From an uncultured bacterium (lineage in GTDB: Bacteria; Nitrospirota; Thermodesulfovibrionia; Thermodesulfovibrionales; Dissulfurispiraceae): DNA of 37,783 nucleotides. Shown here one piece after another: positions 1 through 37,783 of the stretch (position 1 is its first letter; each line of letters begins with the position of its first letter). Both the position numbers and the translations under genes were made by a program. The stretch covers positions 1-37,783 of the forward strand of contig CALGPO010000020.1 of assembly GCA_937960465.1 (NCBI GenBank). The letters run 5' to 3'. The notes beneath the pieces were generated by a model. It saw only the letters and a list, made by a program, of their open reading frames with translations, did no database searches and had not been told where the DNA came from.

Positions 1-281
1 TTCTCTCCACAGGACTTGCTTATGCATCTAACAGAAATCAAGAAGGTGAAGATCAATGATTCATGGCATACATCTGAGATAACGAGCAAGACACAGAAAC
101 TTATGGAAAAATTGAACATACATATTACGCAAATCGGGCGGAGTTACGGATTTAACAGAGGGTTGAATCCAATGCTGAATACGATATGGTGGTATGAGAA
201 TCTTATAAGGTGTCGCAGGCAAAGTCTTTTACGCATGTTAGTCCTTGCTGTAACCTGTGATTTTATGCAACTGTAAGGTTT
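1..281 (+). mobile_element. Fragment of a probable IS transposase 3' end (C-terminal tail ORF 16-276) whose terminal ~130 bp is shared, inverted, with the repeats at 4337-4394, 19397-19466 and 37561-37630
   Basis: Open frame through the left edge (FSPQDLLMHLTEIKKVKINDSWHTSEITSKTQKLMEKLNI...) vaguely resembles IS1634/IS4-type C-terminal tails; the 3' portion (tttaacagaggg...gcaactgtaagg) is the reverse complement of repeat copies elsewhere in the window. Confidence 0.45.
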
Positions 282-1119
282 ATTTGAGAATGGATTGCTC
301 TTTTATTTCTTTGTACGAAAAAACAGGGCCATCTGTGCAGATGTATTGGGGGCCTATATAGCAATGGCCACATTTGCCGACGCCACATTTCATGTGTGCC
401 TCGAGGGTAGTAATTATTCTTTCGTCAGGCATACCCAGGAAAAAGAGGTCTCTCATGGCAGCCTTTATCATCACATCGGGTCCACATATATAGGCAACAG
501 CCTCTTTAAAGTCTGTACGCACCTCGGGCCAGAGACCTGTTACGAGACCGACATTGCCTTTCCAGTTGTCATTTCCTTTATCCACGGTCAAGGCCACCGC
601 TATTCCGCTCTCTTCCCATTCTTCCACTTCATCTCTGAATATAATCTCATCTGGTGTTCTTGAGCCGTAAAGGAGGGTTACTTTACCGGCCTTGCGGTGA
701 TTTTTTATAAACTGCTGTATGAGTGGTCTTAGGGGTGCAATGCCGATTCCGCCCGCGACTAATATTACATCCCTTCCCTTTGATATATCTATGGGAAAGC
801 CATTTCCATATGGCCCCCTCAATCCGATCGATTGGCCTGTTTTTAAGGAATGTATTGCAGAGGTTACAATACCTGTTTTCCTGATGCATAACTCTATTGT
901 CCCATTTTTTTCAGGCAGGGATGCCACGGATATTGGGACTTCTCCGGCTCCCCAGACAGATAACATAAAGAACTGACCTGGCACATAATCAATAGGGGTT
1001 TCTGTTTTTATCTTGAAGAGTCTAACATCACCTGTGAGTTGTGTAATTTCCTCTATTTTGCCATTCAGGGGTATGTATATATTCGCATTCGTCTTGTTAT
1101 TCTTCAGATTATTTTTCAT
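280..1119 (-). CDS. FAD/NAD(P)-binding oxidoreductase subunit (AsrB / sulfhydrogenase gamma HydG-like), C-terminal 2Fe-2S motif
   Basis: GPYGNGFPID, VAGGIGIAPLRPLI, YICGPDVMIKAA, HMKCGVGKCGHCYIGPQYICTDGPVF motifs typical of ferredoxin-NADP reductase-like sulfhydrogenase gamma / AsrB. Confidence 0.88.
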   Translation of the reverse strand: MKNNLKNNKTNANIYIPLNGKIEEITQLTGDVRLFKIKTETPIDYVPGQFFMLSVWGAGEVPISVASLPEKNGTIELCIRKTGIVTSAIHSLKTGQSIGLRGPYGNGFPIDISKGRDVILVAGGIGIAPLRPLIQQFIKNHRKAGKVTLLYGSRTPDEIIFRDEVEEWEESGIAVALTVDKGNDNWKGNVGLVTGLWPEVRTDFKEAVAYICGPDVMIKAAMRDLFFLGMPDERIITTLEAHMKCGVGKCGHCYIGPQYICTDGPVFSYKEIKEQSILK

Positions 1120-2171
1120 TTCTCTTCCTCGCTAATGGCAAGACCTTTAAGCTTTGTTGCAATGGATGCCATATCGATCTTTCCTGGGCATGTTATGGTG
1201 CATCTTCCGCACCCGACACACCCGAAACCGCCCAGCGTTTCCGGATAATGGATCAGCTTGTGATAATACCACCTCTTTGTCCTTTTAACCATCATTTCAT
1301 TGGGCAGAATACCTCCAGCCATGCGTGTAAATCCCTTGAACATGCATGCATCCCACAGCCTTATCCTTTCAGTTCCTTCAGAATATGCCCTGTCTGTAAC
1401 AGTAAAGCAAGTACAAAGGGGGCAGTTGTATACACAACCCCCGCATTCAAAGCACCTGTCGGCAACCCACTGCCAGAAGTCGTCTTTAACTTTTTCCTCA
1501 AGGATCATCTGCCTTATTCCTTTAAGGTTTATTCTTTTGTGGAATCGTGCCTTTGAACTCAGAAAGACCTCATATTGGTCTTCATAATCCGTTTTCTGCG
1601 GCCTTCTGAAAAGAAAGGACATTGCCTTTACTGTTTTAGCGCCTTCGGGAGAGCCTATTTGTACAAAATACCTGTCTCCGAGGTCTGTTATCTGTATGTC
1701 AAATCCTTTTTCAAGATAAGGTCCTGTCCCGAGTCCAATGCAGAAGCATGTGGGGTCAGGATCTTTGCATACAATAGATATAAAGAGGGTATTCCTTCTT
1801 CTTTCTGCATAATAAGAGTCTTTATGGCCTTTGAGATAGAATCTATCCAAGAGACCCAATGCAGAAATATCACATGACCTTACGCCGAATATGACCCTTC
1901 TGGTTTTTTCTGATAGGTCTGTTATCTCTTGATATTTGACGTTTGACGCTTGGCGTATTCTGAGCATAGGTTCGTATTGAGGAAAGATAAACTCCTTTGG
2001 AGATGGCAGAGATGCAGGACAGTCAAGGACAAGTTCATGTATCTTATCAACACTTTTAAAGACGATATCATTGCCGCCGTTCATCAGAGGACCGATAAGC
2101 TCCCTCTTCTTCCTGATCTGTCTGAGCCAATAGGAGAGGTTGTTTTTGTCAAGGATTAACTCTTTTTTCAT
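1116..2171 (-). CDS. 4Fe-4S dicluster protein, AsrA / sulfhydrogenase beta (HydB)-like
   Basis: GVRSCDISALGLLDRFYL, CFECGGCVYNCPLCTC and CVGCGRCTITCPGKID motifs; ATG overlap with adjacent genes. Confidence 0.85.
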   Translation of the reverse strand: MKKELILDKNNLSYWLRQIRKKRELIGPLMNGGNDIVFKSVDKIHELVLDCPASLPSPKEFIFPQYEPMLRIRQASNVKYQEITDLSEKTRRVIFGVRSCDISALGLLDRFYLKGHKDSYYAERRRNTLFISIVCKDPDPTCFCIGLGTGPYLEKGFDIQITDLGDRYFVQIGSPEGAKTVKAMSFLFRRPQKTDYEDQYEVFLSSKARFHKRINLKGIRQMILEEKVKDDFWQWVADRCFECGGCVYNCPLCTCFTVTDRAYSEGTERIRLWDACMFKGFTRMAGGILPNEMMVKRTKRWYYHKLIHYPETLGGFGCVGCGRCTITCPGKIDMASIATKLKGLAISEEEK

Positions 2172-4258
2172 GTAATCCTCAGAGCCTCAAGGTCGACTGA
2201 AGGGATTCTTCTGACCTTCTTGGGTTTGGCAAGAGGCTCAATCCTCACAGCGCAAACCTTGTATTCAGGTATTTTTGCTCCGGGGTCTGTTGCAGGATTC
2301 GTGAGGATATTTGCTGCAGCCTCTCTAAAATGGAATGGAATAAAGACAATACCTTCAGGCGTTCTATTTGTAACATATGCCTTAAGCTCGATTTCGCCCC
2401 TCCTTGAACTCACCTTGACCATAGACCTGTTCTTTATCCCCAGTCTTTCAGCATCCTCGGGATTTATCTCTACAAAGGATTCGGGTTCTTCTCTTTCAAG
2501 TACAGCAGTCCTTCTGCACATGGTTGCAGTGTGATAACGGAAATAGATGCGTCCTGTTGTAAGCAGGAATGGATATTCACTGTCAGGAGGCTCATCAGGA
2601 GGAACAAAATCAACTGTGATAAATGTGCCGAGCCCCCTTGCAAACTTCTTTCTATGAAGATACGGTGTTCCTGAATGGTTTATGTTATGACACGGCCATT
2701 GCAGGCCGAATCCTTCCTGTAGTCTGTGATGTAATATTCCGCCGTAGGAGGGTGTGAGAATGGCGATCTCTTCCATTATCTCGTAAGTCCCTCTGTAATT
2801 CATCTCATACCCCATGCTGTTTGAGAGTTCGCAGATAATCTCCCAATCGGGTTTTGATTCTCCTATTGGCTCGATGGCCTTTCTGAGAAGCTGAACCCTT
2901 CTCTCTGTATTTGTGAATGTCCCGTCCTTTTCTGCATAGGATGACGCCGGAAGTATCACATCCGCATATTCCGATGTTTCATTAGGGAATATATCCTGAA
3001 CAACCAGGAATTCGAGCCTTTCCAAAGCCTCCTTTACATGATTGAGGTCGGGGTCAGAAAGCAGAGGATTTTCTCCCATTATATACATTGCCTTCAGGCT
3101 GCTGTCATATGCCTTTTCTATCATGTCCGTCAATGTGAGACCGGGACTTTCAGGGAGTTTTCTTCTCCATGCCATCTCGAACTTCTTTCTTGCCTTCGGG
3201 TCTGTTACTGTCTGGTAGCCTGAATAAACATTGGGCAGCCCTCCCATATCGCACGCGCCCTGGACATTGTTCTGTCCCCTCAGAGGGTTGAGTCCTGACA
3301 TGGGAAGTCCTATGTGTCCTGTGAGCATGACAAGATTGGCGCATGCCCTTACATTATCAATGCCTGTTATATGCTGTGTAATACCCATGGCATAAAAGAG
3401 CATGGAGCGTTTTTCCATGGCATATATTCTTGCAACTCTCCTTATATCGTTGGCCTTAACGCCTGTAATCCCTTCAACGACATCAGGAGAATATCGCCTC
3501 AGAACCTCTTCGAATGTATCGAAGTTCTCTGTCCTTCTCCTCACAAAATCTGTATCCACGAGGCCTTCATTCACTATGGAATTCATTATACCCATAAGAA
3601 GGGCTACATCTGTGCCGCTTTTCTGTCTGATGTGTATGTGTGCAAACTCTGCTATTTTTGTCCTTCTCGGGTCTGCCACTATTAATATTGCGCCTCTGTC
3701 AACAGCCTCAAGCATGTGCATTCCTATCATAGGATGCTGTTCTGTTGTGTTTGAACCGATGACAAAGAGGACCTTTGCATCGGTAATCTCGCTTATGGAA
3801 TTTGTCATGGCGCCTGAGCCGAATGCTGCTGCAAGTCCTCCCACTGTTGATGAATGGCAGAGCCTCGCACAGTGGTCTATATTGTTTGTTCCAAGAACTG
3901 CCCTTGCGAACTTCATCATAAGGTAATTCTCTTCATTTGTGCACTTTGCAGAACTGAGGATGCCTATGGAGTCAGGGCCGTGTTTTCTTTTTATTTCATC
4001 AAGGCGTGCTGCTACGAGAGTTAATGCCTCATTCCATGTTGATCTTTTCAGTTCCCCGTTCTGCCTTATCATCGGATATTTCAGCCTGTCTGGGTGGGCA
4101 ACAAATTCATAGGCGTTCCAGCCCTTTACGCACAGGCTTCCATTATTTACAGGATGGGATCTGCTTGGAGATACACCTACGATCTTTCCGTTTTCTACAT
4201 GGAGATACAGGCCGCATCCGCATCCGCAATATGGGCAGACTGTAAGAACCTTGTTCAT
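2168..4258 (-). CDS. fdhA: Molybdopterin-dependent formate dehydrogenase catalytic (alpha) subunit, cysteine form
   Basis: N-terminal CPYCGCGCGLYL 4Fe-4S motif, NIDHCARLCHSSTVGGLAAAFGSGAMTNS, GLNPLRGQNNVQGACDMG, YHTATMCRRT motifs of FdhA/FdhF. Confidence 0.9.
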   Translation of the reverse strand: MNKVLTVCPYCGCGCGLYLHVENGKIVGVSPSRSHPVNNGSLCVKGWNAYEFVAHPDRLKYPMIRQNGELKRSTWNEALTLVAARLDEIKRKHGPDSIGILSSAKCTNEENYLMMKFARAVLGTNNIDHCARLCHSSTVGGLAAAFGSGAMTNSISEITDAKVLFVIGSNTTEQHPMIGMHMLEAVDRGAILIVADPRRTKIAEFAHIHIRQKSGTDVALLMGIMNSIVNEGLVDTDFVRRRTENFDTFEEVLRRYSPDVVEGITGVKANDIRRVARIYAMEKRSMLFYAMGITQHITGIDNVRACANLVMLTGHIGLPMSGLNPLRGQNNVQGACDMGGLPNVYSGYQTVTDPKARKKFEMAWRRKLPESPGLTLTDMIEKAYDSSLKAMYIMGENPLLSDPDLNHVKEALERLEFLVVQDIFPNETSEYADVILPASSYAEKDGTFTNTERRVQLLRKAIEPIGESKPDWEIICELSNSMGYEMNYRGTYEIMEEIAILTPSYGGILHHRLQEGFGLQWPCHNINHSGTPYLHRKKFARGLGTFITVDFVPPDEPPDSEYPFLLTTGRIYFRYHTATMCRRTAVLEREEPESFVEINPEDAERLGIKNRSMVKVSSRRGEIELKAYVTNRTPEGIVFIPFHFREAAANILTNPATDPGAKIPEYKVCAVRIEPLAKPKKVRRIPSVDLEALRIT

Positions 4259-4336
4259 TACATTGCTACTCCCTATGTATGATCGAATATCTGATTCATC
4301 ACAGATTCCTCTATTTCAGCACCTACCGTAGGTGAA

Positions 4337-4394
4337 CCTTACAGTTGCATAAAATCATAGGTTACAGCAAGGACTAACATGCGTAAAAGACTTT
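4337..4394 (+). repeat. Solo copy of the element core (ccttacagttgcataaaatcataggttacagcaaggactaacatgcgtaaaagacttt)
   Basis: Near-identical to 19397-19454 and 37561-37618, and to the reverse complement of the 222-279 region. Confidence 0.85.
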
Positions 4395-4464
4395 ATTAAG
4401 GTGAACTCTCTTGCCTTCTTATAAGACTCCACGAATATGAGGGACTGTATTGCTTCATTACTTG

Positions 4465-6879
4465 TTATTCCTCTTCCACCACTCTTCCGATGCTCACAAT
4501 CCTGTCATCTGCCTCCAGGTCCATGAGCTTTACCCCCTGGGTATTTCTGCCCTGAACAGAGATGCTGTTAGCCTTTGTCCTTATCAATTTCCCTGAATTC
4601 GTTATCAGAACTATTTCGTCTTCGTCCTTTACCTGAAGGAGTCCTACTGCATTGCCGCCCCTTTCTGTGAGTTTTATTGATATGACTCCTTTTCCGCCTC
4701 TGCCGTGAACAGGATACTCTTCGGTCTTAGTCCTTTTTCCGAGACCTTTCTCTGTGACCGTCAACAGGCTCGTGTTTTCCTCAATAACATCTGCAGACAC
4801 CACCTCGTCTCCCTCTGAAAGCCTTATTCCTATAACACCCCTTGCTGTTCTTCCCACATCCCTGACATCCTCTTCCTTAAATCTTGCAGCAAGCCCGCTC
4901 TTTGTGCCTATGATCAAATCATTTTTGCCGGTTGTCCTCTTAACAGCAATAAGCTCATCTCCATTATCGAGGCTAACTGCTATTATTCCCTTACTCCTCG
5001 GATTGCTGTATTCATCGAGTGCTGTTTTCTTAACGATGCCCTTCTTTGTGAACATCACGAGGAATCCTTCCTTGAAGTCCTTAACATTTAAAGCTATGGT
5101 TATTCTCTCTCCCTCTGTCAGAGGCAGCAGATTGACAAGGGCCTTGCCTTTTGCTGTCCTTCCTGCCTCGGGTATTTCATATATTTTTTTCCAGTATAGC
5201 CTTCCTAAATTACTGAAAAAAAGCATGTAGTCATGTGTGGAGCCTATGAAGAGCTGTTCCACATAATCCTCTTCCCTTGTCTCCATGCCGGTTAATCCCT
5301 TTCCACCGCGACGCTGGCTTCTATAAATAGAAAGCGGATTCCTCTTTATATAGCCGTTGTGCGAAAGGGTGATGACCATATCCTCTTCTGTGATGAGGTC
5401 TTCTATGGTCAACTCTGCAGTCTCTGCTACAATCTCTGTCTTTCTTTCGTCCCCGTATTTATTCTTAATCTCTACAAGCTCATCCTTTATAATCTTTGAA
5501 ACGAGCTTCTCGCTCCCTAAAATCTCCTTTAATCTCTCTATCTCCTTCAGTGTATCCTCATAGTCCTTTACGATCTTGTCCCTTTCAAGGCCTGTCAGTC
5601 TCTGGAGTTTCATATCCAGTATTGCCTGTGCCTGGACCTCTGTCAATGGATACTTTGTCATCAATCCGTTTCTTGCCTCTTCCGGGTTCTTTGAATTTCT
5701 TATGAGTGTTATGATCTCATCGAGATGGTCAAGGGCTATTTTTAGTCCTTCGAGGATATGTGCCCTTTCTTCTGCCTTTCTTAATTCAAACCTTGTCCTG
5801 CGTAATATGACATCCCTTCTGTGGTGCAAGAAGTGTCCGAGCATACGTTTAAGGTTGAGTATGCGCGGCTGTCCATTAACAAGAGCTAACATGATGATCC
5901 CGAATGTGGACTCCATCTGAGTATGTTTGTAGAGGTTATTCAAGATTACCTGCGGAACCTCGGCGCGTTTTAATTCAAGGACTATCCTTATTCCGTCCCT
6001 GTCTGATTCATCCCTTATGTCGGATATCCCTTCTATGCGCTTTTCACGGACAAGCTCTGCTATTTTTTCTATGAGCCTTGCCTTATTGACCTGATACGGA
6101 AGTTCGGAGATTACTATGCTGTCTCCGCCTTTTGCTTCCCTCTCAATCCGTGCCTTTGCCCTGACCTTTATCAATCCCCTGCCGTGAGTGTAGGCCTCGA
6201 CTATCCCCCCTGTCCCGTAAATCATTGCACCTGTAGGAAAGTCAGGGCCTTTGATTACAGTCATCAAGTCATTGATTGTAGTATCTGGATTTTCGAGGAG
6301 CATTATCAGACCATCTACAATCTCTCCAAGATTGTGGGGAGGTATGTTTGTGGCCATTCCAACAGCTATTCCGGCAGAGCCGTTTATGAGGAGGTTCGGA
6401 ATCCTTGTTGGCAGGACAACAGGCTCCTCTGTTGTCTCATCGAAATTAGGGGTGAAATCTACTGTTTCTTTGTCTATATCAGCCAGCAGCTCTTCTGCTA
6501 TCTTTGCGAGCCTTGCCTCTGTGTACCTGTATGCAGCAGCAGGATCGCCGTCAATCGAGCCGAAATTCCCCTGTCCATCTACAAGCGGGTATCTCATGTT
6601 AAAGTCCTGTGCGAGCCTTACAAGTGCATCATAAACTGCTGTATCGCCGTGTGGATGGTATTTTTTAAGGACTTCACCAACAACACCTGCGCATTTCGAA
6701 TACTTCTTGCCTGCAAGAAGCCCCTCCCTGAACATGGCATAGAGTATCCTCCTCTGCACAGGCTTGAGCCCGTCTCTTATCTCAGGCAATGCCCTTCCAA
6801 TGATTACGCTCATGGCGTAATCGAGGTAGCTGGACTTCATCTCTTCTTCTATGCTTATGAATGTATTTTGTGGTGTCAT
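4465..6879 (-). CDS. gyrA: DNA gyrase subunit A
   Basis: [68 protein letters not shown]-terminal beta-pinwheel repeats; acidic tail. Confidence 0.96.
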
Positions 6880-6966
6880 AAGGAATATACCTCTCTTTTT
6901 GGTAAATTGAGCAATTTTGCCCTGAAAATATATAAAACCTGCCTAACTTAGGTTTTTATAAGCCTA

Positions 6967-8892
6967 TTATTTTAACATACTTTTCAGTCTCTTTATTTCC
7001 TCTTTTGTAAATTTTCTGTCTTTGTAATAATGCCTCTCGAACTCTTCCACAAACCTGTGTGCCGACTGTTTCAAATCCTCTTCCCTCATGCCTGCAACAA
7101 ACTCCTCAAGCCCCTCGGATTTTCCTTTCTTGTAGCCATGTCTTTCCATCTTCTTCAGAAAAAGGGCAATCAGCCTTTCTTCCTCTGTTTTCCTGCCGGA
7201 AATGAGGACATAGAGCATGAATACAGATAGAGACAAAACAGCCGGGATAACAAGATACTTTATGAGTTTTTCTTTATTTATGAATAGTTTGATTTCGGGC
7301 TTTCTTATGCCTGACTGTATTTTATGGAACAGGGATAACTGCTTCTCAAAGTCATAGCTTATTACAAAGGCGTTCCAGTAATAATTGATTGTGTCCAGAA
7401 CAAGCCTTATCTTAAACAGGAGATCTCTTTTATGGGGAGATACAAAGCCTTCGATGGATGCTGGAGTAGGATCTAATCTTATCCAGCCTTTATCTGTATA
7501 CGCCTCAACCCATACATGGGCGTTTTTCTGGGGCACGAGATAATATTTGCCCATGTCGTTGTAGTATCCGCCTCTGTAACCTCCTACAAGCCGCGCAGGT
7601 ATTCCAGCAGCCCTGAGCATAACGGCCATAGCAGAAGCGAAATATTCGCAGTTGCCGTACTTGTATTTAAAAAGAAAGTCCTCAAGAGGGGTCTTTGATA
7701 CCGGAAGGTTTTGGAGGGAGTACTTGTAATTTCCTCTGCTTAAGAAATTCAAAATAGCAATTGGTATTTGATCATCTGATTCGGCTTTGGACGCCGTTTC
7801 TTTTGATAATTTCACTATCTCCGGGGATATGTCTTCAGGCAACTGCAGGTAATTGTCTCTATTTATACTTTCTTCTGTTATCGCGTACGACATAACGGAT
7901 ACCGCTTCGTACCGTATTCTCCTGTCGATTGTTTTGGCCGTTGTGAAGGTAAGGTCGCCGTGTTTTTTTAAGTTCTTGAGCGCGATGGAATAAGGCTTGT
8001 CCAGAGCAAAGATATAAATATTTTCATATGGTTCGAGATAAACGGTCTGCGTTATCTTTCTGCCCGTTATATTTAACTGATATTCTCCTGAAATCTCTTC
8101 TTCTGATCGTCTCCATGATGTGCCGTCGAAATAATCGAGGACAATGCCACGCCAGTAGAGGTATCTTTCATCGATCTTTTCCATGTGAGCCCTGAATATG
8201 GCGGTTGAATCCTCCTGAATGTCTGACACTGAACCAAGCCTTACATTATCCGTAAATCCTGTCTTTGCCTTTTCTGCCCTGTTCAAAAAGTTAAGGAATG
8301 GGTAACTCGTCCTCGGAAGTGTTACGAAGAGAAATAGGGTCATAGGCATAGATATTAATGGTATGAGCAGTGATTTCAAAACTATCTTTAATATTGTGTC
8401 TTTTGGCAATTCTAAATCTGGTTCCTGAGAGTAGTAAGTAAGCAACACTATGGATACCGTTAACAAGAAAATCATGATTAAGAAATATATGGAGAATTTT
8501 ATATCTATTGTGAGCAGGGCAGATCCCGAAAGCAGAAACAGTGATATTAGATATACCTGCATATAGTCCCTGAATCGCTTTTCTTCTAAGAATTTGATGC
8601 TCAGGAGTATTAATAATCCCTCCACTGCAGGGACAATGAGGTTGTCGAGATTTAATCTGAAGAGTGATAGTAATATCACTGATAGTGCTGTTAAGTTTAA
8701 AAACCACCTCGGCATGTGGAAGCTCTTTTTGTAGTCAAAACAAATGGCTAAAAAACTGAGGGCTACGAATATTGAGGAATAGATGAAACTTATGTGTTTA
8801 AAGACAGATAGGAATCCTATAAGTCCGATAATATAGGTTATTATTTTTACGCTGTATTCGATTTTTATATTAGGACTAATTTTCAGCACCAT
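6967..8892 (-). CDS. TgpA-type membrane transglutaminase (DUF3488/transglutaminase core)
   Basis: N-terminal multi-TM region; YGNCEYFASAMAVMLRAAGIPARLVGGYRGG...NAHVWVEAYTDKGWIRLDPTPA catalytic core. Confidence 0.92.
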   Translation of the reverse strand: MVLKISPNIKIEYSVKIITYIIGLIGFLSVFKHISFIYSSIFVALSFLAICFDYKKSFHMPRWFLNLTALSVILLSLFRLNLDNLIVPAVEGLLILLSIKFLEEKRFRDYMQVYLISLFLLSGSALLTIDIKFSIYFLIMIFLLTVSIVLLTYYSQEPDLELPKDTILKIVLKSLLIPLISMPMTLFLFVTLPRTSYPFLNFLNRAEKAKTGFTDNVRLGSVSDIQEDSTAIFRAHMEKIDERYLYWRGIVLDYFDGTSWRRSEEEISGEYQLNITGRKITQTVYLEPYENIYIFALDKPYSIALKNLKKHGDLTFTTAKTIDRRIRYEAVSVMSYAITEESINRDNYLQLPEDISPEIVKLSKETASKAESDDQIPIAILNFLSRGNYKYSLQNLPVSKTPLEDFLFKYKYGNCEYFASAMAVMLRAAGIPARLVGGYRGGYYNDMGKYYLVPQKNAHVWVEAYTDKGWIRLDPTPASIEGFVSPHKRDLLFKIRLVLDTINYYWNAFVISYDFEKQLSLFHKIQSGIRKPEIKLFINKEKLIKYLVIPAVLSLSVFMLYVLISGRKTEEERLIALFLKKMERHGYKKGKSEGLEEFVAGMREEDLKQSAHRFVEEFERHYYKDRKFTKEEIKRLKSMLK

Positions 8893-9712
8893 ACAACGAT
8901 AGTTCCTTTAAAATAGTGATTTTATGGGCATTGGAAACATCAGGCTTATAGAACCTGTTGCCTATTTTCAGCCCCACTGGTATGTTCTTTTTCAATAATT
9001 GCAAGATGATATATGTGATGCACGAAATCCTCTCTTCTATGTTTTTTATTGTAATCCTTTCAAAATCGATTACAATAGGCTGAAATGCGAGTGATGAAAG
9101 CTCCTTTGTCTTTAATTCCCCTGTTTTTGCAGTTGCCTTCCAGTTGATATGTTTGAAAGGGTCTCCATGAATATACTCCCTGATTGATAATATCTCTGAT
9201 TCGAAACCTGCCTTATCCAGATGTCTCTCCCCCTTTGTTATCCTTTGCTTTTCAAAACTGCTCAGGAGTTCGCACCTTTTTGGCTCAGGGAAGACAATGA
9301 ATTTAAAAGGATTGTTAAGCCTCCTGCATCTTATGAAAAAATTAAAGGGGAATACAGAGCATATGTAGACATTTTTTATTTCATATTTCCCCCTCTCTTT
9401 AAAAGAGATGTTCATATATTTAATGGATTCGCTTTTTTTATCGACAAAAGGGAAAATGGTTTCATATGCTTCTGTTTTTATCTTTATCAAAAAGACAGGG
9501 AGAAAGCCCCTGTTGTTTTTAAGTTTTATTTTTAATGGGAATTCCTTATTTGCATAAATCTCCTGCGGATACTCCACTTCCATATTAATCTTTGATAAGT
9601 TTCTTTTGCCAAAGAACCCCGAGATGCCCATGAAACTGAGAAGTGCAGAGACTATGAGGTAAATGAGATTGTTCCCTGTATTTACTGCTGAGAAGCCCAG
9701 AAATAGGGTCAA
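8876..9712 (-). CDS. DUF58 domain protein (start may be further upstream, non-ATG)
   Basis: IREYIHGDPFKHINWKATAKTGELKTKEL DUF58 signature; lies between moxR-like and transglutaminase genes. Confidence 0.9.
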   Translation of the reverse strand: MTLFLGFSAVNTGNNLIYLIVSALLSFMGISGFFGKRNLSKINMEVEYPQEIYANKEFPLKIKLKNNRGFLPVFLIKIKTEAYETIFPFVDKKSESIKYMNISFKERGKYEIKNVYICSVFPFNFFIRCRRLNNPFKFIVFPEPKRCELLSSFEKQRITKGERHLDKAGFESEILSIREYIHGDPFKHINWKATAKTGELKTKELSSLAFQPIVIDFERITIKNIEERISCITYIILQLLKKNIPVGLKIGNRFYKPDVSNAHKITILKELSLYGAEN

Positions 9713-9747
9713 TGCGATGTAGATATAGCCAGCCTTCGTGATTTTAA

Positions 9748-10680
9748 TTAAGCCGGGACTTCTATCTCTTCTATTAAAGATTTTATAATCTCCTTCTTGT
9801 TCAGGTTTTCGTACTCTTCCTTAAACATGACCCTGTGAGGTATCGTATATTCGGCAAGCTCCTTTATGTCTTCGGGTATTACAAAGTCCCTTCCGTGAAA
9901 ATAGGCATTTGTCTTTGCAGTGTATGTGAGCGCCAATGCCCCTCTTGTGGATAGCCCTGCATTGAGATACTTACTGCTCCTTGTTGCCTCGATTATTTTC
10001 AGTGCATAATCTAGTATCCTGTCGGAGATGTATGTATTGCCCCTTATGTCTCCCTGTATCTGCAGGACCTCATCTTTATTCATTATGGGTTCGATGGAAT
10101 ACAGTTCTTCCCTTTTGCTTCCTCCACGCAATATCTCCCTTTCTGAATCGCTCGAAGGATACCCTATGCTTATCTTCATTATGAACCTGTCGAGTTGAGA
10201 TTCAGGCAGAGGGAATGTCCCGAAATGCTCTACAGGGTTTTGTGTTGCTATGACAAAGAAGGGTTTTGGAAGCTTGTATGTTCTTCCTTCTATTGTAACC
10301 TGCTCTTCTCCCATTGCCTCGAGCAGTGCGCTCTGTGTTTTTGGTGTTGCCCTATTTATTTCGTCAACAAGGACGATGTTATTGAAAATTGGTCCCGGGT
10401 GGAACTCAAACTCCCCTGTGGTTTTACTGTATATGGATAAGCCCGTGATGTCTGTTGGCAGTAAATCGTTCGTGCATTGAATCCTGCCGAAACTGAGTCC
10501 GAGTGCCTTTGCAATGCCTATGGCAAGCGTTGTCTTTCCAAGTCCGGGTAGGTCTTCTATCAGGAGATGTCCTTTTGAGAAAAAGGCTATGAGTGAGAGC
10601 TTCAATGCCCTCGTCTTTCCCTGAAGGTATTTTGACAATGATTTTATTATGTAATCAATCCTGCTGCTTCTGATTTCCAT
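9748..10680 (-). CDS. MoxR family AAA+ ATPase
   Basis: GHLLIEDLPGLGKTTLA Walker A, NIVLVDEINRATPKTQSALLEAMGEEQVT Walker B, FFVIATQNPVEHFGTFPLPESQLDRF. Confidence 0.95.
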   Translation of the reverse strand: MEIRSSRIDYIIKSLSKYLQGKTRALKLSLIAFFSKGHLLIEDLPGLGKTTLAIGIAKALGLSFGRIQCTNDLLPTDITGLSIYSKTTGEFEFHPGPIFNNIVLVDEINRATPKTQSALLEAMGEEQVTIEGRTYKLPKPFFVIATQNPVEHFGTFPLPESQLDRFIMKISIGYPSSDSEREILRGGSKREELYSIEPIMNKDEVLQIQGDIRGNTYISDRILDYALKIIEATRSSKYLNAGLSTRGALALTYTAKTNAYFHGRDFVIPEDIKELAEYTIPHRVMFKEEYENLNKKEIIKSLIEEIEVPA

Positions 10681-10682
10681 AC

Positions 10683-12035
10683 TTACCTGAATATCTTCCC
10701 CGGATTCATTTTTCCCTTCGGATCAAATATCCCTTTGATACCCTTCATTAATTCAAGCTCTCGTTCTTTTATCTCCATGCCGATGTAAGGCGATTTTGTA
10801 ATGCCTATGCCGTGCTCTCCTGAAATTGAGCCGCCAAGTTTGAGTGTTATCTCAAAAATCCTCTTTACGGTCCTCATGCCCTTTGCATATTCCTCTTTGT
10901 TGTTTTTATCTACCATCACATTCACATGGATGTTGCCGTCGCCTGCGTGGCCGAAGCTGATGATTTTTATTCCGCTTTCTTCTGAAATCCTCTGCAGTTC
11001 AGTGAGGATTAACGGGATCTTATCCCTTGGCACGACAATGTCTTCATTTATCTTTGTTGGCTTGATGTGATAAAGGGCAGGAGATATCGACCTCCTTGCC
11101 TCCCAGAGCCTTTCCCTTGCCATGTCATCTTCGGCAACTGTAGCCTCTCCACCGAGGGAATGGCATATATCAACTATCCGTTCTGCCTCTTTTTTAATTG
11201 TTGCAGGGTATCCATCAATTTCTATAAGAAGCAGTGCGTCAACATCTGTAGGAAGTCCTGTTGGTTTGTAGTTTTCTATAGCCTCTATGGTAAGCCTGTC
11301 CATGAATTCCATTGTCCTCGGTATTATCTTTGACGAGATGATTTTTGAGACTGCTATTGCTGATGCCTCAAGATTCTTAAAAAGAAGAAGGAGCGTCATT
11401 ATGTCCTCAGGAAGGGGAAGCATTTTCAGTCTTATCCTCGTAGATAAAGCAAGGGTTCCTTCAGAGCCTATAAGAAGATTTTTTAGATCATAACCAACTG
11501 CCTTTTTATATGTCCTGCCGCCTGTATTTATAACACTTCCGTCAGAAAGGACTGCCTCGATCCCCATAACATAATCCCGTGTAACGCCGTATTTTAAAGC
11601 CCTCGGGCCTCCTGCATTTGTCGCCACATTCCCTCCGATTGTGCATATGTTGAGGCTTGCAGGGTCGGGTGGATAAAAATAGCCGAGGCATTCCAGCTCT
11701 TTCTGTAGCCTTCCGTTTACTATGCCGGGCTCGACAACTGCGGTCATGTTTTTTGTATCGATATCGAGTATCTTCCGCATTTTTTCAAAACTTAGTACAA
11801 TGCAATTCTCTGATGGTATTGATGCGCCTGCCATGCCTGTGCCTGCACCGCGAGCTATAATGGAAAGGTTATTTTCATTTGCATATCTAACAAGCCTTAC
11901 TACTTCATCGGTATTTTTCGGCCATGCAACAGCCTGTGGAAGTGCCGATTCTGCGATGGACGCATCAAAGCTGTAGCATATGAGGTCTTCTTTATCGGTG
12001 GAGATTTGAATACCGGAAAGCGGAGAATTTTTCAT
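10683..12035 (-). CDS. FAD-linked oxidase, GlcD / D-lactate dehydrogenase-like
   Basis: IIARGAGTGMAGASIP, CTIGGNVATNAGGPRALKYGVTRDYVMG, ISFGHAGDGNIHVNVM, SGEHGIGITK. Confidence 0.92.
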   Translation of the reverse strand: MKNSPLSGIQISTDKEDLICYSFDASIAESALPQAVAWPKNTDEVVRLVRYANENNLSIIARGAGTGMAGASIPSENCIVLSFEKMRKILDIDTKNMTAVVEPGIVNGRLQKELECLGYFYPPDPASLNICTIGGNVATNAGGPRALKYGVTRDYVMGIEAVLSDGSVINTGGRTYKKAVGYDLKNLLIGSEGTLALSTRIRLKMLPLPEDIMTLLLLFKNLEASAIAVSKIISSKIIPRTMEFMDRLTIEAIENYKPTGLPTDVDALLLIEIDGYPATIKKEAERIVDICHSLGGEATVAEDDMARERLWEARRSISPALYHIKPTKINEDIVVPRDKIPLILTELQRISEESGIKIISFGHAGDGNIHVNVMVDKNNKEEYAKGMRTVKRIFEITLKLGGSISGEHGIGITKSPYIGMEIKERELELMKGIKGIFDPKGKMNPGKIFR

Positions 12036-12129
12036 ATGAAATTATATTATATTCTTTCTGGAGCTGGCGTTTTAGTGCCTTAAGCGCTTTTTCTATATCA
12101 TTACCATAGACTTTTATGTCCAAAATAAT

Positions 12130-12459
12130 TTATCTCCGTCCTCTTCCAGGACCCCTGCCTCCGCCAAAATCGCCTCTCCTTTTTTCAAAACCCCCACGCC
12201 TTTCTCTGGGCTGCTGCGGCTTTGCTTCAGCAACAGAAAGCGTCCTTTCCATAAATACCGAACTGTTAAGGGCGGCTATTGCCTTCTGGGCATCTTCCTC
12301 TGATGCCATTTCAACAAAGCCAAATCCTTTAGGCCGGCCTGTATGCGGATCGGTTATTATATTGACCGATTCCACTTCCCCTTGTTTTGAGAAGAGTTCT
12401 CTGATGTCATCTGTTGTTGCCTTAAACGAGATGTTGCCTACATAGATCTTTTTGCTCAT
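12130..12459 (-). CDS. RRM-domain RNA-binding protein with RG-rich tail
   Basis: RNP2 KIYVGNISF, RNP1 KGFGFVEM, C-terminal RRGGFEKRRGDFGGGRGPGRGRR. Confidence 0.95.
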   Translation of the reverse strand: MSKKIYVGNISFKATTDDIRELFSKQGEVESVNIITDPHTGRPKGFGFVEMASEEDAQKAIAALNSSVFMERTLSVAEAKPQQPRERRGGFEKRRGDFGGGRGPGRGRR

Positions 12460-12616
12460 AGTCTTTCCCCTTTTTTTGATGAAATAGAAAATCCCCGGGC
12501 CTTTAAAGTCTCCGGGGATCCCTAACTTTAAAAAAGCTACCTATAGTATAGGATAAAATTATTTTTTTGTAAAATGTTATTTATATCCCTAACTTGCCGA
12601 TAGAAAACCAAATTGA

Positions 12617-12706
12617 CAGAGCAGTAGACCAGCAGAGCAGTAGAGCAGTAGTTTTTATTAAGGAATTTTTTTCTTATTATTATTTAACTGCTGCGCTGTT
12701 GCTCTA
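12617..12706. repeat. Intergenic degenerate octamer (AGCAGTAG-type) tract with opposing CTGCTGCG arm around an AT-rich loop
   Basis: agagcagt agaccagc agagcagt agagcagt ag - tttttattaaggaattttttt - ...aactgctgcgctgttgctct. Confidence 0.75.
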
Positions 12707-12730
12707 TATATTTGGTAGATAGCATAAGAA

Positions 12731-15700
12731 TCAATTCAGATTTGTTGCTTCAGTAAATTGAAGCGAGATTGCCTTTGATACCCCCGGCTCTTCCATTGTA
12801 ATGCCGTAAAGATAATCCGCGACTTCCATAGTTGTCCTGTTATGAGTAATAACGATAAACTGCGTTTCCTTTGAGAGATCCTTTATCATCTGCGCGAATC
12901 GGACAGTGTTGGATTCGTCCAGCGGTGCGTCTACCTCGTCGAGAATGCATAGGGGACTTGGCTTTATTAAAAATCCTGCAAACAAAAGGGATAGGGATGT
13001 CAAAGCCTTTTCTCCGCCTGAAAGCAGATTGATGTTCTGGAGCTTTTTACCCGGAGGCTGGGCTATTATGTCCAGTCCTGATTCGAGAATATTCTCTTCA
13101 TCTGTAAGAATGATGTCCGCCCTTCCACCTCCGAAAAGGATGGTGAAGACCTCTGTGAATTTCGTCCTTAATGAATCATAAGCCTCACGGAGCTTTCGTC
13201 TCGTTGTTGTGTTTATCCTGCTTATCGCCTCTTCCAGTTCTGCAATGGACATGGTTAAATCCTGCTGCTGCTTTATGAGGAAGTCGTAGCGGTTTTTGAG
13301 TTCTTCGTATTCTTCGATAGTGCCGAGGTTTACAGGCCCGAGTTCCCGTATTTTGGTGCTGAGCTCATCGATTTTATTTTCATCTTCTGCTGCATCAAAC
13401 CCTTCTATCTCTATTGTCTCGGTTTTTATATCAAGCCCATACTTCTGATTTATTGATGCTTCGATATTCTCTATCCGGAGCCTGTTTTCCACTGCCTTTG
13501 AATTAAGGTCAGAAAGCTGCTGGGATATCTCGTCTATCTGAGCCCTGATATTTCTGAGGATATTGCCCTTTGAGACTATTTCTTGATTTTCCGAACTGAT
13601 TGCATCCCTTAACTTTGTCCGCTCGACCTGCATGTTGTCAACATCCATGACTATTGATTTTATTTCCTCTTCGAGTTTCTGGAGTTCTGTGGTCGATTCT
13701 TTTATTATTTCATTTGCATCCTGAATTTCCTTTATTGCCTGTTCCTTTTTATTTTCAAACTCTTCGATAGTATTACTGATTGCATCCCTTTCCCTTCTGA
13801 TTGCATCTATTTTTTCTCTGTATGATGTCATAGAGAGCTTTAATTCGGTGAGGTGGGACCTGGCATCTTCGTAATCTCCTTTTATAGTCGAAAGTGATTC
13901 CTGCAGTGCTGCTATGCTGTTGTTGACTTCGTTGAACTCGCCTTCGAGTTTGCTGATTTCCTCTGCCTTGGAACTCAGAACACCATTCAGAGAACTCATT
14001 TCTTGTGAGATAGTCGCTATTTCAGTATTCAGGAATGAGAGCCTCCTTGTCTTCCTATACATCTCCTCCTGATGACTTTTCAGGGAGTGTTCTATAAGTG
14101 ATAGCTGTTTTTCTGCCTCGTTGATTGAATCCTCGGTATTCTTTAGAGATTCTTTTCTGTTTGTTAGATCATTGCTGTGAGAGTCGAGTATTGCCTCCAT
14201 GTTTTTTATTCTAAACTGCTGCTCGTCGATTGTCTGTTGGAGTTCTTTTATCTCTCTTTTCCTTTTCAGGATATCCTTCCCGTGTCCTGCAAACAACCAC
14301 CCGTCGCTGGTTATAATTTCCCCATCGAGGGTAACGAGATGAAGGGGATGGGTGAATGGGTGAATGGGCGAATGAGTGAAAAGGATTCCCATAGCAGTTT
14401 GTAAGTCTTTTACTATATAGGTAGTGTCTGTTATGCCAAATACCTTTTCCTTGACTTCGTTATCCTCGAATGTTGCAAAGTCTGATGCCTTGCCAATAAT
14501 ATTGTCATGCGTAATATTTGCTGTTGTCTGTCCTTTGACTTCTGTTGTCTGACTTCTGTCGTCTGTTTTCTGTCCCTTGTATAATATTGCTGTTCTGCCA
14601 AGATTCTTCTCTTTGACGATATTTATTATTGAGATGGCGTCCTCGATATTATCTATTATCAGGGCATTGATTTTTTCTGAAAGGGCAGCCTCGATGGCTA
14701 TTTCATAATCCTTATTTGCATTAATGATATCGGACATGACCCTGTATCCACGTCCTTCGGATACGAAGTCTGCGATGGATCTGTCCATGATTAATTCCTT
14801 TAATGAATTAAGCCTTGATATATTGGAGGCGAGGCCTTCTCTCTCTTGAGAAAGGAGCATTTTTTTGCTTTCAATATCATCCTTTAACTGCGCTATCTCT
14901 GAGGTTATTACATCTTTTTCGGATTTAAGCCTTAGGATACTATCTGTTTTTATCTTTATAGATTCATTGGCTTCTCTAATGGCCTTTTCCAGTTCATCTA
15001 CACCTGTTTTTATGGTCTCCATATCCTTGAGCGCAACCGATTCCCGATATCTCATGTTCTCAAGGGAAGACTGGAGCTTGTGGAACTCATTCTTTTTATT
15101 GCTGAGATTTTCGGATACCTTGAAGAGTTCTTTTCTTTGATTTTCAATCTCTGATTCCTTGTCTGTAATCTTGGTCTCAATGTCCGCTATCCAGTCCTTC
15201 TTTTCGTTCAACTCCATAGATATATTTTCTAAGCTGGACAGCAGTGCGCTTTCTGCATCGTTGAGTTTTGAAATCTTTCCTGAGAGTTCTTCTTTTTTAT
15301 TCTTTATTTCTTCCTGCTGGTTGGTAAGCCTGATGATATCCTCTTTTTTATTTTCGATGTTTGCTTTTAGCACAGCAATGTGTTTTTCGGAGTCCGATAT
15401 AGACCGTTGTTTTTCATGCAGGTTGTTTTCGAGTTCTGTCAAGGCATTTTCTTTTTCTGCAAGCTCAAGGCGTTTGGTTTCTATGAGGTTTTCTAAGGTG
15501 GAGAGTTCGCTCCTCTGAGAGGCATCTGTTTCCCTTAGTTTTTCGATCTCTGATAATATCTCGCTCAGAATCGTGCTGAGCCTTGTGTACTCCCTCTTTG
15601 CCGTTCTTAGTTCCACATCTTTCAGTTCGCCTATCAATCTCTTATATCGCTCTGCCTTTTTTACCTGCCTGTCGAGGCTGTTTATCTGGCGTTTTACTTC

Positions 15701-16318
15701 ATATACAATGTCGTTTATCCTCTGTAAGTTCTGTTTTGATGATTCGAGCTTTGAAATAGCCTCTGCCTTTCTGACCTTGTATTTCATTACCCCGGCTACC
15801 TCTTCTATAAGGAAGCGCCTTTCATGGGATTTTGTATTGATGATCTCTCCTATCCTGCCCTGGTCGAGTATGGAGTAGCTTTTTACATCGAGCCCTGTGT
15901 CGAGGAATATATCCTTTATATCTTTAAGTCTGCACGGTTTCTTGTTTAAGAGGTATTCGCTTTCGCCGGACCTGTACAGTCTTCTGGCAACATAAATTTC
16001 ATCAGCGCCTCCATCGGGTGAGCCGTTACCCACAACCCCCTCTCCAGTCTGTGAGACGATCAACGTAACCTCGGCCATTCCCTTCTGCTTTTTTGTGGCT
16101 GACCCCTGGAATATGACCTCTTCCATTTTTTCGCCTCGCAGGCTCTTTGCGCTCTGCTCTCCGAGCACCCATCTGAAGGCATCCACCACATTGCTCTTCC
16201 CACAGCCATTTGGGCCTACGATGCAGGTAATGCCGCTATGGAGTGGGAACAGTGTCTTGTCAGCAAAGGATTTGAACCCGATAAGCTCGATCTGTTTGAT
16301 TTTCATAATGCCATTCAT
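12731..16318 (-). CDS. smc: Chromosome segregation protein SMC, with two repeat-derived insertions in the hinge
   Basis: MKIKQIELIGFKSFADKT...GPNGCGKSNVVDAFRWVLGEQSAKSLRG; LLSGGEKALTSLSLLFAGFLIKPSPLCILDEVDAPLDE; long coiled coils. Confidence 0.96.
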   Translation of the reverse strand: MNGIMKIKQIELIGFKSFADKTLFPLHSGITCIVGPNGCGKSNVVDAFRWVLGEQSAKSLRGEKMEEVIFQGSATKKQKGMAEVTLIVSQTGEGVVGNGSPDGGADEIYVARRLYRSGESEYLLNKKPCRLKDIKDIFLDTGLDVKSYSILDQGRIGEIINTKSHERRFLIEEVAGVMKYKVRKAEAISKLESSKQNLQRINDIVYEVKRQINSLDRQVKKAERYKRLIGELKDVELRTAKREYTRLSTILSEILSEIEKLRETDASQRSELSTLENLIETKRLELAEKENALTELENNLHEKQRSISDSEKHIAVLKANIENKKEDIIRLTNQQEEIKNKKEELSGKISKLNDAESALLSSLENISMELNEKKDWIADIETKITDKESEIENQRKELFKVSENLSNKKNEFHKLQSSLENMRYRESVALKDMETIKTGVDELEKAIREANESIKIKTDSILRLKSEKDVITSEIAQLKDDIESKKMLLSQEREGLASNISRLNSLKELIMDRSIADFVSEGRGYRVMSDIINANKDYEIAIEAALSEKINALIIDNIEDAISIINIVKEKNLGRTAILYKGQKTDDRSQTTEVKGQTTANITHDNIIGKASDFATFEDNEVKEKVFGITDTTYIVKDLQTAMGILFTHSPIHPFTHPLHLVTLDGEIITSDGWLFAGHGKDILKRKREIKELQQTIDEQQFRIKNMEAILDSHSNDLTNRKESLKNTEDSINEAEKQLSLIEHSLKSHQEEMYRKTRRLSFLNTEIATISQEMSSLNGVLSSKAEEISKLEGEFNEVNNSIAALQESLSTIKGDYEDARSHLTELKLSMTSYREKIDAIRRERDAISNTIEEFENKKEQAIKEIQDANEIIKESTTELQKLEEEIKSIVMDVDNMQVERTKLRDAISSENQEIVSKGNILRNIRAQIDEISQQLSDLNSKAVENRLRIENIEASINQKYGLDIKTETIEIEGFDAAEDENKIDELSTKIRELGPVNLGTIEEYEELKNRYDFLIKQQQDLTMSIAELEEAISRINTTTRRKLREAYDSLRTKFTEVFTILFGGGRADIILTDEENILESGLDIIAQPPGKKLQNINLLSGGEKALTSLSLLFAGFLIKPSPLCILDEVDAPLDESNTVRFAQMIKDLSKETQFIVITHNRTTMEVADYLYGITMEEPGVSKAISLQFTEATNLN
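14344..14381. repeat. GGTGAATG octamer tract inside smc
   Basis: ggggatgggtgaatgggtgaatgggcgaatgagtgaa; encodes FTHSPIHPFTHPLH on the minus strand. Confidence 0.85.
14521..14577. repeat. TTCTGAC-type heptamer tract inside smc
   Basis: ttctgtt gtctgac ttctgtc gtctgtt ttctgtc; encodes KGQKTDDRSQTTEVKGQTT on the minus strand. Confidence 0.8.
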
Positions 16319-16347
16319 TTTACGCAGTAGACACCAAAACGGTCAAG

Positions 16348-16375
16348 TTAAAGTTTAAAATAAAGCTAATATAAT
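16348..16375 (+). promoter_or_regulatory. Candidate sigma70-like promoter upstream of dsrA (TTAAAG-N16-TATAAT)
   Basis: -35/-10-like hexamers in the divergent smc/dsrA intergenic region; AT-rich context makes this weak. Confidence 0.35.
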
Positions 16376-16477
16376 AATAAAATTTTTTTATTTGACGATT
16401 CCTGTATTTCTATATTAGCCTGTAATGCCTTTTGGTGAATTCTTAAGCCTTTAAAATCAAATAAAGAGGAGGATTTT

Positions 16478-17662
16478 ATGCCAAAGAAGTATGAGACTCC
16501 CCTGTTGGACGAGCTGGAAAAAGGGCCATTCCCAAGCTTCGTAACCGAGATCAAAAAAGCAGCAGCAAAGAGTGATATGGCTGCTGACGAGCTTGGCCAG
16601 CTTGAGAAGTCATACAGGGACAAGCGTGGTTACTGGAAACACGGCGGCATTGTTGGTGTTCGCGGTTATGGGTCGGGCGTTATCGGGAGGTATTCATCCC
16701 TTCCTGATGAATTCCCAAATGTTGCAAACTTTCATACGGTGAGAATCAACTCCATCGCAGGATTTTTCTACACATCAAAGTTCCTTAAAGAGGCATGCGA
16801 TATCTGGGATAAATATGGAAGTGGTCTCACAAACCTTCACGGTTCTACCGGAGACCTTGTTCTTCTTGGAACAAATACCGAAAATCTCGAGCCTATTTTT
16901 GCTGAGTTCTCATCAAGAGGCTGGGACCTTGGAGGCTCTGGTTCTGCTATGAGAACACCGAGTTGCTGTGTTGGGCCGGCAAGATGCGAGTGGTCAAACA
17001 TCGATACCCTCGACATTACATACAGTATTACACAGGAGTGGCAGGACGAAATGCACAGGCCTGCATTCCCTTATAAATTCAAATTCAAGACAGCAGGATG
17101 CGCAGTCGACTGTATTGCATCAATTGCCCGTGCAGACTGCTCTATTATCGGCACATGGAAAGGCAATATAGCGGTTGATCAGACCGAGGTTGCCAACTAT
17201 GCAAAGAATGGCATGAACATTCAGGAAGAAATAGTGAATATGTGCCCCAGCAAGTGTATGAGCTATGACGGTAAAGAATTGAAGATAAACGATGCAGATT
17301 GTGTAAGGTGCATGCACTGTATTGCAAAGATGACAAAGGCATTAAAGCCGACCGGTGAGAAGGGCGCGACAATTCTCATCGGCAGCAAGGCGCCATTTGT
17401 TATCGGTGCAACACTTTCGTGGGTTATCGTTCCATTTATGAAGATGGAGCCGCCTTATGATGAATTCAAAGACCTTATCAGGAAGATGTGGGAATTCTGG
17501 GATGAGCACGGAAAGAATAGGGAAAGGATTGGCGAGCTTATCATCAGAAAGGGCATGAGGGAGTTTCTCGAGTATATCGGTGTTGAGCCCCAGGCTCAGC
17601 AGGTTAAAGAGCCGAGAAGAGACCCATTCTTCTTCTGGACAGAAGCAGATTTACAGAAATAA
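16478..17662 (+). CDS. dsrA: Dissimilatory sulfite reductase alpha subunit
   Basis: YWKHGGIVGVRGYGSGVIGRY, SAMRTPSCCVGPARCEW, KFKTAGCAVDCIASIARADCSIIGTWKG, CVRCMHCIAKM; RBS gaggagg. Confidence 0.98.
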   Translation: MPKKYETPLLDELEKGPFPSFVTEIKKAAAKSDMAADELGQLEKSYRDKRGYWKHGGIVGVRGYGSGVIGRYSSLPDEFPNVANFHTVRINSIAGFFYTSKFLKEACDIWDKYGSGLTNLHGSTGDLVLLGTNTENLEPIFAEFSSRGWDLGGSGSAMRTPSCCVGPARCEWSNIDTLDITYSITQEWQDEMHRPAFPYKFKFKTAGCAVDCIASIARADCSIIGTWKGNIAVDQTEVANYAKNGMNIQEEIVNMCPSKCMSYDGKELKINDADCVRCMHCIAKMTKALKPTGEKGATILIGSKAPFVIGATLSWVIVPFMKMEPPYDEFKDLIRKMWEFWDEHGKNRERIGELIIRKGMREFLEYIGVEPQAQQVKEPRRDPFFFWTEADLQK

Positions 17663-17698
17663 ACATTAAAAACATTTAAAAATATAAGGAGGAAAGTT

Positions 17699-18769
17699 AT
17701 GTCATTACCAGAGAGAAGAACAGATATAGGACCGCCTCATTATAAGGATTTTTTGCCTCCGGTAATTCAGAAAAATTATGGAGACTGGAAGTATCATGAA
17801 ATCCTGAGTCCTGGTGTAATGGTTCACGTTGCAAATAGCGGTGACAAAATATGGTCTGTGAGAGTAGCATCACCAAGGCTTCTCAGCACAGATACCATAA
17901 GAGATATGGCTGCTATTGCAGAAAAGTACTGTGGGGGTTATATCAGATTTACGACAAGAAACAATGTGGAGTTTCTTGTTTCCGATGAGAAGAATCTTGA
18001 GCCGTTACAGAAAGAGCTTAAAGATAAAAAATATATGATGGGCGGCATCGGAAACAGGATAAGCAATATTGTCCATACTCAGGGATGGGTGCATTGTCAT
18101 TCCGCTGCAACGGACGCATCGGGTCTTGTTAAGGTATTAATGGATGAGTTTGCCGACTATTTTACAACAAAGGAAACCCCTAATAAGGTGAGGATGGCAG
18201 TTGCATGCTGCGTGAATATGTGCGGTGCCGTTCACTGCTCTGATATAGCTGTTGTTGCTGTCCACAGAAAAGTGCCGACTATCGATCATGAAAAGGTAAA
18301 GAATATGTGCGAGGTGCCATCAACAATTGCTGCCTGCCCGACAGGCGCAATAAGCCCTGAACCTTCAAAGAAGAGTGTGAAGATCAACGCAGATAAATGC
18401 ATGTACTGCGGTAACTGCTTTACAGTATGTCCTCCTATTGAAATTCATGACCCGGAGTTTGATGGAGTAGCAATCGTGGTAGGCGGCAAAGTAGGAAACC
18501 TCAGGAGTAATCCAAAGTTCTCCAAGCTTGCTATTCCTTTTATCAAGAATGATCCTCCGAGATGGCCCGAGGTTACTGCAGCAGTAAAGAAGATCCTTGA
18601 TGCCTATATAGCCGATGCAAAGAAGCACGAAAGGGTAGGCGAATGGATAGAGAGGATAGGCTGGGAGAAGTTCTTCAAGGTAACAGGATTGCCGTTCACA
18701 TTCCAGCATATCGATGACTTTTTAATTGCGCGGGAGACTTTTAGGACATCAGCAACATTTAAGTGGTAA
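17699..18769 (+). CDS. dsrB: Dissimilatory sulfite reductase beta subunit
   Basis: [73 protein letters not shown]. Confidence 0.98.
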
Positions 18770-18780
18770 AAATTTAATAG

Positions 18781-18846
18781 TGACAGTGTCAGTGAACGGT
18801 GCCAGTGAAAAAACAGACTGACACTAATCACTGACACTAATCACTG
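18781..18846. repeat. Short degenerate repeat tract with opposing arms (GTCAGTGA ... TCACTGACACTAA) between dsrB and dsrD
   Basis: tgacagtgtcagtgaacggtgccagtga-aaaaacag-actgacactaatcactgacactaatcactga; contains a 13-bp tandem tgacactaatcac x2. Confidence 0.75.
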
Positions 18847-18859
18847 AAAGGGGTGCGAG

Positions 18860-19075
18860 ATGGAAAAGGAAGAAGTAAAGAAAAAGATTTATGAGTTGGT
18901 GGAGAAGTCCATGGGCAAGAAAAAGCTCAAATCAAGCGATATCCAGAAGACCATTTCAGCAGAGGCCGGCATCTCGAGGGATGAAGTCAAGGATGCATTG
19001 AAGGATCTCATTGACGAAGGCAAACTTATTTATACATACTTTGGCGGTAGCTTTGTAGAGATTCCCCCAAAATAA
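18860..19075 (+). CDS. dsrD: DsrD winged-helix-like protein
   Basis: 71 aa, directly downstream of dsrAB; SSDIQKTISAEAGISRDEVKDALKDLIDEGKLIYTYFGGSFVEIPP. Confidence 0.95.
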   Translation: MEKEEVKKKIYELVEKSMGKKKLKSSDIQKTISAEAGISRDEVKDALKDLIDEGKLIYTYFGGSFVEIPPK

Positions 19076-19110
19076 ACAGACTTTAAATTTAAATATATTT
19101 GTCTTAGACA

Positions 19111-19148
19111 AGGCAGTCTACCGAAAAAGCGGCAGACTGCCTTTTTTT
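19111..19148 (+). terminator. Rho-independent terminator downstream of dsrD
   Basis: aggcagtctaccg-aaaaa-gcggcagactgcct followed by a T-run. Confidence 0.88.
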
Positions 19149-19209
19149 TGTTTTTTACAGATTAAGTGTTTTGCAACAAATATAACTGCTTGCAAGGGAT
19201 TGGTTATAG

Positions 19210-19690
19210 CTAAGTTGAGCGATTCTATATTCAGACCTGTCTGCGTGCAACGCACAGGCAGATTTGTAAGGCAGGTGCTGCGGAAAGACTTTAAACTCCG
19301 CACTTGTATTAACATTTATCTTGTATCTGTCATCTACTACATTGGATACTTGATGAATGATGCATTTATTATCTCTCATATATACACTTGAATCAACCTT
19401 ACAGTTGCATAAAAGCAAAGGTTACAGCAAGGACTAACATGCGTAAAAGACTTTGCCTGCGACACCTTATAGGATTTTCATACCACCATATCGTATTCAG
19501 CATTGGATTCAACCCTCTACCAAAACATTTATATTCTGCATGAATACGGTTTCCTGTCGCTTGTAAAGGCTTTGAAGCATGTTAGTCCTTGCTGTCTGTG
19601 CAACATTAAGGTCAACACTTTTTAAAGTCTTGTAGCAGTGCCTGTCTGCGTGCAACGCACAGGCCTGCCTTACAAAATCGCTCAACTTAG
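19210..19690. mobile_element. MITE-like composite repeat bounded by 15-bp perfect inverted repeats CTAAGTTGAGCGATT / AATCGCTCAACTTAG
   Basis: 15/15 terminal inverted match; internal palindrome with perfect 19-bp arms 19424-19442 and 19577-19595 (acagcaaggactaacatgc / gcatgttagtccttgctgt) extending imperfectly to 19397 and 19611; 19225-19619 is repeated ungapped at 37389-37783. Confidence 0.8.
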
Positions 19691-19707
19691 ATTATAATAA
19701 AAAACCT

Positions 19708-21093
19708 ATGAACAATTATCCAAGGCTGATCATTGCCGGAGTCAGAGGCGGCAGCGGAAAGACAACCCTCTCCCTCGGCATAATTGCTGCGTTAAGATCC
19801 AGGAAAGGTCTGAAGGTTATTCCATTTAAAAAAGGCCCTGATTTCATAGATGCAGGATGGATGTCTGTTGCTGCAAAGAACCCATGCTACAATCTCGACC
19901 CTTTTCTTATATCGAAGGAAAAGGTTTTAAATTCTTTTATTTTGCATTTTACAGGCGATATAGCGGTTATTGAGGGCAACAGGGGATTATATGATGGCAT
20001 GGATGCAGAAGGCTCATACAGCACTGCAGAACTGTCAAAGCTTTTAAAATCCCCTGTCATACTGATTGTTGACTGCACAAAGATGACGAGGACAGCAGCA
20101 GCCGTGGTATTGGGATGCATGAATCTCGACAGGGATGTCAACATAAAGGGTATCGTTTTAAATCAGGTGGCAGGAAGCCGTCATGAATCTGTGGTGCGTT
20201 CATCCATAGAAAAGTATTGCTCATTGCCTGTGCTCGGTGCAATACCGAGATTGAATTCAGGAGAGTTCCCAGAGCGCCATATGGGGTTGACACCGCACCA
20301 GGAGCATCATGACACAGGGAATGCACTCTCATTCGTAGAAGATATAGCAAATAAATATCTTGACCTTGACAGGATTTTGAGCATAGCAATGGAAGCAGAA
20401 CCGATAGATAACAGGCACGAGTTGCCTATGACCCATAGCCTATCGTTTGCTGTAAGGATCGGCGTAATAAGGGACGCTGCTTTCCAGTTTTATTATCCTG
20501 AAAATATCGAAGAGCTTGAAAAAAACGGTGCAGAGATTATTGAGGTAAACGCCCTTGAGGATGATCGCCTGCCGGATATTGATGCACTCTATATAGGAGG
20601 AGGTTTTCCCGAGACAAATGCCATAAGGCTTGCAGAAAATAAAGACTTCAGAAACTCTGTTCGAAATGCAGCGGATGAAGGACTCCCCATTTATGCTGAG
20701 TGTGGAGGACTCATGTTTTTAGGAGACTCCATTGTAGTTGGTGGTAAGAAATACCCTATGGCAGGTATTTTCCCAATAATCTTTGAGATGAAGGAAAAAC
20801 CACAAGCGCATGGCTACACAATCGTTGAAGTAGAAAAAGAGAACCCATTTTATCCAGTAGGAACAGTGCTGCACGGACATGAGTTTCATTATTCTGCTGT
20901 TGTTAGCATATCAGAAAACAGCAGTGCATTTACGGCATTTAAAATGAAGAGGGGGCATGGTATAAAGAATAAAATGGACGGGATATGTTATAAAAATGTA
21001 TTTGCAACTTATACCCATATACATGCTCTTGGTGCAACAGAATGGGTTAATGGACTTATAAATAAGGCAAAGGAGTTTAAGAGGGTAAAATGA
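19708..21093 (+). CDS. dsrN: DsrN: cobyrinic acid a,c-diamide synthase (CbiA/CobB)-like amidotransferase of the dsr locus
   Basis: IIAGVRGGSGKTTLSLGIIAAL, FKKGPDFIDAGWM, YIGGGFPETNA, YAECGGLMFLG; position in dsr locus. Confidence 0.92.
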   Translation: MNNYPRLIIAGVRGGSGKTTLSLGIIAALRSRKGLKVIPFKKGPDFIDAGWMSVAAKNPCYNLDPFLISKEKVLNSFILHFTGDIAVIEGNRGLYDGMDAEGSYSTAELSKLLKSPVILIVDCTKMTRTAAAVVLGCMNLDRDVNIKGIVLNQVAGSRHESVVRSSIEKYCSLPVLGAIPRLNSGEFPERHMGLTPHQEHHDTGNALSFVEDIANKYLDLDRILSIAMEAEPIDNRHELPMTHSLSFAVRIGVIRDAAFQFYYPENIEELEKNGAEIIEVNALEDDRLPDIDALYIGGGFPETNAIRLAENKDFRNSVRNAADEGLPIYAECGGLMFLGDSIVVGGKKYPMAGIFPIIFEMKEKPQAHGYTIVEVEKENPFYPVGTVLHGHEFHYSAVVSISENSSAFTAFKMKRGHGIKNKMDGICYKNVFATYTHIHALGATEWVNGLINKAKEFKRVK

Positions 21094-22127
21094 ATAAATA
21101 TCCGCCTGAATGTCCGTTTTGCGGACGGCATGTTGTTCGTCCCGAGACAACAATGACTGAATTCGGAGAGATTTTGAGCGGTAGATGCAACTGTGGTGCG
21201 GTCTATGTGTGCGATCCCACCGGGCATAATACAGGTGAGGCATACATGGAAGCCATGGTACTGGCAAAAGGAGACTGGGATATAGGCCTGATGGATGAAT
21301 ATATGGATTACCAGACCGAAGATATGGATTATGACTTGAAGAACCATATGAGGCTTTATTCAGCAGGCATGGGCGAGACGCGGGGAAAGCTTGTCTTTGT
21401 AAAACTCAAGGGGCCTGATGCACAGCAATCGCAACCTGTGGGGATAATATCTAAATCGGAACATAGAGGTAAAAAGGGTAATCTGAAGGAAAGGATTAAG
21501 GATGCCCTTAGCACCAGATCCTATGATGAGATTACAGATATGGCAAGGAGGGATAAAGGAGTGATACGGTATCTCATATCCCTCGCATACGATAAGGACG
21601 ATGTCATGGGCTGGAGGGCAATAGAGGCAATGGGATATGTAGCAGGCGAGTTGTCAAAACAAAGGGTCGATATTGTAAGAGATACCATAAGGAGACTTTT
21701 ATGGTCCATGGGAGAGGAGTCTGGAGGTATTGGATGGAGTGCTGCAGAGATGATTGGAGAGATCATCAGGAGCAATCCCGACCAATTTACCGACATTGTT
21801 CCAATTGTCTGGTCATTCCATGAAGAGGAGATGTTCAGGCCGGGAACAATCTGGGCCATGGGACGGATAGCTTCTGTGAGGCCTGATCTCGTGAAATTTA
21901 TACTAAAGGATATGCAGGACATGATAACAGACAAAAACCCTGCTGTCAGGGGATATGCTGCATGGGTTATTGGTATCCTAAGAGAGGATGGTTTCATGGA
22001 AGATATTAATAAACTTATATCCGATAACAGCACCGTGAATTTTTATCAGGAAGGCGAGCTGACAAAAAAGACGGTTGCCGAAATAGTTAAAGAAGCAATA
22101 GACAAGATAAAGATAACTCATAAATAG
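21090..22127 (+). CDS. HEAT-repeat protein with N-terminal zinc-ribbon-like CPFC...CNC motif, overlapping dsrN
   Basis: CPFCGRHVV...GRCNCGAVYVC; helical repeats (GWRAIEAMGYVAGEL, GWSAAEMIGEII, TIWAMGRIASVRPDLV, VRGYAAWVIGILRED). Confidence 0.8.
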   Translation: MNKYPPECPFCGRHVVRPETTMTEFGEILSGRCNCGAVYVCDPTGHNTGEAYMEAMVLAKGDWDIGLMDEYMDYQTEDMDYDLKNHMRLYSAGMGETRGKLVFVKLKGPDAQQSQPVGIISKSEHRGKKGNLKERIKDALSTRSYDEITDMARRDKGVIRYLISLAYDKDDVMGWRAIEAMGYVAGELSKQRVDIVRDTIRRLLWSMGEESGGIGWSAAEMIGEIIRSNPDQFTDIVPIVWSFHEEEMFRPGTIWAMGRIASVRPDLVKFILKDMQDMITDKNPAVRGYAAWVIGILREDGFMEDINKLISDNSTVNFYQEGELTKKTVAEIVKEAIDKIKITHK

Positions 22128-22210
22128 AATAAATAAAAATATAATATTATTTTATTTGACCTGACCTTTGGGTCTATATTATTTTCTTACCACTTTTGTT
22201 TTTTTTGATT

Positions 22211-22239
22211 TTGAATAAAAGCCAGCAGAGTAGTATAAT
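22211..22239 (+). promoter_or_regulatory. Candidate sigma70-like promoter for dsrC (TTGAAT-N17-TATAAT)
   Basis: Consensus -10 hexamer with 17-bp spacing, ~40 bp upstream of the dsrC start. Confidence 0.65.
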
Positions 22240-22280
22240 TACAATCTTCAGCAATTAAAACAAAGAAAGGAGGTAGCACA

Positions 22281-22616
22281 ATGCCAACAATTGATTTTCA
22301 GGGGAAACAAATTGAGGTGGACGAGGACGGGTATCTTGTAAATCTCGACGATTGGACAAAGGAGCTCGGCATCCACATGGCAAAGAATGATGGTTTGGAG
22401 CTTACTGAAGCCCACTGGGAAGTCATTAACTTCCTCAGAGATTACTATGCAAAGTACCAGATTGCTCCAATGATAAAGATCCTCGTGAAAGAGATCGCCA
22501 AGGTCATGGGCCCAGAGAAAGGTAACACAAAATACCTCTACGAACTCTTCCCGGACGGACCTGCAAAACAGGCATGTAGGTACGCGGGACTTCCAAAGCC
22601 GACAGGTTGCGTATAG
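22281..22616 (+). CDS. dsrC: DsrC sulfur-carrier protein (TusE/DsrC family) with both C-terminal cysteines
   Basis: C-terminus KQACRYAGLPKPTGCV; RBS aaaggaggt. Confidence 0.97.
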   Translation: MPTIDFQGKQIEVDEDGYLVNLDDWTKELGIHMAKNDGLELTEAHWEVINFLRDYYAKYQIAPMIKILVKEIAKVMGPEKGNTKYLYELFPDGPAKQACRYAGLPKPTGCV

Positions 22617-22640
22617 TTCTCAAAATAATGTTTAAGGTTT

Positions 22641-22671
22641 GGTGCCCCTGTGATATTTCATTTGGGGTACC
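22641..22671 (+). promoter_or_regulatory. Stable hairpin between dsrC and the downstream gene, without a T-run (possible mRNA-processing or stability element)
   Basis: ggtgcccc-tgtgatatttcattt-ggggtacc (8-bp stem with one G.T pair). Confidence 0.5.
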
Positions 22672-22747
22672 ATCCTTGAACCAATAAAAACAGATATGCA
22701 GCCCAGATATGCAATAATTGAACAGTCCATTTGAATAGGGAGGATGG

Positions 22748-23338
22748 GTGTCATCTTTACAGAGTATCAGGAGTTTGAATGAACTCTTGTTAGAAAAGAA
22801 GCAGGCCATTTTAGAAAAATGGTTTGACTCGGTATTAGAGACGTATCCTCACGACTCTGCTAAATTCCTTAAGAGACAAAAAGACCAATTTGCCAACCCG
22901 GTAGGGAGCACCATTTACAGAGGGATGGGTTCTCTTTTAGATTTGATCGTAAACAGCGCCGATGCAGATAACATAACAAAATCCCTTGACGAGATTATAA
23001 GGATAAGGGCAATTCAGGATTTTACACCTTCACATGCCCTTGCCTTTGTTGTCGATCTCAAGAGGGTTGTCAGGGAAGAAATAAAAGGCGAGACCTGTGC
23101 ATCGCAATTAATCGATGAATTGCCGGAATTTGATCGCAGGGTAGATGGCCTTTTACTGCTGTCCTTCGACATATATATGAAATGCAGGGAAAAGATTTAC
23201 GAGCTTAAGGCCAATGAACTCAGGAACATGACGTCCAAGCTCGTGGAAAGGGCAAACCGTATATTCGAGGCAAAGTATCGCAATGTTGACCTTGAAGATA
23301 TAATTTCACAAGGCAATAAAACAGAAAGAGGTGAGTAG
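22748..23338 (+). CDS. RsbRD N-terminal domain-like protein (GTG start)
   Basis: KKQAILEKWFDSVLETYP...FANPVGSTIYRGMGSLLDLI...IRIRAIQDFTPSHALAFVVDLKRVVREE pattern of RsbRD_N proteins next to dsrM. Confidence 0.75.
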   Translation: MSSLQSIRSLNELLLEKKQAILEKWFDSVLETYPHDSAKFLKRQKDQFANPVGSTIYRGMGSLLDLIVNSADADNITKSLDEIIRIRAIQDFTPSHALAFVVDLKRVVREEIKGETCASQLIDELPEFDRRVDGLLLLSFDIYMKCREKIYELKANELRNMTSKLVERANRIFEAKYRNVDLEDIISQGNKTERGE

Positions 23339-24331
23339 ATGAAGATATTGTTTCCATTTTTCGCAGTAATATTGCTTGTCCTGCTTGCCGTAGTCGGTGT
23401 AAAGGGAGCCAATCTGCACTTCCTTTTCGGGGTTGTTGTCCCCTATGCCGCTGTTTTTACTTTTATCATAGGGGTTATATATCGCGTCTTAAAATGGGCT
23501 AAGTCGCCTGTACCGTTTTCCATAGCAACCACATGCGGACAGCAGAAGACCCTTCCGTGGATCAAGCAGAACAAGCTCGAAAACCCTTCGAGCACATTGC
23601 ATGTTATAGGCAGGATGGCATTGGAGGTGCTTCTTTTCAGGTCGCTGTTCAGGAACATTAAAGGGGAACTGAAAGACAGTTCACGGCTTATTTATGGTTC
23701 TGACAAGTGGCTATGGCTTGCAGGCATTGCATTCCATTATTCTTTCTTGATTGTTTTACTGAGGCATATAAGACTATTTGCCGAGCCTACCCCGTCTTAT
23801 CTACATCTTCTTGAAACCTTTGATGGCTTTTTGCAGATAGGTGCTCCGAGACTTTTTATGACAGGGGTGATACTACTTGCTGCTGTAACATTCCTCTTCC
23901 TCAGGAGGCTCTACATCCCACAAGTACGTTACATTTCTCTATCAGCAGACTATTTCCCCCTTTTCCTGATTATAGGAATTGCTACAACGGGAATACTGAT
24001 GAGGTATTTCTTGAAAACCGATATAGTAGGAGTGAAAGAACTTACCATGGGATTGGTGAGTCTTAGTCCTGTCATCCCGAAAGGGGTCGGTGCGATATTC
24101 TATGTCCATCTATTCCTTGTGAGCATATTGTTTGCATATTTCCCCTTCAGCAAACTGATGCACATGGGTGGAGTCTTCCTTAGTCCTACAAGGAACCTTA
24201 CTGGTAATAGCCGTGAATACAGGCGTATAAATCCATGGAATTATCCTGTTAAGGTACACACCTATGAGGAATACGAGGAAGAATTCAGGGATAAAATGAA
24301 AATGGCTGAAATACCTGTGGAAAAGGAGTAA
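23339..24331 (+). CDS. dsrM: DsrM, membrane cytochrome b subunit of DsrMKJOP
   Basis: Multi-TM NarI-like protein (WLWLAGIAFHYSFLIVLLRHIRLF; VHLFLVSILFAYFPFSKLMHMGG); gene order. Confidence 0.93.
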   Translation: MKILFPFFAVILLVLLAVVGVKGANLHFLFGVVVPYAAVFTFIIGVIYRVLKWAKSPVPFSIATTCGQQKTLPWIKQNKLENPSSTLHVIGRMALEVLLFRSLFRNIKGELKDSSRLIYGSDKWLWLAGIAFHYSFLIVLLRHIRLFAEPTPSYLHLLETFDGFLQIGAPRLFMTGVILLAAVTFLFLRRLYIPQVRYISLSADYFPLFLIIGIATTGILMRYFLKTDIVGVKELTMGLVSLSPVIPKGVGAIFYVHLFLVSILFAYFPFSKLMHMGGVFLSPTRNLTGNSREYRRINPWNYPVKVHTYEEYEEEFRDKMKMAEIPVEKE

Positions 24332-24333
24332 TT

Positions 24334-25947
24334 ATGGCAAAGTTTACCGCAAAACCTGCTGAACTATTAAAGATTGACTTTAAAACACCAAAAACAGACT
24401 GGATGGATACCCCTGTCAATATCAGGGAACACATGTATTGTCATCCAGCAAAGGCAAAGGATCTTGAAGTAGTCGATTTCCCAAATATCCACGAATGGAG
24501 ACCTGTTGATGAGAATTGGAACCTTCCTGAAAACTGGAAAGAGATCGTTTTAAATGGCATAAAAGAGAGGCTACAAAAGTATCGTTCATTCCATGTTTTT
24601 ATGGATATCTGTGTGAGATGTGGTGCATGTGCAGATAAATGTCATTTCTATCTTGGTACTGGTGATCCCAAAAATATGCCTGTTTTGAGAGCAGAACTTT
24701 TGAGGTCGGTGTACAGGAAATATTTTACCACCGGAGGAAAAATATTCGGAAAGACGGCCGGTGCGAGAGAGCTTACAGAGGATGTATTGAAAGAACTCTG
24801 GTATTACTTCTATCAGTGTACAGAATGCCGCCGCTGTTCTGTATTCTGTCCTTACGGCATCGATACTGCTGAGATTACAATGATGGGCAGGGAACTTACA
24901 AATCTTTTAGGTCTGCAACTCGGCTGGATTGCAGGGCCTGTGGCAAACTGCTACATGAAAGGCAACCATCTCGGTCTGGAACCGCATACTGTTAAGAGTA
25001 ATATTGAGTTTATGATCGATGACATAGAGACCATCACAGGAATTAGGGTAAACCCCACATTTAACAGAAAGGGTGCCGAAATATTGTTTGTTACTCCTTC
25101 AGGAGACCTCTTCGGCGTGCCTGGCGTCTATACTGCAATGGGTTATCTTATGCTGTTCCATGAGTTAGGACTCGACTATACATGGAGCACGTACGCCTCT
25201 GAAGGAGGAAACTTCGGATTTTTCACATCAAACGAGATGGCGAAAAGGCTCAATTACAAGATTTATGCTGAGGCCAAAAGATTGGGTGTAAAGTGGATAC
25301 TCGGCGGTGAGTGCGGCCATATGTGGAGGGTGCTACACCAGTATATGGATACATGGAACGGCCCAGCAGATTTCCTCGAAGTGCCAAAGTCTCCAATAAC
25401 AGGAACTGTATTTGAGAATGCAAAATCGCTAAAGATGATTCATGTCATAGAGTTTGCAGCGGACCTGATAAAGCACGGCAAGCTCAAACTCGATCCGAGC
25501 AGGAATGACCATCTTAAGGTTACATTCCACGACTCCTGCAATATAGCACGCGGTATGGGGATGTTTGAGGAACCGAGGTATGTCATTAAAAATGTCTGCA
25601 ACCACTTCTACGAAATGCCTGAAAATACCATAAGGGAAAAGACCTTCTGCTGTGGAAGCGGTACCGGCCTGAATGCCTCTGAAAATATGGAATTGAGAAT
25701 GAGGGGTGGTTTGCCGAGGGCAAATGCAGTGAAATACGTTCGCGATCGCTATGGTGTAAACACTGTTGCAAATATTTGTGCAATTGACAGGGCAACCTTA
25801 CAGGCATCGATGGATTACTGGGTGCCTGGTACTGCTGTTGCCGGAATCCATGAACTCATTGGCAATGCACTGGTGATGAAGGGAGAAAAGGAAAGAACTC
25901 AAGATCTAAGGCTTGAACCACTTCCAGGAAAGGAGGGTGTTGAATAA
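24334..25947 (+). CDS. dsrK: DsrK, HdrD-like iron-sulfur catalytic subunit
   Basis: CVRCGACADKCHFYLGTGDPKNMP; CTECRRCSVFCPYGIDTAE; CCG domain FCCGSGTGLN. Confidence 0.96.
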   Translation: MAKFTAKPAELLKIDFKTPKTDWMDTPVNIREHMYCHPAKAKDLEVVDFPNIHEWRPVDENWNLPENWKEIVLNGIKERLQKYRSFHVFMDICVRCGACADKCHFYLGTGDPKNMPVLRAELLRSVYRKYFTTGGKIFGKTAGARELTEDVLKELWYYFYQCTECRRCSVFCPYGIDTAEITMMGRELTNLLGLQLGWIAGPVANCYMKGNHLGLEPHTVKSNIEFMIDDIETITGIRVNPTFNRKGAEILFVTPSGDLFGVPGVYTAMGYLMLFHELGLDYTWSTYASEGGNFGFFTSNEMAKRLNYKIYAEAKRLGVKWILGGECGHMWRVLHQYMDTWNGPADFLEVPKSPITGTVFENAKSLKMIHVIEFAADLIKHGKLKLDPSRNDHLKVTFHDSCNIARGMGMFEEPRYVIKNVCNHFYEMPENTIREKTFCCGSGTGLNASENMELRMRGGLPRANAVKYVRDRYGVNTVANICAIDRATLQASMDYWVPGTAVAGIHELIGNALVMKGEKERTQDLRLEPLPGKEGVE

Positions 25948-26345
25948 TGTACGACACAGGCAAGATAATCTTTGGGATCGTAATTTTTGTGCTTTTTGCA
26001 ACATTTCCCTTTTACAGCAACATCGGCAAGGTCAGCGCAAAACCCGAGCCAAAATTGGATACCCCTGTTATTCAGCAATTGGCTGAAAAGAAGTGCGTGG
26101 AGTCAAAGGAATTTATGAAGGTAGAACATATGCAGTTGTTGAATGAGTGGAGGGATTCTGCTATTCGGGAAGGCAGGAGGGTATATATAAACTCAGAGGG
26201 CAAGGAGTTCAAAATAAGTCTTCAGAATACATGTATGAACTGCCATTCCAACAAGAAGGAGTTTTGCGATAAGTGCCACAACTATGCAGCAGTAAAACCT
26301 TACTGCTGGACCTGTCATATCGAGCCAAAGGAGAAACAGTTATGA
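25947..26345 (+). CDS. dsrJ: DsrJ, triheme cytochrome c
   Basis: N-terminal membrane anchor; three CXXCH (CMNCH, CDKCH, CWTCH). Confidence 0.95.
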   Translation: MYDTGKIIFGIVIFVLFATFPFYSNIGKVSAKPEPKLDTPVIQQLAEKKCVESKEFMKVEHMQLLNEWRDSAIREGRRVYINSEGKEFKISLQNTCMNCHSNKKEFCDKCHNYAAVKPYCWTCHIEPKEKQL

Positions 26346-27169
26346 GCATGGATAGAAGAGAATTCTTAAAAATAGCTGGATCATCAACTTTTCTGGCGAC
26401 AATTGGAATAGGCGCAGGGTGGATACTCAGCAGGCCTGGAGAGTTCCTTGAGGCCTCCCAATTCTTACAGACAAAGGAACTCCTGAAGGCAAAGCAGTGG
26501 GCAATGGTTGTTGATATGAGGAAACTCAAGACAGAGGAAGACTACAAAAAGGTCATAGATGCATGCCATCGTATTCATAATGTGCCGAACTTTGACAATC
26601 CAAAGGATGAGGTTAAGTGGATATGGTTAGATACCTTTGAGCATGCATTCCCCGGGCAGGAAAGCGAGTTTATGCCCGAGCAGATGAAGCACAAACCATT
26701 TGTGCTCCTCTGCAACCACTGTGAAAATCCTCCGTGCGTGAGAGTTTGCCCCACAAAGGCTACATTCAAGAGAAAAGACGGCATCACAATGCAGGATCTC
26801 CACAGATGTATCGGATGCAGATACTGTATGGCAGCCTGTCCATTTGGCGCAAGGAGCTTTAATTACAGGGATCCAAGACCGGCCATTAAAGAGCCGAATC
26901 CCGAATATCCAACAAGGATGATAGGTGTCGTGGAGAAGTGCACATTCTGCGAAGAGAGGCTTGCTAAGGGCCAGATGCCTGCATGTGTGGAGGCATCCAA
27001 CGGTGCATTGGTATTCGGAGATATTTCAGACCCCAATTCCGAAGTTAGAAAAATCCTGAATACCAATTATACCATCAGAAGAAAGGCTGAACTCGGGACG
27101 CGTCCTGTTGTTTACTACATATTAGATATACCAACTTCAGTTGTACCTGGAGGTGAAGGCAATGTTTGA
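26342..27169 (+). CDS. dsrO: DsrO, Tat-exported ferredoxin-like iron-sulfur subunit
   Basis: Twin-arginine MDRREFLKIAGSS; CNHCENPPCVRVCP, CIGCRYCMAACPFGARSF; ATGA overlap with dsrJ (the ORF-track start at 26273 is too early). Confidence 0.95.
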   Translation: MSMDRREFLKIAGSSTFLATIGIGAGWILSRPGEFLEASQFLQTKELLKAKQWAMVVDMRKLKTEEDYKKVIDACHRIHNVPNFDNPKDEVKWIWLDTFEHAFPGQESEFMPEQMKHKPFVLLCNHCENPPCVRVCPTKATFKRKDGITMQDLHRCIGCRYCMAACPFGARSFNYRDPRPAIKEPNPEYPTRMIGVVEKCTFCEERLAKGQMPACVEASNGALVFGDISDPNSEVRKILNTNYTIRRKAELGTRPVVYYILDIPTSVVPGGEGNV

Positions 27170-28334
27170 AAAGGCGTTAGTCGGAAGTAAAAGATACTGG
27201 ACATGGGTAATCGTCCTGCTTGCCGTTATCGGCATAGGTTTTATCACATATCTTCAGCAGTTTAAATTGGGTTTGGGAATAACAGGGCTGAGCAGGGATG
27301 TTTCATGGGGACTATACATAGGACAGTTCACATTCCTTGTTGGTGTGGCTGCTTCTGCAGTTATGCTTGTTATCCCTTATTACCTGCATGACTTCAAGAA
27401 ATTTGGCAAGATTGTTATCCTCGGGGAATTTCTTGCTGTTTCTGCGGTGACGATGTGTATCCTCTTTATTTTTGTTGACATGGGGCAGCCGATGAGGATA
27501 ATGAATGTTATTTTGCATCCTACTCCCAACTCAATAATGTTCTGGGACAGCGTTGTATTGGGCGGATATCTTGGCCTCAATATAATAATAGGCTGGGCAA
27601 CACTTCATGCTGATAAAAAGGGGACGAGACCTGCTGCATGGGTAAAGCCCCTCATATATCTCTCCATACCATGGGCTATCAGCATTCATACTGTAACTGC
27701 TTTTCTGTATGCGGGTCTTCCCGGAAGGCATTTCTGGCTGAGCGCAATCATGGCTGCCCGATTTCTGGCATCGGCATTCGCAGGAGGTCCAGCACTTCTC
27801 ATAATCCTCGCATTGATTGTCAGGAAGTTCACGAAGTTCGATCCAGGCAAGGAGGCGATTCAGGCCATAGGCAAGATTGTTACATATGCTATGATTGCAA
27901 ATGTGTTTTTCTTATTACTTGAAATCTTTACGGCAGCATATAGTTCCATACCAGGACACACTCATCCGTTCAAATATCTGTATTTCGGTCTTGAAGGGCA
28001 TGCAAGGCTTGTCCCTCTGATGTGGGCATCATCCATTCTTGCAATAGTATCGATTGTGCTTCTCGTATTCCCGTCTATAAGAAAAAATGAAAGTATGCTG
28101 GCACTTGCATGCATAGCATTATTCGTATCCTTGTGGATAGACAAGGGATTCGGTCTGATCATAGGTGGCTTTGTGCCTAACATGTTTGAAAAGGTCACAG
28201 AATACTGGCCAACACTGCCTGAGACCATAATTACCATCAGTGTGTGGGCAGTCGGCTTTCTGATTCTTACCATACTCTATAAGGTAGCTGTTTCTGTCAG
28301 GGAAGAGACAGCTGGGATTGAGCTGGAGCACTGA
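27162..28334 (+). CDS. dsrP: DsrP, NrfD-like integral membrane subunit
   Basis: GLGITGLSRDVSWGLYIGQFTFLVGVAASAVM; ~10 TM; overlaps the 3' end of dsrO. Confidence 0.94.
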   Translation: MFEKALVGSKRYWTWVIVLLAVIGIGFITYLQQFKLGLGITGLSRDVSWGLYIGQFTFLVGVAASAVMLVIPYYLHDFKKFGKIVILGEFLAVSAVTMCILFIFVDMGQPMRIMNVILHPTPNSIMFWDSVVLGGYLGLNIIIGWATLHADKKGTRPAAWVKPLIYLSIPWAISIHTVTAFLYAGLPGRHFWLSAIMAARFLASAFAGGPALLIILALIVRKFTKFDPGKEAIQAIGKIVTYAMIANVFFLLLEIFTAAYSSIPGHTHPFKYLYFGLEGHARLVPLMWASSILAIVSIVLLVFPSIRKNESMLALACIALFVSLWIDKGFGLIIGGFVPNMFEKVTEYWPTLPETIITISVWAVGFLILTILYKVAVSVREETAGIELEH

Positions 28335-28382
28335 GGGAGTAAAAAGATTGGACATTTAGGGATTAAATTTTTTAAATCTAAT

Positions 28383-28452
28383 TTGAGCGATTTTGTAAGG
28401 CAGGCCTGCCTGTGCGTTGCACGCAGACAGGCCTGAATATAGAATCGCTCAA
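28383..28452. repeat. 70-bp REP-like palindrome TTGAGCGATT...AATCGCTCAA between dsrP and the ferredoxin gene
   Basis: Outer 10-bp inverted repeat and inner hairpin aggcctgcctgtgcgt-tgc-acgcagacaggcct; same modules occur at both ends of the 19210-19690 element. Confidence 0.85.
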
Positions 28453-28495
28453 TTTGGGTTAAATTAATAAGATTATTTTAGTAGGAGGTGATTAA

Positions 28496-28681
28496 ATGTA
28501 TCTTGTAGTAGTTGATACCGCAAAGTGTGAAGGATGCGAGGAGTGCGTCAATAACTGTCCACAGGGTGTATTCAGGATGGTAGATGGAAAGTCGGACCCT
28601 TATCAGTCATCTGAATGTGTTTTCTGCGAGACATGCTTGCAGGTATGTGCACCTGGTGCAATTACCATAACCGAGATGTAA
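28496..28681 (+). CDS. 2x[4Fe-4S] ferredoxin
   Basis: CEGCEECVNNCP and CVFCETCLQVCAP motifs, 61 aa. Confidence 0.93.
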   Translation: MYLVVVDTAKCEGCEECVNNCPQGVFRMVDGKSDPYQSSECVFCETCLQVCAPGAITITEM

Positions 28682-28690
28682 GAGAGCAGT

Positions 28691-28727
28691 AAAAAAGGGC
28701 GCCCCGATTATCGGGACGCCCTTTTTT
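28691..28727. terminator. Bidirectional rho-independent terminator between convergent ferredoxin and tusA-like genes
   Basis: aaaaaagggcgccccga-ttat-cgggacgccctttttt. Confidence 0.92.
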
Positions 28728-28739
28728 ATTTTTGACTGA

Positions 28740-28991
28740 TTAGCTTTTCTTGATGTAAAGCTCCCAATAACCCTTGTCCTCAAGCTTTACGGATTCAAAC
28801 TCATAACCCTGTTTTTCTGCATACCGTGGAATTGAATCCTCTGCAGATGCAGGAGCGTCACATATTATCTTGAGAACCCCCCCACTTGGCATTTTCTCCA
28901 GTGCTTTTTTGGTTAGGACCAAGGGGTAAGGACATACCCTTCCCAATACATCAAGGGTTTCTGCTACTGGTTGCGACTTCAAATCTGCCAT
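28740..28991 (-). CDS. tusA: TusA-family sulfur carrier protein
   Basis: TLDVLGRVCPYPLVLTKKALEKMPSGGVLKIICDAPAS (CPxP motif). Confidence 0.93.
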   Translation of the reverse strand: MADLKSQPVAETLDVLGRVCPYPLVLTKKALEKMPSGGVLKIICDAPASAEDSIPRYAEKQGYEFESVKLEDKGYWELYIKKS

Positions 28992-29009
28992 TTTTACATC
29001 CTCCTTATT

Positions 29010-29432
29010 TTAAAAGAATTGCAGATGGTCAACTTCTTCCATCACTTTTTGAATTTCGCTGTACGGAACCAACTGCGCTTTTGTCTCTCCGCCGACGTCT
29101 TCTGCGTCCATGATCAGATGATCCTCTTTGAGGCCAAACCTGTCAACATCCTCTTTGCATATCATGACCTTCAGGTCAAGAAGCAGACTGTTCTTCATAT
29201 GTTGTTCAAGGCTTGTGATACCGTAATGCTTCATTGCCTGCTGGCTCTTAAGGCAGTTGAGCACCCCATCTCCGATAAAGCATACTACTGGTTCAATATT
29301 GTCTCCTTCCTCTAAATATATCTCAACTGTCTGGCTTGCTATTGCATGTGTGAGTGCAAGCCTTGATGCCTCAGTTTTATATGGAAGCGACCTTATTATA
29401 AATGCGAGTTTTTTAGTAGCCATATTAATCAC
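29010..29432 (-). CDS. dsrF: DsrF/TusC-like protein
   Basis: DGVLNCLKSQQAM...LKVMICKEDVDRFGL...VDHLQFF resembles TusC/DsrF; the 4th-residue Met (MATKKLAF) may be the true start. Confidence 0.65.
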   Translation of the reverse strand: MINMATKKLAFIIRSLPYKTEASRLALTHAIASQTVEIYLEEGDNIEPVVCFIGDGVLNCLKSQQAMKHYGITSLEQHMKNSLLLDLKVMICKEDVDRFGLKEDHLIMDAEDVGGETKAQLVPYSEIQKVMEEVDHLQFF

Positions 29433-29787
29433 CTCCTATGAGAAGTACTCTGTCTGCGCTGAAGGTGCTTGCTAAATACCAGTCCATGCTGCGCCTTCCC
29501 CAGCCTTCCATTGTGTCATCCTTATGATAGCCCCTCGCCTCGGCACATGCCTCGCAGACTACTGCTTTGAATTTACCTGTTGCGAAGAGTTCTGTGAGTG
29601 TTTTTGCAAGGTGTGAATAATCCTTGAATGCCTTTTGTCCCTTTTTTGAAAGCATTGTTGCATTGCTTGATACCCAAAAGTCTACCTCGTGTCCCTTCTT
29701 TACAGCAGCTTCTGCGAGCTTAACTCCAAAGTCGAGGGATACGGAGCCGACCAGTGATGAAAAACAGCCTATAGTCAATTTGCCCAT
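29425..29787 (-). CDS. dsrE: DsrE/TusD-like protein
   Basis: FKAVVCEACAEARG...LASTFSADRVLLIG resembles the TusD/DsrE active-site region. Confidence 0.7.
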   Translation of the reverse strand: MGKLTIGCFSSLVGSVSLDFGVKLAEAAVKKGHEVDFWVSSNATMLSKKGQKAFKDYSHLAKTLTELFATGKFKAVVCEACAEARGYHKDDTMEGWGRRSMDWYLASTFSADRVLLIGGD

Positions 29788-29800
29788 AATTGCCTCCTTT

Positions 29801-30097
29801 CTATATCCATATTATTTTTTCATAGTCATTGAAAATAAGGTCAACCACATCGCTGTAAGTGACAGGCTTTACGCGGCTGTCCACATCGGCAGAGCTGAAA
29901 CCCCTGCTTTCGAGGTCTTCTGACAGCACATAGAAATTTGCTGATTTGTCTAGCAGAGGTGAAGACTTTCCATTTTCTTTTGTTGTTGCGTGATAAATGC
30001 CGTTGCCTACGAGGATGATGCCGAGTTTCTCTGCACTCAACCTGTTGAGGACATCGGAACCGCCTCTGAAATCGCTCATAAAAACGCCAAGCTTCAT
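29801..30097 (-). CDS. dsrH: DsrH/TusB-like protein
   Basis: YVLSEDLESRGFSSADVDSRVKPVTYSDVVDLIFNDYEKIIWI matches the TusB/DsrH C-terminal pattern. Confidence 0.75.
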   Translation of the reverse strand: MKLGVFMSDFRGGSDVLNRLSAEKLGIILVGNGIYHATTKENGKSSPLLDKSANFYVLSEDLESRGFSSADVDSRVKPVTYSDVVDLIFNDYEKIIWI

Positions 30098-30184
30098 AGA
30101 AACACCTCCTATTCATGGATTTTAGAGTCTGGCATGCAGACTATATTTTACAAATAAAATGACAAGCAACTTTACAGGTATGAC

Positions 30185-30214
30185 TTTATACCAGTTATAG
30201 GCTATACTTGTCAA
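30185..30214 (-). promoter_or_regulatory. Candidate sigma70-like promoter for the dsrH-E-F-tusA operon (TTGACA-N18-TATAAA on the minus strand)
   Basis: ttgacaagtatagcctataactggtataaag, located between the thiC-like gene and dsrH. Confidence 0.65.
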
Positions 30215-30274
30215 TAAAAAAATCTGACAATTCAGCAATTAAAAAACTATATGACTTATTAAATCTTCCATGTT

Positions 30275-30718
30275 TTAGCACTTCCCTCCGTTTCTTATCT
30301 CATCATCAAACATACCCTTCAAAATCCTCGATGCGCAGAACTGTCCGCACATGGTGCATGAGTCTTCGGCTGATGGCTGCCTTTCGCTTCTTATCCTCAC
30401 TGCCTCATCCTTTGCAATTGCCAATTCAAACTGCTTATGCCAGTCAAGGTCTCTTCTTGCAATGGACATCTCCTTGTCCCTGTCTCGCCTTTTCAACTTC
30501 ACCATATCACCGATGTATGCTGCAATCCTTGCTGTAATAACTCCCTGCTTAACATCTTCAGGAAATGGCAGGCCTAAATGCTCGACTGGAGTCACATAGC
30601 AGATGAAATCAGCGCCATAGGCAGATGAGAGCGCAGCACCGATGGCTGATGTTATGTGGTCATATCCGGGTGCGATGTCTGTTGTTATTCCTCTCTTTGC
30701 CCTTTCAAGCTGTGTCAT
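30275..30718 (-). pseudogene. Internally deleted thiC/bzaF-like gene: N-terminal MTQLERAKRGI joined in frame to the C-terminal domain TTDIAPGYDHITSAIG...CTMCGQFC
   Basis: 147 aa vs ~430 aa canonical ThiC family; first ~11 residues match the canonical N-terminus, the rest matches the C-terminal third including the cysteine cluster motif. Confidence 0.75.
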
Positions 30719-30726
30719 TGCGCCTC

Positions 30727-32058
30727 CTATGTTCTTAATAGCATATATAAAATTCTGTCTATTTCGTCTATGAGCTTCTTAAATAACCCTCCATAACTCT
30801 TTGAATTTCCAAAAAGCTCTGTCCGCATTTCCTGTATTTTTGGGTCATCACATTTTTCGTATGTTATATGCCCATTTTGCATGGCATATCTTTCTAAAAT
30901 CAAAAGCTGTTTAGCTTTTTCCGTAAATGGCATTAACAAATTTTTTATTTTATTTAAATCTGACTGCTGACTGCTAACTTCTGATTGCTGTTTTTTAATT
31001 ATTTCCGCAATTTCCTTTATCATCACATAAAGCGTGCAGTATTCGAGCCCTCTTACTCCCCTACGCCACTGCAAAAACATGGGATTCCTCCAGAACCAGA
31101 GGAAGTTGCGAATGCCGAGATTGATCAGGTCATCGACTGCAGCCTCAATATCAGTGCAGCAGTGCAGCAGCGCAGTAGAGCAGTAGTTTTCATGAGGAAT
31201 AATTTTTCCCTTAATATCTTGTTGTTCTGCTGTTCTGTTGCTCTGCTCTGCGAGATATTCCCAGAGATTTTTTAAAACTTTTGCGCCGTTTTCATCTTCA
31301 GGGGTATCAAAATGTATTAATGATAAAATTACTTTGCCTTTTCCAAAATTTCCTTCCACCACTGAAGGCGCATCTTTTAATCTCCGGGGATTCAGATTGA
31401 TTTTATAAATATCTTCCAATTCTGACCAGCCGCCATTGGCCTCAACATCTCCCACATTCAAATCCGAACTGAATGAATCTGGGAGTGCATCTCCATAAGT
31501 AGCGAGTATTTTTATGGTCTTATCATCAACCAAGAATTGTGAAGGCCACCATGCATAAAAGATTGGTGAAGGGGTGAATGGGTGAATGGGTGAATAGGTG
31601 AATGGGTGAATGGGTGAATGGGTGAATGGGTGAATGGGTGAAGGGGTGAAGGGGTGAAGGGGTGAAGGGGTGAAAATAGCATGCTCTGAAATATTTAATT
31701 GTATCCGGCCGCTGAAGCTTGGCACCCTCTGCTTTGTGGGCATCCTCTTTATATTTAAAAGCCCTATGCCATCAAGTGTTGCAAGACCTGCACCTCCGCA
31801 GAAACCCAAATAATTACCACCTTTATTCACAAATTTCTTTATTTCACTGATGCCCTCTTCACCGAGGGCTTTTATCTTATTCGATGCCCACCCGCCTGGC
31901 ACAAAGAGCATCCTGTAATTTTTTAATTCTCCATTCTTTATATTATCCGAACGGATAAGTTCAAAAGAAAGATTGCATGCCTTCAGAGCCTTGTATGCCA
32001 TCAATCCCCAGAGAAAAGACTCATCCCAGAGGAAGGCAACTTTATTTTTTGTTTTCAT
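30727..32058 (-). CDS. BPL_N / class I glutamine amidotransferase-like protein carrying three repeat-derived insertions
   Basis: KVAFLWDESFLWGLMAYKALKACN...MLFVPGGWASNKIKALGEEGISEIKKFVNKGGNYLGFCGGAGLA. Confidence 0.72.
   Translation of the reverse strand: MKTKNKVAFLWDESFLWGLMAYKALKACNLSFELIRSDNIKNGELKNYRMLFVPGGWASNKIKALGEEGISEIKKFVNKGGNYLGFCGGAGLATLDGIGLLNIKRMPTKQRVPSFSGRIQLNISEHAIFTPSPLHPFTPSPIHPFTHSPIHPFTYSPIHPFTPSPIFYAWWPSQFLVDDKTIKILATYGDALPDSFSSDLNVGDVEANGGWSELEDIYKINLNPRRLKDAPSVVEGNFGKGKVILSLIHFDTPEDENGAKVLKNLWEYLAEQSNRTAEQQDIKGKIIPHENYCSTALLHCCTDIEAAVDDLINLGIRNFLWFWRNPMFLQWRRGVRGLEYCTLYVMIKEIAEIIKKQQSEVSSQQSDLNKIKNLLMPFTEKAKQLLILERYAMQNGHITYEKCDDPKIQEMRTELFGNSKSYGGLFKKLIDEIDRILYMLLRT
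30959..30996. repeat. Heptamer (CTGACTG/CTTCTGA-type) tract inside the BPL_N-like gene
   Basis: ctgactg ctgactg ctaactt ctgattg ctgtttt; encodes KKQQSEVSSQQSD. Confidence 0.75.
31152..31252. repeat. AGCAGTAG-type octamer tract with opposing arm and loop similar to that of 12617-12706, inside the BPL_N-like gene
   Basis: cagtgcagcagtgcagcagcgcagtagagcagtag-ttttcatgaggaataattttt-...-gttctgctgttctgttgctctgctctgc. Confidence 0.75.
31564..31674. repeat. GGTGAATG octamer array, ~13-14 units, inside the BPL_N-like gene
   Basis: gggtgaat repeated with rare variants, ending in gggtgaag x4; encodes SPIHPFTHSPIHPFT... on the minus strand. Confidence 0.95.
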
Positions 32059-33889
32059 ATCCCCTCGGTGTAATCATATAGTTATTCCATGTAAAGGTCT
32101 GGGAATTCCCTACTATCACTGTTGTCTGCATGTCTATATCGTAGTTCAACATATCCCTCAGATTTGTGATAATAATCCTCTCATTTTCTCTCATTGCACT
32201 TTTTACAATTCCCACAGGTGTTTCGGTGCTTCGGTATCTGAGGAGTATTGCCCTTGCCTTATTGATATGCCCGGGCCTTCCCATGCTTTTTGGATTATAG
32301 AGGACTATTACAAAATCAGACATCGCCGCTGCTGCAAGCCTTTTCTCAATTAATTCCCACGGCGTGAGTCTGTCTGAAAGGCTTATTACTGCGAAATCAT
32401 GCATGAGCGGCGCACCAAGCCTTGCTGCGCAGGCATTCAAGGCGGAGATACCGGGAATGACTTCAATAGCAAGTTTGGAAGTTTGGAGGTTTGGAAGTTC
32501 GGAAGTTACTTCCGCACTTCTGCTCTTCCGCGCCTCCGCTCTAAGTACTTCAAACACCAGCCCTGCCATGGCATATATACCTGGGTCTCCGCCGCTTATG
32601 ACAGAAACAGTTTTCCCGGACATCGCAAGCTCAACTGCCCTTTTACATCTTTCAACTTCTTTTGTCATGCCTGTTGATATGACTTCTTTGTCTTTGAGCA
32701 ATTCCTGTATCAAATCGAGATATGTTCCGTATCCAACAATAACATCTGACTTTCTTATAGCATCTTGTGCATAGGGTGTTAGATGCTCAATGCTTCCCGG
32801 CCCTGTGCCGACAATGTAAATCCTGCCGAATGGGTGAAGCGGTGAAGTGGTGAATGGGTGAAGCGGTGAAGTGGTGAAGTGGTTGAGTTCCGCAACCGCT
32901 ATTGTTACATTTCCGAGTTTATATTTTGGCACAAGCAGTTCAGATGTCCCTGACGCAAGCAATGCCGCAGGCTCTGAAACAGCATTTGCGCCTGTTGCCT
33001 TAAAGACCACATCTGATTTTTGTAATCCCTCCACCGCGTTAAGTTCATCTACATTAAAGGTCTTAATTTTAAAATTATATTTTTCTGCAAATGCATTTAA
33101 TCCCTCTTCATCTTCTTTTATATCAATGGTTGCGATTGAATGAATTGAGAGGAATGACAGATTGTTTTCATCAAATACAGCCTTGATTGCTTCTGCTATC
33201 TCTTTATCTGATGTCCCACTGTTGCACCCGATTCCGATAACAAGATTTTTGGGCCTTAAATAAAGCTGTGTAGATGGGTAAATGGATGAATGGGTGAATC
33301 GGTGAATGGGTGAATCGGTAAATGGGTCTTTTTTGTTTGTTATCAATACATCTGCAAATCTCGGATCACTTACTTTTAAAAATTCATCGGGCAATTCGAT
33401 TTGTATTTCAGAGAATATCCTCAATGCGCCGTTGTTGAGAAGCCTTGTGCCTATTTGTGGAACGAGTTCCCAATCTTCAATAACGAGATTATTTTCCTTT
33501 GCCCATAAATCTATGGAAGTCAGGTTATTTACATCGGATGCTGTTGTTATTATTGCCTCTGCTTTTAGAAATTCCGCTATTTTTTTTGCCAATTCATTCG
33601 CTCCGCCAAGATGCCCGCTTAAGAGGCTTATGGCATATTCCCCTTTTTCATCAAGCACAACAACTGACGGGTCTGTTTTTTTGTCTTTTATTAAAGGCGC
33701 TATAGTCCTTACCACGATGCCTGCTGCCATGATAAAAATGAGGTTTCTGCTTTCATTCCATATTTCAGAGACAATCTCTGATTTAAACTTTAAGACTGGA
33801 GCATCTGGATAAAGGACCTTGAGCCTTTCAGCAGTTTTAAGGCCATTATCTGTTATGTAGAAAATGGCTGTATTATTTTCTGTATTCAT
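32042..33889 (-). CDS. cbiG/cbiH: CbiG-CbiH fusion (cobalt-precorrin 5A hydrolase + precorrin-3B C17-methyltransferase)
   Basis: CbiG: LIFIMAAGIVVRTIAPLIKDKKTDPSVVVLDEKGEYAISLLSGHLGGANELA, IGCNSGTSDKEI; CbiH: IYIVGTGPGSIEHLTPYAQDAIRKSDVIVGYGTY, SGGDPGIYAMAGLVFEVL, GAPLMHDFAVISLSDRLTPWELI. Confidence 0.94.
   Translation of the reverse strand: MNTENNTAIFYITDNGLKTAERLKVLYPDAPVLKFKSEIVSEIWNESRNLIFIMAAGIVVRTIAPLIKDKKTDPSVVVLDEKGEYAISLLSGHLGGANELAKKIAEFLKAEAIITTASDVNNLTSIDLWAKENNLVIEDWELVPQIGTRLLNNGALRIFSEIQIELPDEFLKVSDPRFADVLITNKKDPFTDSPIHRFTHSSIYPSTQLYLRPKNLVIGIGCNSGTSDKEIAEAIKAVFDENNLSFLSIHSIATIDIKEDEEGLNAFAEKYNFKIKTFNVDELNAVEGLQKSDVVFKATGANAVSEPAALLASGTSELLVPKYKLGNVTIAVAELNHFTTSPLHPFTTSPLHPFGRIYIVGTGPGSIEHLTPYAQDAIRKSDVIVGYGTYLDLIQELLKDKEVISTGMTKEVERCKRAVELAMSGKTVSVISGGDPGIYAMAGLVFEVLRAEARKSRSAEVTSELPNLQTSKLAIEVIPGISALNACAARLGAPLMHDFAVISLSDRLTPWELIEKRLAAAAMSDFVIVLYNPKSMGRPGHINKARAILLRYRSTETPVGIVKSAMRENERIIITNLRDMLNYDIDMQTTVIVGNSQTFTWNNYMITPRGYENKK
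32471..32543. repeat. GGAAG/CTTCC octamer tract with opposing arms, inside cbiH
   Basis: aagtttgg x~4 with variants then cttccgca cttctgct cttccgcg cctccgct. Confidence 0.8.
32828..32887. repeat. GGTGAA(G/T)N octamer tract at the cbiG/cbiH junction
   Basis: gggtgaag cggtgaag tggtgaat gggtgaag cggtgaag tggtgaag tggttgag; encodes NHFTTSPLHPFTTSPLHPFG. Confidence 0.9.
33273..33328. repeat. GGTGAATG octamer tract inside cbiG
   Basis: gggtaaat ggatgaat gggtgaat cggtgaat gggtgaat cggtaaat gggtc; encodes DPFTDSPIHRFTHSSIYPST. Confidence 0.88.
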
Positions 33890-34628
33890 GTTTGAAATTC
33901 TTGTTGTATAATTTCGATTCTTTGCCGAGAGATTCTGATGATGCCCTGAGAGACTCGCCTACATATATCAGAGCTGTCTTTTTTATTTCAGCGTCTCTGA
34001 CGAGCGAGTCGAGGTTTTTAAGTTCTCCTGTTATCACACGCTGTTCAGGCCATGTTGCTTTCTCAACAATCACGACAGGTGTATTGTTAGGATAGCCTTC
34101 TAATAGTTCATCTTTTACTTTTTCTATCATGCCGACGCTTAGGAATATAACCATTGTTGCTTTGTGCTTTGCTAAGTCGCTTAATTTTTCGGTTTCGGGC
34201 ACAGGGGTTCTTCCCTCAAGCCTTGTAAATATGACGGTCTGGCTGATTTCCGGTATGGTAAGCTCCTGTCCTAAGATTGCTGCCCCTGCCATTGCTGAGG
34301 ATACACCGGGAATGACCTCGTATTCAATATCTAATCCTCTCAACCGCTCTATCTGCTCTGATATGGCGCTGTAAAAGGATGTGTCGCCTGTATGAAGTCT
34401 GACAACAATTTTTTTGTCCGCAATAGACTTTTTAATGACCTCCGTTGTTTCATCGAGAGTCATTGACGCCGAATTATACATCTCTGCCTTTAAGCCCTCA
34501 AGTAAGGCTGGATTCACAAGGCTTCCAGCATAGATTACAATATCGGCATTATCGAGCAGCCTTCTGCCTTTGATTGTTATCAATTCAGGGTCTCCTGGCC
34601 CTGCTCCTATGAAATATACCTTGCTCAT
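33873..34628 (-). CDS. cbiF: Precorrin-4 C11-methyltransferase
   Basis: MSKVYFIGAGPGDPELITIKGRRLLDNADIVIYAGSLVN; VVRLHTGDTSFYSAISEQI; VIPGVSSAMAGAAILGQELTIPEISQTVIFTRLEGRTPVP. Confidence 0.95.
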   Translation of the reverse strand: MSKVYFIGAGPGDPELITIKGRRLLDNADIVIYAGSLVNPALLEGLKAEMYNSASMTLDETTEVIKKSIADKKIVVRLHTGDTSFYSAISEQIERLRGLDIEYEVIPGVSSAMAGAAILGQELTIPEISQTVIFTRLEGRTPVPETEKLSDLAKHKATMVIFLSVGMIEKVKDELLEGYPNNTPVVIVEKATWPEQRVITGELKNLDSLVRDAEIKKTALIYVGESLRASSESLGKESKLYNKNFKHEYRK

Positions 34629-35482
34629 TTCTTGATTATCACCAGCGAAAAATAATTGAGATCGCTTTCCTTGATGTCTCTTATGTTTTTGAAAATCTTC
34701 TCGTCCTCCATACCCGCACGGCAGACATAAACTGCGTTATCTATCAGTCCTCTTTCTCTTAATATACTCATTACACCGTCAAATACCTTATTGACCTTCA
34801 TGAGGACTACAGTATCAAATCTTGCCAGAGTCTCTTTTATATCGTTCATATAATTTGCAGGCAGTATAGCTATCTTTTCATCGGCAAGGCTAAGGCATAA
34901 ACCTGCCCTTGCTGCAGCGGTATTTATTGAAGAGACTCCGGGAACTATTTCAATATTAAGTTCAGGATTAAGATCAAGAAGTTTGTCATACAAGTAAAAA
35001 AATGTGCTGTAAATAGTAGGATCGCCTATGGTTATAAAAGCCATGTCTATTCCCTTGTTCAGCCTGTTCAAAATTGCCTCAACTGTTTTATTCCATTTTA
35101 TGTCAAGCTCTTTGTCTGTTGTCGGGGACAGTCCCGATTCTACAACCCCCTTTAATTCCCCCTTTGTTAAGGGGGAAACAGTGGGTTGTGTCCGTAAATC
35201 TGGGACAGTCCCTTTATTCTGTGGACTGTCTTTATCTGTAGTCTGACTTCTGACTTCTGGTTTCTGTCCTCCTGTCTTCCTCATCGGAAAATGGGCCTCG
35301 ATAATTTCTTTACCCTCAAGATTCAATGCCTTTTGCACAATGGACAATGCAAGGCTGCTGCCTTCATCTCTTCCCTTTGGAACACAGATGCATTGTATAT
35401 CTTTAAGAATTCTCACTGCCTTCAATGTCAGCAGTTCAGGGTCTCCGGGACCGACTCCTATAACATAAAGTTTTCCTGTCAT
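34625..35482 (-). CDS. cbiL: Precorrin-2 C20-methyltransferase with a ~50-60 aa repeat-derived insertion
   Basis: MTGKLYVIGVGPGDPELLTLKAVRILKDIQCICVPKG; MAFITIGDPTIYSTFFYLYDKL; VPGVSSINTAAARAG. Confidence 0.92.
   Translation of the reverse strand: MTGKLYVIGVGPGDPELLTLKAVRILKDIQCICVPKGRDEGSSLALSIVQKALNLEGKEIIEAHFPMRKTGGQKPEVRSQTTDKDSPQNKGTVPDLRTQPTVSPLTKGELKGVVESGLSPTTDKELDIKWNKTVEAILNRLNKGIDMAFITIGDPTIYSTFFYLYDKLLDLNPELNIEIVPGVSSINTAAARAGLCLSLADEKIAILPANYMNDIKETLARFDTVVLMKVNKVFDGVMSILRERGLIDNAVYVCRAGMEDEKIFKNIRDIKESDLNYFSLVIIKK
35112..35276. repeat. Composite repeat insertion inside cbiL (heptamer tract, GGGACAGTCCC palindromes, CCCCCTTTAATTCCCCCTTTGTTAAGGGGG module)
   Basis: Encodes TGGQKPEVRSQTTDKDSPQNKGTVPDLRTQPTVSPLTKGELKGVVESGLSPTTDK, which does not look like part of the methyltransferase fold. 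Confidence 0.75.
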
Positions 35483-35485
35483 TAT

Positions 35486-36001
35486 TTAAAACCTTTCATA
35501 ATGAACCTTTTTCAAATCAAACTCTTCATCTTTATGCGGAGCGGACGGCTTTGCAGGGTAACCCAATGGCATTAAGCACTGGACACGGTAGTTTTCTGGA
35601 ATATCAAGCATCTTTTTTACATATTCTTCCGGATTGCCCGCATCAGCTTCCGTGCCATCGGCTATCTGCACGAAGCATGTGCCGAGCCCCTGATTTACTG
35701 CCTCAAGGTAAATGTTCTCTGCGGCAATGGAACAGTCTTCTTTAAACCTATTGCCTTTATTGATGTCATAACAAATCACAATTATAAGCGGCGCATCTTT
35801 TGCAAAAGACGCATAAGGAGTTGCCTTTGAAAGTTCAATCTTTTTAGTTTCATTAGTTACGACAATAAATTCCCACGGACGCAAATGTTTAGCAGTAGGC
35901 GCAAACATGGCAGCCTTCAATACCTCATTGAGTTTTTCTTTCTCAACGGCATTCTTAACAAAAGACCTCACGCTTCTTCTTTGTCTAATTACATCTAACA
36001 T
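35486..36001 (-). CDS. Nitroreductase family protein
   Basis: MLDVIRQRRSVRSFVKNAVEKEKLNEVLKAAMFAPTAKHLRPWEFIVV; GLGTCFVQIADG. Confidence 0.93.
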   Translation of the reverse strand: MLDVIRQRRSVRSFVKNAVEKEKLNEVLKAAMFAPTAKHLRPWEFIVVTNETKKIELSKATPYASFAKDAPLIIVICYDINKGNRFKEDCSIAAENIYLEAVNQGLGTCFVQIADGTEADAGNPEEYVKKMLDIPENYRVQCLMPLGYPAKPSAPHKDEEFDLKKVHYERF

Positions 36002-37317
36002 GCCAGCCTCCTTTGCCCTTGTATTATGAATACAGGATTCAATGCGCTCATATGTTTTTTGCCTGCAAGCGATTTAGCTCTTGATACGGAAACTTCCGAG
36101 ATTTCAATATCAAACCCGTGGTTTTCAAAACATTGAATTGCGTCATTCAAAGTCTCTATTGTTGCTGCATTTACGACAATAAGCTTAATATGCTTTTTAA
36201 TAAGATAATCCATTATATCTTTTAACTTTTCCCCGCTTCCGCCTATGAATACCCTATCAGGAGACGGAAGCCCCTCTAAAATATTAGGAGCTGTCCCGCC
36301 TATAATCTCAATATTAGAAATACCAAACCTAACTTTATTTTTACCGATATTATGAACCTGCTCCTCATCTTTCTCAATAGAAAAGACCTTCAAGTCAGGG
36401 AAAAGCCTTGCGGCTTCTATTGATACAGAACCAGAACCCGCACCAATGTCCCATAACACGCCTTTTTGAGGAAGCCTCAACTTATGAATCGTTACTGCCC
36501 TTACCTCGTCTTTTGTTATGAGGCCGTGTGAATGAACTATCTCGGCTTCAGTCAATCCAAAGCCTACTTCTGACTTCCGGCTTCTGACTTCTGACTTTAT
36601 TATTACTGCATTAGGCTCTGAAAAAGTCATTGAAGCTATCTCTTCAGGACTGCCGGATATTATCTTTTCATCAGGATAGCCCAGTTTTTCGCAGACATAT
36701 ATCTTTAGTGCGGAAGCGCAGAAGTGCGGAAGCGCGGAAGACTCCAAAAGGCTTTTTGCAATTATTGAAGGATTGTTTTCTCTATCTGTAAGAATTGCGA
36801 TTTTATTATATTTCTGAAGCAGAAAGGGAATATCATTTATTTCATACGGCAGCCTTCTCCTTTTCTCTGGGTCAGGGCCTCCGTGAAGGCTCATTAAAAA
36901 AGCATCATCCCATGCCTCTTTTATTTTTGAAAATGCTATCTGAACGCTGGACATATCAGGGATGATTTCAACGACATCTTTTCCGAATTCTCTTACAACT
37001 CTTCTGCCGATTCCGAAAAACATGGGGTCTCCGGAGGCAAGGAGAACGACAGTTCGGAAGCCCGGATGCTCGGAAGTTCTAAAGTTTTTTAGTCCCTCAC
37101 TTCTACACTTCCGCACTTCCGCACTAATAAATTTAATAGTTTCATCCACATTGTTTATAACTTTTATTTTATATTTAACTGCCTCATATTCTTCATAACC
37201 CATAAAAACCTCTGCAAGCCTGCTTGAAGCAAGGATGACGTTTGAATTTAAAATAATCTCCCGCGCACTCTTGTCAAGCGGCTTGTAGCCAATGCCTATG
37301 ACATAAAGCTTACTCAT
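35995..37317 (-). CDS. cbiET: CbiE-CbiT fusion (precorrin-6Y C5,15-methyltransferase, CobL-type); true start probably 37317, not 37479
   Basis: MSKLYVIGIGYKPLDKSAREIILNSNVILAS; LLASGDPMFFGIGRRVV; GLITKDEVRAVTIHKLRLPQKGVLWDIGAGSGSVSIEAA; upstream codons of the ORF translate the REP/MITE repeats. Confidence 0.92.
   Translation of the reverse strand: MSKLYVIGIGYKPLDKSAREIILNSNVILASSRLAEVFMGYEEYEAVKYKIKVINNVDETIKFISAEVRKCRSEGLKNFRTSEHPGFRTVVLLASGDPMFFGIGRRVVREFGKDVVEIIPDMSSVQIAFSKIKEAWDDAFLMSLHGGPDPEKRRRLPYEINDIPFLLQKYNKIAILTDRENNPSIIAKSLLESSALPHFCASALKIYVCEKLGYPDEKIISGSPEEIASMTFSEPNAVIIKSEVRSRKSEVGFGLTEAEIVHSHGLITKDEVRAVTIHKLRLPQKGVLWDIGAGSGSVSIEAARLFPDLKVFSIEKDEEQVHNIGKNKVRFGISNIEIIGGTAPNILEGLPSPDRVFIGGSGEKLKDIMDYLIKKHIKLIVVNAATIETLNDAIQCFENHGFDIEISEVSVSRAKSLAGKKHMSALNPVFIIQGQRRLAC
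36565..36598. repeat. TTCTGAC heptamer tract at the CbiE-CbiT linker
   Basis: acttctgacttccggcttctgacttctgactt; encodes KSEVRSRKSEVG. Confidence 0.82.
36706..36744. repeat. GCGGAAGC octamer tract inside cbiE
   Basis: gcggaagc gcagaagt gcggaagc gcggaaga; encodes SSALPHFCASAL. Confidence 0.82.
37051..37126. repeat. GGAAG / CTTCC opposing-arm tract inside cbiE
   Basis: agttcggaagcccggatgctcggaagttct ... cacttctacacttccgcacttccgcacta; encodes SAEVRKCRSEGLKNFRTSEHPGFRT. Confidence 0.8.
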
Positions 37318-37329
37318 AATTAAATCATA

Positions 37330-37385
37330 GTAGGGGCAACCCTTGCGGTTGCCTTCAAAAGGGCAGGGGCAAGCCCTGCCCCTAC
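37330..37385. repeat. REP-like palindrome (GTAGGGGCA ... TGCCCCTAC with inner GGCAACC/GGTTGCC hairpin)
   Basis: gtaggggcaacccttgcggttgccttcaaaagggcaggggcaagccctgcccctac immediately upstream of the cbiET start. Confidence 0.88.
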
Positions 37386-37388
37386 TTG

Positions 37389-37783
37389 CTATATTCAGGC
37401 CTGTCTGCGTGCAACGCACAGGCAGATTTGTAAGGCAGGTGCTGCGGAAAGACTTTAAACTCCGCACTTGTATTAACATTTATCTTGTATCCGTCATCTA
37501 CTACATTGAATACTTGATGGATGATGCATCTGTTATCTCTCATATATACACTTGAATCAACCTTACAGTTGCATAAAATCAAAGGTTACAGCAAGGACTA
37601 ACATGCGTAAAAGACTTTGCCTGCGACTCCTTATAAGATTTTCATACCACCATATCGTATTCAGCATTGGATTCACCTCTCTGTTAAAACATTTATATTC
37701 TGCATGAATACGGTTTCCTGTCGCTTGTAAAGGCTTTGAAGCATGTTAGTCCTTGCTGTCTGTGCAACATTAAGGTCAACACT
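37389..37783. mobile_element. Second copy of the MITE-like element (truncated by the window edge)
   Basis: Ungapped alignment to 19225-19619 with roughly 14 mismatches in 395 bp counted by eye. Confidence 0.9.

Follow-up and report, generated by a model that had tools for sequence, protein, structure and literature searches.

What does a DsrEFH-TusA sulfur relay do beside a dsr locus that carries dsrD? The window, that is, the whole stretch of DNA analyzed (37,783 bp), is identical to contig C20 of a MAG of 1.92 Mb in 155 contigs, 98.7% complete, and between positions 28740 and 30097 it contains a compact minus-strand dsrH-dsrE-dsrF-tusA operon, convergent to a dsr locus of reductive type (Table 1). 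An earlier note, made from the sequence, had placed a four-gene operon here in this orientation, as the gene positions bear out, and had regarded its dsrEFH as an oxidative marker clashing with dsrD. The latter view does not stand, since type II DsrEFH is found mostly with reductive dsrAB (PMC13293266), and the window dsrEFH is not a marker of the oxidative pathway. This has wider consequences, as dsrEFH and dsrD are still used for calling sulfur oxidizers versus sulfate reducers; the present locus and its conservation across Nitrospirota show that for an entire class such a call does not hold.

Table 1. Features of the window and of the second triad on contig C128, with the evidence for each
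Feature	Contig	Position	Strand	Evidence
dsrA, predicted reductive type	C20 (window)	16478..17662	+	TIGR02064 530 bits; tree; PDB matches are sulfite reducers
dsrB	C20	17699..18769	+	TIGR02066 485 bits
dsrD	C20	18860..19075	+	PF08679 E 1.7e-4, 22.2 bits, below 24.2 cut-off; conserved in relatives' dsr loci
dsrC	C20	22281..22616	+	TIGR03342 163.6 bits; both C-terminal cysteines kept (CRYAGLPKPTGCV)
dsrMKJOP	C20	23339..28334	+	DsrM, DsrK and DsrO by domains; DsrJ and DsrP from their position and from synteny
2x[4Fe-4S] ferredoxin	C20	28496..28681	+	domain match; last gene of the dsr locus
bidirectional intrinsic terminator	C20	28692..28730	.	between ferredoxin and tusA
tusA	C20	28740..28991	-	83 aa, CPYP motif; PF01206 E 3.3e-23
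dsrF (putative type II)	C20	29010..29423	-	137 aa from ATG; PF02635 E 4e-11; best NCBIfam TIGR03010 (TusC/DsrF) E 1.3e-8
dsrE (putative type II)	C20	29425..29787	-	120 aa; PF02635 E 2.4e-8; active site C78-E-A-C81
dsrH (putative type II)	C20	29801..30097	-	98 aa, no cysteine; PF04077 E 1.6e-11; TIGR03011 48.1 bits (cut-off 49.2)
inverted repeat AGTCTGGCATGCAGACT	C20	30126..30142	.	dsrH leader; terminator scan; palindrome conserved in 5 genomes
promoter (predicted)	C20	30185..30214	-	-35 TTGACA 30209-30214, 18-nt spacer, -10 TATAAA 30185-30190
dsrE	C128	557-901		TGA is codon 73, in DIUTGCMQLRG
dsrF	C128	910-1263		
dsrH	C128	1274-1555		
SQR	C128	1558-2745		followed by MMPL gene

The proposal that the four small genes encode DsrH, DsrE, DsrF and a TusA-like protein is supported by HMM matches for all of them, and the DsrE and DsrF models resemble subunits of DsrEFH in fold. 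A profile search of the PDB with DsrH returned A. vinosum DsrH (2HY5_C, at 1e-6) and also E. coli TusB (2D1P_C), and the equivalent of A. vinosum Cys20 is absent from the window protein. The DsrE profile had YchN as a match and A. vinosum DsrE as a weak one, the latter with C78 aligned on Cys78; C78 and C81 are invariant in the 22 orthologues compared, and the AlphaFold model (pLDDT 89.9) has A. vinosum DsrE (2HY5_A, TM 0.82) as its second-ranked structural match after YchN. Since the sequence profile of DsrF found no match in the PDB, a fold comparison was used for this subunit, and its AlphaFold model (pLDDT 85.1) gave A. vinosum DsrF (2HY5_B, TM 0.72) as the top PDB match. E. coli TusBCD was also among the structural matches of the DsrE and DsrF models.

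Each of the four genes has a strong ribosome-binding site, and the intergenic gaps do not exceed 18 nt. For dsrF, the ribosome-binding site makes the ATG at 29423, preceded by AGGAGGTG, the most likely translation start, in place of the GTG at 29432. The candidate promoter put forward previously is backed by conservation of TTGACA-18-TATAAA in the five genomes compared, in which the surrounding intergenic stretch has diverged; a strict consensus promoter scan did not pick it up. The palindrome in the dsrH leader is possibly an operator or an RNA hairpin. At the opposite end, the bidirectional terminator suspected between the two transcription units folds strongly on both strands (-27.4 and -29.9 kcal/mol; z -6.0 and -6.7), and no shuffled sequence was equally good.

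In the facing locus the order of genes on the plus strand is dsrA, dsrB, dsrD, dsrN, a HEAT-repeat gene, dsrC, an RsbRD_N gene, dsrMKJOP and ferredoxin; domain and HMM matches together with synteny agree with the neighbors originally named (dsrAB, dsrD, dsrN, dsrC, dsrMKJOP and ferredoxin), dsrD lying just below its cut-off. The HEAT-repeat protein (21090-22127) and the RsbRD_N protein (22748-23338) are also retained by relatives in their dsr loci, and the gene of the latter occupies the place expected for dsrT. In the DsrA tree, a check which the earlier note had suggested, the window protein falls with the reductive clade of Nitrospirota, which includes Thermodesulfovibrio MAGs, and a 100/98 branch parts it from phage rdsrA and from the locus L033 (RBG_19FT_COMBO_42_15), whose family, 9FT-COMBO-42-15, has been called oxidative (PMC11033732). 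With oxidative references few and on long branches, this tree offers good, if not final, grounds for considering the window DsrAB as reductive type.

The genome-wide search for sat, aprAB and qmoABC, likewise suggested, was positive: sat, aprB, aprA and qmoC are clearly present, and qmoA and qmoB are probably present too, to judge from HdrA-like matches in gene order. The domain search, for those window genes that it covered, showed no dsrL. A YedE-like gene, believed to be absent, is indeed missing from the window; the sole YeeE/YedE gene of the genome lies on contig C111, so transport is not lacking. At this locus (L093, 7026-9518) a YeeE/YedE transporter, a second TusA and a universal stress protein are encoded side by side, the transporter being related to TsuA/YedE-FdhT models with scores below the cut-offs; both the transporter and its TusA could serve the window relay. 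Another locus (L096, contig C60, 8753-9373) encodes YedF, a TusA-DsrE fusion linked to selenium metabolism, at 200 bits against a cut-off of 110.

The nearest dsr loci, L011 and L012, belong to Thermodesulfovibrionales/Nitrospirota MAGs and share 91-92% identity in DsrK and 96-98% in DsrA with the window. Among 80 DsrK-anchored loci, many of them too short for judging the absence of dsrHEF, the convergent tusA-F-E-H block recurs as in the window in 22, dsrH-E-F lies within a dsrD-bearing dsr operon in eight, between dsrC(-ferredoxin) and an rsbRD-like gene or dsrM, and dsrHEF is co-directional behind ferredoxin in two. Seven of the eight loci with dsrH-E-F inside the dsr operon (L039, L047, L054, L058, L062, L066, L067 and L089) have their DsrA in the tree, and these seven form one clade. 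A close homologue of the window DsrE (E <= 1e-10) is present in 143 of the 396 Nitrospirota genomes sampled, namely in 131 of the 177 that bear dsrA and in 12 of the 219 others, an association strongly confounded by phylogeny (the 177 follow from the E-value reading, the tool's cut-off giving 173, and the 131 carriers have full-length dsrA). In the single-genus family f5/g17 of the sampled phylum, dsrA is present and the operon largely absent.

The type II complex of DsrEFH was resolved in papers of 2026. Plum-Jensen et al. 2026 described this type from 985 genomes, of which 73.9% have reductive dsrAB; its subtype 1 is mostly found in Nitrospirota (PMC13293266). The window operon fits type II by its low identity to type I, the synteny with tusA, the reductive dsrAB and the host phylum, and it is probably of subtype 1, considering the host and the published description; it is a new example of a relay which is itself already known. 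As in the type II of cable bacteria (formerly the YTD cluster), dsrE/F/H are syntenic with tusA with reductive dsrAB alongside, the active cysteine of DsrE aligns with A. vinosum Cys78 (Cys67 of E. aureum), identity to type I is below 25% and the phylum, Nitrospirota, is that of subtype 1 hosts; the DsrH of a cable bacterium also lacks Cys20 (PMC13047784). In contrast to that system, the window operon faces the dsr operon and its DsrE has an invariant CxxC, and, whereas type II clusters usually have yeeE adjacent, here it lies on C111. The YTD arrangement yedE-tusA-dsrE was not encountered, the window having tusA-dsrFEH, and YeeE/YedE on C111 accompanying another tusA. With type I of A. vinosum (2HY5) the window system would share the subunit folds, the active-site cysteine and the relay to DsrC, but the identity in fold alignments is 19% for DsrE and 18% for DsrF, under the 30% limit for type II, the window DsrH lacks Cys20 and the partner DsrAB is of reductive type.

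The presence of dsrD together with dsrEFH in Nitrospirota had been noted before (PMC11406059). One study reported that canonical sulfate reducers nearly all lack DsrEFH (PMC10591310), and another that dsrFH, with neither dsrE nor dsrD, is what most Thermodesulfovibrionia with reductive dsrAB have (PMC11033732). In this genome DsrE reaches 21 bits where the TIGR03012 cut-off is 89, and DsrD 22.2 where it is 24.2, scores which explain the earlier misses here; sub-cut-off dsrE and dsrD, along with a second dsrE split by a UGA which gene callers read as stop, may explain the puzzle of the latter report.

We hold it probable that the operon encodes a type II sulfurtransferase and a TusA which feed sulfane sulfur to DsrC, for oxidation or for the oxidative half of disproportionation. 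TusA would receive sulfane sulfur in the cytoplasm and pass it to Cys78 of DsrE, within a DsrE-F-H heterotrimer, and DsrE would in turn pass it to DsrC, the presumed acceptor, encoded in the facing operon; loaded DsrC would then go to reductive-type DsrAB and DsrMKJOP acting in the oxidative direction. The net use would be either to oxidize sulfur or to carry out the oxidative half of S0/thiosulfate disproportionation, and the host also has the full sulfate-reduction set. What the analysis shows directly is the identity of the genes, the fold and catalytic residues of their products, the structure of the operon, its conservation and its linkage to dsr. Sulfur transfer by the window proteins, as well as its net direction in the cell, we infer; in vitro, the type II complex of a cable bacterium transfers sulfur between TusA and DsrE in both directions and from DsrE to DsrC, the step from DsrEFH to DsrC being one-way (PMC13293266). 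The two C-terminal cysteines of DsrC count in favor of such a relay, while the lack of an adjacent yeeE, a DsrH without the cysteine important in A. vinosum and the occurrence of type II DsrEFH in only ~40% of known disproportionators (PMC13293266) count against it.

The one-way transfer also bears on the rather unlikely possibility that the relay works with sulfite reduction, removing persulfide from DsrC or buffering sulfane sulfur during sulfate reduction. Such a role would suit a genome which has dsrD, a DsrAB of reductive type and all of sat-apr-qmo, but the direction of the DsrEFH to DsrC step observed in vitro (PMC13293266) speaks against it, and so does the family f5/g17, which has dsrA mostly without the operon and so indicates that sulfite reduction does not need it.

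The best NCBIfam names (TusC, TusD and TusB), the structural matches to E. coli TusBCD (2D1P) and the common fold and subunit make-up could be taken as signs of a biosynthetic TusABCD(E) relay for 2-thiouridine in tRNA, located beside dsr by chance. However, every score is below the Tus equivalog cut-off (48.1 against 49.2, 34.8 against 94.15 and 21.1 against 89.25 bits for TusB, TusC and TusD, respectively), and the genes are linked to dsr and not to tRNA thiolation, as 131 of the 143 DsrE carriers have dsrA and in eight genomes the genes lie within the dsr operon. TusE has one redox cysteine, versus two in DsrC, and the adjoining DsrC has both, all of which makes a thiolation relay very improbable. 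An assembly chimera, in which an oxidative-type operon was misjoined to a reductive locus, might be suspected in a MAG of so many contigs, but its probability is negligible and it was ruled out by synteny across relatives, which keep the operon (22 loci with equal layout) and in which the junction recurs in many independent MAGs, for instance in L011 and L012 with equal dsr genes and thiC/cbiG flanks.

Besides the window operon, whose probable role is the feeding of sulfur to DsrC, the genome search for DsrE led to contig C128 and to a DsrE reading frame with one in-frame TGA. This locus (L095, 62-5108) comprises a dsrE-F-H triad behind an ArsR/BigR-like regulator, then SQR and MMPL, and is conserved across Nitrospirota. 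The regulator is ArsR-type with a sub-threshold BigR match; the SQR resembles Aquifex SQR (1.6e-100), keeps VSCFGPAYE and the later cysteine, and has as its nearest NCBIfam model, below cut-off, the selenoprotein subtype of type III SQR. In the hhalign alignment the TGA codon coincides with C78 of the window DsrE, giving U-x-x-C, and the sulfur-carrying cysteine of the C128 DsrE appears to be replaced by selenocysteine (Sec). Designed PPR proteins among the PDB profile matches of Sec-DsrE were discarded as repeat artefacts.

A dsrE homologue with an in-frame TGA at the active-site position occurs in 91 of the 396 genomes, and in 44 of 50 retrieved loci TGA is the codon at that position. The TGA-dsrE is followed by dsrF in 29 of 30 close loci and 17 of 17 wider loci; dsrH completes the triad in 27 and 17 of these, respectively, two of the three misses being at contig ends, and SQR is near in 17 of the close loci, which span only ~3.3 kb each, and in 15 of the wider ones. 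The Cys relay is also held by 81 of the 91 Sec genomes, and full dsrA by 81. A plasmid search found no Sec-DsrE on plasmids.

Several observations suggest that the UGA is decoded. The rates at the three codon positions are 0.19/0.10/0.50 downstream of the TGA and 0.20/0.12/0.61 upstream, and this equality on either side points to equal protein-level selection on the downstream part. A SECIS-like 4-bp stem with a six-base loop of the xGUxxx type lies at +20 to +33; 40 of 43 TGA genes have it complete, with compensatory changes, it is the best of 158 registers, and none of four Cys orthologues has it; single-sequence folding of the C128 SECIS region was no better than shuffles. Cys versions in four genomes (G012, G021, G030 and G045; loci L156, L153, L149 and L155) keep the E-F-H-SQR order without the stem, and, going by these sequences, represent a natural Sec/Cys swap. 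Relatives of family f23 have Cys versions of the complex. In the genome selB is present (397 bits), and a search for tRNA-Sec in this MAG found none. An RF01852 (Rfam) match was rejected as tRNA-Sec, as ARAGORN calls it tRNA-Ser. Two genomes of the same genus, one of them a single contig, and two others of the order do have tRNA-Sec; in the single-contig relative it lies 640 bp from tRNA-Ser, and in this MAG contig C14 stops 492 bp from the matching tRNA-Ser, so close that tRNA-Sec was likely lost from the MAG at the contig end.

Papers of 2005-2006 (PMC1088965, PMC1794560) reported Sec 'DsrE-like' proteins with UxxC, and a list of 2026 includes them (PMC13188914), with no function given, and the paper on type II DsrEFH makes no mention of selenium (PMC13293266). 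Like the members of this 'DsrE-like' selenoprotein family (PF02635), the C128 dsrE has an in-frame UGA giving U-x-x-C and a SECIS-like stem; unlike them, it belongs, as subunit E, to a conserved E-F-H triad which mostly has SQR next to it. In the literature searched we found no description of a Sec-DsrEFH triad linked to SQR, an absence which is no proof of novelty. In our opinion, Nitrospirota capable of sulfate reduction are likely to run two relays, a Cys type II relay at dsr and a Sec-DsrEFH with SQR, usually with an ArsR/BigR-like regulator, in which Sec would replace the sulfur-carrying cysteine and take the sulfane sulfur of SQR. If so, this sulfur relay would depend on selenium and would have escaped notice through annotation ending the gene at the UGA, and the naturally swapped Sec and Cys versions of one complex would make relay-cysteine chemistry testable.

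Beyond the window operon, thiC (30275-30718) is only 147 aa long, its first ~13 residues being fused in frame to the C-terminal third, and the thiC at the equivalent place in relatives L011 and L012 is 436 aa long; the short form may be either a real deletion or an assembly collapse. The adjoining ORF (30727-32058) contains in its translation a proline/histidine-rich tandem repeat (SPIHPFTHSPIHPFTYSPIHPFT...).
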